A DNA stretch of 64,000 nt from Dehalococcoidia bacterium (GTDB taxonomy: Bacteria > Chloroflexota > Dehalococcoidia > SpSt-223), in contig JANWZD010000001.1 of assembly GCA_025054935.1 (NCBI GenBank), positions 124,001 through 188,000 of the forward strand. Direction: 5' to 3'. Shown here piece after piece: positions 1-64,000 of the stretch (positions within the stretch are counted from its first letter, which is position 1; each line of letters begins with the position of its first letter). The notes under the pieces are model-generated. The model saw only the letters and a list, made by a program, of their open reading frames with translations, was not told where the DNA came from and did no database searches. Position numbers and translations under genes: made by a program.

Positions 1-349
1 ACACGTACTCGGCCAGGATGACGATGCACAGCCCGGTGACAAGCGTCAGCGGGCCGACCAGCCGCATGCTTTGAAGCCCGGCAAGCCCCGCCACGTACAG
101 GCCGGCTGGGATCGCCAAGATGGCGGAGCGGGCGATGCCGAGCGGCTGGTGGCGGGCAAGCGAGATCAACTCGAACGCCGAGGCCACGAGCAGCCACGCC
201 GCCACTGCCAGCACGGTGATGAACAGCACGAGATTGACGTAATCATCAGGCTGGAGCCAGAAGACGATCGCTGTCGCGCCGCTGCCGGCCGCGACCGTCG
301 CAAGCGGCAGCGCGGCGTGCCGAGCGATGTTCTGCCAACTCACCTGCAT
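1..349 (-). CDS. membrane protein, C-terminus cut by window edge
   Basis: Reverse-strand reading frame that opens with ATG at 349 and is still open at the window edge, giving at least 116 residues. The visible part has several hydrophobic segments (around residues 9-25, 34-55, 70-90 and 97-113) separated by short polar loops, so it is a multi-spanning inner-membrane protein. No family was recognised. There is no Shine-Dalgarno site before the ATG; a TATACT box lies 7 nt upstream, which supports this start and a leaderless transcript. It is divergent from the cobalamin adenosyltransferase gene. Confidence 0.6.
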   Translation of the reverse strand, partial: MQVSWQNIARHAALPLATVAAGSGATAIVFWLQPDDYVNLVLFITVLAVAAWLLVASAFELISLARHQPLGIARSAILAIPAGLYVAGLAGLQSMRLVGPLTLVTGLCIVILAEYV

Positions 350-356
350 GGCTGCC

Positions 357-362
357 AGTATA
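357..362 (-). promoter_or_regulatory. -10 box of a leaderless promoter
   Basis: On the reverse strand TATACT is followed by seven bases (GGCAGCC) and then the ATG at 349. A start point 6-8 nt after the -10 would fall on the start codon. No good -35 is seen. The same TATACT-GGCA-N3-ATG arrangement occurs before the XRE gene at 43864. Confidence 0.45.
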
Positions 363-444
363 GCGAGCAAGCGGGCGGGCCGGAAGCAGATGGCAGATCA
401 CGGGATCATCGCCTACTATTGAGCAGCCCCCTGGGGACGGGAAC

Positions 445-1071
445 ATGGCGACGATCACGACCCATACCGGCGATGACGGAACGACCGGCCTGCTCGGTCC
501 GGAGCGTGTCTCCAAGGATGATCCGCGCATCGAAGCGCTCGGCGCCCTCGATGAGGCCCAGTCGGCGCTCGGCTTTGCGCGCGCTTTCGCTCGGCCGGCA
601 GCAGCCGAGCGTCTGCTTGCCATCCAGCGCGCGCTCTATCGGCTGATGGGCGAGCTCTCCACGAGCGGTCAGCCGAATGGCGATCAGATCGCGCGCGAGT
701 ATGACTTGTGGACGACCGTCGAGCAGGTCGAAGCGCTGGAGCGCGACATTCTTGCGTGGCGAGAAGCTGCGCCGAGCCAGTTCATCATCCCGGGCGACTC
801 GCCCTTCGACGGCGCCCTGCATCTCGGCCGGGCGCTGGTGCGGCGCGCCGAGCGGCGGGTGGTCACCCTTGACCGGGCGGGGCTGCTCGCCAATCCGCAG
901 TCGCTCCGCTACCTGAACCGTCTTTCAGATTGGCTCTACCTTTTCGCGCAGCAGGAAGCGTCGCGCCCGCCCCTCATCGCTCGGGAGCGTTCTCGGCGCG
1001 GAAAGAAGGAGCGAGGCTCCGACCAGCCCGCCTCCTCTGCGGCGAGCCCGACCGACGACCGCCGCTCCTGA
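445..1071 (+). CDS. PduO-type ATP:cob(I)alamin adenosyltransferase
   Basis: Transfers the adenosyl group of ATP to cob(I)alamin to make coenzyme B12. The N-terminus carries the ATP-binding TGDDGTTGLLG signature (residues 8-18) followed by ERVSKDDPRIEALG and LDEAQSALG. The C-terminal part has the family motifs RRAERRVVTL and YLNRLSDWLYLFA that build the cobalamin and ATP site of the five-helix bundle. Length of 208 residues is slightly over the family norm because of a charged tail after about residue 180. The ATG follows a purine-rich GGGGACGGGA site. It stands alone here; coenzyme B12 would serve enzymes such as the class II ribonucleotide reductase implied by the TSCPD gene near 54.4 kb. 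Confidence 0.9.
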   Translation: MATITTHTGDDGTTGLLGPERVSKDDPRIEALGALDEAQSALGFARAFARPAAAERLLAIQRALYRLMGELSTSGQPNGDQIAREYDLWTTVEQVEALERDILAWREAAPSQFIIPGDSPFDGALHLGRALVRRAERRVVTLDRAGLLANPQSLRYLNRLSDWLYLFAQQEASRPPLIARERSRRGKKERGSDQPASSAASPTDDRRS

Positions 1072-1376
1072 CCAGTCGGCTGGCGCTTCTCTCTGCCCAG
1101 CTGTGCGCGATAGCCCCATTGCCACAAAGAAGCTGCCCCGCGCGGAGATCAGTCGGATGAGGGCGGTCGATCGGCGGCCGCCTTCGAGTGCGCGTGGAAA
1201 CGGCTCGGCTGGGGGTGCTGGGGGGCCGGGAGCGGTCAGTGGTCCGCGCTTTGCGCCTGCTTCTCTTCGGGTGCCGTCTAGGTCGGCGCGCCTGCGCTTC
1301 CGGTAGCCAGGCGGGCGACCGCTCGCGAACGGCGGTCACTGCCGAGCGCGGCGCAGGCGCGCCCCGCCGGAGCCGC
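1072..1376. other. 305-bp gap between convergent genes
   Basis: No gene-like frame was recognised between the adenosyltransferase and the reverse-strand gene ending at 1377. The right half is dominated by GC-rich inverted repeats, including a perfect 13-bp pair listed separately. No T-run for a classical terminator is visible. Confidence 0.5.
1285..1363. repeat. 13-bp perfect inverted repeat between convergent genes
   Basis: GGCGCGCCTGCGC at 1285-1297 is the exact reverse complement of GCGCAGGCGCGCC at 1351-1363, with a 53-nt loop. It lies just before the stop of the reverse-strand gene at 1377 and could act as a transcription end structure for both converging genes; there is no U-tract, so that role is inference. 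Confidence 0.5.
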
Positions 1377-1859
1377 TCAGGGGGCGAGGACCCACTCTGC
1401 GGGGAGGCGGTAGCGGTGAATGCGCGTTGTCTTGCCGGAGGCATCCAATTCGCGCACGATGCCGACCCGCTGGATGTCCTGATACGTGTTCTGGATCTGG
1501 ACGATGCGCTTCGCGGTGAGATTGAAGATGACCGCCCCCGCTGCTACCGGCTTCAGACTGGCATCCCGCGTCCGGTCGTCTACCACCCGAAAGACGGGGA
1601 CCTCATGGTCGCGCAGGAAATCGAGAGCGGCGTGAATGCGGCTGTAATTGCCCGGCAGGTTGTGCTCGTCGAAGACCGCGAGCCCCGCTTCTACATAGCT
1701 TCCGATATTCGCCCCATATTGGTCGGCAATGGCGAGCAGCTCGCTCAAAGTCGTCGGGTTGCGCGAGCAGGCGGCGACGAGGGGGATGAGGGCAGCACAC
1801 GGGCCGATAAAGCTGACCCGGCCGCTCTGGTCGACCACGGTGTACCGCATGACATTCAT
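1377..1859 (-). CDS. conserved-looking hypothetical protein
   Basis: 160-residue soluble protein of unrecognised family, with no signal peptide. The first 60 residues are moderately hydrophobic with predicted helices (ELLAIADQYGANIGSYVEAG), the middle is mixed, and the C-terminal 50 residues read like a winged-helix or beta-rich end (IVQIQNTYQDIQRVGIVREL...RIHRYRLP). The latter resembles the second half of a small DNA-binding wing, but this is only an impression. A perfect TATAAT lies 10 nt before the ATG; a weak AAGG site is also present. It is transcribed independently of the operon upstream of it. Confidence 0.6.
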   Translation of the reverse strand: MNVMRYTVVDQSGRVSFIGPCAALIPLVAACSRNPTTLSELLAIADQYGANIGSYVEAGLAVFDEHNLPGNYSRIHAALDFLRDHEVPVFRVVDDRTRDASLKPVAAGAVIFNLTAKRIVQIQNTYQDIQRVGIVRELDASGKTTRIHRYRLPAEWVLAP

Positions 1860-1869
1860 GCTGCCTTCG

Positions 1870-1875
1870 ATTATA
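1870..1875 (-). promoter_or_regulatory. -10 box before the 1859 gene
   Basis: Perfect TATAAT on the reverse strand, ten bases before the ATG at 1859. No convincing -35 at 16-18 bp. It would give a 5' leader of only a few bases. Confidence 0.45.
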
Positions 1876-1881
1876 GGCGGA

Positions 1882-2931
1882 CTAGGGCTTGGTCGCCTCG
1901 GGGTTGCGCATTCCGCGCCACAAAATTGCTATCCCGAGGGGAAGAACAGGGAAGAGCACCGTGGCGTGGGCGACAAACGCGTAGGCGGTGGCCGTGTCGT
2001 CGGGCACGCCGAACGCCAGCAAAGTTTGGGCGGCGAAGAACTCGAAAGGTCCGATCCCTCCTTGCGAGGAAGGGAGCGTGATCGCCAAGTTAGCGGTCGC
2101 CGTCACGAGCAGGGCAACGTAGGCAGGCACGGTGATGCCGAAGGCGCCGAACACGAGGAGATAGACCATCGATTCGATGCTCCAAGCAGCGAGCGAGGTC
2201 AGCGCAATCGGCCCCAGCAGGTCCGGACGGCGCACGCCGGCGAGGCCGTCCAGGAACAGCTGGATCGCAGTTTCGAGGCGCGCGCCGAGCTGCCGCGGCA
2301 ATCGCGCTGCCAGCCAATGGACTGCGGTGAGGCTGCGGCGGCCGCCGGCGGCGAGGAGAAGGAGGGCGGCGAGCAGTCCAAGAAAGAGGAGCGCGCCCGC
2401 GCGCAGGAGGTATCCGAACCAGTCGGCGAGAGGGGTGAGGAAGGAGACGACGCCGAGAAGAAAGAGGAGTGTCAGCCCGTCGAACACCCGCTCGACGACA
2501 ATGGTCGCCAGAACAGCGGCGCGGCTGACCCCTTCGCGGCGGTGGAGTTCGTGAGCGCGTACCAGTTCACCTGCGCGCGCCGGCAAGACATTGTTTGCCG
2601 CAAAGCCGAGCACGAGGACCGCGACCAGCCGCTGAGGAGGGATGACGGCAATCGGCCGCAGTAAGAAGCTCCACCGGACAGCGCGGACCCAGACACCGAC
2701 AAAAAAAACCGCGACCGCCGGCCCAAGCCACAGGTAGTTCGCCTTGGCGAACGCCTCGCCCAGCTGGGCGAGGTTCAGGGAGGGGTTCAGGAAGAGCGCA
2801 AGCAGAAAGGCGATGCTGATAATGAGGGGGATAAGGGCACGGCGCGACGACTGCTGAGCGAGGTGGCGCCAGAATGCATGCTCCGACAGCGCGACGCTGC
2901 CCTGCGCCTCACTCGCTGGTCGGCTCGCCAA
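1882..2931 (-). CDS. UPF0104/YbhN-like flippase-type membrane protein (second copy)
   Basis: Integral membrane protein of the lysylphosphatidylglycerol-synthase transmembrane (UPF0104/YbhN) family, related to the flippase domain of MprF. Seven or eight hydrophobic helices are visible. It shares with the gene just upstream the blocks LGFAANNVLPARAGELVRAH and VVERVFDGLTLL, so the two are tandem paralogues. No synthetase domain is attached. In this context it may move a lipid-linked sugar made by the neighbouring GT2; that is inference. A TTG at 2931 preceded by GGAG is preferred (23-bp overlap with the upstream gene); an earlier TTG at 2991 would overlap more. No in-frame ATG exists near the N-terminus, so the start is uncertain. 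Confidence 0.75.
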   Translation of the reverse strand: MASRPASEAQGSVALSEHAFWRHLAQQSSRRALIPLIISIAFLLALFLNPSLNLAQLGEAFAKANYLWLGPAVAVFFVGVWVRAVRWSFLLRPIAVIPPQRLVAVLVLGFAANNVLPARAGELVRAHELHRREGVSRAAVLATIVVERVFDGLTLLFLLGVVSFLTPLADWFGYLLRAGALLFLGLLAALLLLAAGGRRSLTAVHWLAARLPRQLGARLETAIQLFLDGLAGVRRPDLLGPIALTSLAAWSIESMVYLLVFGAFGITVPAYVALLVTATANLAITLPSSQGGIGPFEFFAAQTLLAFGVPDDTATAYAFVAHATVLFPVLPLGIAILWRGMRNPEATKP

Positions 2932-3940
2932 GCGGTGGCTCCAGCGCAGCAGGCGGGACGATCGTGCTGAGCGTGAGATGCTCTCGGACAAAGACGGCGA
3001 GCCCAGCCCCTGTCACGAGGAAATATTGGATCGCATGCGCCAAGATCGCCACCGAGAAGCCCAGGGTTGCGCCGACGCCGAAGGCAGAGAGCGCGATCTT
3101 GGCGAATAGCTGGAAGGTGCCGATGTAGCCGGGTGCCGAGGGGATCATGATCCCGAGATTGACAAAGACCAGCAGAAAGAGCGCCGCCAACGCCTGCTGC
3201 TCGATCGAAAGGGGCACGGCGAGCGCTTCGAGGACGAAGAAATAGCCTGATGCCTCGAGCGACCAGACGATCACCGAGAGGATGATGATCGCGCCGAGAT
3301 GGCGTCGCACGCGCAGCGCCTGAAGCCCGTTGAGCAGATTGGTGAGAAGACGGTCGGCGCGGCTGGCAAGGGACGCAGGAAAACGCCGCAGCACCGCGCG
3401 CGCAAGCGCGAGCGCAAGGCGCTCGTTCAGCAGGAGCAGGACGATCGCGGCTCCGACCGAAAGAAAGATGACCGAACTGGCGATCATCACGAGCCGGATC
3501 TCCGGCAGTTCGCCCCGCAGCGGGAACAGCAGCAGGAGTATCCCCATGAAGGCCAGCAGCGTCAGCCCGTCGAACACGCGCTCGACAACGATGGTGGAAA
3601 ATGCGGTCGAACGGCTGAGCCCGGCCTTAGTGCCGATGAGGTGCGCCCGCACGAATTCCCCCATGCGCGCCGGCAGGACATTGTTTGCCGCGAAGCCCAG
3701 GATGAGCGCGCTGAAGAGGACTGGGAACGGCACGCGCTTAATCGGGGCAAGAAGCGATCCCCAGCGGCGGGTCCGGACGAGGTAGCCGAGGGAGACGCAG
3801 CAAACTGCCGGAACAACCCAGCCAAGCTGCGCGTGGGCGAAGATCTGCCCCACCTGGGCGAAGTCGACATCGCGGACCGCCAGCCAGAGGAGCACCGCGG
3901 TGACGGCGAACCCGCCCGCGATCCGAAGCCGATTGTTCAA
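2909..3940 (-). CDS. UPF0104/YbhN-like flippase-type membrane protein (first copy)
   Basis: 343-residue multi-spanning protein of the UPF0104/YbhN family. Family motifs include LGFAANNVLPARMGEFVRAH (about residues 82-101) and TIVVERVFDGLTLLAFMG, and a late glycine-rich LGIMIPSAPGYIGTFQLFA block. Members of this family lacking the MprF catalytic domain are thought to flip or transport lipid-linked molecules. Its ATG overlaps the stop of the GT2 gene by 4 bp (ATGA), so the two are translationally coupled. This ties it to polyprenol-linked glycosylation. Confidence 0.8.
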   Translation of the reverse strand: MNNRLRIAGGFAVTAVLLWLAVRDVDFAQVGQIFAHAQLGWVVPAVCCVSLGYLVRTRRWGSLLAPIKRVPFPVLFSALILGFAANNVLPARMGEFVRAHLIGTKAGLSRSTAFSTIVVERVFDGLTLLAFMGILLLLFPLRGELPEIRLVMIASSVIFLSVGAAIVLLLLNERLALALARAVLRRFPASLASRADRLLTNLLNGLQALRVRRHLGAIIILSVIVWSLEASGYFFVLEALAVPLSIEQQALAALFLLVFVNLGIMIPSAPGYIGTFQLFAKIALSAFGVGATLGFSVAILAHAIQYFLVTGAGLAVFVREHLTLSTIVPPAALEPPLGEPTSE

Positions 3941-4695
3941 GCGCGCTCACCGAGCGGAGCGGACCGACGCAGCACAAAGGGGGTGATCAAGCTCCGAAGC
4001 AAGATCGCAAGGTTCAATTTCGATTCGCCGGCAGTCCGCTCCTGAAACCGGATTGGGATCTCGACGATCCGATAGTTTCGTTGCTTGGCACGCCACAGCA
4101 CTTCCTGCAGGATCCAAGGACCGCTGGCCGACATCGTCGCGAGGTCGAGCGCGGCTAAGGCATCGCGCCGGAACAGGCGGTAGCCGGAGGAGCAGTCGCG
4201 GAGCGACAGGCCGAGCGTCAGCCGAAGATAGGTGTTCGCAAGCCGCGAAACGATCCGGCGGGTGAGACCGCGGTTCACCTCGCCTCCGCCGGGAACATAG
4301 CGAGAGCCGACAACGATCTCGGCGCCGGTCCGGTCGGCGGCCGCGACAAGACGCGGAATGTCCGCCGGGTCGTGCTGCAGGTCGGCGTCCATCTCAACGA
4401 CATAGTCGACCGGAAGCTGGACGCAGAACTGAAACCCGTCGATCCCCGCGACCCCGCGGCCTCGCGGGCCAGTGCGGTGGAGAACAAAGACGCGCCCGGG
4501 ATGCTCGGCGGCGAGCTGGTCGGCGATCTGGCCGGTTCCGTCCGGTGACTGGTCGTCTGCAACCACAACACCTGCCTCGACTGGCAAGGCGAGGATCTGC
4601 TCGATGCAGGCGCGGATCGACCCCGCCTCGTTATAGGTTGGAAGCATCGCAACGACGCGCACCGGCTGGTTCCTCAGCACGCTGCGAAGCAGCAC
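3937..4695 (-). CDS. polyprenol-phosphate mannose/glycosyl synthase-like GT2
   Basis: Family 2 glycosyltransferase resembling DPM1-type dolichol- or polyprenol-phosphate mannose synthases: moves a sugar from a nucleotide-sugar to polyprenyl phosphate on the cytoplasmic face. Visible are MLPTYNEAGSI (residues 17-27), VVADDQSPDGTG (44-55), the metal-binding DAD inside EMDADLQHDP (residues 101-110), GSRYVPGG and DCSSGYRLFRRDAL. There is no C-terminal membrane anchor, as in bacterial soluble forms. It is the first gene of an operon with two flippase-like proteins. Start is a GTG at 4695 close behind a promoter; GTG at 4680 or ATG at 4647 are alternatives. Confidence 0.85.
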   Translation of the reverse strand: MLLRSVLRNQPVRVVAMLPTYNEAGSIRACIEQILALPVEAGVVVADDQSPDGTGQIADQLAAEHPGRVFVLHRTGPRGRGVAGIDGFQFCVQLPVDYVVEMDADLQHDPADIPRLVAAADRTGAEIVVGSRYVPGGGEVNRGLTRRIVSRLANTYLRLTLGLSLRDCSSGYRLFRRDALAALDLATMSASGPWILQEVLWRAKQRNYRIVEIPIRFQERTAGESKLNLAILLRSLITPFVLRRSAPLGERA

Positions 4696-4706
4696 TGGCT
4701 GGCCGC

Positions 4707-4735
4707 ATTGTAGAGGATGCTGCTGCGTTCGTCAC
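4707..4735 (-). promoter_or_regulatory. promoter of the GT2-flippase operon
   Basis: Reverse strand: -35 GTGACG (4730-4735), 17-bp spacer, -10 TACAAT (4707-4712). The -10 ends 11 nt before the GTG at 4695, so the transcript would have almost no leader. Confidence 0.45.
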
Positions 4736-4973
4736 GGTGGCAATCGCCCTCCTGGCGGAACTCGGGCATCCCCCTTCCCGGGCTGAGCGGGAGGGCAGCC
4801 TGCTCCTGCACGGTCGCGTTGCTGCGGGACGATTGACCCGTCCGCAGCGGCTCCTCTCGCGCTTCCCCGATTTCTGCTCCGCTCCTCCACCCGGTCCGCT
4901 GTGCTCACGCTGCCGCTTTGCAGGAAGGAGACCCCTGCTGCTGGAACGCGCTGCCGAAGGTAGGCGGCGGAGC

Positions 4974-7178
4974 CTAGGGCCGGATGCGCTCCATCGCGAG
5001 CGGAACAAAGGTCGACGACCGCTCGTCGAGGACGGCAAACGTGCCGAAGCTGGTGATGGCGGCTGTGCAGCGCAGAGCCGCCGCGTCGCAGGCGAGCGTG
5101 TCGACTTTTACCCACCGCTCGGCGGCGAGGGCCGAGCGGCCGGCCGCGCTCGTCAATTGGTATAGCCCCAAGGAGCGCATGACGGACCTGTCCGCGAACT
5201 GGCGCAGGTCGAACGTGATCGTCGTCTGGTGAGCGAGCTGGCACGGCTGGCCGCTGGGCGTCGTGCAGCCGAGGGTGAATGACGAGCCGAGGCTCGGGGC
5301 GTTGCCGGGCGTCTCGCTCGGACGGCCGTGGTTCTGGACAAAGATGGTTGCGCCAGCAGGCACGCTCCCTGGCGGAAAGAAGCTCTCGAAGGGAGGCGGC
5401 GGGGGCGGCGCCTTGGGGGTGGTGTTCGGCGGAGGCGGCGGCGTATAGCGGACCGTGCCGCCGCGCTCGTTCACGGGAGCCCTCGCGGGCTGTACAGTGG
5501 CATAGATCGCCCGGTGGGTCACGGTGAAGTAGGCATAGCCGTTCTCCTGCCGGTGAGGCGTCAGAACGACGCCGATGTCGCTGGTGACGGTGAGGATCTC
5601 GCCAGGGACGATCGGGAAGCCGACTTCGCGCTCAACGGGCGTCGCGACGTAGCCGCCGTTGCTCGGCGTGATCCTCCACGCGTGCGGTTCGTGGGGGTAG
5701 CCGGAGTCGACCCAGAGGACATGGCGCTGCAGCCCATCCGGTCGGGTGAAGACCAGCCACTGCAGCGAGTTGCAGCGGCGGCTTTTGGTCGCGTCGCCGA
5801 AACAGGGCTCGCTGCCGCCGATCGGCCGGCTTCCCCCGACCATGGTCGCCTCGCCGCGGTCTTCCGCGAAGACAAAGCCAAGCAGCTGGCGCACGCCGTA
5901 CTGATAGGCGAGATAGGCTTGGGTCGGCTGACCGCGGTAGATAAGTCCCCAGTCTCCCGCCTCGCTCGGCCGGTCTGTCGCCAGGGCGAACCAGATGAAG
6001 ATATCGACCGGCGCGTTGATGCCCCTGCTCGGCGCCGTGTGCGCTTGTAGGCTCTGCGCAAGCAGCGGCGCTACGAGCAGCGCCGGGGTGTCTGGCGTGA
6101 AGTCGACGCAGGCGCTGTTGTTCGGCACGGTGCAGGGCCGCGTATCGCGGCCGTAGGCGAGCCCCGTCTCCGCAATCACGATCGGTTTGTGGAACAGCTC
6201 CGGGTGCGGCGAGCTGGCGGCGGCGTCGCGCAGCGCGTCACGGAAGCGCTCGATCTTGCCGAGAAACCCGCGCGCGGTCGGGGTCTCATGGTTTCGGCGA
6301 TAGAACAGGTACGAGTTGAACGAGACCAGGTCAAAATACGGTGCCCCGCCGGCAGCGAGCACCTGCGAGAAAAACCGGCAGTTGAAGGCGTAGCGCGAGA
6401 TGTCGTCAACGGCGGCCGGCCGGCCGTGCGCGTCGAGGCGGGCAGGGTCGTAGCAGCCGTCGGCCGCGAGCGCCGCGAAGACGATCTTCGCTGCCGGGTC
6501 GGCTGCGCGCTTCGCGTTCGTTGCGCGTTTCAGGATCTCAACGTACTGCCGTGGACCCCAATTTGTCTCTCCCTCGCTCGGGTTGTACGGGTTGGTGGTA
6601 TTGCCGAGGCATCCTCCGCCGAGGGCACCGAGATCGCCATTGGGCGCATCGAGATGTTTGAGGTAAAAGTCTGCCTCGTTGTGGATCTGCCAGTACGTAA
6701 CAGCGCCGCGGGTCGCGCTGATGGGGGAGCGGCTGCCGTAGCGCTCCATCGCTGCGGTCAAGAACCGCTCGAAGGCATCCAGGCCAGCCGGGGTGAGAGG
6801 ACCGCAGATCGCAGCGCCCGGGGTGTAGCCGAAGCCCGCAGGGGCGTTCACCACGATCGGCAGCGGCGTCATCCCCGCGGCCTTCAGCGCAGCAAACACT
6901 CCGTCGTAGCGCGACCAGTCATAGTGACCGGGCGCTTTCTCGATCGCATTCCACTCGAACGGCGTGCGGACGAAGCGGGCACCGGACTGCGTCATAAACT
7001 GCCACGTCGCTGAGCCGGGGGCGAGATTGGCATCCCATACCCCGAAGATATTGCGTGAGGAGGCAGGGGGGTCGGCTGCGGCGGGCGGCGCCGCTGTCAG
7101 GTGCGAGCCGCAGAGAACAAGGACCGCCGCCGCAATCAAAAGTAGCCGAGATCGGCCAAGGTGAAACGATGCCCGCAC
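4974..7178 (-). CDS. secreted TIM-barrel glycosidase-like protein
   Basis: 734-residue exported protein. A signal peptide spans about residues 1-35 (hydrophobic core LLLIAAAVLVLCG). Residues 45-430 look like a clan GH-A (beta/alpha)8 barrel, near GH39/GH5-type families: WQIHNEADF places the acid/base Glu at 168, and IVIAETGLAYG places the nucleophile at Glu337, about 170 residues later as expected. Residues 440-560 are probably a beta-sandwich. A proline-rich linker (around 585-610) leads to a 120-residue C-terminal beta domain. Substrate unknown, likely a beta-linked polysaccharide outside the cell. The start is a GTG with AAGGGGAA upstream. Confidence 0.75.
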   Translation of the reverse strand: MRASFHLGRSRLLLIAAAVLVLCGSHLTAAPPAAADPPASSRNIFGVWDANLAPGSATWQFMTQSGARFVRTPFEWNAIEKAPGHYDWSRYDGVFAALKAAGMTPLPIVVNAPAGFGYTPGAAICGPLTPAGLDAFERFLTAAMERYGSRSPISATRGAVTYWQIHNEADFYLKHLDAPNGDLGALGGGCLGNTTNPYNPSEGETNWGPRQYVEILKRATNAKRAADPAAKIVFAALAADGCYDPARLDAHGRPAAVDDISRYAFNCRFFSQVLAAGGAPYFDLVSFNSYLFYRRNHETPTARGFLGKIERFRDALRDAAASSPHPELFHKPIVIAETGLAYGRDTRPCTVPNNSACVDFTPDTPALLVAPLLAQSLQAHTAPSRGINAPVDIFIWFALATDRPSEAGDWGLIYRGQPTQAYLAYQYGVRQLLGFVFAEDRGEATMVGGSRPIGGSEPCFGDATKSRRCNSLQWLVFTRPDGLQRHVLWVDSGYPHEPHAWRITPSNGGYVATPVEREVGFPIVPGEILTVTSDIGVVLTPHRQENGYAYFTVTHRAIYATVQPARAPVNERGGTVRYTPPPPPNTTPKAPPPPPPFESFFPPGSVPAGATIFVQNHGRPSETPGNAPSLGSSFTLGCTTPSGQPCQLAHQTTITFDLRQFADRSVMRSLGLYQLTSAAGRSALAAERWVKVDTLACDAAALRCTAAITSFGTFAVLDERSSTFVPLAMERIRP

Positions 7179-7310
7179 GTTCGCTTCCCCTTCGGAGACC
7201 GCGCGAGGGTGAGGAGCATGGCGACGAAGCGCCCTGCGCGGCCGCGTTCTTCGAGGATGATTTCGACGTGCAGAGGATGCCGATGAAGAGGAACTTCTAG
7301 GATAGTCGCG

Positions 7311-8600
7311 CTAGCCTAGTTGGGTCTGGAGATCGCGTGCTGGCTGCGGAGGGGCGTAGCCGTGAAGGCGGAGAAAGGCCGCCGCGATCTGGGGATCGAA
7401 CTGCGTTCCAGCACAGCGCGCGATCTCGGCGAGCGCAGTCGAAACCGGAAGCGCCAAGCGGTAGGGACGGTCGGTCGTCATGGCGTCAAACGTATCGCAG
7501 ACGGCGACAATCCGGGCGCCGTAGGGGATCTTCTCCCCTGCCAGTTTGCCCGGATAGCCGGTTCCGTCCCATCGCTCGTGATGGTGGAGCACGATCGACG
7601 CCCCGGCCCGAAAATCGGCGAAGCGGGCGACGATCTCGGCGCCGATTGCCGGATGGCGCTGGATCTCTGCAACCTCCTCGGGGGTCAGCGGGCGCGCTTC
7701 GGAGAGGATCGCGCTCGACATGCCGAGCTTGCCGATGTCGTGGACGCGCGCTGCTCGCACAATCACGTCGGTTTCTGCGCGGCTCAGCCCCAGTTCGCGG
7801 CACAGTTCCGCCGCGTAGCCGGCAACCCGCCGCGAATGCTCTGCGGTGTAGCGGTCGCGGAGATCGACGATATCAGCCAGCTGCTCGATCGCCTCCCGCG
7901 TTTGACGGCGGATCTGGGCTGTCTGATGGAGTGAGAGGGCGACGATCGCCATGGGGATAGCCACGAGCGCGATCGCCCACGGCCGGCCGGTGCCGACCAG
8001 TGCCGCGAGCGCGCCGAGCAGGAGCAGCGCCACATTTTGCGGCAGTTTGTCGCGCTGGTCGAGGAGGTAATAGCGAAGAAGCGGCTGGCCGAGCGCGAGG
8101 TCGGCGGCGACAGCGACAAGGATCGAGTTCACCGCGACCAGAACGACGCCCGCGGTAATGATTGCGGCGATCTCGCGTCCGTCGTTGAGATCGACGATGA
8201 GCGAGCGGCCAGCCACTGCGCCGCCCGCCGCTCCCGCGAGGATGCCAGCGAGCGAAAGGACCGCAACGTTGAACGCCCGCGCCAGCATGCTGTTGTGGCC
8301 GGGGCGAATGACGTACGCCAGCAGCATCCCCATCACCGTGACGAGGAGCGCAGCGGCGGTACCGAAGAGGAGGAGGGCAGCGAAGATGGCGGTGATGCCG
8401 ACCCCCATCTTCACTTTGGGCGCCACTTCAACCGGGAACGCAATCCCAGCGGCGGTCAGAAGCACGAGCACGCCGAGCGAGAAGAGGTCGCTCTCCGCAA
8501 GCTCAAGCGGGGAAGAAGTTGAGAGCACAATCGCGGCGGCAACGCTTGCCGCCGCGATGATCGTCAGGTACCAGGTCCGCAGCGCAGCTTTGGAGGTCAT
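7311..8600 (-). CDS. membrane-anchored HD-GYP domain protein
   Basis: 429 residues. The first 215 residues hold about seven or eight membrane helices forming a sensor-like or MASE-type module. After a short linker the C-terminal half (about 225-415) is an HD-GYP phosphodiesterase domain: RYTAEHSRRVAGYA, the metal-binding HD in ARVHDIGKLG, HPAIGAEIV, and the diagnostic HHHERWDGTGYPGKLAG with GTGYP in place of HD-GYP. Such domains hydrolyse cyclic di-GMP. No GGDEF partner is in the window. The ATG overlaps the stop of the upstream exported protein by 4 bp. Confidence 0.85.
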   Translation of the reverse strand: MTSKAALRTWYLTIIAAASVAAAIVLSTSSPLELAESDLFSLGVLVLLTAAGIAFPVEVAPKVKMGVGITAIFAALLLFGTAAALLVTVMGMLLAYVIRPGHNSMLARAFNVAVLSLAGILAGAAGGAVAGRSLIVDLNDGREIAAIITAGVVLVAVNSILVAVAADLALGQPLLRYYLLDQRDKLPQNVALLLLGALAALVGTGRPWAIALVAIPMAIVALSLHQTAQIRRQTREAIEQLADIVDLRDRYTAEHSRRVAGYAAELCRELGLSRAETDVIVRAARVHDIGKLGMSSAILSEARPLTPEEVAEIQRHPAIGAEIVARFADFRAGASIVLHHHERWDGTGYPGKLAGEKIPYGARIVAVCDTFDAMTTDRPYRLALPVSTALAEIARCAGTQFDPQIAAAFLRLHGYAPPQPARDLQTQLG

Positions 8601-9265
8601 CGTTTGGCCAGCGCCTGGATACTTTTCTGCTGGGCGCGGATATCGCGCTCGCTCAGCCGGATTGTCGTCGTCATCAGCGACGGCGCGCGCTTCGTGTCAA
8701 AGTTGCTGAAGACATCGGGACGAAATCCTGGCGCCGGCTGGATCCACGGGTTCTGCTGCAGGAAGGGCGAGGGGGCGGAGATCGGTTTCAATCCTGTCGT
8801 CGGCGTCGGGTCCTCGCGGTCAAAGGCGAGATATGCTGTCAGTTCGAGCCGGAGCGGTCCCGCGACGTACGACTGGATCTCGATGTCGTAGTTGCTGCCT
8901 CGGCGCTCGACCCGGGCGACCCGAAACCACGTATGCGCTTCGAGGTAGCGGAGCAGCGCGTCGCGGTCGGCCACGGCAACGCCGCGCTCGCGGATCCCCT
9001 GCGCCGTCAGCCCGGCGAGCGGCCGCGCGTCGCCGTTCAGTCCTTCCACCACGCGGGGGTCGATCACGCGGCTCGTCCGGAAGAACAGATGGAGGAGCAC
9101 AGGGCCAGCATCAGTCTGAACCAAGATCGACGGGTCGTACTCGCAGAACAGGTCCTGCGCTGCTGCCGGCTGCGTGGGGAGAAGAACGCCGATGAGGAGC
9201 GCCGCGCCAAGCACCCCGCTGAGGATAGACCGCGCTCCTCGGTCAATCAGAATTCGTGTTCTCAT
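8597..9265 (-). CDS. exported protein of unknown function
   Basis: 222-residue protein read from the ATG at 9265, which follows a strong AGGAAGG site; an upstream in-frame extension to 9361 lacks one. A signal peptide is evident (RSILSGVLGAALLIGVLL followed by TQPAAAQ). The mature part has no recognised domain; it is beta-rich with a late proline-rich stretch and a helical C-terminus rich in charged residues. It overlaps the HD-GYP gene by 4 bp, so the two are probably expressed together, perhaps as a periplasmic partner of the sensor half. That partnership is inference. Confidence 0.65.
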   Translation of the reverse strand: MRTRILIDRGARSILSGVLGAALLIGVLLPTQPAAAQDLFCEYDPSILVQTDAGPVLLHLFFRTSRVIDPRVVEGLNGDARPLAGLTAQGIRERGVAVADRDALLRYLEAHTWFRVARVERRGSNYDIEIQSYVAGPLRLELTAYLAFDREDPTPTTGLKPISAPSPFLQQNPWIQPAPGFRPDVFSNFDTKRAPSLMTTTIRLSERDIRAQQKSIQALAKR

Positions 9266-9457
9266 CGAAGTACCTTCCTCAGACGCACTGCGCACATGGC
9301 AGGCGGCTCGAGCGGCCGTGGGAGGCAGCCATCCCGCCGCTCCCAGCGGACAGGCTAGCATGCGCTCGTGCCACGCGCAAGAGACGCGAATGGGCTAGCC
9401 CATCTGGATCCTGCTCTCCGCGCGGGGGCATTCCTCTCCTCTCGGCAGGCAGGCGCG

Positions 9458-9487
9458 TTGACCAAGATTTCGTGGCGTCCGTAAGAT
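9458..9487 (+). promoter_or_regulatory. promoter of polyprenyl diphosphate synthase and glycolytic genes
   Basis: -35 TTGACC (9458-9463), 18-bp spacer, -10 TAAGAT (9482-9487), 22 bp before the ATG at 9510. Five of six -35 positions match the sigma-70 consensus. Confidence 0.45.
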
Positions 9488-9509
9488 ACGAGCGAGAGAC
9501 CACCGTGGG

Positions 9510-10547
9510 ATGCCAGTCATGACCGCTGCTCGTGAGGCTGCCGAAATCCTCGGGCGCTTGCTCCCTGCGATCGAGCGCGCGCTGGAGGCTGCCGTTCCCC
9601 ACGAGGGAGGGCTTGCGGTGATGGTGCGCTACCACCTCGGCTGGTGCGATAGCGACGGCAACCCGGCGAAAAATCGGACGGGGAAACGGATCCGTCCTGC
9701 CCTCGTGCTCCTCGCCGCCCAGGCAATGCAGGGGGAGATCGACGATGCCCTGCCCGCGGCGGTTGCCGTCGAGCTGCTTCATAACTTTTCGCTCATTCAC
9801 GATGATATTCAGGACCGAAGCCCTGAGCGCCACGGGCGCCCGACGGTTTGGACCGTTTGGGGAGAGGCACAGGCGATCAACGCCGGCAACGTCCTGCATG
9901 TGCTCGCTCATCGCTCCCTAGCGGCGCTTGCCGACCGGCGGCCGCCAGTCGGCTGGGCTGCCCTCCAGCGGCTGTATGACACCTCGCTTCGGCTCTGTGA
10001 CGGCCAGTATCTTGACCTCTCCTACGAGCAGCGCCCGCGTATCCGCCTGGACGACTATCTCACCATGATCGCCGGCAAGACCGCCTCGCTGATCGGATTG
10101 GCGCTCGAACTGGGAGCGATGGCCGCGACTGACGACCGCGAGGTCTGGATGACTTACCGTCAGATCGGCGAGCAGATCGGGCTCGCCTTCCAGATTTGGG
10201 ACGACTATCTCGGTATATGGGGCGACCCAACCTTGACAGGAAAACCAGTCGGCGAAGATATCGCCAATCGGAAGAAAACGCTGCCCGCTGCCTACGCCTT
10301 CGAGCATGCAGTCGGCGAGGACTTGCGCGTGCTCATCGACGCCTATCGTCCCGGGGCTGCGGAGCCGGCGCCGCTCGCGGCAGTGCTCGACGTCTTCGAA
10401 CGCGTCGGCGCCCGCGCCTACACGGAACAGCTCGCGACCGAAACGATTGACCGGGCGCTGGCAGCACTTGACAGCGCGCCAGGCGCCCTCGACCCTCTCG
10501 CCGACCTCGCGACCCTCGCGCGCTATCTCGTCGGGCGGGACCGCTAG
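9510..10547 (+). CDS. polyprenyl (geranylgeranyl-type) diphosphate synthase
   Basis: 345-residue trans-isoprenyl diphosphate synthase that condenses allylic diphosphates with IPP for membrane lipids, quinones or carotenoids. The first aspartate-rich motif is HDDIQD (D98, D99, D102) and the conserved basic patch [13 protein letters not shown] precedes it. The second motif reads [10 protein letters not shown] (D231, D232), with glycine where the third Asp often stands; the same variation occurs in actinobacterial-type GGPP synthases, so activity is expected. [16 protein letters not shown] follows. Starts ATG 9510 or 9519. It is 28 bp ahead of pgk. Confidence 0.88.
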
Positions 10548-10575
10548 AGCGCCGCGTCCTGCCGAAGGAGCGACT

Positions 10576-11778
10576 ATGGCCAAGCAGACGATCCGCGATT
10601 TCGCGGTCGAGAACAAGCGCGTGCTCGTGCGCGTCGACTACAACGTGCCGCTGGACAAGACAACGGGGGAAGTCGCCGACGACACGCGCATCCGCGCCAC
10701 CCTGCCGACCATCCGCTATCTGATCGACCGTGGGGCGAAGGTGATCTTGATCTCCCACCTTGGCCGCCCAGACGGCAAGGTCGTCGAGTCGCTGCGCCTC
10801 GACCCGGTCGCGCGTCGGCTGTCGGAGCTCCTTGGCCAGCCGGTCCGCAAGCTCGACGACTGCGTCGGTCCCGAGGTTGAGGAGACGGTGCGGGCGATGA
10901 AGCCGGGCGAAGTCGTGCTCCTCGAGAACGTTCGTTTCCATCCCGAGGAGGAGGCGAATGACCCGGCCTTCTGCCGCGACCTCGCCACGCTCGCAAATGT
11001 CTTTGTCAATGACGCCTTCGCGACGGCCCACCGCGCCCACGCTTCGACGGCCGGCGTCGCCGACTACCTGCCGGCCGTTGCCGGATTCCTCATGGAGAAG
11101 GAACTGAAGTTCCTTGGCGATGCCCTCGCCGCGCCTGCCCGCCCGTTCGCTGCCATCATCGGCGGCGCGAAGGTGGGCACGAAGATCGGCGTTCTGCGTG
11201 CGCTGCTGGGAAAGGCCGACCTTCTCCTCATCGGCGGGGGGATGGCCAACACGTTCTTCCTCGCGCAGGGAGTGCCGATCGGCGCCTCGCTCGCTGAACC
11301 CGACAAAGTCGATCTCGCTCGCGACCTGCTTGATCAGGCGCGCGCCGCGGGGATCGAGGTGCTGCTGCCGAGCGATGTGCTCATCGCCGACCGGGTCGAT
11401 GCTGCGGCAGCGACACGCACGATCGCAGTCGCCGAGGGGGTGCCTGAAGGGTGGAGCATTGTCGATATCGGCCCCGCCACGATCGCCCGCTACCGCGAGG
11501 CGCTTCAGCCGGCGAAAACGGTGCTCTGGAACGGGCCGATGGGCATCTTCGAGATCCCGGCCTTTGCCGAAGGAACGCGGGCGATCGCGGCAGCGCTGGC
11601 AGAACTCGATGCGGTCACGATTGTCGGCGGCGGCGAGTCGGTTGCGGCGGTGGAGCAGCTCGGCTATGCCGACCGCATCACCCATCTTTCCACGGGCGGG
11701 GGCGCGACCCTGGAATTTCTCGAAGGGCGCGACCTGCCGGGGGTCGCCTGTCTGCACGATAAGATGCCGGAGCGCTAG
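10576..11778 (+). CDS. pgk: phosphoglycerate kinase
   Basis: 400-residue glycolytic enzyme transferring phosphate from 1,3-bisphosphoglycerate to ADP. Family landmarks: [13 protein letters not shown] near the N-terminus, [49 protein letters not shown], the nucleotide-site block [15 protein letters not shown], and the C-terminal [16 protein letters not shown]. Length matches the family. The ATG at 10576 has GAAGGAG upstream; longer in-frame extensions lie inside the upstream gene and are not credible. It is followed 5 bp later by tpiA, forming a glycolytic operon. Confidence 0.97.
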
Positions 11779-11783
11779 CCACG

Positions 11784-12566
11784 ATGCGCGTCCCACTGAT
11801 TGCCGGCAACTGGAAGATGCACACTACCATTGCTGAGGCGGTGCAGCTTGTCGTGGCGATGCGAGACGACCTCGAAGCGGTGCGCGGCGTCGAAATCGTC
11901 CTCTGCCCGCCGTTCGTCTCGCTCTATCCCCTCTATGAACTGCTGCGCGGGGGGCCCCTCCGGCTGGGGGCGCAGAACATCGACTACCGCGACTTTGGCG
12001 CGGTAACCGGCGAGATCGCGGCGCGGATGGTGGCGCCGATCTGCTCCATGGTCATCCTCGGGCATAGCGAGCGGCGGCGGTACTTTGGGGAGAGCGATCA
12101 GGTGGTCAACTGGAAGGTGAAGGCGGCGCTTGCTGCCGGGCTGCACCCGATCGTGTGCGTCGGCGAGCAGCTCGAGGAGAACGAGGCGGGAGCGACCGCG
12201 GCGGTAGTCGAGCGGCAAGTGCGGGCTGCCCTTGCCGGCGTCACTGACCTGCGGCGCATCGTCATCGCCTACGAACCAGTCTGGGCGATCGGTACAGGAC
12301 GCGCGGCGCATGGGCCCCAAGCGAATGCGACCATCGGCTGGATCCGGCATCTGCTGCGCGACCGGTTTGGTCCAGCGGCGGCCGAGGAGACCCGGATCCT
12401 CTACGGCGGGTCGGTCACGCCTGACAATATCGCGGAGTTTGTCGCTCAGCCCGAGATCGACGGCGCGCTTGTGGGGGGCGCGTCCCTGCGCGCCGCTGAT
12501 TTTGTCGCTATCTGCCGCACCACCGCCGACCTGCGAGTGCCGAAGGAGCTGCTCGAAGGACGGTAG
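11784..12566 (+). CDS. tpiA: triosephosphate isomerase
   Basis: 260-residue enzyme interconverting dihydroxyacetone phosphate and glyceraldehyde 3-phosphate. Catalytic residues are all visible: Lys11 in GNWKM, His94 in ILGHSERR, and Glu164 in AYEPVWAIGTG with the flexible loop. The phosphate-binding ILYGGSVTPDNI and DGALVGGASL are at the C-terminal end. Start ATG lies 5 bp after the pgk stop. Nothing unusual apart from a slightly longer C-terminus. Confidence 0.97.
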   Translation: MRVPLIAGNWKMHTTIAEAVQLVVAMRDDLEAVRGVEIVLCPPFVSLYPLYELLRGGPLRLGAQNIDYRDFGAVTGEIAARMVAPICSMVILGHSERRRYFGESDQVVNWKVKAALAAGLHPIVCVGEQLEENEAGATAAVVERQVRAALAGVTDLRRIVIAYEPVWAIGTGRAAHGPQANATIGWIRHLLRDRFGPAAAEETRILYGGSVTPDNIAEFVAQPEIDGALVGGASLRAADFVAICRTTADLRVPKELLEGR

Positions 12567-12617
12567 GTCTTCTCCTCCTCGCTGGGCGCGAGAGGGGGTC
12601 AGGAGGAAAGAACTCGC

Positions 12618-13388
12618 ATGTACACGCTCGTTCTGCTTCGCCATGGGGAAAGCGAGTGGAACCGCGAGAACCGCTTCACCGGCTGGGTCGACGTTGACCT
12701 GTCGCCAGCAGGAATTGAAGAAGCGCGCGCGGCGGCACGCCTGCTCGAGGAGGCCGGGTTCTCGTTCGACCTCGTCTTCACGTCGCTGCTGAAACGGGCG
12801 ATCCGCACCGCTTGGATCGTCCAAGACGCGCTCGACCTCCTCTGGCTGCCGGTCGAGCGGAGCTGGCGGCTGAACGAACGGCATTACGGCCGGCTAACCG
12901 GGCTGAATAAAGCCGAAACCGCCGCCCAATTCGGGGAGGAGCAGGTCCATCTCTGGCGACGGTCGTACGATGTGCCGCCGCCCCCCTTCGCGCCTGACGA
13001 TCCGCGCAACCCGGTAAACGACCGGCGCTATGCCGACCTCGCGCCGCACGAACGGCCGCTCACCGAGTCGCTCAAGGATACTGAAGCGCGCTTTCTCCCC
13101 TACTGGTTTGATCGGATCGCCCCGGCGATCCGGGCGGGCAAGCGCGTCTTGATCGCCGCGCACGGCAATAGCCTGCGTGCGCTGGTCAAGCATCTGGATC
13201 AGGTGCCTGATGACCTGATCCCCGAACTGAACATTCCGACCGGGGTGCCTCTCGTCTACGAGCTTGATGATGCACTCCGGCCGCTTCGCCACTACTACCT
13301 TGGGGACCAGGAGGCCGTGGCTGCGAAAATGGCGGCGGTAGCGGCCCAGGGGAAGGCGCGCTCGTCGCCGCCGCCAGCAGGGAACTAA
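12618..13388 (+). CDS. gpmA: 2,3-bisphosphoglycerate-dependent phosphoglycerate mutase
   Basis: 256-residue histidine phosphatase superfamily enzyme converting 3- to 2-phosphoglycerate. The phospho-acceptor His9 sits in [48 protein letters not shown] and the second catalytic histidine in [15 protein letters not shown] are typical of GpmA rather than the broad-specificity phosphatases. A strong AGGAGGAAAG precedes the ATG. It closes the pgk-tpiA run after a 51-bp gap. Its stop overlaps the stop of the converging GT4 gene by 4 bp. Confidence 0.95.
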
Positions 13389-14473
13389 GCCTTCCCGGCG
13401 ACAAGAGGCATTCGGCCCGCTGCTTCGCTGTCGAGGATTGCCTCGTAGACCCGCTCGTAGTTCGACGCCATGGCGCGCGCCGAGAAGCGCGCTTCGACCA
13501 CGAGCCGGCACGTTTCGCGGCTGAGCGTGTCGAGGTCAGCGATCGCGGCGACGAGGTCGTCCTCGGTCGTGCCGAGCAGCCCCGTCACGCCCGGCTCCAC
13601 GATCTCGGTCGCGGCGCCGCGGCGGGTGGCGATTACCGGGGTGCCGCAGGCCATCGCTTCTGCCATCACGAGGCCAAACGGCTCTTCCCACTGAATGGGA
13701 TTGAGCAAGGCTGCCGCGCCGCCGAGAAGCTGGGCACGCTTGGCGGTGTCGACCTCGCCGATGAATTCGATCCCGGGCTCCCGAAGAAGCGGCCGAACGA
13801 CCGACTCCCAGTAATCCCAGTCGCGTCGCACTACCGGGTCGTGGACAAAGGGCAGCGGTTCTCGCGCCGCGATAACGAGGGGGACCCCCGCCCGCCGGGC
13901 AATCCGGATAGCAGCGTCGACCCCCTTCTCGGGGCTGATCCGGCCGACAAAGGCGAGATAGTCGCCTCCCTTTGGCGAATAGGGCAGTTCGCGCAGGTCA
14001 ACGCCGTTGTAGACCGTCGCGACCCAGTTCGCCCAGCGGACCGGCCGGCGCTGGCTGTTGCTGATCGACACGAGCGGCTGCTCGCGATATTCGGCGTAGA
14101 TCGCCGTGAGCTCGGGCAGGTCCTGCCGCCCATGCATTGTCGTTACAGTCGGTGTTCGGCAGCAGCGGGCCCGAGAAAAGACGAAGTGATCGAGATGGTT
14201 GTGGATGATGTCAAACTCATCGGCCATCTCGTAGCAGGTCGCGATGACAGCGTGCAGGGTTGCCTCGGGGTCCCAGCCGTTCTCGCTCCACAAGGCGCGG
14301 GGAACTGTCGGGACAAGCCGCGCCGAGGTCTGGGAGTCGCCGCTGGCGAACAGCGTGACCGTATGACCACGGGCGACCAGTTCCTCGGTCAGGGCGGCGA
14401 TGACGCGCTCGGTTCCTCCATATTTCTTCGGCGGGAGGGCAACATACGGCGGTGCAAGTTGTGCAATGCGCAT
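13385..14473 (-). CDS. GT4-family glycosyltransferase
   Basis: 362-residue GT-B fold transferase. The N-terminal motif [20 protein letters not shown] followed by [19 protein letters not shown] marks the acceptor domain; the donor domain has [15 protein letters not shown] and [20 protein letters not shown] with the E-x7-E motif and [14 protein letters not shown]. The start is ATG 14473 with GAGGAGAC upstream; a longer frame to 14584 has no ribosome site and overlaps the neighbouring gene. It lies directly downstream of the glycogen-debranching-type gene, a pairing suggesting a shared role in storage or compatible-solute sugar metabolism (inference). Confidence 0.85.
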
Positions 14474-14555
14474 GTCTCCTCGCTGTCTCACAGGATTGCG
14501 CGACGGCCAGCGAGAGAGGAAGGGGCACGCCGTTGTGCTGCAGTATGGAACGTGA

Positions 14556-14574
14556 CCGTCGCTTTTCGCGACGG
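14556..14574 (-). other. hairpin between debranching enzyme and GT4 genes
   Basis: Perfect 7-bp stem: CCGTCGC at 14556-14562 pairs with GCGACGG at 14568-14574, with a 5-nt loop (GAAAA as RNA from the reverse strand). It begins just after the stop codon of the debranching gene and is not followed by a U-run, so it may protect or process the mRNA end rather than terminate. Confidence 0.5.
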
Positions 14575-14576
14575 GG

Positions 14577-16742
14577 CTACTCAATCGAGATGGCGAGCCC
14601 GCCGCGTAGCGATTTAATCGTTACCTCATTCCGTTCATTGACCGCAAGGTCGATTGAGGCGCCGCCGACGCGGAGGCGAGAGACATGCACTTCGCGGAGC
14701 CAGAGCGGCAGCCGAGGACGGAGCCGCAGCCCTGTTGGAGTGGGCATGAGCCCGAGGATCGTGCGGAGCGCGAGCAGCGCGCTTCCTGCCGCCCACGCTT
14801 GGGGAGCGCAACTGACGGGGTACTGAGCGGGTAGCGAGAAGTAGAGCGGCTCCCGCTGGAAGCCGCAGTACAGTTCGGGCAGCCGCTGGTCCGGCATCGA
14901 GAGCCCGGCCTCGACAAATCCCCAGATCACGCGGTTCGCGGACTCATCAAAGCCGTAGCGTTTCATGCCGTAGGCGATCAGTGAGTTGTCGTGAGGCCAG
15001 ACCGAGCCGTTATGGTAGCTCATTGGGTTGTAGCGCGGGTGCTGTTTCGACAGCGTGCGGATCCCCCATCCCGTGTCGAGGTCGCGCTGGAGCAGCCGCT
15101 CGACGCAGCGCGCTGCCTCGTCGGGGGGGAGGACGCCGGCAAAGAGCAGATGGCCCATGTTCGAGGCGACTGCGCGGACAGGCCGTTTTTGCCCGTCCAG
15201 CGCGATAGCATAGGCGCCGTCGCCGAGGGCGAAGTCGCGCCGAATCCGCTCCGCCAGTTCCTCGGCTTGCCGCGCGAGGGCCTCGCCGCGCCGGTGCTCT
15301 CCCCGCCGGCAAAAGAACTCGGCCAGCCGCCGCTTCGCCTCGACGACATAGGCCTGCACCTCAATGAGGGCAATTGGTCCCTCGGCGAGGGTGCCGTCCT
15401 CATGGGCGATCGAGTCTTCGCTATCTTTCCAGCCCTGGTTGCGCAGCCCGCCGGCCGTGGCGGACGCGGCATATTCCACGTAGCCGTCGCCGTCGCGGTC
15501 GCCGTACCGATCGATCCAGTCGAGCGCCCGCTCAACATTCGGCAGCAGGTCTTCGGCAAGCGCCTCGTCTCCGGTCCATGCGATCGTCTCGGCGAAGAGA
15601 ATGAGAAAGAGCGGCGTGCTGTCGATGCTGCCGTAATAGGGGGTGTGCGGCGTCTCCCCCAGGTTCGCCATCTCCCCGAAACGCAATTCATGGAGGATCT
15701 TCCCCGGCTCTTCGTCCCGCCAGCGGTCGACGCGGCGGCCTTGGCGGCGCGCAAGATAGCGCAGCGTTCCCTTGGCCAGCTCGGGGACAAAGGCGAGCGC
15801 TTGGAACGAGGTGATGATGCTGTCGCGGCCGAACGGTGCGGCGAACCACGGGATGCCGGCGTGCGGAAACGGCCCCTCGGGCGTGTCGTGAGTGAGGGAG
15901 CGGAGGTCGAGCAAGCTGCGCTCGATCAGCCGGTCGAACATGTCGTTATCCGTCCGGACAAGCGTGGCGTTTGCTTCCCACGCAGAGTAGCGGGCCCCTT
16001 GCCGGCGCGCCGCTTCCTCGATCGATGGCGGGTCGATGGTCTCTTCCCCCTGCTCAGGACAGACCGACACCGTGACCCACTGCGCTCCTTCGGGCTGAAG
16101 GTCGAAGGCGAAACGGACCCGGACGAACGGCGTCACTTCTGTCACCGGCGGCGCCGGCTGCGACTGGTCGGGGTAGCGCACCGCGGGCGCGAGCGTGTTG
16201 GCGGGCGGGGTCTCGACCCGAATATCGAGGGGGCGCCGGTCGAACTGGAGGCGGGTCCGCCGCTCGATCCCATCGGCGCCGCGGTAGCAAAAGATGATCT
16301 CGCGGTCGCGAATGATTGGCTCGAGGAGGGTGCCGCGTCTCCCGCGAACAAAACCGCGGATATCGAACATGTCGCGGAAATCTGCGGCGATCAGCAGGTC
16401 GATGAGGAGAGGAACCGGCTCGGTGTGGTAGCTCTGAAGGCCGATCCGCTCGATGAAGGCTCCGGAGAGGGCGCGGTTGCGCCGCAGGCTGATCGTGTGT
16501 GGCAAGATGGTTCGGCCGTCCTCGAGGACAAATGCCGGGTTGGCAAGCTGCAGACTGGCGACCGTGTTCCGCGTGACCGAGGCGCCCATCCGTTCTGGCT
16601 TCCAGCCGACAGGCACGAGCTCATACCGGCTAAGATGCCGCGTGTCATTCCGGTAGAGCCCGAGCCCCTCATCGGGCGTCGCATCGCCCATCCAATTCGT
16701 GACAATAAACGTCGAATTGTCAGCAAGAACGAGCTGGTCCAT
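14577..16742 (-). CDS. amylo-alpha-1,6-glucosidase / glycogen debranching-type protein
   Basis: 721-residue intracellular protein. Residues 1-250 form the N-terminal beta domain typical of this group (ADNSTFIVTNWMGD, GLYRNDTRHLSRYEL). Residues 290-700 form an alpha/alpha-toroid catalytic domain with AGIPWFAAPFGRDSIITSFQ, TPYYGSIDSTPLFL, GWKDSEDSI and SYHNGSVWPHDNSLIAYG, the acidic residues of which are expected to be catalytic. It probably trims alpha-1,6 branches or related alpha-glucosides. The ATG follows GAACGAGGG. A TATACT box lies about 45 nt upstream. It precedes the GT4 gene on the same strand. Confidence 0.87.
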   Translation of the reverse strand: MDQLVLADNSTFIVTNWMGDATPDEGLGLYRNDTRHLSRYELVPVGWKPERMGASVTRNTVASLQLANPAFVLEDGRTILPHTISLRRNRALSGAFIERIGLQSYHTEPVPLLIDLLIAADFRDMFDIRGFVRGRRGTLLEPIIRDREIIFCYRGADGIERRTRLQFDRRPLDIRVETPPANTLAPAVRYPDQSQPAPPVTEVTPFVRVRFAFDLQPEGAQWVTVSVCPEQGEETIDPPSIEEAARRQGARYSAWEANATLVRTDNDMFDRLIERSLLDLRSLTHDTPEGPFPHAGIPWFAAPFGRDSIITSFQALAFVPELAKGTLRYLARRQGRRVDRWRDEEPGKILHELRFGEMANLGETPHTPYYGSIDSTPLFLILFAETIAWTGDEALAEDLLPNVERALDWIDRYGDRDGDGYVEYAASATAGGLRNQGWKDSEDSIAHEDGTLAEGPIALIEVQAYVVEAKRRLAEFFCRRGEHRRGEALARQAEELAERIRRDFALGDGAYAIALDGQKRPVRAVASNMGHLLFAGVLPPDEAARCVERLLQRDLDTGWGIRTLSKQHPRYNPMSYHNGSVWPHDNSLIAYGMKRYGFDESANRVIWGFVEAGLSMPDQRLPELYCGFQREPLYFSLPAQYPVSCAPQAWAAGSALLALRTILGLMPTPTGLRLRPRLPLWLREVHVSRLRVGGASIDLAVNERNEVTIKSLRGGLAISIE

Positions 16743-16885
16743 CCCTCGTTCCTTCGGTTTCCCTCAGGCGCGTCCTCGTGGCCTCGGAGTATAGGACGGA
16801 GAAGGGAGAAACTCCCGTATCTCCGCCGGATCGTGGTCAAACGCGCTTCTCCGTTCTGCTGACAGCGCGGCCGGCGTAACCCCGC

Positions 16886-16916
16886 TTGATTCCGGAAAGG
16901 GAACGCGGGGTATAGT
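16886..16916 (+). promoter_or_regulatory. possible promoter of the DUF983 gene
   Basis: TTGATT (16886-16891) and TATAGT (16911-16916) with a long 19-bp spacer, 17 bp before the ATG at 16934. The spacer length makes this tentative. Confidence 0.3.
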
Positions 16917-16933
16917 TTGCTGCGAGGGCGACG

Positions 16934-17386
16934 ATGAGACGGCTGCTGCAGCTGTTTGGGCGGGCTGCTCTGCTACGCTGCCCGAATTGCGGGCGCGCGC
17001 CCCTGTTTCGAAGCTGGTTCGGCGCGCGCGACCACTGCACTGGCTGCGGGCTGCGCTTCGAGCGCGAAGAAGGATTTCACACCGGCGGCATGGCGCTCAA
17101 TCTCGTCGCCTCGGAACTTGTCTTCGTCGCCGTCCTCGTCGGCCTCGTCGTCGCCACCTGGCCAAACCCGCCGTGGGATCTCCTGCGGTGGGGCGCCCTT
17201 CTCTTGATGGTCGCTTTTCCTCTCTTCTTCTATCCGTTTTCGAAAGCGTTCTGGCTTGCGCTCGACCTCGCCATTCGGCCGATCGAGCCGATTGAGATCG
17301 TCCCGCTCGACGATTGGGGCTTGGCCGGCAATTCCAACGCCCGCGCAACCCCCAGCGCTCCCCACGGCACCCCGCACGTCTTCTAG
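16934..17386 (+). CDS. DUF983 zinc-ribbon membrane protein
   Basis: 150-residue protein. A CPNCG...CTGCG four-cysteine ribbon at residues 16-40 is followed by FEREEGFHTGGMALN and two membrane helices (about 55-75 and 83-105). This is the arrangement of DUF983 proteins, which are often near cytochrome oxidase genes, although none is here. Function unknown. It starts at ATG 16934 with GAGGG upstream and is 15 bp ahead of a glycosyltransferase-like gene. Confidence 0.75.
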   Translation: MRRLLQLFGRAALLRCPNCGRAPLFRSWFGARDHCTGCGLRFEREEGFHTGGMALNLVASELVFVAVLVGLVVATWPNPPWDLLRWGALLLMVAFPLFFYPFSKAFWLALDLAIRPIEPIEIVPLDDWGLAGNSNARATPSAPHGTPHVF

Positions 17387-17401
17387 CCGCACGACGTCTC
17401 G

Positions 17402-18181
17402 ATGGCCGCGCTGCTCACTGTCATCACCGTGACCCGTCGGCCGCAGTATCTCCCGGCGTGCTGTGAGACAATCGACCGCCAAGGCGAGGCGGTTCCGCTC
17501 CAGCACCTCATTCTTGGGGATGGGGTCGGTCGGCTTGAGCGGCCAAGCGGCTCGCGTCATCGCGATATCCTCGTGCTCTGCCCGCGCAGCCCAACAGAGT
17601 GCGACGGCCCATCGCGCCTTGGGGCGCTGCGCAATCTCGCTGTGCAGCTTGCCGCAACAGACGACATCGTTTTTCTCGACGATGACAACCGCTGGGAGCC
17701 CGACCACCTTGCCTCGCTCTTTGCAACGCGAGCGGCGACCAACGCTTCTTTCGTCCACTCCGAGCGGGCGCTCTTCGAGCCGGATGGGCGGCCGTATCTG
17801 CGGGAAGAGTTTCCCTGGGCGCGCGACCCCGCAGCGCGCCGGCAGATTTGGGAGCGCTACCGCTGCCTCGGGATCGTCACTCCCGGGAGCAACATCTGGC
17901 GCGACCGCCTGCCGATGCCGCACTCCTGCGTCGACCTCGGCGCGTGGGTGCTCCCCCGCCGCTTTCTGCTCGCTCATCCCTTCCAAACGGTGTATACCGA
18001 GGCCGACTGGGAAGCGAACATCACCGAAGACCATGGACTAGCGACGGCTATTCTTGCTTCCCGGTTGCCCGTCGCCTCAACGGGCCGGCCGACCTTGCTC
18101 TACTGGCTCGGGGGCTACTCAAACCACTTCGATCCGGCAGCGCCCATCCGCTGGCAGCCGCCGCACGCCGCGTCTCGCTAA
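17402..18181 (+). CDS. GT-A fold glycosyltransferase-like protein
   Basis: 259-residue protein with features of a family 2-like nucleotide-sugar transferase: an N-terminal LLTVITVTRRPQYLP, then GALRNLAVQLAATDDIVFLD and DDDN (residues 93-96) as the metal-binding DxD site, and a late ADWEANITEDHGLATAIL block where the catalytic acid would lie. No membrane segment. The target sugar and acceptor are unknown. It is cotranscribed with the DUF983 gene. The following 430 bp are non-coding. Confidence 0.7.
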   Translation: MAALLTVITVTRRPQYLPACCETIDRQGEAVPLQHLILGDGVGRLERPSGSRHRDILVLCPRSPTECDGPSRLGALRNLAVQLAATDDIVFLDDDNRWEPDHLASLFATRAATNASFVHSERALFEPDGRPYLREEFPWARDPAARRQIWERYRCLGIVTPGSNIWRDRLPMPHSCVDLGAWVLPRRFLLAHPFQTVYTEADWEANITEDHGLATAILASRLPVASTGRPTLLYWLGGYSNHFDPAAPIRWQPPHAASR

Positions 18182-18613
18182 CACCGGGCCGGAGGCTGAG
18201 CGCAGGCCGAGGGACGGTCAGACAGCCCGCGTTGTCCAGCGTCCCTGCTCAGCAAGAGGCCGGAGGGCATGGCGGCCAGCGCGGCCGTTTGCCGCCCCGC
18301 CGCCGGCTCCTTCGCAGAATGGCACGGACCGGAACGTTCGCCGCGCATGGCGGGAAGAAAGCGCCTATATCGAACGGCGGCAGGCCGAGCGCGCGGTGCG
18401 TCAGAGCGCTCCAACGCGCCGTGCCGCAGCGCGTGCTGGCGAGGGAGCGTCCCCGCGGCCGAGCAGTGTCGACGCTCTGCGGACGGGTACCGGGCAAACT
18501 GCCGTATCGGCTCGGCGGCCGTTCCCGCCCGCCGCCTTCCGCAGAGCGCCGGCGGTGGCGCCAGAACAGACGAAGCGGCGCCCGCGGACCGCCAGTGATG
18601 CCAGGGGCAGGCG
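18182..18613. other. 432-bp non-coding gap with stem-loop at its left end
   Basis: Between two converging genes. Frames are open in several phases because of base composition, but none reads like a protein. Near the left end, GCTGAG (18195-18200) and AGGGACG (18210-18216) pair with CGTCCCT (18240-18246) and CTCAGC (18248-18253), a stepped stem-loop that may mark the 3' end of the upstream transcript. Confidence 0.45.
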
Positions 18614-18850
18614 TCAGCGCCGCCGCCGGAGCAGCGCCAGCCCGCCGATGACGCCGAGCACGCCGCCAATGAGCGCGCCAACCCCGAGGAAGACGGGAGC
18701 AACCCAGAGGCCGAGATAAATCCCCGCTGCCGCGCTGGGAGCGGCCGCGCTCGAGAGGGCAAGGCCGAGCGCGCCGCAGAGGAGTCCGCCGAGGAGGGCG
18801 CCGAAAGTAGCAGCAATCACGCCGACAGGGGAGGAAGCTTGGTCGCGCAT
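18614..18850 (-). CDS. small two-helix membrane protein
   Basis: 78 residues with two glycine/alanine-rich hydrophobic stretches (about 9-34 and 42-72) ending in LLRRRR, so the C-terminus is probably cytoplasmic. GAGGAGCGAG precedes the ATG. Family not recognised; it resembles glycine-zipper-like small membrane proteins. It is divergent from the PadR regulator gene, which might control it (inference). Confidence 0.55.
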   Translation of the reverse strand: MRDQASSPVGVIAATFGALLGGLLCGALGLALSSAAAPSAAAGIYLGLWVAPVFLGVGALIGGVLGVIGGLALLRRRR

Positions 18851-19002
18851 CTCGCTCCTCGTCGCTGCTTGCGGGGTGGCGACGGTCTTTCCCGCCGCGC
18901 TGGCATTGTACCATCCGCTTGCCGAGGATTAAGATATATCGTGACAGCACGGAAATACATGGACGACGAGCTTTTGTGCGACAGCGCGTCAGAGGAGCGG
19001 GC

Positions 19003-19581
19003 ATGCCAGTTGGTCGTGTCTTCGGGTTCTGGGATCACTCGGCAGGAAGGGGCGCATTCAGCCGGGGGTGGGGCGGTCGGCGGCCGGGCCGCTTCTTCGA
19101 AAAGGGCGACTTGAAGTACGTCATTCTCGACCTTCTCAGCGAGAAACCGCGCCACGGCTACGACATCATTCGCGCCCTCGAGGATCGATTTGCCGGCTGG
19201 TATACCCCTAGTCCCGGTGCGGTCTATCCGACGCTGCAGCTGCTTGAGGACCTGGGGTACGTCACGGTCACGCAGCAGGACGGCAAGAAGGTCTACGCTA
19301 TCACCGATGCAGGCCGGGCGTTCCTGCGCGACCGCGAGGCCGTGCTCGAGGAGATCGTCGCCCGCGTGCGCGGTTTGTGGGGAGGCGCGGGCCGTGCCGA
19401 GCAGGCTGCTGCCTGGGCGGCGTTGCGGGAAGAACTGGCCGAGTTCGGCCGCGTGGTCGGCCGCTACGGTCCGCAGGCGGCGGCTGACCCGGACACGCTG
19501 CGCCGCCTTGTCGAGGCGCTCCGACGCGCTCGCGCCGAGGTCGAAGACATTCTCCGCGGGACCGGCCCGGCGACGCTCTGA
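19003..19581 (+). CDS. PadR-family transcriptional regulator
   Basis: 192-residue regulator. After a glycine-rich N-terminal tail of about 30 residues comes the winged helix: DLKYVILDLLSEKPRHGYDI, ALEDRFAGWYTPSPGAVYPT and LQLLEDLGYVTVTQQDGKKVY, all hallmarks of PadR. The C-terminal half is a coiled-coil-like helical dimerisation part with more Arg/Glu repeats. Start is the ATG at 19003 behind AGAGGAG; a TTG extension to 18919 is less likely. It is divergent from the small membrane protein gene. Confidence 0.85.
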   Translation: MPVGRVFGFWDHSAGRGAFSRGWGGRRPGRFFEKGDLKYVILDLLSEKPRHGYDIIRALEDRFAGWYTPSPGAVYPTLQLLEDLGYVTVTQQDGKKVYAITDAGRAFLRDREAVLEEIVARVRGLWGGAGRAEQAAAWAALREELAEFGRVVGRYGPQAAADPDTLRRLVEALRRARAEVEDILRGTGPATL

Positions 19582-19641
19582 GGACGCTCACGGGACGCAG
19601 CGCCACGCCTTGCAGGAGTGTGCCGGCGCGCCGAATCCGGC

Positions 19642-19947
19642 CTACTCGTACTTCAGCGGCTCCATTGTCGGCGAGATATGGTTGACGAAGCGGCGGACGA
19701 ATTTCTCGCGCTCGGCAGCGAGGAGCTGCTGGTCTTCGGCGGTGGGTTGGTAGGAGCGCACCTCTTCGAGGGTCAGCACCCCGCGTTGCTCGAGTAGGCG
19801 GTTAACAACAAATTGCCAGTCTTTCACCGCCCAGAGCTCAGCAGCAAGCTCCAGGACCATCTGGAGGAGGCGGTCGACCGCTGGGTCATCGAAGTACTGG
19901 GGCCGATCTTCTCGAGCCAGCGGGATGTGCCGCATCTGGGTTGTCAT
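19642..19947 (-). CDS. hypothetical protein
   Basis: 101-residue soluble helical protein, unrecognised. It contains DDPAVDRLLQMVLELAAELW and a second helix pair ending VRRFVNHISPTMEPLKYE. A clear GGAGAGGAG precedes the ATG. It starts 19 bp after the methyltransferase stop on the same strand, so the two are likely cotranscribed and may act together. Confidence 0.6.
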   Translation of the reverse strand: MTTQMRHIPLAREDRPQYFDDPAVDRLLQMVLELAAELWAVKDWQFVVNRLLEQRGVLTLEEVRSYQPTAEDQQLLAAEREKFVRRFVNHISPTMEPLKYE

Positions 19948-19966
19948 CGGTCGCTCCTCTCCGCAG

Positions 19967-21034
19967 CTACGGCTTCTGGCCCATCGTTGTCCAGGGAAAG
20001 ATCCGCACGTTGCCCTTCACCTCGCCCCGGATGAAGGGGTCGGAGATGTTCCGGAACCCTGCTCTCTCCAACCACTCGGGATAGTTCCGATGGCCGGCCT
20101 CGCTCCAGTACGGCTCGACGTTGTTGGCCGTCTGCCAATCGGAGAAGTAGGCGCCGAAAGGATCGAGGGCGCGGTAGGGCGGCGCATCGTTGATAACGAA
20201 CCAGCCGCCCGGCTTCAGGATGCGGAACCCCTCCTGAATGGTGTTCCACGCTGCCTCGTCAGGGATCTCGTGGAAGAGGATGCACGACGAGACGAGGTCA
20301 AAGTAGTTATCGGGAAAATCGGTCCGCTCGCAGTTCTGCTGACTGAAATGGATCGCCAGCCCCATCGCCTCGGCGCGCTTGTGGGCATACTTCAGCAGCG
20401 GTGCCGAGAGATCGATCCCATGCACTTCGGCGTTTGGCCACCGGAGCTTGTAATAGTAGGCGCTCTTGCATCCGCAGCCGAGGTCAAGGATCCGCTCCCA
20501 TGGGCCATCCGGGCAGGCGGCGGCGGAGAGCCGCTGCTGCTCTTCGGAGTCGTTCGAGCCGCCGAAGTACACCTTGTTGGTGATGGCGGTGACGAACCCG
20601 ATGAGCGGCTCCCGGTGCATTCCGCCGGGCTGAACGTGGTAGTCCGCCTCGTAGTAGGGCGGGATGGGAAGCGAGGGGTTCAGTCGAAGCGACCCGAGCG
20701 GCTGCTCGACCGGCGCATCGAGAAACGCTTCCAGTTCCGCGCGCCGCGGCTGCAGCAGTTCATGAACACGGGCGTACATCAGCTCTTGACTGAAGCGAGA
20801 GAGGGCCCGGTCGAACTTATAGGCAACGCTCGGCCGCATCACCTCGTCGATCTCCTCGAGGCTGCGCGGCGCGCGACCGTGCTCTTCCTGCCATTGCTCC
20901 GCGAGCTGCTGGTATTCCTCTCGGATGACCGGCAAGCGCACGGTGCGCTCGGACGCCTTCAGCGCTTTGAGGAACTCGGTGATCGCACGCTCGGCTTGCG
21001 GAAGCGGGGTCTCAGGGAGCTTGACGGTCGGCAT
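19967..21034 (-). CDS. class I SAM-dependent methyltransferase
   Basis: 355 residues. The first ~175 are mostly helical with no recognised domain. The C-terminal half is a Rossmann methyltransferase: motif I ILDLGCGCKSAYYYKL, acidic loop VHGIDLSAPLL, QNCERTDFPDNYFDLVSS and post-motif ILKPGGWFVINDAPPY. Substrate unknown. The ATG at 21034 follows GGAAAGGAG; the frame extends further upstream without a ribosome site. It forms a two-gene unit with the 101-residue protein downstream. Confidence 0.8.
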   Translation of the reverse strand: MPTVKLPETPLPQAERAITEFLKALKASERTVRLPVIREEYQQLAEQWQEEHGRAPRSLEEIDEVMRPSVAYKFDRALSRFSQELMYARVHELLQPRRAELEAFLDAPVEQPLGSLRLNPSLPIPPYYEADYHVQPGGMHREPLIGFVTAITNKVYFGGSNDSEEQQRLSAAACPDGPWERILDLGCGCKSAYYYKLRWPNAEVHGIDLSAPLLKYAHKRAEAMGLAIHFSQQNCERTDFPDNYFDLVSSCILFHEIPDEAAWNTIQEGFRILKPGGWFVINDAPPYRALDPFGAYFSDWQTANNVEPYWSEAGHRNYPEWLERAGFRNISDPFIRGEVKGNVRIFPWTTMGQKP

Positions 21035-21535
21035 GGCGCTCCTTTCCGCGCGGGACGTTTCTCTGCAGACCTTAGACCGCCTCGGCGCCGATGTCAAGCT
21101 CGAGGGAGAAAGGCGCGCCTTCCCCTAGGAGAGGGGCTGCATCTTGCCGCCGCTTCTGTCGCACGGGGCTGCCGCCCTGCAGGGTGCCGCTGACGGAGAA
21201 ACGTCGTTGCTGCAGCAGCCGGAGACAGGACAGAACAGCAGACAGGAGACCGCTCCCTCGCCCGGCTGAGCCGGTCTCGGCTGCGTCATCTGGAGGGGCA
21301 GCGCCGTCGGGTGTCAGGCGGCCGTCGGGCAGATCGCGAGGGTCGCTCGGAAAGCGGCGAGAGCGCGCTCGGCGCCGTCCTCGCTGAGCAGCGGTCAGCT
21401 GGGCGCCGCCGCAGCCGACCCCTCCTTGCGCCCTCCGCAGGAAGGCGCCATTTACGCGCGCGCTTCCGAGAACGTACTATATGCATGAACTGCACCATGC
21501 ATGTGTTCCATCTTTGAGAGAAAGGAGTGACGTCG
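21035..21535. other. 501-bp divergent intergenic region with regulatory elements
   Basis: Lies between the methyltransferase gene and the cupin-like gene, which point away from each other. It holds an inverted repeat GAGACCG (21246-21252) / CGGTCTC (21272-21278) enclosing CCGGC-TGA-GCCGG, and near the right end a putative promoter and paired ATGCATG sites listed separately. No gene was recognised. Confidence 0.5.
21451..21503 (+). promoter_or_regulatory. promoter with duplicated ATGCATG sites before the cupin-like gene
   Basis: TTTACG (21451-21456) and TACTAT (21475-21480), 18-bp spacer, form a weak sigma-70 promoter. Immediately downstream, over the expected start point, ATGCATG occurs at 21481-21487 and again at 21497-21503, 16 bp apart. 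ATGCAT is itself a palindrome, so this looks like a pair of operator half-sites spaced one and a half helical turns apart. Confidence 0.4.
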
Positions 21536-22459
21536 ATGGCATTTGCTCCTCGGCCACACGTTGAATTGGTCCACGTCCTCGACATGCCGGCGCGAGAGGT
21601 ACTGCTTCCCGGGGCAAATATGCCGGCCCGGCTGATCGTTTTGAGCGAGAGCCCCGTGAACAAAGCGATCTCGGCTATTCTCGACCTTCCTCCCGGCTGG
21701 CGGCGTGAGCGCGGCGCGAACCCGGACACGTTCGTTGAGCACTATCTTCTCGCGGGCGACCTTCTTGTCGGCGATGATTTGCAGCTGCTGCCGCATCACT
21801 ACTTCCGCACGGAAATCGGAACGGCGGCGGGTCCCTTCTCCACGGTGCATGGGGCCCGGATCGTCTATTTCACGGAGGGCGACCCGATGGCGTGGACGCC
21901 GGTCCCCACGCCTGGTCCTTCCCTAACCGAGGGAATTACGTGGCACAACACCAACATCATGCCGTGGGAAGACTCGTTTGTCCCGGGGCCAAACATCACC
22001 GAGACTGGGGCGCGGCTGAAGATCAAGCTGTTGCATATGGACCCGCGGACAAAGGCGTACACGCGGCTGGTCCTTGCTGAGAAAGGGTGGTACGACCACC
22101 GCTTCGCCCATCACCCGGTTGTCGAAGAGGCGTACACCGTCGCGGGCCACATGACGTACAACTACGGCACGCTGGAGGTCGACACCTACTTCTATCGGCC
22201 GCCGCGGATTAAGCACGGCGACTTTCTCGCCTATCCGGATGGCTGTATCTGGATCATCCGGTCGGACGGCGAGCTCGAGAACATCTACACCTCGCTTGAC
22301 GGCGAGCCGGGCAACTGGGAATACGGCACCGAGCGCGAGCCGGTTCCGGTCGATACGGAGAAACTGGTCCGCTCGAAGCGCGCTGGCGCCTGGAACGGCT
22401 ACGGCCAGCATATTCCGCGTGAGGAGTGGGAGAAGCGCAAGCAGGAGAAGGGCAGCTAG
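21536..22459 (+). CDS. two-domain cupin-like protein (possibly DUF4437)
   Basis: 307-residue soluble protein that reads like two cupin barrels: an N-terminal part with VEHYLLAGDLLVGDDLQLLP and HHYFRTEIGT, and a C-terminal part with VVEEAYTVAGHMTYNYGTLE, YFYRPPRIKHGDF and DGCIWIIRSDGELENIY. Histidines and glutamates in these blocks could bind metal. Resembles ChrR-type or DUF4437 cupins. Start is ATG 21536 behind AAAGGAG; the GTG at 21527 falls within that site. It heads a forward run with a flavoenzyme and a VOC protein, suggesting small-molecule oxidation; substrate unknown. Confidence 0.65.
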   Translation: MAFAPRPHVELVHVLDMPAREVLLPGANMPARLIVLSESPVNKAISAILDLPPGWRRERGANPDTFVEHYLLAGDLLVGDDLQLLPHHYFRTEIGTAAGPFSTVHGARIVYFTEGDPMAWTPVPTPGPSLTEGITWHNTNIMPWEDSFVPGPNITETGARLKIKLLHMDPRTKAYTRLVLAEKGWYDHRFAHHPVVEEAYTVAGHMTYNYGTLEVDTYFYRPPRIKHGDFLAYPDGCIWIIRSDGELENIYTSLDGEPGNWEYGTEREPVPVDTEKLVRSKRAGAWNGYGQHIPREEWEKRKQEKGS

Positions 22460-22579
22460 CAGACGCCTCGGCTTGCGCGTTACCGCCTCTCCCGCTCTGG
22501 GCGCCGTCGTCTCGTTCTCTGCGAGCGGCGGCGCTTTCACACTTGCTGCGGCGGCGCTGGAGAAGCAGGGGGAAGCCGC

Positions 22580-24577
22580 ATGACCACTCCGCTGTTATTC
22601 CGCCCTTTTCAGTTGGGGACAGCGCGGCTGAAAAACCGGATCGTGCTCTCGGGCCACGGGATGCGGCTTGCGGATGACGGCCTGCCTGGCGACCGGCTGT
22701 TCGCCTATCAAGTGGAACGGGCGCAAGGAGGGGTTGGCCTGATCATCCTCGAGTCGGGGCCGGTTCACCGGAGCGGGCGGCTGAACCCGCACCAGATCCA
22801 TCTGTTTGATGACCGCGTCATCCCTGCGCTGCGTCGCCTCGCTGACGCGGTGCACGCGTACGATGTCCCGCTTTTCCAGATTCTCTGGCACGCCGGGCAC
22901 AATGTCCCCTCCTATCTGAGCGAGCTGCCGGCGTGGGCGCCCTCGGCGCTGCCGAGCGTGGCGGGGGAAATTCCGCATGTCATGACTGCCGCCGAAATCC
23001 GAGAGCTGGTGGCAAGCTACGGCGCGGCGGCGCGCCGCTGCCGCACGGCGGGACTGGACGGCGTCGAGGTGCAGACCGCGGCGGACTATCTTCTGGGCGC
23101 GTTTCTGTCGCCCCAGCTCAACCGCCGTGCGGATGCCTATGGAGGAAGCCGCGAGAACCGCGTGCGGATTGTGCTTGAGGTGCTCGAGACGGTGCGCGCG
23201 GCGATGGGCCGCGACCGGGTAGTCGGCATCCGGACAAGCGGCGATCACCTTGTGCCGGGAGGGCTCGACCTGCCCGAAGTGATCGAGATCCTCCGGCTGA
23301 TCGAGGCGTCGGGGCTGATCGATTACGTAAGCGTCGTTGCGGGCAGCTACTACAGCATGGCTGCCCTCTTGCCGACGAGTTACACCCCGCGCGGCAATGC
23401 GGTCGAACTGGCAGCGGCGATCAAGCGCGCCATCAAGCTCCCCGTGATCGTTGCGGGCCGGCTGCGTACCCCAGCTGAAATGGAAGCAGTGCTCGAGCGG
23501 GGCGCAGCCGACCTTGTCGCCACGGCGCGGACCCTGATCGCTGACCCGTTCTTTCCGGCGAAGGCGGCAGCCGGCGAAACAGAACGGATTCGGCCGTGTA
23601 TCTCCTGTAACCAAGGCTGTTGGGGCATGGTTGCCAAAGGCCGCTCCGGAGGATGCGTCGTCAACGCGCGCGCAGGAGCAGAATGGGCACTTCCCCCGCT
23701 CGAGCAGTCGCGTCGTCCCGCTGAGCGGCGCAAGCGCGTGCTCGTCGTCGGCGGGGGCCCTGCCGGGCTCGAGGCGGCGCGCCGGGCGGCAGAGCGCGGC
23801 CATGAGGTGACACTCGATGAGGCGACCGATGCCCTCGGCGGGATGCTCGCCCTTATGGCGCTCATCCCAGGCCGGGAAGAAAGCTGGCAGTATCTCGAGT
23901 GGCTGGTGCGGGAAGTGCAGCGGCTCGGCGTGACGATCCGCCTCGCGCATCCGGCGACTGCTGACGAGATCGTCCGGGGCGGTTGGGATGCCGTCGTCGT
24001 GGCGACGGGCAGCGAGCCGTCGCCGGTGGGGCTGGCCCGTCTGCTTCCGAACAATGTTCCCGTGAGCGGGGCCGACCACCCCGCCGTCATCCCGGAGCGG
24101 GTGGCGCTTCGGCAGCCGGAGTGCGTGCCCGGTTCCCGGGTCCTGGTGGTTGACGAGGATGGGCTCAGCTATCCGGCGGCCGGGGTTGCGGAGCGGCTCG
24201 CCGAGCTCGGCAAGACGGTAGAGATCGTCACCTCGGCGATCGCCTTCGGCTACCCCGAGCTGCTCCACACTCTTGACCTTGGCATCGTTCAGCGCCGTCT
24301 CGCCCGTCTCGGCGTTCGCTGGCGCCCGCAGACCCTCCTCATCGGCATCGATCTGGATCACCGAGCCGTTCAGCTGCTCGACCTGGTCAGCGGGCAGGAC
24401 TTTGCCGATGGTCCGTGGGATGCTGTCGTTCTCGCGACAGGCTCTGCCGCGCGGGACGAACTGGCGCATGAGCTGGCAGGCCGGGTTCCTGAACTGCACG
24501 TTATTGGCGATGCACTGGCGCCGCGGCGCCTGATGGCGGCAACCGCGGAAGGCTACCGAGCAGGAGGCATGCTGTGA
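22580..24577 (+). CDS. old-yellow-enzyme / 2,4-dienoyl-CoA reductase-like flavoprotein
   Basis: 665 residues with the FadH/TMADH layout: an N-terminal FMN TIM barrel (PFQLGTARLKNRIVLSGHG, DAYGGSRENRVRIVLEVLE), a 4Fe-4S cluster site C340-x2-C343-x3-C347-x11-C359, and a C-terminal FAD/NAD(P) domain opening with VLVVGGGPAGLEAARRAAERGHEV. Odd point: where relatives have an H-G-A-H/N-GYLL block, this protein has VQTAADYLLGAFLSP, so the usual substrate- or flavin-contacting histidine is missing. It is therefore a member of this family with probably different substrate. Its stop overlaps the VOC gene (GTGA). Confidence 0.85.
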   Translation: MTTPLLFRPFQLGTARLKNRIVLSGHGMRLADDGLPGDRLFAYQVERAQGGVGLIILESGPVHRSGRLNPHQIHLFDDRVIPALRRLADAVHAYDVPLFQILWHAGHNVPSYLSELPAWAPSALPSVAGEIPHVMTAAEIRELVASYGAAARRCRTAGLDGVEVQTAADYLLGAFLSPQLNRRADAYGGSRENRVRIVLEVLETVRAAMGRDRVVGIRTSGDHLVPGGLDLPEVIEILRLIEASGLIDYVSVVAGSYYSMAALLPTSYTPRGNAVELAAAIKRAIKLPVIVAGRLRTPAEMEAVLERGAADLVATARTLIADPFFPAKAAAGETERIRPCISCNQGCWGMVAKGRSGGCVVNARAGAEWALPPLEQSRRPAERRKRVLVVGGGPAGLEAARRAAERGHEVTLDEATDALGGMLALMALIPGREESWQYLEWLVREVQRLGVTIRLAHPATADEIVRGGWDAVVVATGSEPSPVGLARLLPNNVPVSGADHPAVIPERVALRQPECVPGSRVLVVDEDGLSYPAAGVAERLAELGKTVEIVTSAIAFGYPELLHTLDLGIVQRRLARLGVRWRPQTLLIGIDLDHRAVQLLDLVSGQDFADGPWDAVVLATGSAARDELAHELAGRVPELHVIGDALAPRRLMAATAEGYRAGGML

Positions 24578-25488
24578 TTGCAGGGATAGCCGATATCGTC
24601 ATCGGCGTCCGAGACCCGGCGAACTGGGTCGCGCTCGCTCGCGATCAGCTTCAGTTCGACGTTCGCGCTGAGGGCCGCGACGACGGCCCGTTGGGGGAAG
24701 GGAGCAGCGGCGCGATAGTCCTCGCCCCGCCGGGGGCCGAGACCGGCCGCATCCGGCTGATCCACTATCCGGAGGGGCGGACGGCTGGGCGTCCCGACAT
24801 TCGGGACCTCGGCTTTTTCGACTTCGATATCTACTCGCGCGACTGCGACGCGACCTATGCGCAGCTCGTCCGCAACGGCTACCATTTCCGAACGCCTCCT
24901 GCGACCTGGTCGCTCGACTCGCCGCCGCTCACGCTGACCGAAGCGCTGCTGCTCGCCCCAGACGATGTCAATCTGGTCTTTATCGGCACCGCGCAGCCGC
25001 GCGGCGCCGCCGCCTATGCTGCTGACCCGAACCGGCGTTACTCCGAGGCTAGTTCCGCCGTCGCGGTAGTTCCCGACCTCGATGTCGCGCTTCGCTTTTG
25101 GCGGGACGGCCTCGGCTATCAGGTTCTGCTCGATTTCCACCTCCAGCATCCTGCGCTTGAGCCGCTCCTCGGCATCCCGCCGACAGAGGGCTTCCGCATG
25201 GCGTTGCTCGCGAAGGGAGGCGAAACCGCCCGTATTGAACTGATTGCCTTCCCGCCAGACCGCCCCCGCGGGGTAGACCGGACCGCCAATCGCGCAGGGA
25301 CCATCGGGCTTCTTGCGTGGGGGTTCCGGTCCACCGACCTCACTGCCGACCTTGCGGCCATCGAAGCGGCAGGCGGTCGGGTCGACAGTCCCCCGCGGCT
25401 GGTGCGCGACGCAGTCCACGGCCGCGCTCGAGTGGCGACAGCGAGCACGCCGGACCATCTCCTGCTTGAGCTTTGGCAGGAAGAGTAA
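24574..25488 (+). CDS. two-domain VOC (glyoxalase/bleomycin-resistance fold) protein
   Basis: 304 residues made of two vicinal-oxygen-chelate modules: residues 2-130 (IADIVIGVRDPANWVALARD...NLVFIG) and 155-302 (AVAVVPDLDVALRFWRDGLG...DHLLLELWQEE). Such proteins may be dioxygenases, isomerases or binding proteins. GTG start overlaps the flavoenzyme stop by 4 bp, so translation is coupled and the two likely act on the same compound. Metal ligands cannot be assigned with confidence. Confidence 0.75.
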   Translation: MIAGIADIVIGVRDPANWVALARDQLQFDVRAEGRDDGPLGEGSSGAIVLAPPGAETGRIRLIHYPEGRTAGRPDIRDLGFFDFDIYSRDCDATYAQLVRNGYHFRTPPATWSLDSPPLTLTEALLLAPDDVNLVFIGTAQPRGAAAYAADPNRRYSEASSAVAVVPDLDVALRFWRDGLGYQVLLDFHLQHPALEPLLGIPPTEGFRMALLAKGGETARIELIAFPPDRPRGVDRTANRAGTIGLLAWGFRSTDLTADLAAIEAAGGRVDSPPRLVRDAVHGRARVATASTPDHLLLELWQEE

Positions 25489-25504
25489 GTCGGGTCTTCC
25501 TCCG

Positions 25505-26467
25505 ATGCCCGGTCTCTCTCGTCCGGAGACCCAGGTCATCATCAATCGGCGCGCCGGCGCGCCGCAGCGCGGCGCGGCGGCGGGGATTGAGTTGTCGGCC
25601 CTGTTTGCGGCGCATGGCGTCGCGGCCGAGTTCACAGTTGTCTCTTCAACGCGCGCCGCGAGAGCGGCGGCAACGGCTGCCTCGCGGCGCGGGGTGAGGA
25701 TGATTGTCGCCGTCGGCGGAGACGGGACAGTGGCGGCAGTCGCCGCCGCACTCGTCGGCAAGCCAGTTGTCCTCGGGATCGTTCCCCGAGGGACGATGAA
25801 CAACCTTGCCTACAGTCTCGGCATTCCGACCGACCCTGAAGGCGCGGTCGCGCTGATCGCGTCGGGCGCGGTCTGTGCTATCGACGTCGGCACGATCCGA
25901 TCGGATGCGGACCCGCGCGAACGCTACTTTCTCGAAACGGCCGGGGTCGGGATCACGGCGCTTGCGGCGCCATTCGGCGAGGCCGTCAACCGGGGACGGT
26001 GGCACCGCGCTCTTGGGTGGCTGCGGGAGATTGTGCGCGCCCACGGCACGCGAATGCAGGTGGAGCTCGACCAGGGCACCCCGCTCTTTGCCGAGACGCA
26101 TTTGGTGACAGCGTCGAACGCGCCGCTCGTCGGACCGCGGGCGGTGGTCGCTCCGGGGGCAGTCCTTGATGACGGCCTCTTGGATATCGCGCTGTTTCCG
26201 GGGATGACAAAGCTTGCCCTCGCCGGCTATTTCGCCGCGGCGGTGCTCGGTCGGCAGTTTCCTCCTCCCCTGATCGGGCGACACCGGGCGCGGCATGTCG
26301 TGGTGCATCCGGCGCGCCCTCGGCCGGCCACCGCCGACCTGCGTCTTTTTCCCGCTGCCGAGCGCTGGGAGATCGGCATCCTTCCGAGAAGCCTGCGCGT
26401 CATCGCCGGCAGCGGCCCGGGGCTGTGCCGCCGCGCTCCTGACGAGAAGGAGGCAGTTCCTCAATAA
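25505..26467 (+). CDS. diacylglycerol kinase-family lipid kinase
   Basis: 320-residue protein with the ATP-binding GGDGT motif at residues 71-75 (RMIVAVGGDGTV), followed by LGIVPRGTMNNLAYSLGIP, which corresponds to the G-T-x-N-D-F region of the DagK/YegS family with Asn-Leu replacing Asp-Phe. The C-terminal beta domain includes GAVLDDGLLDIALFPG. It probably phosphorylates diacylglycerol, sphingoid or another lipid alcohol. The ATG at 25505 follows the VOC stop by 16 bp. It belongs to the same run as the flavoenzyme, though a functional link is not evident. Confidence 0.82.
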   Translation: MPGLSRPETQVIINRRAGAPQRGAAAGIELSALFAAHGVAAEFTVVSSTRAARAAATAASRRGVRMIVAVGGDGTVAAVAAALVGKPVVLGIVPRGTMNNLAYSLGIPTDPEGAVALIASGAVCAIDVGTIRSDADPRERYFLETAGVGITALAAPFGEAVNRGRWHRALGWLREIVRAHGTRMQVELDQGTPLFAETHLVTASNAPLVGPRAVVAPGAVLDDGLLDIALFPGMTKLALAGYFAAAVLGRQFPPPLIGRHRARHVVVHPARPRPATADLRLFPAAERWEIGILPRSLRVIAGSGPGLCRRAPDEKEAVPQ

Positions 26468-26502
26468 TCCCGCTACCACTTGCAGATACCGAGGTTGTCG
26501 AG

Positions 26503-26970
26503 GTGACCGAACCCGTTGCCGCCGCCATCCGCGCCCGGCTCAAGTCACCCGCGGTGCGCTTGCATCGCCAGATCGTCTGGACGCAGCTGCATCTTCAGCG
26601 CTCCATCGAAAAGGCGCTCGCTCCCCTCGGGTTGTCTACCGCAAAGTTTTACATCCTGCTAACCCTCGGGCAGACTGAGGGGCAAATCGCTACCCCCACT
26701 CAGATCGGACGCCAGCTCGCTCTGGAGCGGGTGAATCTGACGGCGATCATGGACCGCATGGAGCGGGATGACCTCATTCGCCGCGAACGTCATCCCTCTG
26801 ACCGCCGCTCCTGCCTCGTTCGGCTGACCGACTATGGGTACGACGTGCTCGACCGAGCGATCACGCTCTACCTCCCGGCGATCGATGAACTGCTGGCACG
26901 TCTCGACACCGAAGAAAAGGACCGCGTTCGCGCAAGCCTCGAGAAGATTTACACGCTTCAGTTCCGGTGA
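26503..26970 (+). CDS. MarR-family transcriptional regulator
   Basis: 155 residues. The winged helix reads STAKFYILLTLGQTEGQI, TPTQIGRQLALERVNLTAIM and DRMERDDLIRRERHPSDRRS, with the DRRS/xLTDxG wing typical of MarR. Helices at both ends would form the dimer. GTG start preceded by GAGGTTGTCGAG. It is 35 bp after the lipid kinase gene and probably regulates the upstream run; a repressor responding to phenolic or hydrophobic ligands is the usual role of the family. Confidence 0.85.
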   Translation: MTEPVAAAIRARLKSPAVRLHRQIVWTQLHLQRSIEKALAPLGLSTAKFYILLTLGQTEGQIATPTQIGRQLALERVNLTAIMDRMERDDLIRRERHPSDRRSCLVRLTDYGYDVLDRAITLYLPAIDELLARLDTEEKDRVRASLEKIYTLQFR

Positions 26971-27067
26971 GCGACCGGCAGCGCCTGAGCGCAGGTGAAG
27001 ACCGCTATCGCGCGCTCGGCCGCGACAGAGGGCGACTGAAACTTCGTGACGCCGAGCATGGTGGGCG

Positions 27068-27096
27068 TTGATCCCGGGGGAGGGACTGCCTACATT
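27068..27096 (+). promoter_or_regulatory. promoter of mutS, start point at or near the ATG
   Basis: -35 TTGATC (27068-27073), 17-bp spacer, -10 TACATT (27091-27096), then nine bases to the ATG at 27106. No Shine-Dalgarno site is present at a usable distance, so the mRNA is likely leaderless or nearly so. Confidence 0.5.
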
Positions 27097-27105
27097 AACC
27101 GTTCG

Positions 27106-29730
27106 ATGACCCCGGCGTACCGCCAGTACCTTGCGTTCAAGCGGCAGTATCCCGACTGCATCCTGTTTTTCCAGCTGGGCGACTTTTACGAGACCTTCGA
27201 CGATGATGCCAAGGTCGTCGCCTCGGTCTGCGATATCGTGTTGACCTCGCGCGGGTTTGGGCCGAGCGAGCGGCGCCCTCTTGCTGGGGTGCCAGTGCGG
27301 TCGGCAGAGGTGTATATCGCAAAGCTGATCGCGGCGGGCAAGAAAGTCGTTGTCGTCGACCAGGTAGAGCGGACCGGCGGGCCCGGGACGACGCTCCGGA
27401 ACGCTCAAGCTGCCGCAGCCCGGGCCGGGGCGGGGCCGGCGCCCAAAGGCCACAAAGCGCTGTTCGAACGGTATGTCTCTCGCGTTGTCACCCCGGGCAC
27501 GGCGCTCGACCCAGTGATGCTTGATGCCAAGGCGAATAACTACCTCGTCGCCTTGCTGTCTGAAGGAGGCTGGACCGGGATCGCGGCTGCGGACGTTTCC
27601 ACCGGAGAGTTTTTCTGCCTCCAGGTAGCGGAGGAGCTGGCAGCCGCCGAGCTGGAGCGCCTCTCGCCTGCCGAGATCATCCTGCCGCGCCAGACCCCTG
27701 CTCCGCAGACCCGGGCAGCGATCACCGAGCGCGATCCGTGGCAGTTCGATTTCGCGGTCGCTCGCGAGACGCTGTTCCGTCACTTCGACGTCGCGACGCT
27801 CGAGCCGTTCGGCTGCGCCGATCGTCCTCTCGCGGCGCGGGCGGCAGGCGCCCTGCTCGCCTATCTCGCCGAGATGGGAGGCAGCAGTCTCGGCCAGCTG
27901 ACCAGACTGGTCACCGTCAACCCCGAGCGGACCATGGTGCTCGACGCGCCGACGCGGCGCAATCTTGAACTGGCGCAGGGTGGCCGCTCTGGCGTCGGCT
28001 CGCTCGTGAGCGTGCTCGACCTGACGCGGACGGCGATGGGTGGCCGCCTTCTCCGCCGCTGGCTTCTTGCCCCTTTGCTCGACCGGGCCGCCGTCCACGC
28101 GCGGCAAGAGATCGTCGCCGCCCTCTACGAGAATGCGCTGCGGCGCGCCGACGTCATTGCCGCCCTTGCGCCCGTTGCCGATCTTGAGCGCCTCGCCCAG
28201 CGGATCGCGAGCGGGCATGCGGGGCCGCGGGAGGTCGTTGCGCTGCGCCGTTCGCTGGACGCCGTGCCCGCGCTTGCCGCGGCGCTCGCCGGCGACCCGC
28301 GCCTTGCGGTGCTGGCGGCTCGCCTCGACCCCTGCGATGCGATCCGCGAGCGGATTGCGCTCGCCCTCCGCGACGACCCTCCCGCTCAGCTTGACGAGGG
28401 CGGGGTGATTCGGCCGGGCTACTCCGCCGAACTCGACGAGCTCGTGGAGGCGAGTCGGGATGGCAAGGCGTATATCGCGACCCTAGAGCGTCGCGAACGG
28501 GAGCGCACGGGCATAGCCTCGCTCAAGGTCGGCTTCAATAAGGTGTTTGGCTACTACCTCGAAGTGAGCCACGCGAATGCCAGTCGTGTCCCTCCGGACT
28601 ACATTCGCAAGCAGACGTTAGTCGGCGCCGAGCGGTATATCACCCCGGAGATGAAAGAAGTCGAAGCGCGGGTGCTGCACGCGCAAGAGAAGATCATCGC
28701 CCTTGAGACCCAGCTCTATCGGGAACTGTGCCGCTTCATCAGCGAGCGCATCGACGAGGTGCGCGCGACTGCTGCTGCCGTTGCGGAACTCGATGTCTTC
28801 GCCGCGCTCGCCGAGGTGGCAGTGCGGCAGGGCTACTGCCGGCCGGTTCTCGATGAGAGCGACCGGATTGAGATCCGCGCCGGGCGGCACCCTGTCGTCG
28901 AGACGACGATCGGCGAGGGGCGCTTTGTTCCGAATGACGTGACCCTTTCCTGCGAGGATGCGCAGATTATCATCCTGACTGGGCCGAATATGGCCGGAAA
29001 ATCGGTCTTCCTCCGCCAAGTCGCGCTGATCGTGCTGCTCGCCCAGATCGGGTCGTTTGTTCCTGCGGCTGAGGCGCGGATTGGGATGGTCGACCGGATT
29101 TTCACGCGGGTCGGCGCGCAGGACGATCCGGCGGCCGGCCAGAGCACCTTTATGGTCGAAATGGCCGAGACGGCGAACATTCTCCATCACGCTACCCGCC
29201 GCTCGCTCATCATTCTCGATGAGGTCGGGCGCGGCACCTCGACCTATGACGGAATGGCCATCGCGCGCGCGATTGTCGAGTACCTGCACGACCATCCTCG
29301 CCTGGGGGCAAAGACTCTCTTCGCCACCCACTATCATGAACTGACGGCCCTCGAACGGTATCTCCCGCGCGTGCGCAACTACCGGATGGACGTGCTCGAA
29401 GAGGGCGACCGAGTGGTCTTCCTTCACCGCGTCGTGCCGGGCGGGGCGGACCGCTCGTATGGGCTCTACGTCGCGAAGATAGCCGGCGTCCCCCGTGCGG
29501 TTATCCAGCGCGCGGAAGAGATCCTGCGCGAGCTCGAGCAGAAGGCGGCGAGCGTGCCGTCTGCACGTCGGCCGAAAGGCAATGGCCAGCTTCCCCTCCT
29601 CCCGGTCGGAGGGTCGCTGCTCGAGGAGCTGGCGATGCTCGATGTCGACTCGATGACGCCCCTCGAAGCGATCACCCGGCTCTATGAGTTGCGGGAACGG
29701 GCTGCGATGGCGTTCCGGCTGGTCCGGTAG
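27106..29730 (+). CDS. mutS: DNA mismatch repair protein MutS
   Basis: 874-residue mismatch-recognition ATPase. From this start the sequence opens MTPAYRQYLAFKRQYPDCIL and the mismatch-binding F-x-E is in GDFYETF (F27-Y28-E29). The ATPase domain has Walker A GPNMAGKS (residues 626-633), FLRQVALIVLLAQIGSFVP, the signature STFMVEMAE, Walker B IILDEVGRGTSTYDG and the ATHYHELTAL H-loop. The C-terminal helix-turn-helix dimerisation end is present. Earlier in-frame starts at 27046 or 27058 add only a glycine-rich tail and lack ribosome sites; the promoter geometry favours 27106. No mutL is in the window. Confidence 0.96.
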   Translation: MTPAYRQYLAFKRQYPDCILFFQLGDFYETFDDDAKVVASVCDIVLTSRGFGPSERRPLAGVPVRSAEVYIAKLIAAGKKVVVVDQVERTGGPGTTLRNAQAAAARAGAGPAPKGHKALFERYVSRVVTPGTALDPVMLDAKANNYLVALLSEGGWTGIAAADVSTGEFFCLQVAEELAAAELERLSPAEIILPRQTPAPQTRAAITERDPWQFDFAVARETLFRHFDVATLEPFGCADRPLAARAAGALLAYLAEMGGSSLGQLTRLVTVNPERTMVLDAPTRRNLELAQGGRSGVGSLVSVLDLTRTAMGGRLLRRWLLAPLLDRAAVHARQEIVAALYENALRRADVIAALAPVADLERLAQRIASGHAGPREVVALRRSLDAVPALAAALAGDPRLAVLAARLDPCDAIRERIALALRDDPPAQLDEGGVIRPGYSAELDELVEASRDGKAYIATLERRERERTGIASLKVGFNKVFGYYLEVSHANASRVPPDYIRKQTLVGAERYITPEMKEVEARVLHAQEKIIALETQLYRELCRFISERIDEVRATAAAVAELDVFAALAEVAVRQGYCRPVLDESDRIEIRAGRHPVVETTIGEGRFVPNDVTLSCEDAQIIILTGPNMAGKSVFLRQVALIVLLAQIGSFVPAAEARIGMVDRIFTRVGAQDDPAAGQSTFMVEMAETANILHHATRRSLIILDEVGRGTSTYDGMAIARAIVEYLHDHPRLGAKTLFATHYHELTALERYLPRVRNYRMDVLEEGDRVVFLHRVVPGGADRSYGLYVAKIAGVPRAVIQRAEEILRELEQKAASVPSARRPKGNGQLPLLPVGGSLLEELAMLDVDSMTPLEAITRLYELRERAAMAFRLVR

Positions 29731-29790
29731 CCGTGGTGCCCCTTCTCCCGCGTTGCGTTGTGGAATACTTTCTCCGGTGATGAGCTTGCG

Positions 29791-30636
29791 ATGAGGCCGC
29801 TTGCGTTTCTGCTTCTCCTTATGGCGCTCACAAGTTCCGGCTGCGCCGATTGGCCCGTGCGTCTCTTCGGCACGAACCTGCGAACAGTCGACTGGGAGCG
29901 GGCGCTCAATGGCGATCCGAATTTGATCTCGGCTCCGATGCCGAATTTCAGCGGGATCAGCGGCCGCTTCATCGAGACCAAAGACGGCGCCGTGCAGGGG
30001 TTTGTCCAGACGCGCTATGTCACCTACGGCGATATCTCCGGCGATGGCCGAGAAGAAGCGTTCCTCCCCGTTGTCCGAGAAGGACCGGTCGGGGTGACGG
30101 GGATCTTGGTCTACCGGCCGAGCGACCGTGGCCCGATTTTCGTCGGCGGGATTGGCGGTATCGCAATGCGCTACGAGGTGCGCGATGGCGCGCTCTGGGT
30201 CGCTTCCGCTGCACGCGTCGGCTGGGAGCATCCCTGCTGTCCGAGCGGGCAGCTCGAGCGGGTGTACCGAGTCGAGAATGGCGGACTGAAGCTGCTGAGC
30301 GAGACCGTCACCCCGCGCGACCAGGCGCGCCTCCCCACCGTGCTGCGCTATTACCAGCTCGTCGGCGAGCGCAAGCTGGATGACGCCTACCAGCTGCTCT
30401 CGCCCGGTTTTCGCGAGCGGCAGCCGCGCGCGGCGTGGGAAGAGGCGGTCCGACGTCAAGACATCGTTTCGATTACGGCGCGTGACGAGCCTGACGGCCG
30501 GGTGGCCGTGGAAATGACCGAGAGTGATCCCGCCGAGCCGCGGACTCGCCAGTCGACTGTCGTCTGGGCGCTCATCTGGAGCCCGGCGGCCAAGCAGTGG
30601 CTGCTCGACCGCGCTGAGGTCCGCGATGCGAGGTGA
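29791..30636 (+). CDS. lipoprotein of unknown function
   Basis: 281 residues. The signal peptide MRPLAFLLLLMALTSSGCAD has a lipobox (TSSGC) that puts the mature N-terminus at Cys18. The body is beta-rich with an FG-GAP-like run (YVTYGDISGDGREEAFLPVV) and a possible lipocalin- or NTF2-like C-terminal half (YYQLVGERKLDDAYQLLSPG... followed by LIWSPAAKQWLLDRAEV), where polypeptide binding could occur. Function unknown. Earlier in-frame start at 29758 would only add eleven residues before the signal peptide. Sits 60 bp after mutS. Confidence 0.6.
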   Translation: MRPLAFLLLLMALTSSGCADWPVRLFGTNLRTVDWERALNGDPNLISAPMPNFSGISGRFIETKDGAVQGFVQTRYVTYGDISGDGREEAFLPVVREGPVGVTGILVYRPSDRGPIFVGGIGGIAMRYEVRDGALWVASAARVGWEHPCCPSGQLERVYRVENGGLKLLSETVTPRDQARLPTVLRYYQLVGERKLDDAYQLLSPGFRERQPRAAWEEAVRRQDIVSITARDEPDGRVAVEMTESDPAEPRTRQSTVVWALIWSPAAKQWLLDRAEVRDAR

Positions 30637-30871
30637 GGCTGGAGCAGCCGCTCAGTTCGGGACCAGAGCGCGGACCTAATTCCAGGCGCAACGGGCGGCT
30701 CCGCGGCCGAACGCAAGCGGGGAAAGAGAAGGTCAGCGCGGAGCGGTTTTCACGTGCTCCTCTCGCCTTGGCGCCAGCCCGTCGCGCGTTCTCGTCGGCT
30801 GGCGAGGTGCCGGGCCTCCCCTTCGGCGCACCGTGCCGGGCTTGGCTGGGAACGCGCTCCGAACCCCAGGG

Positions 30872-31954
30872 TCACGCTGTAGCGAACTCGTTCCGCAGCG
30901 CCCGCGCTGCCAGCGCAAGGGCCGAGATCTTCCGGAATGCCTGCGCGCGCGGAAGAAACCACATGCCGCAGTCCGGCGCAAGCCGCAGCCGCTCAGGGGG
31001 GACGACCTCAAGCGCGGCGCGGGCGCGTGCGAGGATGTGGTCGACCGTTTCGACGGGGGCATCGGGAGCATTGTTGAGGAGACCGAGGATGACGGCCTTG
31101 CGGCCGCAATGGACGAGGACGTCCGGCTGATGGCCCGGCTGCTCATATTCAAGGCTGATCTCATCGGCCCGCGAGGCGGCAATCAGCGCAATCGCCTCGG
31201 CGTACCTCGGATTGACCCGTTTTGCCGTCGTGGTGCGGGCGTAGCCGTAACAGAGATGGACCGCCGTGCGGGCGGTCACGCCGTGGAGGGCGCGATCGAT
31301 CGCTTCGGTAGCGGCGTCGCGGACGAGCGAGAGACTGAAGTGCACCTCGGGTTCGTCGAGCTGAATGATGTCGGCGCCGGCGGCCTCGAGCGCCTTGATC
31401 TCGCGGTTCAGCGCATCGGCGAGCGCCAAGATCAGCCGCGTGAGGTCGCCGTACCACTGGTCGGAGAGGCGCAGGGCGAGGGTGGCGGGGCCGGCGATGG
31501 TTGCTTTCGTCAGCCGCCGGGTCGAACGGCGAAGAAACCGCAGGTCATCGACGGATATCGGTCCTGCCCACGCAATAGGGCCGACGACCGTTGGTCCCAA
31601 GCTGGGAAAGAGCGCGGTGCGCGCCGTTGGGGCGCGACGCTCGACAAAGCCGGCGATATCGCTTGCTGCTCCTGAGGTACGAGGACCCCAGCGCGTAGTA
31701 TCGATGCCGTGCAGCCGGAAGAAGTAGGCCGTGAACGACTGGCGACGCTGTTCGCCGTCCGTGATCACGGCGAGCCCGGCGCGCTCCTGGTCGCGGATCG
31801 CCAAGAGCGCAGCATCCGTCTTCGCCTGGTCGAGAAACTCCTCCGGAACGCGCCACCACGGCTCATCAAGCGCGTAGGCTCGTTCATGGTCGGCCAGCCA
31901 CTGTGGCTTGGCGTAGGAGCCGACAAGCTGGGCGGTCAGCGCGAGATCGGCCAT
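30872..31954 (-). CDS. cobalamin-independent methionine synthase (MetE C-domain)-like methyltransferase
   Basis: 360-residue TIM-barrel protein of the MetE C-terminal (UROD/MetE-like) superfamily. Zinc ligands of MetE are matched: HLC (His-x-Cys in AVHLCYGY), Glu in EISLEYE and Cys in APDCGMWFL. LDEPEVHF and ITDGEQRRQSF are further family landmarks. It lacks the N-terminal half of MetE, as in archaeal-type or corrinoid-linked forms, so the methyl donor may differ from methyl-tetrahydropteroyl-triglutamate. The start overlaps the MFS gene by 19 bp on the same strand. Confidence 0.8.
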   Translation of the reverse strand: MADLALTAQLVGSYAKPQWLADHERAYALDEPWWRVPEEFLDQAKTDAALLAIRDQERAGLAVITDGEQRRQSFTAYFFRLHGIDTTRWGPRTSGAASDIAGFVERRAPTARTALFPSLGPTVVGPIAWAGPISVDDLRFLRRSTRRLTKATIAGPATLALRLSDQWYGDLTRLILALADALNREIKALEAAGADIIQLDEPEVHFSLSLVRDAATEAIDRALHGVTARTAVHLCYGYARTTTAKRVNPRYAEAIALIAASRADEISLEYEQPGHQPDVLVHCGRKAVILGLLNNAPDAPVETVDHILARARAALEVVPPERLRLAPDCGMWFLPRAQAFRKISALALAARALRNEFATA

Positions 31955-33129
31955 GGACGCTCTCCTCTCGAGCGCTCGAGCAGGGCGACTGGGACGGCAA
32001 GGAGCGCAATGAGAGCGCCCGTTGCAAAGGGAACGGGAGAGAGAACGCCAGCGCGCTCGCTCAGCAGCCCGGCGCTTGCTGCCCCGACGACAGCGCCTGC
32101 CGAGTACACGGCGTAGAAGATGCCGAAGGCGGCGCCGCGCTCCGCTGAGCGGGCGCCATCAGCGACGAGGGCAGCTGCAGCGGGGAAGAGCAGAGAGAAT
32201 CCGAGCCCGAAGACTGCCATCCCGACATAGACGCCGGGGAGCGAGTCGACGGCGGCGAGCAGGGCCATCGCTGCCGCGACGCCGAACAGGCCGGCCGCGA
32301 TCGGGCGGCCGCGTCCCGCGCGATCGGCCAGCCGCGCTGCCGGTCCGGCAAGGCCGAGAAGCGCGACCAGCGCATAGACGCTGAAGGCGGTGCCGCTTGC
32401 GCGGGCGGGCTCGCCGCGGGCATCGAGCACGATCGGCAGCAGGGTGACGATCATCCCAAGCGCGACGGTTAGCGCGAAGACAGCGGTAAACGCGATCGCG
32501 AGTGGCCGCCGGCGCAGCAGACCGGCCAGGGAGCGGAGCGGGCCCTCTTCCGGGGCGGTCAAGGGACGTTCGCGCACGACGAGAGCGACAACGACCGCCG
32601 TTGTGAGCAGAAGGGCGGCGACGCTGAGGAAGACGGCAGGCGCGCCGAACCGTTCCCGCGCGATGCCGGCGAGCGCGGGTCCGATCACGGCGGCGACCGC
32701 GATCAGCGCGGCGGCCGAACCGAAGGTGCGGGCGCGCGCTTCTGGGCGCGCATTATCGCCGAGGAGGGCGAACGCGCCGGGGGAGAGCACCGCGGCGGCA
32801 AGACCGTGGATCACGCGCACCGCGACCAATTGCTCGGCGGTTTGGACGAGCGTGTAGAGAATGAGGGCGCCTGCCGCCGCAACGAGACTGAGAAGCAGCG
32901 CCGGCTTGCGGCCCCAGCGGTCGAGCAGAGGGCCAGCCGCGACATTGCCGAAGAGGTTGGCGAAGGAGTAGGCGCCGACCGTCGCACCGACCAGCGCCGG
33001 GCTTGCGCCGAGTTGGCGAGCATAAGGCGCAACGACGGGAAACTGACTGAACAGGTCGAGGAAGGCGACGAACGCAATTCCGCGCGCTGTCCAGACGGCA
33101 CCCTGGCTTCCGGTCTCACCTGAGCCCAT
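31936..33129 (-). CDS. MFS transporter
   Basis: 397-residue, 12-helix major facilitator protein. The A-motif GPLLDRWGRKPALLL is in loop 2-3 and a second copy-like GPAARLADRAGRGRP is in the later loop. The pattern is that of drug/metabolite efflux carriers. Start ATG 33129 is preceded by GGGGAGGAG; the longer frame to 33348 overlaps the divergent MaoC-like gene and is rejected. It is the first gene of a unit with the MetE-like protein; perhaps the two act on the same sulfur or methylated compound (inference). Confidence 0.85.
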   Translation of the reverse strand: MGSGETGSQGAVWTARGIAFVAFLDLFSQFPVVAPYARQLGASPALVGATVGAYSFANLFGNVAAGPLLDRWGRKPALLLSLVAAAGALILYTLVQTAEQLVAVRVIHGLAAAVLSPGAFALLGDNARPEARARTFGSAAALIAVAAVIGPALAGIARERFGAPAVFLSVAALLLTTAVVVALVVRERPLTAPEEGPLRSLAGLLRRRPLAIAFTAVFALTVALGMIVTLLPIVLDARGEPARASGTAFSVYALVALLGLAGPAARLADRAGRGRPIAAGLFGVAAAMALLAAVDSLPGVYVGMAVFGLGFSLLFPAAAALVADGARSAERGAAFGIFYAVYSAGAVVGAASAGLLSERAGVLSPVPFATGALIALLAVPVALLERSRGERPWPISR

Positions 33130-33219
33130 CACTCCTCCCCGGTGTCGTGTCCTATACTGTGCGGCGCATCGACCGAGGCGCTGAGATGATAGCGTAGACC
33201 TGCTGCGGTGAGGTGAACG

Positions 33220-33648
33220 ATGGCGACTGGGCCACGCTGGGAAGACCTCGTTGAGGGAGAGGAGCTTCCGCCTCTTGTCAAACCCGCTCTGACCACCCAG
33301 CAACTCGTCATGTTCGCCGGCGCGTCGTACGACTTTTACCAGATCCACTACGACAAGGACTTCGCGTTAGCGAACGGTCTGCCAAACGTTATCGCCCACG
33401 GCCTGCTGAAGATGGCCTTCTTAGGCCAGTTCCTCACCGATTGGATCGGCCCGAACGGAATGATCCGCAAGCTTGGGTGCCAGTATCGCGGAATGGACTT
33501 TCCCGGCGATGTGCTGACGGTGCGCGGCGTGGTCGTGCGCAAGTACGAAGAGAATGGGGAGCGGTTGGTCGACCTTGAGATCTGGACCGAGAACCAGCGC
33601 GGAGAAAAGACGACCCCCGGCAGGGCGACGGTCGTGCTCGCGGACTGA
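33220..33648 (+). CDS. MaoC-like hot-dog dehydratase
   Basis: 142-residue hot-dog fold protein. YDFYQIHYDKDFALANGLPN followed by VIAHGLLKMAFLGQFL matches the hydratase motif (catalytic Asp and His in the D-x4-H pattern). It would hydrate or dehydrate an enoyl-CoA or related thioester. ATG preceded by GAGGTG. Divergent from the MFS gene. Followed after 75 bp by an amidohydrolase. Confidence 0.82.
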   Translation: MATGPRWEDLVEGEELPPLVKPALTTQQLVMFAGASYDFYQIHYDKDFALANGLPNVIAHGLLKMAFLGQFLTDWIGPNGMIRKLGCQYRGMDFPGDVLTVRGVVVRKYEENGERLVDLEIWTENQRGEKTTPGRATVVLAD

Positions 33649-33723
33649 CCGTCTCCCGCGCGGGGCGGGGACGAGCTGATGCCGCTTCGCTCCGCTCTCT
33701 GTGAATGCTGCTTGTGACCGCCG

Positions 33724-34560
33724 GTGCTCTGCGACGCCCACACCCACATCTTTCCTCCCGCGATTGTCGCCGCGCCGGACGCGGTGGATGACCCGTACTT
33801 CCGTGAACTCTATGCCGCGCCCCGGCCCCGGCTTGCCGACGGACCGGCGCTCCTGCGCCTGATGGATCAGGCCGAGGTCGCGCAGGCGGTTATTGTCGGC
33901 TGGGGCTGGCGCGACCTCGAGCAGTGTCGGCGGGGGAACGACTACCTCCTCGAAGAGGCGGCGCGGCAGCCACGCCGCTTTATTCCGTTTGTGACGGTGC
34001 CGCCCCTCGCTGGCGAGGCGGCGCTGCGTGAGATCGAGCGGGCAGCGGCGGGGGGCGCCCGCGGCATCGGAGAGTTGATGCCCGACGGGCAAGGCGTGCG
34101 GCCGGATGATGCCGCCATGGACGCAGTCGTCGCTGTCGCTGCCCGCCTCGGCCTGCCGGTCTTGATCCATGCCAGCGAGCCGGTGGGACATCGCTATCCC
34201 GGGAAGGGAACATGCACGCCCGAGCGAGTGCTCCCGCTCATCGAGCGCCATCCGCGCGCCCGCTTCATCCTCGCGCACGCGGGAGGCGGCCTGCCGTTCT
34301 ATCACCTGATGCCCGAGGTCGCCGAGGCGACGCGCAATGTGTGGTACGATACGGCGGCGGCACCGCTCCTCTATCGCCCTGTGCTTTATCGCCGGCTGGT
34401 CGATCTGGTCGGCCTCGACCGCGTGCTGTTCGCCAGTGATGCGCCGCTCATCGGGCTGCGACGCCCGCTTGCGCACTTCGCTGCGGCGCCGCTGACGGAA
34501 GAGGAACGCGCCGCGATCGGCGGCGGCAACCTCGCCACCCTGCTTGGAGCGCTGCCATGA
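33724..34560 (+). CDS. metal-dependent amidohydrolase (TIM barrel)
   Basis: 278-residue amidohydrolase-superfamily protein of the ACMSD/2-amino-3-carboxymuconate decarboxylase-like group (amidohydro-rel). LCDAHTHIF at the N-terminus gives the first two metal histidines, LIHASEP and FILAHAGGGLPF the next, and VLFASDAPLIG the final Asp. Likely acts on ring-cleavage products or cyclic amides. GTG start at 33724, no strong ribosome site. Its stop overlaps the ThpR gene by 4 bp. Confidence 0.78.
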   Translation: MLCDAHTHIFPPAIVAAPDAVDDPYFRELYAAPRPRLADGPALLRLMDQAEVAQAVIVGWGWRDLEQCRRGNDYLLEEAARQPRRFIPFVTVPPLAGEAALREIERAAAGGARGIGELMPDGQGVRPDDAAMDAVVAVAARLGLPVLIHASEPVGHRYPGKGTCTPERVLPLIERHPRARFILAHAGGGLPFYHLMPEVAEATRNVWYDTAAAPLLYRPVLYRRLVDLVGLDRVLFASDAPLIGLRRPLAHFAAAPLTEEERAAIGGGNLATLLGALP

Positions 34561-35165
34561 GCCTTCTCGACCCGAACGAAGAGGGACCAATTCGGGCGTT
34601 TGTCGGCGTGCCCGTGCCGGCAGCAGTCCAAGAGCAGCTGACGGCGATTCAGCGGACGATCGCGAAGACGAGCGGCCGCGTCGTCAAGTGGGTTGCGCCG
34701 GAGACAATGCACTTGACGCTGGAGTTTTTGGGGGAAGTTCCTCGCTGGGTGCTCGAGGATATTCCGCCGGTTCTCGATGAGGCGCTCGCTCAGGCGGTCG
34801 CGCCCACTCTCGCCACCGCCTCGATCGGCGCGTTTCCCAATTGGCGCCGCCCCACTGTCCTCTGGGTTGGCCTCGAAGGCGACGTCCGGCAGTTGCAGGC
34901 GCTGCGCAACCGGGTCGCGAGTGCGCTCCGCACTTTCGGCTTTGCCGCTGACCCGAGACCGTTTCACCCGCACCTGACTATCGGCCGGCTTCGCCCAAAA
35001 GCCGACCCGCTGCTCGTCGAGAAACTGGTCTCGACCGCGCCGAACGTCCGCGTCACGCGGACGCAGTTCACCCTTGAGCGGGTCGTGCTCTACCGCAGCA
35101 TTCTCCTTCCCGAAGGGCCGCGCCACATCGAACTGCGGAGCTGGCCGCTCGCTTCTCCCTCCTGA
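34557..35165 (+). CDS. thpR: RNA 2',3'-cyclic phosphodiesterase (2'-5' RNA ligase-like)
   Basis: 202 residues of the 2H phosphoesterase superfamily. The two H-x-T motifs are MHLTLEFLG and HPHLTIGRL, one in each half, as required for the active site. Hydrolyses 2',3'-cyclic phosphates on RNA ends. ATG overlaps the amidohydrolase stop (ATGA), so it is cotranscribed, but the pairing has no clear functional logic. Confidence 0.9.
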   Translation: MSLLDPNEEGPIRAFVGVPVPAAVQEQLTAIQRTIAKTSGRVVKWVAPETMHLTLEFLGEVPRWVLEDIPPVLDEALAQAVAPTLATASIGAFPNWRRPTVLWVGLEGDVRQLQALRNRVASALRTFGFAADPRPFHPHLTIGRLRPKADPLLVEKLVSTAPNVRVTRTQFTLERVVLYRSILLPEGPRHIELRSWPLASPS

Positions 35166-35276
35166 CTGCCTGCTCGTCTGTCGACCGCCACGAGCTGCCT
35201 CTCTGCTGCGTCCTCAAAGAGCGCTTGGTACGATAGCGCCGTTCAATGGGGTGAGGGACAAGCGAAGGAGCTGACC

Positions 35277-36365
35277 ATGCAAATTACCGCTGCCGTCCTG
35301 CGGGCGCCGGGCGCCCCGCTCAACCTCGAAGCGATCGACCTTGACGAGCCGCGCGATGACGAAGTGGTCGTCCGCATCGTCAGCAGCGGCATCTGTCACA
35401 CCGACCTGAGCGCCATGGCAGGAGGGGTGCGCTCGCGCTACCCGATCGTTCTTGGGCACGAAGGGGCAGGGATTGTCGAGCGTGTTGGGGCAGGGGTCCG
35501 TTCGCTCGTCCCGGGGGACCATGTCGTGCTGTCGTTCGACTATTGCGGCGTCTGCGACCGCTGCCGGGCCGGCGCGCCGTGTTACTGCCGCGAGTTCACG
35601 CTGCGCAATTTCAGCGGGAGCCGCCCCGACGGGTCGAGTGCGCTCTCTCGCGGGGGAGAGCGTGTCTTCGGCCACTATTTCGGCCAGTCATCGTTCGCAA
35701 CCTATGCGCTCGCTCGGGAGACCAATGCGATCAAGGTGCGGCGCGATGTGCCGCTTGAGGCGCTCGGCCCGCTCGGCTGCGGCGTCCAGACGGGGGCGGG
35801 TGCGGTGCTCAATACCTTTCGAGCGCGGCCCGGCTCGGCCTTAGCCGTCTTCGGGACGGGCTCGGTCGGCTTGAGTGCGGTGATCGCCGGCGTTCTCGCC
35901 GGCTGCACCGTGATCGTCGGCGTCGATATCCTCCCCGAGCGGCTGGAGGTGGCGCGCGCACTGGGGGCGACCCACGTTTTCGACGGCCGCGACCCCGACC
36001 TCGTGGAGAAGATCATCGCCACCACCGGCCGCGGGGTCGACTTTGCCTTCGACACGACCGGCGTCGCGCTCGAGGCGGCGGCGCGCTCGCTCGACGAGCT
36101 CGGTGTTCTGGGGCTTGTCGGCGGCGTCCGCGGCGGTCGGCTCGACCTTCCCTTCGAAACGCTGCGGCGCGGCCGCTCGATCCGGACCATCATTGAAGGC
36201 GACAGCGTGCCGAGCCAGTTCATCCCGACGCTGGTCGACCTGTGGGCGCAAGGACGCTTTCCGTTCGACCGGCTGGTGACCTATTACTCCTTTGACCAGA
36301 TCAACGAAGCGGCGCGCGACTCCGAGCACGGCCGCGCGATCAAGCCCGTGCTTCGCTTCGCCTAG
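35277..36365 (+). CDS. zinc-dependent aryl/benzyl alcohol dehydrogenase-like protein
   Basis: 362-residue medium-chain dehydrogenase. Catalytic zinc ligands Cys40 (SSGICHTDL), His61 (GHEGAG) and Cys168 (LGCGVQTG), and structural zinc cysteines C90-x2-C93-x2-C96-x7-C104, are all present. The NAD site reads AVFGTGSVGLSAVIAG and GVDILPERLEVA (Asp selects NAD). HYFGQSSFATYALA is typical of XylB-like aryl-alcohol dehydrogenases. ATG with GAAGGAG upstream. Suggests oxidation of aromatic alcohols. Confidence 0.88.
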   Translation: MQITAAVLRAPGAPLNLEAIDLDEPRDDEVVVRIVSSGICHTDLSAMAGGVRSRYPIVLGHEGAGIVERVGAGVRSLVPGDHVVLSFDYCGVCDRCRAGAPCYCREFTLRNFSGSRPDGSSALSRGGERVFGHYFGQSSFATYALARETNAIKVRRDVPLEALGPLGCGVQTGAGAVLNTFRARPGSALAVFGTGSVGLSAVIAGVLAGCTVIVGVDILPERLEVARALGATHVFDGRDPDLVEKIIATTGRGVDFAFDTTGVALEAAARSLDELGVLGLVGGVRGGRLDLPFETLRRGRSIRTIIEGDSVPSQFIPTLVDLWAQGRFPFDRLVTYYSFDQINEAARDSEHGRAIKPVLRFA

Positions 36366-36467
36366 CAGGCAGGTACGCATTGCTGCGCTGCCCACTGCGC
36401 CTTCCGCTGACGAGGGCGGTCTCGCGCTCGGAGGGCGTTCGTAACATTGGAGACCGAGGAGCGCCTG

Positions 36468-36956
36468 ATGTCCCCGAAGCCAGTTCGCATCGTGCCCGCT
36501 GCGGCGGTGCAGCCGCGGCCGCTCCCCAGCCCGGTCGATTACATTGCCCCGCCTTACGCCATCGCCGTTGCACTGACGGTTGACCGCGGTGTTCCCATCC
36601 GCTCTCCGGACGCAGATGAGGGGGCGCGCCGCTCGCTGCTCGTCACGGAGGGGGTGCAGTTCGGCATTGTGGAAGTGGGACCGCGCGGCGGCGAGCGCTG
36701 GCACCGCCATCTGTCGTACTACGACATCCTCATCTATGTCGAGCGCGGGCGAGGAGAGATCGGATGGACCGATGATGCCGGCGAACACCGCGCACCAATC
36801 GGCGCCGGAGATTTCATTCACATCGCTCCAGGCGCACAGAACTGCTGGGTGAATACGGGCGCCGAGGTTCTCCGCTTCCTCTGGGTAGGCTACTACCATA
36901 CCCCGACCGAACGCACCGATGGTGCGCCCGAGGCTGACGGCGCGGCTGCTGAATAG
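36468..36956 (+). CDS. cupin-domain protein
   Basis: 162 residues, one cupin barrel: FGIVEVGPRGGERWHRHLS then YYDILIYVERGRGEIGWTDD, then GAGDFIHIAPGAQNCWVNTG. Histidines in the first motif (W-H-R-H) plus a late His would bind a metal, with the second motif less complete. Function unknown; possible oxidoreductase or sugar isomerase. Start is ATG 36468 behind GAGGAG; a TTG at 36447 is less likely. Confidence 0.75.
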   Translation: MSPKPVRIVPAAAVQPRPLPSPVDYIAPPYAIAVALTVDRGVPIRSPDADEGARRSLLVTEGVQFGIVEVGPRGGERWHRHLSYYDILIYVERGRGEIGWTDDAGEHRAPIGAGDFIHIAPGAQNCWVNTGAEVLRFLWVGYYHTPTERTDGAPEADGAAAE

Positions 36957-37011
36957 CGGCAGCCGCCTCGCTGGTCAGACCGCCGATTTCGGACCGGCCG
37001 GCGCGGAAATA

Positions 37012-37044
37012 CGCGACCAGTCGCGAGTGCCAGTATCATTGACA
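37012..37044 (+). promoter_or_regulatory. dyad and promoter-like hexamers before the ABC operon
   Basis: CGCGAC-CA-GTCGCG (37012-37025) is a 14-bp dyad. TATCAT (37034-37039) and TTGACA (37039-37044) follow. The TTGACA is a perfect -35 match but has no -10 at 16-18 bp, and TATCAT has no -35, so the true promoter is not fixed. A regulator could bind the dyad. Confidence 0.3.
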
Positions 37045-37108
37045 AGTTGGAATGTGGGTGGAAGCTCTCCCGCGATATCGCACGAAGGTTCGGCAAACGG
37101 AGGTTTTG

Positions 37109-38716
37109 ATGAGGTCAGTTCGTCGGGTGACGACGCTGCTCGCCGCGACGGCCTTGATGGTGACGGCCTGTGCTCCACAAGCCCCCACTACCGGCGGCGC
37201 AGCGGCACCGGCGGCGACGCCTAGCCCTGCTCGGGGAGGAACACTTGTGGTCGCCGCAAGCAGCGACCCGGGGCAACTGAACACCGCGATCACCACCGCA
37301 GGCGGAACCCATTTCGTTGCCGCGCTGCTCTACAACGGGCTGATCTTCCTCGATCAGGAAGCCAACCCGAAGCCAGACTTGGCCGAGAAGTGGACTATCT
37401 CGCCTGACGGCAGGAGCTACACGTTCACTCTGCGCCAAAATGTCAAGTGGCATGACGGCAAGCCCTTCACCTCGGCGGACGTGAAGTTCAGCTTCGAAGA
37501 AGTGCTGCTGCGCTATCACGGCCGCACGGCGACGATGCGCACCGTCCTCGACGGGATTGAGACGCCAGACCCCTTCACCGTCGTCTTCCGGTTCAAGCAG
37601 CCGTATGGTCCCCTCCTCCAGCGGCTCGACGTGATCGAAGCCCCGATCATCCCCAAGCACATTTATGAGGGGACTGACCCGACACGGAATCCGGCAAACA
37701 CGCAGCCTGTCGGCACCGGTCCGTTCAAGTTCGCTGAGTATGTCCGCGACGACCGAACGCGCTTTGTGCGGAACCCCGACTATTTCAAGCCGAACTTGCC
37801 CTACCTCGATGAGGTGATCTTCCGCGTCATTCCCCAGGCAAATACGCAGGTGCTGGCGTTGGAGAATGGCGAGGTAGATTACCTGAACAGCGTTCCCGGA
37901 CCCGATTTGGCACGGCTGCGTGCAAACCGGGACATCACGATCGAGAAATCGGCCATGGGCTCGGGCGGCTCGTTCTGCACCAGCACGCTGATTTTCAACC
38001 TCGAGCGTCCAGCCACCGGCAAGGTCGAAGTGCGTCAGGCGCTTGCCTATGCGATCGACCGCGCCCAGATCTTGGAGCAGGTCAACTTCGGGCAGGGCAA
38101 GGTCAGCGAGGCGTTTATCAACAGCGGGCTGACGTGGGCGACGAACCCCAACGCGCCGAAATATCCGCTCAACCGCGAGCTTGCCGGCCAGCTGCTCGAC
38201 CGCGCCGGATATCCGCGCGGCGCCGATGGTGTCCGCCTCAGCCTTGATTTCGTCCATCCCAGCGCCCAATCGCGGCTCGGCGAGCTGCTGCGGCAGCAGC
38301 TCCAGCCGATCGGCATCAACTTGGTTCTGAAGGCGCTCGAGGTGAATGCCGCGAACGAGCAGGTCTTCATCCGGCGTGACTTCGATATCGGCTGGGCCTC
38401 CTACTGCAATGGCCCCGACCCGGAGATCGGAGTGCGGCGGATGATCGACTCGACGAACATCGGGCCGGTGCTGTTCTCGAATGGGGCGGCCTACCGCAAT
38501 CCCCAGGTCGATGACCTGCTCAACCGTGCCGCGGCCCTCACTGACCGTGCCGAGCGCGGCCGGCTCTATCAGGAGATGCAGGTTATCCTTGGCCGCGACC
38601 TTCCCTATCTCGGCTTGGTCGAGAGTGAGGGCTACCGCGCCTGGCGAAGCAGCTTCAAGGGGTTCCAATATTGGAGCGGCTTGTTCGCGGAGACCGCCTA
38701 CCTTGAGAAGCGCTAG
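37109..38716 (+). CDS. peptide/nickel-type ABC transporter substrate-binding lipoprotein
   Basis: 535-residue family-5 binding protein. The signal peptide has the lipobox VTACAPQ; a Thr/Ala/Pro tether leads to RGGTLVVAASSDPG. Family features include LAEKWTISPDGRSYTFTLR, VKWHDGKPFTSADVKFSFE, PVGTGPFKF and KVEVRQALAYAIDR. Start ATG 37109 follows CGGAGG. It is the first gene of a three-gene unit with two permeases. Oligopeptide, dipeptide or another solute cannot be told apart from sequence. Confidence 0.9.
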   Translation: MRSVRRVTTLLAATALMVTACAPQAPTTGGAAAPAATPSPARGGTLVVAASSDPGQLNTAITTAGGTHFVAALLYNGLIFLDQEANPKPDLAEKWTISPDGRSYTFTLRQNVKWHDGKPFTSADVKFSFEEVLLRYHGRTATMRTVLDGIETPDPFTVVFRFKQPYGPLLQRLDVIEAPIIPKHIYEGTDPTRNPANTQPVGTGPFKFAEYVRDDRTRFVRNPDYFKPNLPYLDEVIFRVIPQANTQVLALENGEVDYLNSVPGPDLARLRANRDITIEKSAMGSGGSFCTSTLIFNLERPATGKVEVRQALAYAIDRAQILEQVNFGQGKVSEAFINSGLTWATNPNAPKYPLNRELAGQLLDRAGYPRGADGVRLSLDFVHPSAQSRLGELLRQQLQPIGINLVLKALEVNAANEQVFIRRDFDIGWASYCNGPDPEIGVRRMIDSTNIGPVLFSNGAAYRNPQVDDLLNRAAALTDRAERGRLYQEMQVILGRDLPYLGLVESEGYRAWRSSFKGFQYWSGLFAETAYLEKR

Positions 38717-38740
38717 CCGGCCCCTGGCTGCCGTTCCCGG

Positions 38741-39703
38741 ATGACGCGCTACGCGATCCGCCGCCTCATCCAAGTCGTCCCATTCGCGGTGGTGATCGTT
38801 TGTCTGGTCTTCGTTCTCATCCGCCTCGCGCCCGGCGACCCCATCACGTACCTCGCCGAGGCGGATGGGGACGCCGCTTACCTTGCAGCGATGCGGGCGA
38901 AGTACGGCCTCGACCGGCCGATCGGCGAGCAGCTCCTCGCCTATCTCAGCAATGCGCTCCGGGGCGATTTTGGGGATTCTTTTCGCTACAACCGTCCCGT
39001 TGCCGAGGTCATCGTCTCGCGCCTGCCGGCGACCTTGCTGCTGATGGGCACAGCCCTAGCGGTCTCGACCGTGCTGGGACTGCTCCTCGGCATCGAGGCA
39101 GCGCGGCGGGCCAACAGCTATCGCGACCTTGTCCTGACAACCGGTAGCCTCCTCGGTCAGGCGTTGCCCTCCTTTTGGCTGGCGCAGATCGTGGTTCTTG
39201 TCTTTGCCGCGCGGCTCGGCTGGTTTCCCGTGCAGGGGATGACGACGGCGCGGGCGAACTACACCGGGCTCGCCTATGTGCTCGATGTCGCATGGCATCT
39301 GGCCCTGCCAGCCGCCTGCCTCGGGCTGCTGCAGCTTGCGCTTATCACTCGGCTGACTCGCGCCAGCCTGCGGGAGGCGCTCGCCGACGAGTATGTGCGG
39401 ACCGCGCGAGCGAAAGGGCTGACTGAGAATGATGTGGTGCTGCGTCACGCCCTGCCCAATGCTCTCCTCCCTGTCGTCACGGTGATCGGGGGGCAGTTCG
39501 GGAACATTCTCACCGGAGCAGTGCTGATCGAAATCATTTTTGCGTGGCCGGGGATCGGCCGCCTGATTTATGACGCGACTACGGCCCGAGACTATCCCTT
39601 GCTGACCGGGCTGTTCTTTGTCGCCGCGCTTGGGGTCATCCTCGCCAACTTGGTCACCGACCTGACCTATGCGGTGCTCGACCCGCGGGTGCGGCTGCGA
39701 TGA
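38741..39703 (+). CDS. ABC transporter permease, DppB/OppB type
   Basis: 320 residues with six membrane helices. N-terminal YAIRRLIQVVPFAVVIVCLV and FVLIRLAPGDP are standard for this family, and the ATPase-contact EAA loop reads EYVRTARAKGLTENDVVLRH. Follows the binding-protein gene by 24 bp and overlaps the second permease by 4 bp. Confidence 0.93.
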   Translation: MTRYAIRRLIQVVPFAVVIVCLVFVLIRLAPGDPITYLAEADGDAAYLAAMRAKYGLDRPIGEQLLAYLSNALRGDFGDSFRYNRPVAEVIVSRLPATLLLMGTALAVSTVLGLLLGIEAARRANSYRDLVLTTGSLLGQALPSFWLAQIVVLVFAARLGWFPVQGMTTARANYTGLAYVLDVAWHLALPAACLGLLQLALITRLTRASLREALADEYVRTARAKGLTENDVVLRHALPNALLPVVTVIGGQFGNILTGAVLIEIIFAWPGIGRLIYDATTARDYPLLTGLFFVAALGVILANLVTDLTYAVLDPRVRLR

Positions 39704-40578
39704 CGGCGTCTGCTCCGGCGATTGAGCAGGTCGCCCCGATCTCCCTCCCGCCTACTCGCCGGCGTCGGCGCAGCGGCTTCTGGCGGCAGAAGTCGGGGCT
39801 GGTCGGGCTGGCGTTGGTCGGCTTCGTTGGGGCGGTGGCGCTGGTCGGCCCGATCATGGTGCCGGTCAGTCCGTTCGAGCCGGTCGCGCCGCCCTTTCAC
39901 CCTCCCTCTGCGGCAACCCCCTTCGGCGCCGACGACCTCGGCCGTGACGTTCTCTCCGGCGTTGTCCACGGCGCCCGCGTCTCGCTCGTCGTTGGGCTGG
40001 CAGTAGCGCTGCTCTCCTCGCTTGTCGGCGCGACGGTGGGGCTCGTCGGCGGGTTCTTCGGCGGCTGGGCCGATGACGCTCTGATGCGCTTTACCGAACT
40101 AGTCGATGTCTTGCCGCGCTATTTCCTCGCCGTGCTTGCGGCTGCGCTCTTCGGGCCCAGCCTGCTCTTCCTGACACTGCTGCTCGGGCTGACATTCTGG
40201 CCGGGAACGGCGCGGCTGATGCGCTCTCAAGTGCTCACCGTGCGCGAGCGAGAGTACGTCCACGCCGCGCGAGCGATTGGCGCCTCAAACTGGCGGGTCA
40301 TTGTCCGCCATGTCTTGCCGAATTCGATCACGGTGATTGTCGTCGCAGCAGCGCTCCAGATTGGCGCGGCAATCTTGGTCGAAGCGGGGTTGTCGTTCCT
40401 CGGCCTCGGCGACCGGAGCGTGGTGACCTGGGGCTACATGCTCAATAACGCCCAAAACTTCCTCCGGCTCGCCTGGTGGATGTCTGTCTTCCCCGGCATT
40501 GCGCTGCTGCTGACCGTCCTTGGTGCGAACTTACTTGCGGACGGCCTGCAAGCATGGTGGGACACGCGCCTCGCCTAA
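39700..40578 (+). CDS. ABC transporter permease, DppC/OppC type
   Basis: 292 residues. N-terminal helix and periplasmic region with HPPSAATPFGADDLGRDVLS typical of DppC, then five helices, with the EAA loop REYVHAARAIGASNWRVIVRH and a final NAQNFLRLAWWMSVFPGIAL. ATGA overlap with DppB. No ATPase gene follows; the next gene converges. The ATPases must be supplied from elsewhere. Confidence 0.93.
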   Translation: MTASAPAIEQVAPISLPPTRRRRRSGFWRQKSGLVGLALVGFVGAVALVGPIMVPVSPFEPVAPPFHPPSAATPFGADDLGRDVLSGVVHGARVSLVVGLAVALLSSLVGATVGLVGGFFGGWADDALMRFTELVDVLPRYFLAVLAAALFGPSLLFLTLLLGLTFWPGTARLMRSQVLTVREREYVHAARAIGASNWRVIVRHVLPNSITVIVVAAALQIGAAILVEAGLSFLGLGDRSVVTWGYMLNNAQNFLRLAWWMSVFPGIALLLTVLGANLLADGLQAWWDTRLA

Positions 40579-40606
40579 GAACCGCTTCTCCTCTACGACA
40601 GGCATA

Positions 40607-41914
40607 TCACTGCGCGGCGGCGCGTGCTTCGGCGAGCGCGGGCAGCGAGGCGAGCACTCGTGCCGCCACCGCTTCGCCGAGCAGAAGGCTGTAGTTCTGG
40701 CCGCGGTCGTGCGGATAGACCTGGCCCATGTTCGCGAGCCACACATTCGGCCAGGGCGTTTCAAACGGAGGCTGCCGCTCGCGATAGCCGGGCGTCACGA
40801 TCGGCTGAGCGAAAAGCGCTCGGTTGACCACTGCCTCGCGCAGCCAGCGCTCCTCGAACTGCGGATTGAGGCGACGGAGCGCCGGCACCAGTTCGCCGAG
40901 GGTCTCATCGTCGCTCAGGCGGAAGAGGCGATGGTCGTGCGGAAGGTAATTGCCGAGATAGAGGACGTGCAGCCCGCCATAGTCGGAGGGCGGCAGGAAG
41001 TTCGTGTGCTCGACAAGAACGAGGAAGGGATAGCTTGGGTCGAGGATGGAGAGCCAATACGCCCTCTGAACGCTGCGGGTGAGCCCGAGCACGACGTTGT
41101 GCGCTCCGAGATGCGGCGCTGCCTGCTGGTAGCGGGCGCGGTAATCCGCCGGGAGGTCGGGAGCAAGGCGGAGGAAGAGAGCGGTCGGCAAGGTGACGAT
41201 GAGCGCATCGAACTGCTCATTGCCGTGCTCGGTCCGGACCGCCACCGCGCCCTCGCGTTGTCCAATCCACTCCACCGCTTCGCCTGTTCGGACCGCTCCT
41301 CCCAGGCGCCGCACCTCGGCCGCGAGCCGCTCGTACACTTGTCCGAACCCGCCGCGAAGGTAGCCGAGCGAAGGCGTCCGGTCATGCACCCGCGCCCAGA
41401 ACCAGGCCATGCTCACCTGGTCGGCGTACTCCCCCATCTTGCCGCGGAGCTGGGGCGCCCAGACCGTCTCGTACGCCCGCGTTCCCATGGTTCGGCGGAG
41501 CCATTCGGCCGCGGTCGTTCCCTCGAAGCGAGCGGGGTCGCGCACCATCTTGAGATAGGCGACAACAAGCCCGAGCCGCAGTCGGTCGACGAGGGGGAGG
41601 AAGGGAAAGCGAAGCACCGCAACCGGGCCGTCGAAGCGGTGGGTCTGCTCATGCAGCCGGAGCGCGGTGGGCGGCTTCCCCCACCGCAGCTTCCCTCTCA
41701 GGCCCAATTCCTCGATCAGCCGAACCATTCGCGTGTCAGTGCGAAAGAGGTGATGGTAAAAGCGCTCGAGGGGCGCGCCTCCCAGCATGAAGTTGACGGC
41801 CAGCCCTCCGACCGCTTGCTCGCGTTCGATGACCGTGACCCGCACTCCCGCCCGGGCAAGCTGCCACGCTGCCATCAGGCCGAGCGCGCCTGCTCCGATC
41901 ACGCCGACATGCAT
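40607..41914 (-). CDS. FAD-dependent amine-oxidase-like oxidoreductase
   Basis: 435 residues. The N-terminal dinucleotide fold is VGVIGAGALGLMAAWQLARA followed by VTVIEREQAVGGLAV, and the later part with NPQFEERWLREAVVNRALFA and NVWLANMGQVYPHDRGQNYS closes the FAD site. Similar to protoporphyrinogen-oxidase/phytoene-desaturase-like proteins and to those seen with polysaccharide genes (UDP-galactopyranose-mutase-like). Substrate unknown. ATG 41914 lies in GAGGTGGAAGGA; the GTG at 41923 is possible. It converges with the ABC operon. Confidence 0.75.
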   Translation of the reverse strand: MHVGVIGAGALGLMAAWQLARAGVRVTVIEREQAVGGLAVNFMLGGAPLERFYHHLFRTDTRMVRLIEELGLRGKLRWGKPPTALRLHEQTHRFDGPVAVLRFPFLPLVDRLRLGLVVAYLKMVRDPARFEGTTAAEWLRRTMGTRAYETVWAPQLRGKMGEYADQVSMAWFWARVHDRTPSLGYLRGGFGQVYERLAAEVRRLGGAVRTGEAVEWIGQREGAVAVRTEHGNEQFDALIVTLPTALFLRLAPDLPADYRARYQQAAPHLGAHNVVLGLTRSVQRAYWLSILDPSYPFLVLVEHTNFLPPSDYGGLHVLYLGNYLPHDHRLFRLSDDETLGELVPALRRLNPQFEERWLREAVVNRALFAQPIVTPGYRERQPPFETPWPNVWLANMGQVYPHDRGQNYSLLLGEAVAARVLASLPALAEARAAAQ

Positions 41915-42600
41915 TCCTTCCACCTCGTCGGCGGTGCGGCGGCAGGCAGCGCCACCCCGCGCGGGCCGGGTCGGAGCGCGGCCGGCGGCATCCCGGCGAA
42001 CTCGCCGTCAGCACGGGCCAGGGGAGGAGAGGCCGCGGCGAGACCGAGAAAGCAGCGTGCCTGATCCGAGCGGATGCAGCCGCCTCCTCGGACACGGCGG
42101 GCGCAAGCGCAGCGCAGAGAGAGCGTCCGGCCCGAGGAGAGAGCGCCGTTATCCTCTGCGCTCTCCTCTCCTCGGCGGTGCGGCGGCCCCACGAGCGCGA
42201 CGGCATTCGTCCCCGCCGTCTGCGGAGTGAGCGGCTGCAGGGCAGCGCCATCACCCGCTGCAGGGAACCGCGGGGCGCGTCGGCCGCGGAGCCTCTCCTC
42301 CGTCGTCTGAAGGGAAGAGTTTGCTGCGCAGCCGCTGCCGCAAACGGTCAACGGGACGAGCCCAGCGCCCCCCCGAAGGTGCGCGACGGCGGCGCCGTGC
42401 TGCAGGACGCCGGTCGGGCAGAGCGTCCAGGGACAGCTCTGGAGCGACGCCGCTCCCGCAGCGTTCTCAAGGATGCCCCGCCTGCGGTACCCGCCGTTCC
42501 CTGCGCTTGCCCCGAGGAGCCGACGCAGCGCGGTCGTCCCGTCCCGTGCTGTGGCGACGAGCGGCACTATTCCATCGCCGCCGGCAGCGAGATGGAGTGC

Positions 42601-42616
42601 GCCCCCGCGCGGGGGC
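42601..42616. repeat. perfect 16-bp GC palindrome
   Basis: GCCCCCGCGCGGGGGC is self-complementary over all 16 bp. It lies in the gene-free stretch and may form a hairpin or be a protein site; no role is evident. Confidence 0.6.
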
Positions 42617-42937
42617 ATGCCGACGATCGAGACAGCGAGCACCCCGCCCGACCGGTCCTTTCTGGCGAGGCCCCTGCCGACCTCGCCCAATGTTGTCTCA
42701 CCGCGCTGAGGGGGAGGAGCGGGCCGCGGACGCGCTGCCGAGATGGCCTAGGACGACGAAGACCCCGCTGCCCGCTGCAGCAGCGCGAGCGGTGCTGTGA
42801 GCTGGAGAACGCACGTCGCTGGGCATGGATGCTCTCCCCCGCTCCGCTGCGGGGAGCGGTCCTCATCAGTGTAGCGGCCGCGTCGTCTGGAAGCGAAGAG
42901 CGGGAGCGGGGCACGTCGGCCGCCCGCGCTGGCGTGG

Positions 42938-43345
42938 TCTCGCGGCGCAGGTCGGCGCGCCGCGCCTCGAACGCGTTCCGGTCGGTCGTCAAGGTGGCGA
43001 CGGTCTCCCCGGCGTCGCAGCGCGCCGGAACGGTGTCGTCGGGCGAGACAAGAGCTGAGGCTCCATAGCCCTGCCAGATCCGCATTCCCGTCTCCTCTTT
43101 CCAGCGCTCGAATGCCCCAGGCCGCGAAACGAGGTACGGGCGGTTGTCGCACGCCTGCTTGAGCGCGGCGTAGGGGTTCGTCGGGCCGGGCTCGCGACTC
43201 AGAGAGACGTTCGTCTCCGCCCGTTCCGAGCAAGTCGCGAGTCAGTTCGGGATAGCCCCGCGCTGACCCGACGATGCCGCCACGGCGGCCGAGCGGGGCC
43301 TCGGCGACGGCATGAAGCGCTCCTTCGCCAAGCGCAGCGGCAGGC
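42938..43345 (-). pseudogene. possible decayed gene (GT-like fragments)
   Basis: Two reverse-strand frames read like real protein. From about 43345 to 43196: EPAAALGEGALHAVAEAPLG then GGIVGSARGYPELTRDLLG. From 43241 to 42938, in a different frame and after a stop: TNPYAALKQACDNRPYLVSR then PGAFERWKEETGMRIWQGYG then ASALVSPDDTVPARCDAGET. The second piece has codon-like base use (GC-rich third positions). The order and wording recall the end of a GT4 glycosyltransferase (GRPVVxSxxGxxPE...LLVxPxD), but an AMP-ligase-like reading is also possible. Joining them needs a frameshift. Confidence 0.3.
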
Positions 43346-43447
43346 TCCTCCCAGCTCCGCGGAGAGCAGCCTTCCCGGAGCGATGGTCAGGACTGGTAAC
43401 CCAATCGGTGCCGCGCTGAACCTCGGCGGCCCAGGAGCAGAGGGCGG

Positions 43448-43864
43448 TCACCTCATCTCCTCGTCGAGTGTCTCCCAACGCAACTGAATGGCGAGGTCCG
43501 GGCGCGCTGAAGAGCGCGGTCGTTCTTCGCGACGCTGCTCCCAGTAGGCGCGAACATACGGCCGGACCCACCGTTCGATCTCGGCAAGCAGCTCGGGTGG
43601 TTGCTCGCGGAGAAAGAGCAAGAACTCGGCGTGCTCTGCGGGCGGAAGAGTGCGGTGACCAGCAAGCGCGAGAACGACGTCCTCGGCGACGCCGAACGCA
43701 CGCGCCAACTTGCGGCAGGCGTGCGGAAGCGGCGTTCGCCGTCCGTTCAGGTAGTCGCTGACCGCCGATGCGCTCAGCCCTGCGCGGCGCGACGCCTCGC
43801 GCTGAGAGAGGCCGGCACTCGCGACCTGCTCCCGCAGCCAGCGGACGAACGGCTCGCTGGTCAT
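43448..43864 (-). CDS. XRE-family transcriptional regulator
   Basis: 138 residues. N-terminal helix-turn-helix: FVRWLREQVASAGLSQREAS then RRAGLSASAVSDYLNGRRTP, typical Cro/C1-type. The rest is helical (LLFLREQPPELLAEIERWVR) with an arginine-rich tail. Start is the ATG at 43864; there is no ribosome site, but TATACT lies 7 nt before it, so it is likely leaderless. It is divergent from the small acidic protein gene, with both starts 105 bp apart. Confidence 0.82.
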   Translation of the reverse strand: MTSEPFVRWLREQVASAGLSQREASRRAGLSASAVSDYLNGRRTPLPHACRKLARAFGVAEDVVLALAGHRTLPPAEHAEFLLFLREQPPELLAEIERWVRPYVRAYWEQRREERPRSSARPDLAIQLRWETLDEEMR

Positions 43865-43871
43865 CGTTGCC

Positions 43872-43877
43872 AGTATA
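43872..43877 (-). promoter_or_regulatory. -10 box of a leaderless promoter
   Basis: Reverse strand TATACT, then GGCAACG, then ATG of the XRE gene. Spacing is the same as before the gene at 349. No clear -35. Confidence 0.45.
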
Positions 43878-43969
43878 CCCCCGAAGCCCCGCCCTGCGGT
43901 GTCGCATCTCGACGGCGTGCTGGCGTACGATGCTCCTAGGCCGAACTGATGCGGCCTCAGGAGGAGAGC

Positions 43970-44299
43970 ATGAGCGCGACGATGGACCGGCTTGCGGAGA
44001 TGAACCCGAATATTGGCGAGCATCTCCGCGACTGGCAGATTGCCCGCACCCAGAACAACGAGGACGCCTACGACTGGAACGCCTTCCGCGAACACGAACT
44101 CCGTCTCGGCGCGCCTGACCCCGGCGAGGAGGAGCCGGAAGAGTTTCGCCAGTATGACTGGACAAAATACGCTCCTCGGGGTGATCAGAAAGCCGAAACC
44201 GGGGCCAGCTCGAGCGGCTGGCAGGGACACACCGAGCCGCCGCAGCAGGCGCGCGCCAGCTTGTTCGACTTCCTCCGCGCTCAGTTTGGTCGACGCTAA
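43970..44299 (+). CDS. small acidic hypothetical protein
   Basis: 109 residues. The N-terminal half is acidic and helical (MSATMDRLAEMNPNIGEHLR, NEDAYDWNAFREHELRLGAP), and the C-terminal half is Ser/Gly/Gln-rich, ending ASLFDFLRAQFGRR, which may be an amphipathic helix. Unrecognised. ATG 43970 has a strong AGGAGGAGAG site. It is divergent from the XRE regulator. Confidence 0.6.
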   Translation: MSATMDRLAEMNPNIGEHLRDWQIARTQNNEDAYDWNAFREHELRLGAPDPGEEEPEEFRQYDWTKYAPRGDQKAETGASSSGWQGHTEPPQQARASLFDFLRAQFGRR

Positions 44300-44557
44300 G
44301 CGGTGAGCGCGCCGCGGCGATGACGGCGCGGTGCCGTCCCGCGGCGCGCTCGGCATCCGCATTCTGCGCGCACCAGAGACGGCGAGCGGCGGGCGCAGCG
44401 CCCGCCGCTGGTGTATCTCCCGGACGGCCGGCTGTTCGTCTTGCGTCCCCTGCCGACCGGCGAGATAATCCTCTCAAAAACATGGTCTTCTCACAATTTG
44501 CGCCCACTCTTTTTCAAGCCGGCGCTGTGCCGGGGGGTGGATCTTTTGGAGTAATTT

Positions 44558-45298
44558 ATGGCCAATGTCTTTGCCGGCGAAGCTTCTCGCCTTGACCCGG
44601 AGGTCCTTCACACCGTTCACCTGCTGCCCGACGACTTTTGGGTCTTCGCAGAATTCAACACGGTTGGCCGAAATGTGGATTGGCTGATCATCCGGGAAGC
44701 GCCGGAGGCGGTCGGCGCCGCGCCCTCAACGCTGATCGTCACCGAGCTGAAGCGCCTTCCCCGTCCTCTGCGCGGACGTTCCACGGATGAGCCGTGGGAG
44801 ATCCTCGGCGAGGATGGAACGTGGCAAGAGTTTCGTCCCGCCAATGAACGGGATATCAATCCCTACTGGCAGGTCGTCAACACCGCGAACGCGATCAAGC
44901 ACTGGCTTTGGAACAACCAGCCGCTCTATGCAGAGACGGCAACGATCGCCAGCGAGCAGGAATTCGCGGTCTGGCCCGATCTCCTGCTCCTCGGCCCGCC
45001 CGGCACTGTGCACCACCTGCCGCTTCGCCCGCCCTCACGCTTCGGCGCGTGGTGGAGCAACGTGGACGACTGGCGGCGCCATCTTGAAATCTGGCGGCCG
45101 AAGAAGGGCAAGCCGTTCACCGCGCGCGAACTGGAGCGGCTCGTTGAGGTCCTTCGCCTTCGCCCCGTCACCGGTTCGCGGAGCGCCGTTATCGCGCCGC
45201 GGCCTGTCTATGATATAGAAGAACTTGCCTCGCTTGTCCGCTCGCTTCAAGCGCGCGTCGAACGCCTCGAAGCGCAAGTCGAGCAGCTGCGCAGCTGA
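44558..45298 (+). CDS. NERD-like nuclease-related domain protein
   Basis: 246 residues. DDFWVFAEFNTVGRNVDWLI then TLIVTELKRLPRPLRGR matches the NERD/restriction-endonuclease-like core: Asp in VDWLI and the E-x-K of TELKR. The rest includes WDLLLLGPPG-like APWPDLLLLG and a basic stretch EIWRPKKGKPFTARELE. The C-terminus is a coiled coil (SLVRSLQARVERLEAQVEQL). It may be a nuclease or nucleic-acid-binding protein. GGAG lies 7 nt before the ATG. The upstream 100 bp are richer in A+T than most of the window. Confidence 0.65.
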   Translation: MANVFAGEASRLDPEVLHTVHLLPDDFWVFAEFNTVGRNVDWLIIREAPEAVGAAPSTLIVTELKRLPRPLRGRSTDEPWEILGEDGTWQEFRPANERDINPYWQVVNTANAIKHWLWNNQPLYAETATIASEQEFAVWPDLLLLGPPGTVHHLPLRPPSRFGAWWSNVDDWRRHLEIWRPKKGKPFTARELERLVEVLRLRPVTGSRSAVIAPRPVYDIEELASLVRSLQARVERLEAQVEQLRS

Positions 45299-45343
45299 GT
45301 GAAGCGGGCGGCAGCGATGGCGGAGATGTGCGGGAGGAAGCCG

Positions 45344-45853
45344 ATGAGTGACTTGGTGCCTGTCGTTCGGGAACTGCTCCAAACGACGAGCCGCATGCTG
45401 ATCGACGCAACGAGCGACCTCACCGTCGACCAAGTCAACTGGCTTCCTCCGGGCACGGCGAACACGATCGGCCACACCTACGCCCATATCGTCAACATTC
45501 AAGACCGCTATCTGAATACGTTCATTCTGGGCCAGCCGACCATCTGGGAGCGTGAGGGATGGGGCGAGCGGCTCGGTCTGCCGGAGACCATGCGGATGAG
45601 CCGCGAGGCCGCCGCTCAGATGCGCCTCGATCCGAGTTCCTTCCGTGCCTATGCGGAGCGCGTCTTCGCTGAAACAATGACGTATCTCGAACGGGTTGAT
45701 GCGGCAGAGTTGGCGCGCGAAGTGCAAGGCTATCGCGGTCCGATCACCGTTGCGGAGGTGATCGGGCGGATGATGCCCTTTCACGCGATTTCGCATCTTG
45801 GTGAAGTCGCCGTCCTTCGTGGCCTCCAAGGATTGAAAGGGCTCCCCTTCTAG
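45344..45853 (+). CDS. DinB-family protein
   Basis: 169-residue four-helix-bundle protein of the DinB/YfiT family. Helix patterns include VVRELLQTTSRMLIDATSDL, IGHTYAHIVNIQDRYLNTFI and HAISHLGEVAVLRGLQGL; histidines at H-T-Y-A-H and H-A-I-S-H are likely metal ligands. Metal-dependent thiol transferase activity is the usual suggestion for this fold. The ATG at 45344 has GGGAGGAAG upstream; an upstream GTG at 45299 adds 15 residues without a good site. Confidence 0.72.
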   Translation: MSDLVPVVRELLQTTSRMLIDATSDLTVDQVNWLPPGTANTIGHTYAHIVNIQDRYLNTFILGQPTIWEREGWGERLGLPETMRMSREAAAQMRLDPSSFRAYAERVFAETMTYLERVDAAELAREVQGYRGPITVAEVIGRMMPFHAISHLGEVAVLRGLQGLKGLPF

Positions 45854-46186
45854 GGCGCGGCCGCCGCTCGGGACGCACCTGCTGCCCCGCCCTCGTCACT
45901 CCTGTCCCCGTCAGGCGGAGCGCCTCGAAGCGGCGGCGGACGGGCGGAACGGAGCCCGAGCCCCCCGTCGGTGTCAGTATCCGCTTCCCGTCCTGCCTGC
46001 GGCGTGGGGTGCTGGCTGGGGACGTCTTCCGCTCGCGGCGCGGGACGGAACGAGCGCGCGGGGATGCCCCGCAGGCGCAACCAATGGCCGCGATTTTCCT
46101 GCCGAACGGCCGATGCGGCGCCATTCTCTCCGCCGCTATGCTTCTCGGTCTGCGCGTATAGTCGCGCTGGACCAGTGAGGTGAGGT
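45854..46186. other. 333-bp intergenic region
   Basis: No gene found. It has two GC hairpins: GCGGGG-ATG-CCCCGC (46058-46072) and GCGGCG (46115-46120) / CGCCGC (46131-46136). A TATAGT at 46157-46162 could serve the downstream nitroreductase-like gene but no -35 fits. Confidence 0.45.
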
Positions 46187-47146
46187 ATGCTCGCGCCTAT
46201 GCAGCCTCCGCCATCGCCCACCGAACGCTTGCTCACCTTGCTCCGGTATACTGTGCTCGCGCCCTCCTTTCGCAACAGCCAGCCGTGGCGGTTTGCGGTT
46301 GGCGACCACGCGATCCGCGTCTACGCCGACACGGGCGACCCGCGGTTTGCCGCTGCGATCCCGCCGCGCGAGCGTGACCTGAGCCTCGGCTGCGCAATCG
46401 AGAACCTCACGATTGCCGCCGAGGCGTTCGGCATGCTGGAGTCGGTCTTCCTGCTCCCTGACCCGGATGAGCCGCGCTGGGTTGCCGAGGTCTTGCTAGC
46501 CGCAAACGGGCGCCGACCCTCCCCGGAGGTGGTGGCCCTGTTCGAGGCGATCCCGGCGCGCCATACGGATACGGGGCCGTTTCTGCCGACCCCAGTGCCG
46601 CACCGTCTTCGTCAGCTCCTGCAGGCGGCGGTTGCTGAGCCCGACGTGGCGCTTGTGCTCGTCGATGCCAGCGAAGTCCGGCGGCTTCTCGAGGAGATCC
46701 TTGCTGCTGTCCCCTCGCTCGACGCGATCCTCGCCCGGCTCGCCGCCCTGCTGCGTCCCTCGCCGGGGCACCCCGCCGCCTTTCCTGCTGACCTTGCCCT
46801 CAGCGCACCGCTCTTCGGCGCGCTTGTGGCGAGCGCTGACGAGCGCCTCACCTGGCTTCGGGGCGGGCGGGCCTTCGAGCGGCTCTGGCTGACGGCGACC
46901 GCCTTTGGGCTTCATCTCCATCCCCTAAGCGAACTGCTGCTGATCGACGAGGCGCGCGACATCATCCGGTCGCGCTCGAACGGGAAAATTCCCCTCCTGC
47001 CGTTCCGTCTCGGGTACGGGCGATTGGAGCGCCGGCGCACTCATCGTCGGCCGCTCCGCGAAGTGATTGTGCCGTGGCCGGCGGGAGCTGCCTCGGCTGC
47101 GCCTCCGATGCCGGCTGACCCCCCGCGTCAGGAGGAGGGGCGCTAG
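46187..47146 (+). CDS. Acg-like nitroreductase-family protein
   Basis: 319 residues. LLRYTVLAPSFRNSQPWRF, DLSLGCAIENLTIAAEAFG, ARHTDTGPFLP and a C-terminal RLGYGRLERRRTHRRPLREV are typical of Acg-type/putative NAD(P)H nitroreductases with an FMN fold. It may bind FMN without catalysing reduction. ATG 46187 is immediately behind GAGGTGAGGT; ATG 46199, 12 nt downstream, has the same site at a longer distance and is also possible. It converges with the subtilase gene, with the two stops overlapping. Confidence 0.78.
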   Translation: MLAPMQPPPSPTERLLTLLRYTVLAPSFRNSQPWRFAVGDHAIRVYADTGDPRFAAAIPPRERDLSLGCAIENLTIAAEAFGMLESVFLLPDPDEPRWVAEVLLAANGRRPSPEVVALFEAIPARHTDTGPFLPTPVPHRLRQLLQAAVAEPDVALVLVDASEVRRLLEEILAAVPSLDAILARLAALLRPSPGHPAAFPADLALSAPLFGALVASADERLTWLRGGRAFERLWLTATAFGLHLHPLSELLLIDEARDIIRSRSNGKIPLLPFRLGYGRLERRRTHRRPLREVIVPWPAGAASAAPPMPADPPRQEEGR

Positions 47147-50145
47147 GGGCCGAAGCTGCGGCTGGCAACGAGCGGCAGCCACGTCGTCACGCTTTCCCCG
47201 CCAACGACACTCGTGGAGAGGCTGCCCGCAGCGGGCAGTTGAACGATCTCGAGCCGCGCTGAAGAGACGGTTTTTGCTCCGATCCACGGCCCGGAATAGC
47301 CCGGCGGAGGCACAGCGAGGTCGGGCAGCTCGAGCAAGGTGCTGGTGATCTGGGTCCATGCCCCGCCGAAGAACAGGTCCCGATAGAGGGTTGCCCGCAG
47401 CCCGCTCGCAGGCTCGAAACGCCCGTCGTCGAGTGTTCGGCCCCGCGGCACCAGACGGAGCGATTGTGCGGCGTCGTTGCCGATGTGCCAAGCGTTGGCA
47501 TTGCCGCTATACCAGGGCGGGTCGCCCAGCATAATCCGCGTGCATTTCCCGCCGAAATTGGGCTCGCTGTAGAGATAGAGACCGGCATTGCCATCGCAAT
47601 TCCCGGGGACGAGTAGTCCTGATGGCAGGCGGGGGTCTCCGCTCCCGGAAACGGGCGGTTCAAGCGGCACCCCGTTCGACCGCACTTGGAGAGAGGACAC
47701 CTCTTTCGGCCCGATGCAGTGGACCGCGCAGGGGAGCGTCGCAAGGTCGGGGACAGCGATCGGTCCTGTCAGGGGCATCGCTCGCCCTTGAAACGCTCTG
47801 TCGCTCCACAGGATCACGCTCAGGTTCCCCACGATCCGGAGGGATTGCGCGGCATCGTTGCCGATGTGCCAGTGGTCGGCATCAGGAGCGTCGGCGGTGA
47901 AGAAGGCGCACTTCCCCGCAAACGCCGGCTGGTCGTACAGGTAGACCCCGCTTCCCTGCTGGCCGCCGCAGTCCTGCCCTCTCGCTGGAGGCGGAGGAGG
48001 CTGAAGCGGTGTCCGCTGCCCTGGCCCTGCGCCCACCCCCACGCCCGCGACAACGAGCGCAAACGGCTGACGCGCTCCTTGGGGAACGGTGTAGGCCCGA
48101 ACACTCAGGTGGTAGCGCCCTGGCGGCGCTTGGGGAAGGAAGACGCTCTCGACGGTATTGCAGGCGTCCGCGCGGCCGCGGAGGCAGGGGTCGCCTGGAG
48201 GGTAGGCGCCGGCATTTCCGAGATGGAGGAGCGCGTCCGGACCGCGCACCTCGAGGTCCAGATCATTGACGAGAACGGTTGCGGCGCCCGGCTGGCCGGG
48301 AAAGTCGCTCCACGCTAAGGTGACCCGGAGGGGTCCGGGGCCGGTCGTGAAGATCGTCGCTTCCCATGTCTCGCCCGTGGCGAGCCCGTGCGTCTCATCA
48401 GCAAGCCAGAGGTCGAGCCCAGTCGGCGCGAGGCTAGAGCGCACATTGACGCGGCCGAACCCTGCCACCGGGTTGGGGCGGAGGAAAGGGATTTCCTGCA
48501 CTGCCGGGTCGGTCCCGTACTGTCCGGGGGCGATATCCTCGGCGCCGTTGATCACGAGGGCTTTCAGCAGCGCTCCCGAAGGCAGATCGATGCGCCGCTG
48601 GACGTGCAGCCATTCGCGCACGAGAGCGGCCGCGCCCGCAACGAGTGGCGTGGCCATGCTCGTGCCGCTAGAGAACGCATAGGAGGTAGCGGAGGTTGCG
48701 CCGCGGAGCGGAGAGAGACGCGAGAAGGTGGAGAAGACCTGAGTGCCGGGGGCGACAACATCAGGCTTCAGCCGCCCGTCGGCGGTTGGCCCGCGGCTGG
48801 AGAAGGCGGCGATCCCGTCGATCCGATTGGCAATCGGGTCAGTGGCGATCGGCGGGACCGGCCAGAGAAGGGGGTTCAGCAGGCCGTAGGTGAGCCGGGT
48901 CTCTGGCCGGTTGTTCTCGGACGCGCCGACAGTGAGAACGTTCTTCGCTGTGCCGGGCGAGGCGAGCGAGCGCAGATCGATGCGGCCGGAGCGGTCACGG
49001 TCGCGACCGCTGTTGCCGGCAGCGAAGAGCGCGAGAGCGGCGCGCTCTTGCCACAGCGCGTAGTCGATCTGTTGCGCATTCACGCGGTAGGCACTATCCG
49101 ACCCGCCGCCCCACGAATTCGAGTGGATGAAGGCGCCATCTCGGGCGGCAAGCCGGACGAGGTCGCCCACGTCTGCCGGCGCGGAGAGGGTATTGCCGAC
49201 ACCTCCAATCGCCTGAACGACGATGCCGGCGCGCGGCGCGATCCCGGCCGCGGAGCCGGCGTAGCGCCCCTCCGCGGGACGAGCCCCCGAGGCGACGCCA
49301 CTGCCCAGCGCTGAGCCGGCGACATGGGTGCCATGACCATGCTCATCGCCCCAATTGCACGGGTCGGGGCGCGACAGGCAGTAAGTCTTGACGACCCGGC
49401 CCGCAAAGTCCGGATGGATCGAGGCGAGGTCACCGGTATCGAGCCCGGTATCCGCGATCGCGATCAGCTGCCCCTCCCCAGTCAGCCCGAGCTCATGCCA
49501 GACCTCCGGAGCGCGCAGGACGGCTGCTGCCCGATCGTTCAGGACGTGGGGAACCTCGTGCGGCTCGACCCAGACAACGCCGTCGAGAGCAGCAAGCGCC
49601 GCGACCGTCCCCGGCGCGATCTGAACGCGAAGGTAGCCGGCGAAGCCGTTGTCGACGGCAGCGAGGACGAGTCCGCCGAGCTGGGCGACCGCTGCGCTGA
49701 GGGCACTGAGGTCGATCCCGGAGAAGGTCTGGACGTCATAAAGCGTGGCTGCCGTCTCGCTCACGCTCTTTGCAAGCCGGAAACGCGGGTGCCAAGGGCC
49801 GACCCAGCGGACATGCGGGAGCGCGCGCACCCGCTCGGCAGTTGCGGCGTCCATCTGCGTGAGAAAGGCGTGATCAGGGAGATAGAAGGCGAGGTGGGCG
49901 CCGGCAGCGCGCGCCGCCTCCTTCCACTCCTCCCGCACCGGCCCCGTGAATTGGACAAGCCAGGTTGTCGTCCCTTCTTCGCTCGGGGAAGGTCGAGCAG
50001 CGAGCGGGTCGAAACGTTCGCGCTCCAGTCGGAGGTGGGGGCCGAGGCTTTGCGCTGCGCCACTTCCGCCTTCCCGCGCGCTGAAGACGAGCATGCCGAC
50101 AGCGATCGCTGCCACTGCGCGCCCGATGAGACGGCCGAACTGCAT
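47143..50145 (-). CDS. exported subtilase with two beta/gamma-crystallin-like C-terminal units
   Basis: 1000-residue S8 protease. Signal peptide about 1-31, then an N-terminal propeptide-like part to about 200. Catalytic Asp232 (ADTGLD), His271 (HGHGTHVAGS), oxyanion Asn378 (AAGNSG) and Ser496 (SSGTSMATPLVAG) are all there. A C-terminal beta domain (580-705) of the kp43 type follows. Two similar units then appear, 732-824 and 854-969, each with an opening like VYLYDQPAFAGKC or LYLYSEPNFGGKC, then HWHIGNDAAQSL or AWHIGNDAAQSL, and a mid-unit F-x-G motif. The latter resemble beta/gamma-crystallin/inhibitor-I36 Greek keys, perhaps calcium-binding or stabilising. Probably secreted. GGAGGA lies upstream of the ATG. 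Confidence 0.9.
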   Translation of the reverse strand: MQFGRLIGRAVAAIAVGMLVFSAREGGSGAAQSLGPHLRLERERFDPLAARPSPSEEGTTTWLVQFTGPVREEWKEAARAAGAHLAFYLPDHAFLTQMDAATAERVRALPHVRWVGPWHPRFRLAKSVSETAATLYDVQTFSGIDLSALSAAVAQLGGLVLAAVDNGFAGYLRVQIAPGTVAALAALDGVVWVEPHEVPHVLNDRAAAVLRAPEVWHELGLTGEGQLIAIADTGLDTGDLASIHPDFAGRVVKTYCLSRPDPCNWGDEHGHGTHVAGSALGSGVASGARPAEGRYAGSAAGIAPRAGIVVQAIGGVGNTLSAPADVGDLVRLAARDGAFIHSNSWGGGSDSAYRVNAQQIDYALWQERAALALFAAGNSGRDRDRSGRIDLRSLASPGTAKNVLTVGASENNRPETRLTYGLLNPLLWPVPPIATDPIANRIDGIAAFSSRGPTADGRLKPDVVAPGTQVFSTFSRLSPLRGATSATSYAFSSGTSMATPLVAGAAALVREWLHVQRRIDLPSGALLKALVINGAEDIAPGQYGTDPAVQEIPFLRPNPVAGFGRVNVRSSLAPTGLDLWLADETHGLATGETWEATIFTTGPGPLRVTLAWSDFPGQPGAATVLVNDLDLEVRGPDALLHLGNAGAYPPGDPCLRGRADACNTVESVFLPQAPPGRYHLSVRAYTVPQGARQPFALVVAGVGVGAGPGQRTPLQPPPPPARGQDCGGQQGSGVYLYDQPAFAGKCAFFTADAPDADHWHIGNDAAQSLRIVGNLSVILWSDRAFQGRAMPLTGPIAVPDLATLPCAVHCIGPKEVSSLQVRSNGVPLEPPVSGSGDPRLPSGLLVPGNCDGNAGLYLYSEPNFGGKCTRIMLGDPPWYSGNANAWHIGNDAAQSLRLVPRGRTLDDGRFEPASGLRATLYRDLFFGGAWTQITSTLLELPDLAVPPPGYSGPWIGAKTVSSARLEIVQLPAAGSLSTSVVGGESVTTWLPLVASRSFGP

Positions 50146-50243
50146 CTCGTCCTCCCAGTGGGGTTATAGCAGGAGCGTCACGCACCGATCGCGGACGGCT
50201 GCGCTCCCCGTCATACTTAGTGGCTACTGGAGGAAGAGCGGTA

Positions 50244-50849
50244 GTGAGCGCGCTGCGAGGACGGAGACGCTTGAGAGAGCTGGCGGTTCGGCTGGTAAGC
50301 GCCTATTGGCGGCTTGTCATCCGCGTGCGCTACGGCCGACGCGTCCGGATAGGGCGGAATTTTCGCACGAACGGGCGGCTGGTGATCCGAGGGCCGGGCC
50401 GGGTGGAGATTGGTGACGATGTCAATGCTTGGGCGCACGCGGAAAAGAACGTGCTCATCACCTTCGCTCCGGAGTCGCGCATCCGTATCGGCTCGGGCAC
50501 CCGCCTCAATGGCGCCGGCATCCAAGCGCGGACCCAGATCACGATCGGCGAGCGCTGCATTCTCGGCTCGACCCTGCTCCTCGACACCGATCATCACCCG
50601 CTTGACCCCGCCCGCCGACATGACCCAACGGCGCCCGTCGCCTCAGCGCCGATCACGATCGGGGATAATGTCTGGCTTGGAGGCCAAAGCGCCGTCCTCA
50701 AAGGCGTGACCATTGGCGAGAACTCGGTAGTAGCGTTCCGAGCGGTCGTCGCGTCGGACGTGCCGGCGAATGTTGTTGTGGCGGGGAACCCGGCGCGGAT
50801 TGTGCGCCGGCTCGACCAGAGCGACGAGAGGCAGGAGCCGGCCCCGTAG
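50244..50849 (+). CDS. hexapeptide-repeat acyltransferase
   Basis: 201 residues of left-handed beta-helix type. Hexapeptides such as VEIGDDVNAWAHAEKNVLIT, SRIRIGSGTRLNG, TQITIGERCILGS and PITIGDNVWLGGQSAVLKG then VTIGENSVVAFRAVVASDVP fit the maltose/galactoside O-acetyltransferase group, with a catalytic-type His in DTDHHPLDP. It would acetylate a sugar. GTG 50244 is chosen because GGAGGAA lies 8 nt upstream; GTG 50220 adds 8 residues. Confidence 0.82.
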   Translation: MSALRGRRRLRELAVRLVSAYWRLVIRVRYGRRVRIGRNFRTNGRLVIRGPGRVEIGDDVNAWAHAEKNVLITFAPESRIRIGSGTRLNGAGIQARTQITIGERCILGSTLLLDTDHHPLDPARRHDPTAPVASAPITIGDNVWLGGQSAVLKGVTIGENSVVAFRAVVASDVPANVVVAGNPARIVRRLDQSDERQEPAP

Positions 50850-50934
50850 CGGGGATGCGCCCGTGGGGGCGGTCCAGTCGCGGAGAGCATGCCTGCTGCA
50901 GTGCCGCCCGCCTCTGCCCGCTGACCCGTGACGC

Positions 50935-50940
50935 TATACT
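50935..50940 (+). promoter_or_regulatory. -10 box close to a GTG start
   Basis: TATACT followed by ten bases and GTG at 50951, with no ribosome site. It supports that start and a very short or absent leader. Confidence 0.4.
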
Positions 50941-50950
50941 TCCTGGCTGC

Positions 50951-51886
50951 GTGAATGAATCTCTGCCTCGGGTTCGTCGCGGCGTCCTCTGGCCGCTTGT
51001 TGTTGTCCTCCTCGCGCTGCCTGCCTGCGTACCGAACCCGGTGCCGCCGCTCGCTGCTCCTGCTCCGTCGGGCAGTGCCCCGGCAGGGAAGGAGCAGACA
51101 ACCCCAGTGCCGGTGGCGACCTTCTCGGCGACAGTGCCGGCCAGCGCGAGCATGCCGACCCCGACGGTGCCGAGCGTTGCCGCGACGCCTTCGCCATCGC
51201 CGATGGGGACCCCTGGCTCGATGACGGCGACGAGGACCCCGCCGACCGTGACGAGTGCTCCCGGCACGCCGCCGCCGCTCCCAAGCGCTGCTCAACAGCC
51301 GATCGTCGCCACTCCCGCGCCGAATGACCTGCTCTTCCCCATCTCGCGAGACCTCGCCTTGCCGCCGAGCTATGTGCCGCCTGACCTCGTGCCGATCGAG
51401 GGGATCGTCCCGACGGTGCGCGGCCCCCATCTGATCCGTCGGGTAGTCGTCGAGGATCTCCGCCGCCTCGTTCGCGACATGCAGGCCGCGGGGCTGAACC
51501 CCGTCGTCGCCTCTGCCTATCGCTCCTACGCGATGCAGGAGGCGACCTACGCCTACTGGGTGCGGACGCTCGGCCAAGTCCAAGCAGACCGAGTGAGCGC
51601 GAAGCCGGGCCATAGCGAGCATCAGCTTGGAACGGCGATCGACTTTGCGAGCGCGGAGAATGGCTACGAGCTAGATGAGCGCTTTGCTGCCACCCGCGAG
51701 GGCAGATGGCTCCTTGCCCACGCCGATCGGTACGGATTTGTGCTCAGCTATCCGGCTGGGGCAGAGGCAATCACCGGCTATGCCTACGAACCTTGGCACT
51801 ACCGCTACGTTGGTCCGGCCGATGCCCGAGCGATCGCGGCGTCGGGCCGGCCGCCGATCGAGTACTACCGCGCTCGCTGGCGCTAG
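50951..51886 (+). CDS. VanY-type D-alanyl-D-alanine carboxypeptidase lipoprotein
   Basis: 311 residues. Signal with lipobox LPAC gives Cys26, then a Thr/Pro/Ser-rich spacer of about 90 residues, then an M15 peptidase domain: YRSYAMQEATY, the zinc-site HSEHQLGTAIDFAS (His224, Asp231) and EPWHYRYVG (Glu280, His283). Cleaves terminal D-Ala from peptidoglycan. The long low-complexity spacer holds the enzyme off the membrane surface. GTG start at 50951 depends on the TATACT box just upstream; the frame extends to 50855 without a signal. Confidence 0.85.
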   Translation: MNESLPRVRRGVLWPLVVVLLALPACVPNPVPPLAAPAPSGSAPAGKEQTTPVPVATFSATVPASASMPTPTVPSVAATPSPSPMGTPGSMTATRTPPTVTSAPGTPPPLPSAAQQPIVATPAPNDLLFPISRDLALPPSYVPPDLVPIEGIVPTVRGPHLIRRVVVEDLRRLVRDMQAAGLNPVVASAYRSYAMQEATYAYWVRTLGQVQADRVSAKPGHSEHQLGTAIDFASAENGYELDERFAATREGRWLLAHADRYGFVLSYPAGAEAITGYAYEPWHYRYVGPADARAIAASGRPPIEYYRARWR

Positions 51887-51942
51887 AGCCGGGGGTCGAG
51901 AGGGTGCCGCGCGAGGACTGCCCAGCGCAACAGCCTCCTGCT

Positions 51943-53520
51943 TTACTTAATCTTGTAGACGGTATCGAGGTTGTAGACGTTCGGCGTGGGCAGTTCGACC
52001 CCTTTCACTTTCGGGGTGAAGACGACGAATTGCGAGCGGCTGACGGTGTAGATGACCGGCACGTCCTCCCGGAAGACGCGGTTCGCTTGGAGGAACAGCT
52101 GGCGCCGTTTGGCGACATCCGCTTCGGCATAGGCGAGGTCCATCAGCCGGTCCCATTCGGGGTTGCAGTAGAGCATCGCACGGCGGGGCGCGCCGACCGG
52201 CTTGTCGCAGCCGTAGAAGGTGCGAAGCCCGGTGAAGAAGCCGTTGTCTTCGCCGTTGCTGCCGCTCCACAAATCGCCCTTCGGGAGGTCCCGCCGGCCG
52301 TACGCCTTGTCAACAAAGACACTCTCCTCGTTCGGGATCAACTCCACCTCGACGCCGACCGCCCGCAAGTCGGCCTGAATGGCGACGAGCATGTTCTGCT
52401 CGCCCCGGCCCGTCGAGTAGTCAAGCCCGCCGGGCAGCCGGAAGCCATTCGGATAGCCGGCCTCCGCGAGCAGGCGCCGCGCCATCGCCACGTCGTAGGG
52501 GATCGGCTGCACCGTGGGGTCGAAATAGTCGGTGTCAGGCACGGCGACTTGACCCGTCGGCTGAGCGTAGCCGCCGTACAGCCCGCTCGCGATCGCCTCT
52601 TTGTTCACCGCGTAGTTAAGCGCAAGACGCACGCGCTTCTCTTTCAGCGGCGTGTCCCGCAGTTCCCATGAGCCCTGCGGCATCGCAATCTGCGCCGAGG
52701 AGTTGAGCTGGGCGGTGACGACGATGCCGCGCTGCTTCAGCTGGTTCGCCTGATCGCCGGAGAAACTGAACATCGCCATGTCGAGCTCGCCTTGGGTGAG
52801 CCCGTTGATCACCTGAACGGCTTCGGGGATCAGCCGGAAATGGATCTCATTGGCGATCGGCTTGCGGAACGCGTGCGGCTCCGCGCGCTTGCGGTAAATG
52901 ATCTGGTTCGCTTGCTGGAAAGAGACAAGCTCATACGGCCCGCTGCCCATCGGCTTCTGAACAAAAGCCTCAAACCCGATCGACTGGTAATACTTCTTCG
53001 GCAATATCCAGATGAAGGGCCCTCCGTTCGGGATCGCCGCGTTCGGCGCAGACAGCTTCAGTTCAACGGTGGTCGGGGTCGGATTGGTGACCGAGGTGAC
53101 ATTCAGCAGGTAAGACGTTTGGGGCCATCGGCGGTCGAGGATCTCTTGGATGCTGAAGACGACGTCTTCGGAAGTGAGGGGGTCGCCGTTGGCGAACTTC
53201 ATGTCGGAGCGGATCGTGAACGTCCACGTCAGCCCGTCGGGCGAGACACTCCACCGCTCGGCGACCCAAGGACGCACCTCGTACTTCGGGCCGAACGTCG
53301 TCAGATTGTCGTACAGCGGCCAGTATTGGAACAGGTTGGCCCGCGACGCTTGCGGCGTCGGGTTGCCGATCATCACGCCGACCGCCACCCGCAGGATCTG
53401 CTGCTCGTCCCGCTGCTCTGCCGGCGCTACGCCGCCCGTGGGCGTTGTCGGCGCCGCGGGCGCGCACGCGACGCTCAGAAGCATGATGAACGCGAAAAGC
53501 CGAGCGGCCGTTGCGCGCAT
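51943..53520 (-). CDS. family-5 ABC substrate-binding lipoprotein
   Basis: 525 residues. Lipobox LSVACAPA. LRVAVGVMIGNPTPQASRAN then PWVAERWSVSPDGLTWTFTI and SDMKFANGDPLTSEDVVFSI match the peptide/nickel-binding family. It stands without permease or ATPase genes, so it must use a transporter encoded elsewhere. ATG preceded by GGAGGG. The upstream promoter is the best match to sigma-70 in the window. Confidence 0.88.
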   Translation of the reverse strand: MRATAARLFAFIMLLSVACAPAAPTTPTGGVAPAEQRDEQQILRVAVGVMIGNPTPQASRANLFQYWPLYDNLTTFGPKYEVRPWVAERWSVSPDGLTWTFTIRSDMKFANGDPLTSEDVVFSIQEILDRRWPQTSYLLNVTSVTNPTPTTVELKLSAPNAAIPNGGPFIWILPKKYYQSIGFEAFVQKPMGSGPYELVSFQQANQIIYRKRAEPHAFRKPIANEIHFRLIPEAVQVINGLTQGELDMAMFSFSGDQANQLKQRGIVVTAQLNSSAQIAMPQGSWELRDTPLKEKRVRLALNYAVNKEAIASGLYGGYAQPTGQVAVPDTDYFDPTVQPIPYDVAMARRLLAEAGYPNGFRLPGGLDYSTGRGEQNMLVAIQADLRAVGVEVELIPNEESVFVDKAYGRRDLPKGDLWSGSNGEDNGFFTGLRTFYGCDKPVGAPRRAMLYCNPEWDRLMDLAYAEADVAKRRQLFLQANRVFREDVPVIYTVSRSQFVVFTPKVKGVELPTPNVYNLDTVYKIK

Positions 53521-53559
53521 ATGCCCTCCGAAATAGGGATATCGTAGACAGTCCTCTGC

Positions 53560-53587
53560 ATTGTACGTCCCCGTCGCTCGGTGTCAA
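53560..53587 (-). promoter_or_regulatory. strong sigma-70 promoter of the binding protein
   Basis: Reverse strand: -35 TTGACA (53582-53587, perfect), 16-bp spacer, -10 TACAAT (53560-53565), 39 bp before the ATG at 53520 with its ribosome site in between. Confidence 0.65.
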
Positions 53588-53754
53588 CGTTTATTGCGTG
53601 CCATCCCGAAGCAATGGGAGCGGTGCCGCGAGCTTGCGCGCTCGCCGCGCGGAGGAGTGGCCGGCGGGCATGGAAACGAGCGGCGCCGCCCGGCAGCCGG
53701 GAAGTGCCGCGCGAGGGTGACGCTGGGCGCTCCCGTTCCGGCGCCGCCCTGCTC

Positions 53755-54390
53755 TTAGGGCTCGTGCCAGTTCAGTTCGATCAGGTCTTCCTTGAGAATG
53801 GTCGTCAGTTCAAAGCCGCAGCGCTCGCACCAGCACGGCTCGCGCGCGAGGGGCGGCGGCAGGAGCGGGATCCCGCAGCGCGGGCAGTACCACGCGGCTG
53901 TTCCCCGCGGGCGAACGAGCGGAGCGGCGAGCGGGCGTGTCCGGGCGAGGAGACGGTTCAGTTCGGCAGTTGCGAAGATCGAGTATTCCATTCTCCCCGC
54001 GTCGCAGACCCAAATCGGCCGTCCTGCGCTCTCTGCTCCTCGAAGCGGCTGCCCGCAGCGCAGGCAGAAGACCGGCGAAGTGGCGGCTGGCGGGGTCGGG
54101 AACGGCGGGGAGGGGAGCGGCGGGCGCACGCCAGCAAACAGTCGTTGGCGCTCGGTGAAGCGAAACCACTCGCGGGCAATCCAAGCGCGCTCCCGGAGGC
54201 GGACAGGCGCGTAGTCATCGAGAGGAACCCCTTGCCGGAGCAGCGTCTGCCGGTGCGCCTCCTCATGCGGCACCCCGGCGTCGATCAGGCGGCGCTCAAT
54301 GAGGGTATGAGCGTACCACCGTCGCTGCTCAGCCGAGACCGGCTCAACATAGCGGTCAGGACGCAGTGACGGGTCGGGCTCACTAGTCAT
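53755..54390 (-). CDS. double zinc-ribbon protein, partner of TSCPD protein
   Basis: 211 residues. The N-terminal half is charged and helical (YVEPVSAEQRRWYAHTLIER). The C-terminal half has two cysteine clusters: CLRCG plus WVCDAG (incomplete), then CPRCG plus CWCERCG. Several prolines separate them. Ribbons like these bind zinc or act as redox thiols. Its ATG (54390) overlaps the TSCPD gene end by 8 bp, so the two are coupled; the cysteine pairs may serve the TSCPD protein in the way the C-terminal ribbon of NrdJ does (inference). Confidence 0.65.
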   Translation of the reverse strand: MTSEPDPSLRPDRYVEPVSAEQRRWYAHTLIERRLIDAGVPHEEAHRQTLLRQGVPLDDYAPVRLRERAWIAREWFRFTERQRLFAGVRPPLPSPPFPTPPAATSPVFCLRCGQPLRGAESAGRPIWVCDAGRMEYSIFATAELNRLLARTRPLAAPLVRPRGTAAWYCPRCGIPLLPPPLAREPCWCERCGFELTTILKEDLIELNWHEP

Positions 54391-54793
54391 GGGCGCCGCC
54401 TGCGTACTGGTCGAGATATTCCTCGAGCGCGAGCGCAACGGCGTCAGGGAGGGAGCGCACTTGGGCAGGGCCGACGCCCACCGAGCGGCTGCCTCCAATG
54501 CCCCGTAACTGGCGCGCCATTTCGCGCGCCCGCTCGTTCGGCGGCAGCGGGCTCGCCATCCGCAGGTTTAAGCTGACGAGGCGGCCAAGCGCTTCGGCAA
54601 GGGCAGCGATATCGCTGCCCGCCTTCCCCACGTTGATGAAGACTTCGTACAGTCCGTACTCGTCGCTGTTGAGGGTAACGTTGACCTTTCCTTCAGGCGC
54701 GACGATCTGGCGCGTGTAGCCCCGCACGACCTCAGGCCGCGGACGCACTCCCGAACTGTCAACAACATAGCCGAGCCGCTCGTCTGGGCGCAT
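54383..54793 (-). CDS. stand-alone TSCPD-domain protein
   Basis: 136 residues. EGKVNVTLNSDEYGLYEVFI then NVGKAGSDIAALAEALGRLV reproduces the TSCPD domain found at the C-terminus of class II B12-dependent ribonucleotide reductases (T-x-C-G..LYVTVN..G-x-FEVF...GKAGG). Here it is alone, and the usual Cys of the TSCPD signature is replaced by Val (KVNV). It may be a subunit or regulator of a ribonucleotide reductase or a nucleotide-binding protein. GAGGAGGGG lies upstream. It is divergent from a HAD gene. Confidence 0.8.
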   Translation of the reverse strand: MRPDERLGYVVDSSGVRPRPEVVRGYTRQIVAPEGKVNVTLNSDEYGLYEVFINVGKAGSDIAALAEALGRLVSLNLRMASPLPPNERAREMARQLRGIGGSRSVGVGPAQVRSLPDAVALALEEYLDQYAGGAHD

Positions 54794-54862
54794 CAGCGAT
54801 CGCCCCTCCTCGCACTCCAGCGCGCCAGCTATCGGTCGGGTTCTGATTTATTGTGCCGCATT

Positions 54863-54890
54863 TTGGCGGTGCTGCCCAATTTGGTATTGT
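54863..54890 (+). promoter_or_regulatory. promoter of HAD gene with very short leader
   Basis: -35 TTGGCG (54863-54868), 16-bp spacer, -10 TATTGT (54885-54890), then eight bases to the ATG at 54899. No ribosome site is present. Confidence 0.4.
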
Positions 54891-54898
54891 CTGATGCT

Positions 54899-55696
54899 AT
54901 GAGCGCCATCCGCGCGGTGACCTTCGACCTGTGGGAAACCCTCATCCACGATTCGCCAGCGCTGGGTAATGAGCGTTCTCAGCTGCGAGTAGTCCGCCTC
55001 ACCGAGGCCCTGCGCGCTCTTGAGCAGGCGATCGACGTCGCGGACGTCCAACGCGCCTACGACGCTTCGATGGCCGAGTACGACGCCGTCTGGCGCGATT
55101 ATCGCGATTTGTCGACCCGGCAGCAGCTGGAAATCCTCGCCGGCCTGATCGGCGAGCAGATCGCCGCTGCGCTCGATGAGGCTGGCTGGGAAGCAGTAGA
55201 ACGCGCCTATGTCGACCCGATCCATGAGCGGCCGCCCACGCTCAGTCCCCATGCGCTGCCTGTTCTCGACTGGCTGCGCGAGCGCGGCTATCGGCTCGGC
55301 CTCATCAGCAACACCGGTCGAACGCCGGGCACGGCGATGCGGCAGGTCCTCGCCGACTACGGCCTCCTCGACCGGTTCGATGTGACCATCTTCTCGAATG
55401 AAGAGGGACTGCTGAAGCCGCGGCGCGAACTGTTCGACCGCGCGGCCAGCCGTTTGGGGGTTCCGAATGAGGCGGTCGTTCACGTCGGCGACAACCCCGT
55501 CGCCGATGTGGCGGGGGCGAAAGCTGCCGGCATGCGCGCGATCCTCCTCGGGACGCTGCCCGCCGCCGTTGCGCCCGACGCCCGGATCGCGACCCTCGCA
55601 GAACTGCCCGCCCAGCTCGAACAATGGGGTGCTCCGCCAGCCAGCGCTGCGAGTCAGGAGGTGAGCTGGCGGAAGCGGCCTCCCTCGACGATGTAG
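54899..55696 (+). CDS. HAD-family hydrolase
   Basis: 265 residues. The usual motif I is replaced: AVTFDLWETLIH has the nucleophile Asp but Trp-Glu in place of the second D-x-T, so the second Asp of DxDxT is missing (some HADs such as haloacid dehalogenases also have D-x-Y). Motif II SNTGR, III KPRRELF and IV VHVGDNPVADVAGAK are present. May dephosphorylate a sugar or nucleotide. Starts at ATG 54899. Its end overlaps the converging binding protein gene by 43 bp. Confidence 0.8.
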   Translation: MSAIRAVTFDLWETLIHDSPALGNERSQLRVVRLTEALRALEQAIDVADVQRAYDASMAEYDAVWRDYRDLSTRQQLEILAGLIGEQIAAALDEAGWEAVERAYVDPIHERPPTLSPHALPVLDWLRERGYRLGLISNTGRTPGTAMRQVLADYGLLDRFDVTIFSNEEGLLKPRRELFDRAASRLGVPNEAVVHVGDNPVADVAGAKAAGMRAILLGTLPAAVAPDARIATLAELPAQLEQWGAPPASAASQEVSWRKRPPSTM

Positions 55697-56787
55697 AAAA
55701 AGACGCGCTGTTCCAGAAGGTCGCCGTTGGCGTCGTACTGGATCCGGCCGACGAGCGACTGGATGTCGAGCGACCGGATGGCGCTCGCGATCGCGCGGCC
55801 GTCCGCCCGATTGGCGCGCTGCACCCCCGTCAGCAGCACCTCCATCGCGCTATATCCGGTCGTGGCGTCGATGCCGGGATTCCGCTGCTCAAGCTGCCGA
55901 AATGCGGCAAACCAAGCAGGAGAAGCGACAACGCGCGGGTCAGGCGTGATCGTCGAGATCAGGATGCCTTCTGCCAGAGCCCCAAGCTCATCGATAAATT
56001 GGTCGACGAAGTTCGCGTCCGAGGCGAGGATCGGGGTCGTGATCCCGGCGCGGCGCGCCTCCCGGACAAAGGTGATCCCGTCGGGAAAGTCCCCAGCGAA
56101 AAAGATCGCTTGCGCAGCAGCGCCGCGGAGCGCGGGCAGCTGCTCGGCAAAGCTCGGCGCGTCGGGACGGAGCGCAATCGCCGCAGCAAGCTGCCCACCT
56201 GCTTGCTGCAGCCCCGAGGCAAATTCGGCGGCGAGCCCTTGGCCGTAGGTGTTCGTAGTATAGACGAGCGCCACTCGCCGCCAGCCCCGCTCCACAAGAT
56301 AGCGCGCGGCGCGCGGCCCTTGGGTGGCATCCGTGGCGCAGACACGGAAGAAGGTTTCTACTCCGGCGCGCGACAAGGCGGGGTTGCTCGCGCTCGGCGT
56401 GACGACGACGAGCCCGAGGTCGCGGTAGATCGGCAGCGCAGCGGCGGTTGGACCGCTGTTGTAGTGGCCGATCACCCCGAGCACCGTCTGCCCTGCCTGC
56501 ACGGCGGCCGCGACCTGCTTTGCCGCCTCGACTGCCGCCGCCTCGTCCGCCTCGTCGTTGAGCGGCCGGACAGCGACGCGCCGCCCGCCGAGCACCCCTC
56601 CCGCTTGGTTGACCTCCTCTGCTTTCAGGCGGGCGCCCCCGAGCATCGACTGCCCCCCCTCCGCCTGTTCCCCCGAGAGCGGCCCAACAACGAAGACGAT
56701 CGCTTCCCCAGAGAATTGGGGTCCCCGCTGGCAGGCAGCGAGTGCTGCAGCGGCAGCCGCGAAGAGGAAGTAGCGACGACCGATCAC
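55654..56787 (-). CDS. family-6 (branched-chain amino acid type) ABC substrate-binding protein
   Basis: 377 residues. From GTG 56787 the protein starts with a short signal: IGRRYFLFAAAAAALAACQR with Cys in LAAC as lipobox. FVVGPLSGEQAEGGQSMLGG, GVIGHYNSGPTAAALPIYRD and YNANTYGQ-like TTNTYGQGLAAEFA fit the LivJ/periplasmic binding fold (type 1). No permease genes are near. The reverse strand reading frame extends to 56979, but without a signal. Confidence 0.83.
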   Translation of the reverse strand: MIGRRYFLFAAAAAALAACQRGPQFSGEAIVFVVGPLSGEQAEGGQSMLGGARLKAEEVNQAGGVLGGRRVAVRPLNDEADEAAAVEAAKQVAAAVQAGQTVLGVIGHYNSGPTAAALPIYRDLGLVVVTPSASNPALSRAGVETFFRVCATDATQGPRAARYLVERGWRRVALVYTTNTYGQGLAAEFASGLQQAGGQLAAAIALRPDAPSFAEQLPALRGAAAQAIFFAGDFPDGITFVREARRAGITTPILASDANFVDQFIDELGALAEGILISTITPDPRVVASPAWFAAFRQLEQRNPGIDATTGYSAMEVLLTGVQRANRADGRAIASAIRSLDIQSLVGRIQYDANGDLLEQRVFFYIVEGGRFRQLTS

Positions 56788-56897
56788 GTTGTGCTGCTCA
56801 TCGGCGCATTCAGCGTGACCGCCCTCGGCGCCACGCCGTTCCCCGATAGGGTGCCAGATCGCCGCGGCGCGGAGCAACCGTCCAAAGCCCCGCCGGC

Positions 56898-57608
56898 TTA
56901 GTCGATGACAAGGCGGGTAAACGCTTCTCCAGCGAGGAGAGCTGCCGGCGCGCCATCCCGCGCTGCGAAAAGACGCCACCGCTCGGGCAGGTCTTCAGGA
57001 CGAGGGGTTTGGCTCGCGTGGGCGAGCCGGGCGGCGATCTTGCGCTCGAGCGCTGGCGCGATATCAACGAAACAGTCGGCGGCTGCGGAGGCAAACAGCC
57101 ACACCTCGCGGACAGCGTGGGGCGCAAGCCCAGCGCTCACCTGGTCGGGATAGCTGAGCGGGTCTCGAGCGAGGGGGTAGATGGCGTCGAGTACTGCGCG
57201 GCCGGTGCGGCGATGATCGCGGTGAGCGAGGTAGGGCGGCAGCGGATGCTCGGGGTCATGGGTGAAGACCGCAAAGGGCCGCACGCGCCGGATCAAGGCG
57301 ACCAGCGTTTCTGCAAGGGCGGCGCTGTTTTCGACATGACCATCGGGATGGCGGAGGAAGACAATCTCGGCAGCGCCGAGGATCGCCGCTGCTATCCGGG
57401 CCTCCTGTTCTCGGCGGGCGGCAACGCGCTGCGGGGATTCCGTCGGGTCCGACGTTCCATGTTCGCCCGACGTCACGAGGGCGATTGTCACTGTCGCGCC
57501 TGCCGCAGCCGCCAAGGCAATCGTCCCCGCGCACCACCGCTCAATGTCGTCGGGGTGGGCAGCAACCACGAGAATAGGACCTTGCGGTGGGGAAACAATC
57601 GCCGGCAT
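56898..57608 (-). CDS. PIG-L family deacetylase
   Basis: 236 residues. The metal-site motif AHPDDIE is at 17-23, then VTSGEHGTSDP, FLRHPDGHVE and the late HRDHRRTGRAV (H-x2-H). N-deacetylates an N-acetylglucosaminyl-type substrate such as an inositol or malate glycoside. The ATG is 9 nt after the stop of the upstream gene without a clear ribosome site; a TAGGAT that includes that stop codon may act as a -10. Confidence 0.87.
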   Translation of the reverse strand: MPAIVSPPQGPILVVAAHPDDIERWCAGTIALAAAAGATVTIALVTSGEHGTSDPTESPQRVAARREQEARIAAAILGAAEIVFLRHPDGHVENSAALAETLVALIRRVRPFAVFTHDPEHPLPPYLAHRDHRRTGRAVLDAIYPLARDPLSYPDQVSAGLAPHAVREVWLFASAAADCFVDIAPALERKIAARLAHASQTPRPEDLPERWRLFAARDGAPAALLAGEAFTRLVID

Positions 57609-57617
57609 CGCTGAATC

Positions 57618-58643
57618 CTACCGAACTCGCATCGCTCCCTCGTCCGTCGGCTCCGGCCCGTGGAGGTGGGGCCAGTTCGCCAGCATCGCCTCAAGCTCGG
57701 GGAGCGTGGAGGCGCCGGGCGGTTTGCCTTGGCTTGCCATCTGCTGAGCGAGCTGGCGGATGGCGGCGTTGCGCGGCGTCGGGATGCCGTGGAGCATGCC
57801 AAGCAGGCAGATCTCGCCGTTGAGATAGTCGACTTCGAGGCGAGAGCGCCCTTTGGCGAGGCTCTGCCAGGTTGAGCTGCCGTGACGGCGCGGAGCGCCA
57901 GGAATTTCCCCGTACCGATAGTGCCTCAGGATACGCTCCCGCATCTCTTCTTCGCTCGCCCAGTCGATCCCCGCAGCGCGGAACACTGCCGCCGCTTCGT
58001 CGCGCAGTGCGGCGCCGACGCTGCCGCCGCCCGGTGGGATCTCGCCGACGATCGCCTCAAGCCCGTTTGTGAGGTTAATGAGCAGCTTCGCGTATTTCAG
58101 CCGCATGATGTCTTCAACGGCCCGCGAGAGAAACCCGCTCGAAGCGAGATCAGCCGCGACCCGCTGGATGAGCGGGTCGACGCCGCGCGGGAAGCGCCCG
58201 CAATCGAGAACGCCCGTGACCGGAACCCCATAGGCGTCGACAACCCCGGGGTCGAAAAAGGTTGCGGGCAGATGGACGTTCATCGCGTAGACGCGGCTGA
58301 ACCGGCGCGCTGCCATGCGCTCGTTGGCAACGCCGTTCTGAGCGCAGATCACCGGCACATCGCCCGCAGCCCGTTCCAGCGCTTCGAGCGCCGGGGTGGT
58401 GTCGTGCGATTTCATCGTCAGAAAGACGACGTCATCGTCATCGAAATCGATCTCGGCAGGCGCGCTCACTGCCGGCACCCGAACTCGAATGGCGCGATCT
58501 GGCGTTCGCAGCAGCAATCCATCCCGTCGGATAGCGGCGAGGTGATCGCCGCGGCAGACAAGGATCACCGTGTGACCGGCGTCGGCGAGCCGGGCGCCGA
58601 TTGCGCCGCCGACTGCTCCCGCTCCAAAGATGATGTACCGCAT
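57618..58643 (-). CDS. 2-dehydropantoate 2-reductase-like protein
   Basis: 341 residues. NADP fold IIFGAGAVGGAIGARLADAG, then CAQNGVANE and the C-domain RLKYAKLLINLTNGLEAIVG with the catalytic Lys, plus RSRLEVDYLNGEICLLG with the conserved Glu. Reduces ketopantoate or a related 2-oxo acid. Length exceeds PanE by 40 residues. SD GGAGGGA before the ATG. Probably cotranscribed with the deacetylase. Confidence 0.85.
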   Translation of the reverse strand: MRYIIFGAGAVGGAIGARLADAGHTVILVCRGDHLAAIRRDGLLLRTPDRAIRVRVPAVSAPAEIDFDDDDVVFLTMKSHDTTPALEALERAAGDVPVICAQNGVANERMAARRFSRVYAMNVHLPATFFDPGVVDAYGVPVTGVLDCGRFPRGVDPLIQRVAADLASSGFLSRAVEDIMRLKYAKLLINLTNGLEAIVGEIPPGGGSVGAALRDEAAAVFRAAGIDWASEEEMRERILRHYRYGEIPGAPRRHGSSTWQSLAKGRSRLEVDYLNGEICLLGMLHGIPTPRNAAIRQLAQQMASQGKPPGASTLPELEAMLANWPHLHGPEPTDEGAMRVR

Positions 58644-58839
58644 CGCTCCCTCCGACGTGCCGCCGTATCGCCCTCCTCCTCGCGCGACGACGCTCTCGCT
58701 GGCGTAAGGCGCTTCGCTGCCCTGCGGGGGCCGACCGGTGTGGCGGCAGGGTGTCAGGCGCGGCTCGTTGCCGGTCGGTCGCCCGAGAAGGGGTGCTGTG
58801 CCGTACTCTTTGTACTATCCCTGCGCTGGAGGAGGAACA

Positions 58840-59748
58840 GTGCAACGCTTTGGCGCGCATGTCGGCGGCGGGCTCGCCCGGATACCGGACGCAGCAGCGG
58901 CGCTTGGCGCGGAATGTGTTCAGATCTTCACGTCGGCGCCGCAGAACTGGCGTCCCCCCCGCCACGATGCGCGCGCCGTTGCCGCCTTTCGCGAGGCGAT
59001 CGCGGCCCGGAGTATTCACCCCGTCATCATCCACGGGATCTACCTGCTCAATCCGGCCTCTGCGGACCCGGCGCTCGTGGAGAAGTCGATCCTCTCGATT
59101 GTCGATGACCTCGAATGGGCCGACCGGCTTGGAGCGTGCGCGGTCGTCATTCATCTCGGTTCGAGCGGAGCGGATCCGCTCGAAGTGGGAGTAGCCCGCT
59201 GCGCCGATGCACTCGGCCGGGTGCTGAGGCAGTATGCTGGTTCTGCGTCGCTTTTGCTTGAAACATGTGCTGGGCAGGGCAATACGGTCGGGCGGCGGTT
59301 TGAGGAACTCGGCTATCTCCTTGAGCGCCTGAATGATGAGCGGGCAGGCGTCTGCCTCGATACCTGCCACGTCTTTGCTGCCGGCTATGACATTGCGAGC
59401 GAGAACGGGTTCGCCGAGATGATGGCCGACCTCGACCGGTATGTGGGACGCGAGCGCGTTCGCGCGCTCCACGTCAACGACTCGAAAGGGCCGCTCGGCT
59501 GCAACCGCGATCGTCACGAAAATATCGGCCGCGGCCACATCGGCGAGGAGGGCTTTCGGCGCGTGCTGCGCCATCCGGCGTTCGCTGCCTTGCCGCTCAT
59601 CCTCGAGGTGCCGGGGCTGGATAACCGCGGTCCGGACCGCGCCAATCTGCAGGTCCTCCGCGCTCTTGCCGGCGCGCCGCCGTTGCCCGAGGCGCCGAAC
59701 GGCGCGCTGCGAGAGGCAAGCGCATCGCCGCTTCCCGAGAGCGTTTAA
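58840..59748 (+). CDS. nfo: endonuclease IV-type AP endonuclease
   Basis: 302-residue TIM-barrel DNA repair enzyme. VQRFGAHVGGGLARIPDAAA and CVQIFTSAPQNWRPP at the start, VIIHGIYLLNPAS, VVIHLGSSGAD, ETCAGQGNTVG, GVCLDTCHVFAAGYDI, RALHVNDSKGPLGCNRDRHE and GHIGEEGF match the family's zinc ligands. Cuts at abasic sites. The GTG at 58840 has GGAGGAGGAAC directly before; the frame extends to 58738 without a site. Confidence 0.93.
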   Translation: MQRFGAHVGGGLARIPDAAAALGAECVQIFTSAPQNWRPPRHDARAVAAFREAIAARSIHPVIIHGIYLLNPASADPALVEKSILSIVDDLEWADRLGACAVVIHLGSSGADPLEVGVARCADALGRVLRQYAGSASLLLETCAGQGNTVGRRFEELGYLLERLNDERAGVCLDTCHVFAAGYDIASENGFAEMMADLDRYVGRERVRALHVNDSKGPLGCNRDRHENIGRGHIGEEGFRRVLRHPAFAALPLILEVPGLDNRGPDRANLQVLRALAGAPPLPEAPNGALREASASPLPESV

Positions 59749-59782
59749 GAGGCGGGTCTCCCCGTTTTCGCGCGCCGCCGCG

Positions 59783-61282
59783 CTACAGCCGGCGCAGCCC
59801 GTCCCGCCGCGCCAGCAGTTTCCACGGGCTGATCCTGCCGTTTGATGGTGGCGCCGGCTTCTTGGCTTGATGTCCGTGCGCGTGAGCGACGGCCATAGCG
59901 AGGAGAGCGGCCTCCTCGGCCCGAGCGGGAATTTCGCTCGCAAGGGCAGGCCACCGCCGGCTGATGAACGCGGTGTCAAAGCGTCCCTCGGCGAAGTCGG
60001 CGCTCTCCATCAGGATCTGATGGAAGGGGATGGTGGTCCGCACTCCGACAATGTGGTACTCCTCGAGCGCGCGCCGCATCCGCCGGATTGCCTCCTCGCG
60101 GGTGGGCGCCCAAACGATCAGCTTGGAAAGGAGGGGGTCGTAGTCGACAGTGACATGCAGCCCTTCGTAGAGCGCGCTGTCGACCCGGACGCCGGGCCCA
60201 AGCGGCTCCCGCAGCGCCTCGATCGTTCCGATTGCAGGGAGGAAGTTGTTGAACGGGTCCTCGGCCGAGATGCGGCATTCGATGGCATGCCCGCGCGGCC
60301 GAATGTCCTCTTGGGAAAAGGAGAGAGGAAGCCCAGAGGCGACGCGGATCTGCTCGTGGACAAGGTCGATCCCGGTGACCAGTTCCGTCACGGGATGTTC
60401 AACCTGAAGGCGGGTGTTCATCTCCATGAAATAGAAGTTGCGGTCCGCATCGACGAGAAATTCGATGGTGCCCGCGTTGACATAGCCGACTGCCCGCGCT
60501 GCGGCCACGGCGGCCTCGCCCATGCGCCGGCGCAGGTCCGGGTCCATGATCACGGACGGCGATTCCTCGACCAGCTTCTGCAGCCGGCGCTGGATCGAGC
60601 ATTCGCGCTCGCCGAGGTAGACACAGTTGCCGTGGGTATCGGCGATGATCTGAATCTCGATATGCCGAGCAGGGGAAACATACCGCTCGACATACACGGT
60701 CGGGTCGCCGAACGACGACTCTGCTTCCGAAGCGGCAGCGCGCAAGGCGCTGGGGAGGTCCTCCGCCCGTTCGACGACGCGGACGCCTTTGCCGCCGCCG
60801 CCGGCCGCCGCTTTCAAGATGACCGGAAAGCCGATCTCCTTCGCAATCCGCGCCGCCTCCTCTGCAGTCACCCCTTCCAGCGCCCCCGGCACGATCGGCA
60901 CGCCGGCAGCGTGCATGCGGCGGCGCGCTGCTGTCTTCTCGCCCATCGCCGCCATCGCCTCCGCAGAGGGGCCGATGAAGGTAATCCCTGCCTCGGCGCA
61001 GGCCCGAGGCAGCACTTCTTTTTCCGAGAGAAAGCCGTAGCCGGGGTGAATCGCATCCGCGCCCGACCGTTTAGCGACATCGATCAGTTTGTCGACGCGA
61101 AGATAGCTTTCACGAGCGGGAGCGGGACCGATATGGTACGCCTCGTCGGCCATTCGAACGTGGAGCGCCTCGCGGTCAGGGTCGGAGTAGACTGCCACAG
61201 TGGCGATGCCCAGTTCGCGGCAGGCGCGGATGACGCGAACAGCGATCTCACCGCGATTGGCAATTAGGACCTTGCGGATCAT
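59783..61282 (-). CDS. accC: acetyl-CoA carboxylase biotin carboxylase subunit (or related acyl-CoA carboxylase)
   Basis: 499 residues. MIRKVLIANRGEIAVRVIRA opens the biotin-carboxylase domain; IHPGYGFLSEKE, AAAGGGGKGVRVVE (ATP-grasp loop), RHIEIQIIADTHGN, ERECSIQRRLQKLVEESPS and FYFMEMNTRLQVEHPVTELV follow. There is no biotin-carrier domain after about residue 450, so a separate BCCP is needed. ATG 61282 has AGGAG upstream. No carboxyltransferase genes are in the window. May serve acetyl- or propionyl-CoA. Confidence 0.92.
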   Translation of the reverse strand: MIRKVLIANRGEIAVRVIRACRELGIATVAVYSDPDREALHVRMADEAYHIGPAPARESYLRVDKLIDVAKRSGADAIHPGYGFLSEKEVLPRACAEAGITFIGPSAEAMAAMGEKTAARRRMHAAGVPIVPGALEGVTAEEAARIAKEIGFPVILKAAAGGGGKGVRVVERAEDLPSALRAAASEAESSFGDPTVYVERYVSPARHIEIQIIADTHGNCVYLGERECSIQRRLQKLVEESPSVIMDPDLRRRMGEAAVAAARAVGYVNAGTIEFLVDADRNFYFMEMNTRLQVEHPVTELVTGIDLVHEQIRVASGLPLSFSQEDIRPRGHAIECRISAEDPFNNFLPAIGTIEALREPLGPGVRVDSALYEGLHVTVDYDPLLSKLIVWAPTREEAIRRMRRALEEYHIVGVRTTIPFHQILMESADFAEGRFDTAFISRRWPALASEIPARAEEAALLAMAVAHAHGHQAKKPAPPSNGRISPWKLLARRDGLRRL

Positions 61283-61356
61283 CGACAGCTCCTGCGAGCG
61301 CGTTTGCACGCAAGAGTAGCACAGGGCTCTCCAGCAGGATGGCCTCGCCGCTTTCG

Positions 61357-62922
61357 TCACCCGATGCGCGAAACCTGGTCAAAACGGATCCCGCCATCGC
61401 CGCCGAGCGTCCCGAGGTCGACCTTCTTTGGGTCGTAGCCGCGGACGGTCGCGCTGGGCACAAGGAAGAGCCACGCCGGGTCTTCGAGCAGGACGGCGGA
61501 GGCTCTCTGAAGGAGCTGACGCCGCTTCTCGGGGTCCATCTCCGTGCGGGACGGCTCGTAGTAGCGGTCGAATTCCGGGTTGTTGTAGTGGCGCGTCGCC
61601 GGCGGCTGCTTGCTCCAGAACCAGCTGATGGAGAAATCGAGGTCCATCGCCGGGCTGTTTTGGAGCGGGATCCCGAAGAGATCGGCGCGAGGCTGGCGGC
61701 CATACACTTTGTCGGTCCACGCTGCTTGGTCCGTCATCGGGATGAACTCAAGGTCGATGCCGATATCACGAAGGTTCTGCTGGATCAGCAGCCCAATCGG
61801 CACAAACTCGGCGATGGCAACGGTTGTCTCTGCCCTGAGTTTGAACCCGTTGGCGTAGCCTGCCTCGGCAAGGAGGGCGCGCGCTTTCGCGGGGTCGTAC
61901 GGATATGGCTTGAGCGTGGGGTCATACCCGAAGGTCACCGGTTGGGCGAGCTGCGCTTCCGGTTGGGTCAGCCCGCGGAAAATCTGCTTCGCGATGCTCT
62001 CCTTGTCCACCGCGTAGTTGATCGCTTGGCGCACCCGCTTGTCCGCAAGCGGAGAATCAACGGGCCGGTCGCCGCTGACAGTGTCCATCCAAAATCCGAG
62101 CGAGGTGCCGAAGTTGGTGACTTGAGCGGCCATCCCTCGTTCGCGGATCCGGTCGTACTGGTCGATCGGGATGAAGTAGGCGAGGTGCACCTCTCCCGTC
62201 AGGAGCCCGTTCACCCGCGCCGATGCCTCGGGGATAGCGCGGATCGTCAGTTCACGGAGCTTCGGCTTGCGGAACGGGTGGTCGGGGTAGCCTGTCAGCA
62301 CTAACCGGTCGTTCGGGACGAACTCCTTGAACCGGAAGGGACCGCTGCCGACCGGGCTGAGCGCGAACTGCTCGTTGCCGACCCGGCTGATGTAATGCTC
62401 CGGCACCACCGACATCGTGGTCAGCCGACGAAGCAGGATCGGGTCCGGCGCTTTGGTGATGACGTTGAGCGTCAGGTCGTCCACCAGCTCAACGCGGTCG
62501 ACGGTGGTCAGGCGCGTGCCGAGGGCGAGCCGGAGCGACGGGTCCATGCTGCGGTCGAAGGTGAACTTCACGTCTCGGGCCGTCAGTCTTGTCCCGTCGT
62601 GGAAGGTCAGGTCAGGACGAATGACGAGCTGCCACGTCGTCGGATTGAGGACCCGCCAGCTCGTCGCGATGGCAGGAAGGGGATCACCCGTCCTCACGTC
62701 GAGCATGACGACGTTGTCGAACATGTCGTACATCCGGTTGACGGGAAGATTGGCATTCGGGTCGAGCGGGCCGCTGAGCGTGCTGGTGGCGACGACGAGC
62801 GTCTGATCAACGGCAGAAGCGGCATCCGGCGCTCTTCCGGCTGGCGAGGCGGGAGCGCTTGGCGCGCACCCAGCAAGCAGCAGCGCGACAGCGATCATCC
62901 CTTGCGCAACGAGCCGGCCCAT
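61357..62922 (-). CDS. family-5 ABC substrate-binding lipoprotein
   Basis: 521 residues. Lipobox LLAGCAPSA; the mature part includes TSWRVLNPTTWQLVIRPDLT, FHDGTRLTARDVKFTFDRS and PVGSGPFRFKEF. ADKRVRQAINYAVDKESIAK is the conserved central block. Clearly a relative of the other two family-5 proteins here. No permease nearby. The ATG at 62922 has AAGGAGGAGGAG upstream; a GTG one codon before is equivalent. Confidence 0.88.
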   Translation of the reverse strand: MGRLVAQGMIAVALLLAGCAPSAPASPAGRAPDAASAVDQTLVVATSTLSGPLDPNANLPVNRMYDMFDNVVMLDVRTGDPLPAIATSWRVLNPTTWQLVIRPDLTFHDGTRLTARDVKFTFDRSMDPSLRLALGTRLTTVDRVELVDDLTLNVITKAPDPILLRRLTTMSVVPEHYISRVGNEQFALSPVGSGPFRFKEFVPNDRLVLTGYPDHPFRKPKLRELTIRAIPEASARVNGLLTGEVHLAYFIPIDQYDRIRERGMAAQVTNFGTSLGFWMDTVSGDRPVDSPLADKRVRQAINYAVDKESIAKQIFRGLTQPEAQLAQPVTFGYDPTLKPYPYDPAKARALLAEAGYANGFKLRAETTVAIAEFVPIGLLIQQNLRDIGIDLEFIPMTDQAAWTDKVYGRQPRADLFGIPLQNSPAMDLDFSISWFWSKQPPATRHYNNPEFDRYYEPSRTEMDPEKRRQLLQRASAVLLEDPAWLFLVPSATVRGYDPKKVDLGTLGGDGGIRFDQVSRIG

Positions 62923-62952
62923 CACTCCTCCTCCTTCTTGAACACCGAATGC

Positions 62953-62981
62953 ATCATACTGCTGGGCGGCGCGCCTTTCAC
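62953..62981 (-). promoter_or_regulatory. promoter of the binding-protein gene
   Basis: Reverse strand: GTGAAA (62976-62981), 17-bp spacer, TATGAT (62953-62958), about 30 bp before the ATG at 62922. Divergent from the nitrilase-family gene. Confidence 0.4.
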
Positions 62982-63098
62982 TCTTTCGGAATGTCGGCCG
63001 CGGACGAGGCGCCCCCCGCCGACGAAGGCAGTGGGTCCCCGCGCTGTCCGCTTCCGCTTTGCCCAGAGACTGCTACGATGTCTTGCGAAGGAGGAGCG

Positions 63099-64000
63099 AT
63101 GAGCCGCCGCATCACTATCGCCACCACCCAATACACGGTGGGGACCGACCGCGAAGCGAATTTGCTGGCGATCCTGCAGCGGATTGACGAGGCAGCCGAT
63201 CACGGCGCGGACCTCGTTCTCTTTCCCGAGTTTTGCAACCACGTCTCGCTCTACCGCGATCAGGAGCACTGCTGGGAAGTCGCGGTTGACGAGGAAGGGC
63301 CATGGGTCGGCGCGATCCGCGAGCGCGCGAGGGCGCGTCGCATCTGGGTTGCGTTTAATGCCTCGACCCGCGGGCCGCGGCCGACGGTATACGACCAGAA
63401 CTACCTGATCGACCGCGACGGCCGGATTGTCGCCACCGTGCGCAAAAAGGTGCTGATCGGGGGCGAAAACGACTTCATGACCAAAGACCAGATCGAGCCG
63501 GAGGTGTTCGATACCGAACTCGGCAGGATCGGCTTCACCACCTGCATGGACGGCGTGCTGCCCGAGACGGCGCGCACTGTCGCCCTCAAAGGCGCCCAGA
63601 TCATCCTCGACTCGCTCAACTCGAACGCGCGCGATGAAGGAGCGCTGCATGTGCCGGTGCGCGCGGCGGAGAACGGCGTTTTTATGGTGTCAAGCTGCAA
63701 ATCGGGGCCGCTTATCCCGCTGGAACTGTTCGACGGCTTTCGCAACCGCGTCCCGATGGAGGAGCATCTGATCCACGCTCCTGGCGAGAGCCAGATTGTC
63801 GACCCGCGCGGCCGTGTCCTCGCGAAGGGCGGCTGGCGCACCGACGAGATCGTCTATGCCGCCATTGACCCTACGGAGGCGGACGAGAAACGGCTGCCCG
63901 GCCTTGGGGACCTGCTCGCAGACCGTCGCCCAGAGCTGTATGGGGTGCTGGCGCTGCCGAACGAGCAGCTGCCGCTCGTCCTCAGCCCGAGCGTCGTCGA
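63099..64000 (+). CDS. nitrilase-superfamily carbon-nitrogen hydrolase, C-terminus cut off
   Basis: At least 300 residues, still open at the window edge. The catalytic triad of the C-N hydrolases is visible: Glu44 (LVLFPEFCNH), a lysine at 116 or 117 (VATVRKKVLIGG) and Cys149 (GFTTCMDGVLPE). Typical alpha-beta-beta-alpha order. It may be an amidase, carbamoylase or beta-ureidopropionase; the C-terminus is not seen. The ATG at 63099 follows GAAGGAGGAG. Confidence 0.9.
   Translation, partial: MSRRITIATTQYTVGTDREANLLAILQRIDEAADHGADLVLFPEFCNHVSLYRDQEHCWEVAVDEEGPWVGAIRERARARRIWVAFNASTRGPRPTVYDQNYLIDRDGRIVATVRKKVLIGGENDFMTKDQIEPEVFDTELGRIGFTTCMDGVLPETARTVALKGAQIILDSLNSNARDEGALHVPVRAAENGVFMVSSCKSGPLIPLELFDGFRNRVPMEEHLIHAPGESQIVDPRGRVLAKGGWRTDEIVYAAIDPTEADEKRLPGLGDLLADRRPELYGVLALPNEQLPLVLSPSVV

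Follow-up and report, generated by a model that had tools for sequence, protein, structure and literature searches.

A cysteine-free copy of a ribonucleotide reductase C-terminal domain, encoded with a zinc-ribbon protein, points to a possible helper or brake in the making of DNA precursors and not to a split enzyme

The window, that is the whole stretch of DNA analysed here, comprises 64,000 nucleotides of a 649-kb contig from a Dehalococcoidia genome of 3.57 Mb that is 96.8% complete. Two overlapping genes of the minus strand, one coding for a TSCPD protein and the other for a zinc-ribbon protein, are flanked by genes for a solute-binding protein and a divergently oriented hydrolase. The features of the locus are the following:

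51943..53520, minus strand, flanking gene coding for a family-5 solute-binding protein (PF00496, 3.5e-69), found nearby in 3/3 genus members by synteny
53755..54390, minus strand, gene coding for an orphan zinc-ribbon protein of 211 aa with 8 cysteines and two ribbon-like motifs, one three-cysteine and one four-cysteine
54383..54390, minus strand, stop/start overlap of 8 bp between the TSCPD and zinc-ribbon genes, ATGACTAG
54383..54793, minus strand, gene coding for a free-standing TSCPD (IscU-like) protein of 136 aa with no cysteine (PF12637, E=3.3e-14)
54449..54451, minus strand, codon for Leu115, which occupies the cysteine position of the TSCPD motif (here SLPD) in a 92-domain alignment
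54899..55696, plus strand, divergent flanking gene coding for a HAD-like hydrolase (PF00702, 1.4e-24), a neighbour in 3/3 genus members by synteny

The initial annotation described a lone TSCPD protein overlapping a zinc-ribbon protein by 8 bp, and we located both genes on the minus strand as it had described. The overlap measures 11 bp in a sister species, as read from the alignment. Since their ends overlap, the two genes are probably translationally coupled. Neither of the tested neighbours, the solute-binding protein and the HAD hydrolase, belongs to nucleotide metabolism.

The lone TSCPD protein consists mainly of one TSCPD domain, which scored 53.4 bits against PF12637, above the curated cut-off of 22.8. 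Its best NCBIfam match was NF006417 (B12-dependent ribonucleotide reductase), of which it covers positions 594-704 out of 759 (4.6e-25); the score lies under the whole-protein cut-off of NF006417, as would be expected of a fragment. A single PHROGs match below 0.001 was obtained, to a 199-position reductase family (4e-6), and a search by sequence for a solved structure returned none that was credible. TIGR03905 is a TSCPD-related family named for four cysteines and described by a 78-position profile, which we take to consist of free-standing proteins. The lone TSCPD resembles this family in being a small TSCPD-type protein but contains no cysteine, and the TIGR03905 profile matched none of the three genomes of the genus.

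A profile search of the organism's own genome detected two TSCPD domains, the lone one and another inside a complete class II reductase, NrdJ. This NrdJ of 1180 aa comprises an all-alpha domain, the barrel, an intein, the TSCPD domain and a C-terminal ribbon ending in CGYTEC, and its gene is placed downstream of nrdR. The first of the two readings proposed in the initial annotation, a split C-terminal module of NrdJ, was to be checked by seeing whether the nrdJ of the genome lacks its own TSCPD and ribbon; the complete enzyme has both and the lone copy is cysteine-free, which argues against this reading. A search with the barrel revealed a second class II reductase, a short NrdJ of 598 aa encoded beside rtcB, which has no TSCPD and whose C-terminus reads GECRHCPN. 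No NrdR-box-like site was found above shuffled expectation in five upstream stretches, including those of the gene pair and of nrdR itself, and because the stretch upstream of nrdR was equally blank, this result is uninformative on co-regulation. The intein of the complete NrdJ (L003, 5400-8942) has a LAGLIDADG-like domain and lies at the NPCGE motif; the NrdJs of the two relatives within the genus have no intein. In this species and the sister species alike, the short reductase gene immediately follows rtcB (L152, 4591-7950; L153, 6390-10051; rtcB was tested against Pfam in L152 only), and an archease-like gene, judged by eye, precedes rtcB in the sister species.

Kinship with the C-terminus of NrdJ, as initially proposed, proved to be strong. 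The lone TSCPD and the TSCPD domain of the genome's NrdJ agree at 101 of 115 residues, including a run of 51 identical residues. At the DNA level the identity is 77%, and 44 of 104 identical residues use different codons. In a tree of 92 domains, which is based on few columns and whose bootstrap had not settled, the lone copies of this genome (G000) and of the sister species (G002) cluster together (99/74), and these two copies form with the NrdJ domains of G000, G002 and the third genus member (G001) a clade supported at 100/99 that has no other members; the three NrdJ domains themselves cluster weakly (82/65). This grouping with the NrdJ domains of the genus assigns the duplication to the genus, and the lone TSCPD very likely, judging from its sequence, arose inside the genus by duplication of the corresponding domain of the class II reductase. 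Between G000 and G002, the dN/dS ratio calculated by the Nei-Gojobori method is 0.088 for the lone TSCPD, compared with 0.101 in the TSCPD domain of NrdJ, 0.065 over the full length of that enzyme and 0.152 in the zinc-ribbon protein, all of these being rough values given a dS of about 1.0-1.3. The lone TSCPD is under strong purifying selection, and as both frames are conserved in the second species at the ratios given, neither the TSCPD nor the zinc-ribbon frame is a product of chance.

The canonical cysteine of the TSCPD motif was initially reported to be replaced by valine. The 92-domain alignment places Leu115 at this position, and the intact NrdJ of the same genome also has a leucine there. 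Only 45 of the 92 domains have cysteine in this column, so that in practice the residue is no criterion for belonging to the family. Cysteine occurs in 45, 49, 50 and 45 of the 92 domains at the four commonest cysteine columns, where the lone TSCPD has E, D, G and L, respectively, and the host NrdJ has the same residues; apart from the motif column, all five remaining cysteine-rich columns likewise hold residues other than cysteine in both proteins. Altogether, the lone TSCPD protein has zero cysteines. The lone copy of the sister species, which is also devoid of the EGC cysteine, keeps the ribbon (CPSC...CGAC) and ends in HHDD, and the NrdJ of that species ends in CGYSEC. By position relative to the published C-terminal region, from which zinc and redox cysteines were assigned, this copy retains the four zinc-type cysteines and is missing the terminal redox pair. 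Neither lone copy is expected to carry out dithiol exchange. Since one copy has no cysteine and the other no redox pair, the lone TSCPD is not an electron-relay subunit of the known type.

The AlphaFold model of the lone TSCPD, built with 8 sequences, reached a pLDDT of 83. When the model was compared with known structures, 26 of the 50 matches listed were IscU, SufU or NifU proteins by title. The best IscU-type match had a middling Z of 6.0 (rmsd 3.4, 93 aligned residues, approximately 10% identity), and unrelated flavoenzyme domains score alike. Foldseek alone against the PDB returned unrelated proteins with a best E of 0.04, and IscU/SufU surfaced only in the VIA second look. The resemblance predicted by the model agrees with the IscU-like domain of class II C-termini described in PMC9669993. 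There, the domain is itself a prediction whose role was unreported at the time of writing, and its dimerisation is suggested as the cause of higher oligomers. According to PMC5704485, tetramers induced by dATP and higher oligomers require the C-terminal region as a whole, which also carries electron transfer, and this transfer can take place between subunits. The model of the lone TSCPD bears some resemblance to IscU/SufU iron-sulfur scaffolds (a Z of at most 6.0 with 93 residues aligned), but the protein differs from them by the low identity of about 10% and by missing metal-binding cysteines. Having no cysteine, it could not hold a cluster in the manner of these scaffolds.

The zinc-ribbon protein matched no Pfam or NCBIfam family above cut-off and no PDB sequence at E 0.1, and its structure model (pLDDT 50) was too poor for use. 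Homologues were found in 3 of 41 relatives, all within the genus, and Cys109, 112, 129, 169, 172, 188 and 191 are invariant in 3/3 homologues. A search of a phylum sample of 400 recovered the protein's own copy and two weak partial matches only. From these searches the protein looks like a genus-restricted orphan. This partner is distinct from the ribbon of NrdJ and was seen only in this genus.

The TSCPD/zinc-ribbon pair is present in two of the three genus members, this genome and that of the sister species (L040), and absent in the third (L041), in which the zinc-ribbon gene starts approximately 120-140 bp from the divergent HAD gene with no TSCPD found in between. The pairing thus either formed after G001 had split off or was lost there, and the lone TSCPD is dispensable in that species. 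Within the genus, the lone TSCPD rests on two species, one of whose genomes is 80% complete. Co-occurrence of the pair across genomes, initially suggested as a check, holds in the sister species and fails in the other. Two observations had been named that would count against the initial proposal: a complete NrdJ with its own TSCPD exists, whereas conservation of the pair is partial rather than lacking. In a search with P0002 (E<=1e-12) of 393 genomes of the class, TSCPD frames shorter than 300 aa were found only in G000, G002, G088 and G724. The 262-aa frame of G724 is probably a truncated NrdJ, since it lies where a 4.7-kb contig ends. A 144-aa frame in G032 is unconfirmed, the profile having put the sole match of that genome in a 768-aa frame. 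Frames at contig edges (L026, L054, L069/L112 and L078/L111) were set aside as cut NrdJs.

Taken with the published behaviour of the region, the C-terminal part of NrdJ divides into an IscU-like part, which is a candidate for oligomerisation, and a ribbon, which is a candidate for the redox function. The simplest view of a conserved, free and cysteine-free copy is that it partners NrdJ oligomers in trans. Being free and redox-dead, a copy of the presumed oligomerisation domain could join mixed NrdJ oligomers or cap them, and the activity of NrdJ, or electron transfer between its subunits, would thereby be tuned. The best explanation overall, which we favour tentatively, is that a duplicate of the NrdJ domain, redox-dead, acts in trans on NrdJ; more tentatively still, the lone TSCPD could through this action tune NrdJ activity or inter-subunit electron transfer. 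The second reading proposed in the initial annotation, a stand-alone regulator, is therefore the better of the two, but it is unproven. A cysteine-free copy kept under strong selection next to a zinc-ribbon gene, in a genome with a complete NrdJ, suggests a helper or brake in the supply of DNA building blocks and not a split enzyme. The zinc-ribbon partner may have a delivery or a regulatory role, or may simply share a transcript with the lone TSCPD.

We consider it rather unlikely that the lone TSCPD and the zinc-ribbon protein serve a process unrelated to ribonucleotide reduction, in which the NrdJ domain has been re-used as a binding scaffold. Such a process would be consistent with the overlapping genes being kept in two species, with tested flanking genes that lie outside nucleotide metabolism and with a zinc-ribbon gene devoid of TSCPD in the third species. 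However, a re-used domain is expected to drift, yet 51 consecutive residues are identical to those of the host NrdJ domain.

An arrangement comparable to NrdJa plus NrdJb, in which the lone TSCPD would be the trans C-terminal module of the short NrdJ and the CxxC tail of the short enzyme would provide the redox function, appears unlikely. Class II reductases whose C-terminal part is a chain of its own have been described (PMC4520616), and the short NrdJ spans positions 5-575 of the 759-position NrdJ model and the lone TSCPD positions 594-704, so that the two cover successive parts of one model. The short NrdJ is also present in both genomes that carry the pair, and the search found none in the remaining member of the genus, a co-occurrence based on 3 genomes. 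Nevertheless, it is from the long NrdJ that the lone domain is derived (101/115 identical), whereas the barrels of the short and long enzymes are 50-53% identical, and a terminal cysteine pair of their own was found in all eight tails of short-type NrdJs read (L152, L153, L156, L157, L158, L160, L161 and L163). Among the matches listed, 18 other genomes have a short NrdJ, defined in this comparison as a frame of up to 730 aa; 17 of them have one TSCPD hit (in a frame of at least 752 aa) and one has none, and a lone TSCPD was found in 0/18. As for a duplicate with little or no function heading for decay, the absence from this genome's copy of a ribbon that the sister copy has, and the absence of the gene from the third species, would fit, but a frame intact in both species at a dS near 1.1, with a rough dN/dS of 0.088, makes this highly improbable.

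The lone TSCPD can be compared with the known systems closest to it. It is homologous to the C-terminal region of dimeric class II NrdJ (IscU-like/TSCPD plus zinc finger; CRD) and its model agrees, at the middling level of the structural match, with the IscU-like fold published for that region (PMC9669993), but it is free-standing, cysteine-free and without a ribbon, and the ribbon of the sister copy has no redox pair. It also recalls NrdJb of the split NrdJa and NrdJb of Pseudomonas aeruginosa, in which the C-terminal part of NrdJ is encoded separately (PMC4520616). NrdJb, described as IscU-like plus zinc finger in PMC9669993, completes an NrdJa lacking the C-terminal part and performs dithiol exchange (PMC4520616). 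In contrast, the main NrdJ is complete here, and the short NrdJ, which does lack the C-terminal region, ends in its own CxxC. Furthermore, the terminal cysteines of dithiol exchange are found neither in the lone TSCPD, which has no cysteine, nor in the sister copy. On sequence grounds, the lone TSCPD is a real, selected and lineage-specific paralogue of the NrdJ C-terminus that does not pass as an NrdJb. A separately encoded C-terminal part of NrdJ was already known; a cysteine-free copy beside a complete NrdJ is a new variant. In such a natural, cysteine-free and free-standing copy, the part presumed to oligomerise stands apart from the redox part, so that what the domain does by itself can be tested directly.

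Free TSCPD genes also occur elsewhere in the class. We re-searched 38 genomes, selected since a number of them had given two hits or weak ones (as many of the 38 had), and found a free TSCPD ORF in six (G007, G065, G281, G088, G118 and G136), the free genes of other Dehalococcoidia being located at L110 5296-5682, L044 3940-4338, L107 1315-1689, L108 5090-5563, L109 5048-5533 and L113 1219-1620. Pfam identified as their neighbours a primase and an SSB in G065, a resolvase and UvrD in G088, a beta clamp in G118, and a D5_N primase-helicase and an integrase in G136; an SSB-like ORF lies near the free TSCPD in G007 and G281, by eye only. No Pfam family was found for the gene adjoining the TSCPD in G065 and G281, nor for one tested neighbour in G118. 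Several of these genes are probably on mobile elements. A 335-aa frame of G136 (L106), labelled free-standing in the tree, is a frame-shifted NrdJ and was excluded from the counts. On contig 30 of that genome (L138/L106), NrdJ is interrupted after the barrel and before the TSCPD and so lies in two frames, which probably reflects a frameshift introduced by assembly or sequencing.

Viral contigs searched with one free TSCPD protein yielded nine loci, eight of which have an ORF of 108-176 aa (the frame of L132 being the exception). Upstream of the TSCPD, at a distance of one or two genes, 8/9 loci have a nuclease-like gene, identified by eye except in L126 (PDDEXK_1, 2.4e-6); it is absent in L133. 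Six of these nine viral contigs were searched for a reductase barrel and none was found, which fits an action on a reductase encoded elsewhere, although the contigs may be fragments and this evidence is weak. Profile A2 detected seven loci on viral contigs, two of them free-standing (L120 and L121) and five in frames of 808-1003 aa. With L110 as query, viral contigs gave two loci, both 21-residue matches inside unrelated ORFs. Nine records were retrieved from INPHARED phages, all of them annotated reductases; the match in GBK1, the one inspected, lies inside a 2.6-kb reductase gene. A free-standing TSCPD regulator appeared in no title or abstract of the literature searched, which covered few subscription papers.

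Free TSCPD helpers may thus be recurrent, as free TSCPD genes are also found near replication or mobility genes of other Dehalococcoidia and in viral contigs. A broader proposal, which we regard as doubtful at present, is that free TSCPDs form a class, recurrent and hitherto undescribed, of regulators that act in trans on class II reductases: cells would duplicate their own NrdJ domain to obtain a redox-dead subunit for oligomerisation, and phages or mobile elements would carry versions beside a primase, SSB, clamp or PD-(D/E)XK nuclease, thereby retuning the host enzyme although they bring no reductase themselves. If the versions on phages and mobile elements act likewise, these elements would have a novel way of controlling the dNTP supply of their host.

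In the viral loci L121 (5001-7373) and L126-L131, the free TSCPD is 108-118 aa long, and in most of these loci a PD-(D/E)XK-type nuclease gene precedes it by 1-2 genes. An AAA ATPase gene follows downstream of the viral free TSCPDs in most loci (nuclease and ATPase were tested in L126 only), and L121 also has a dCMP-deaminase-type gene.
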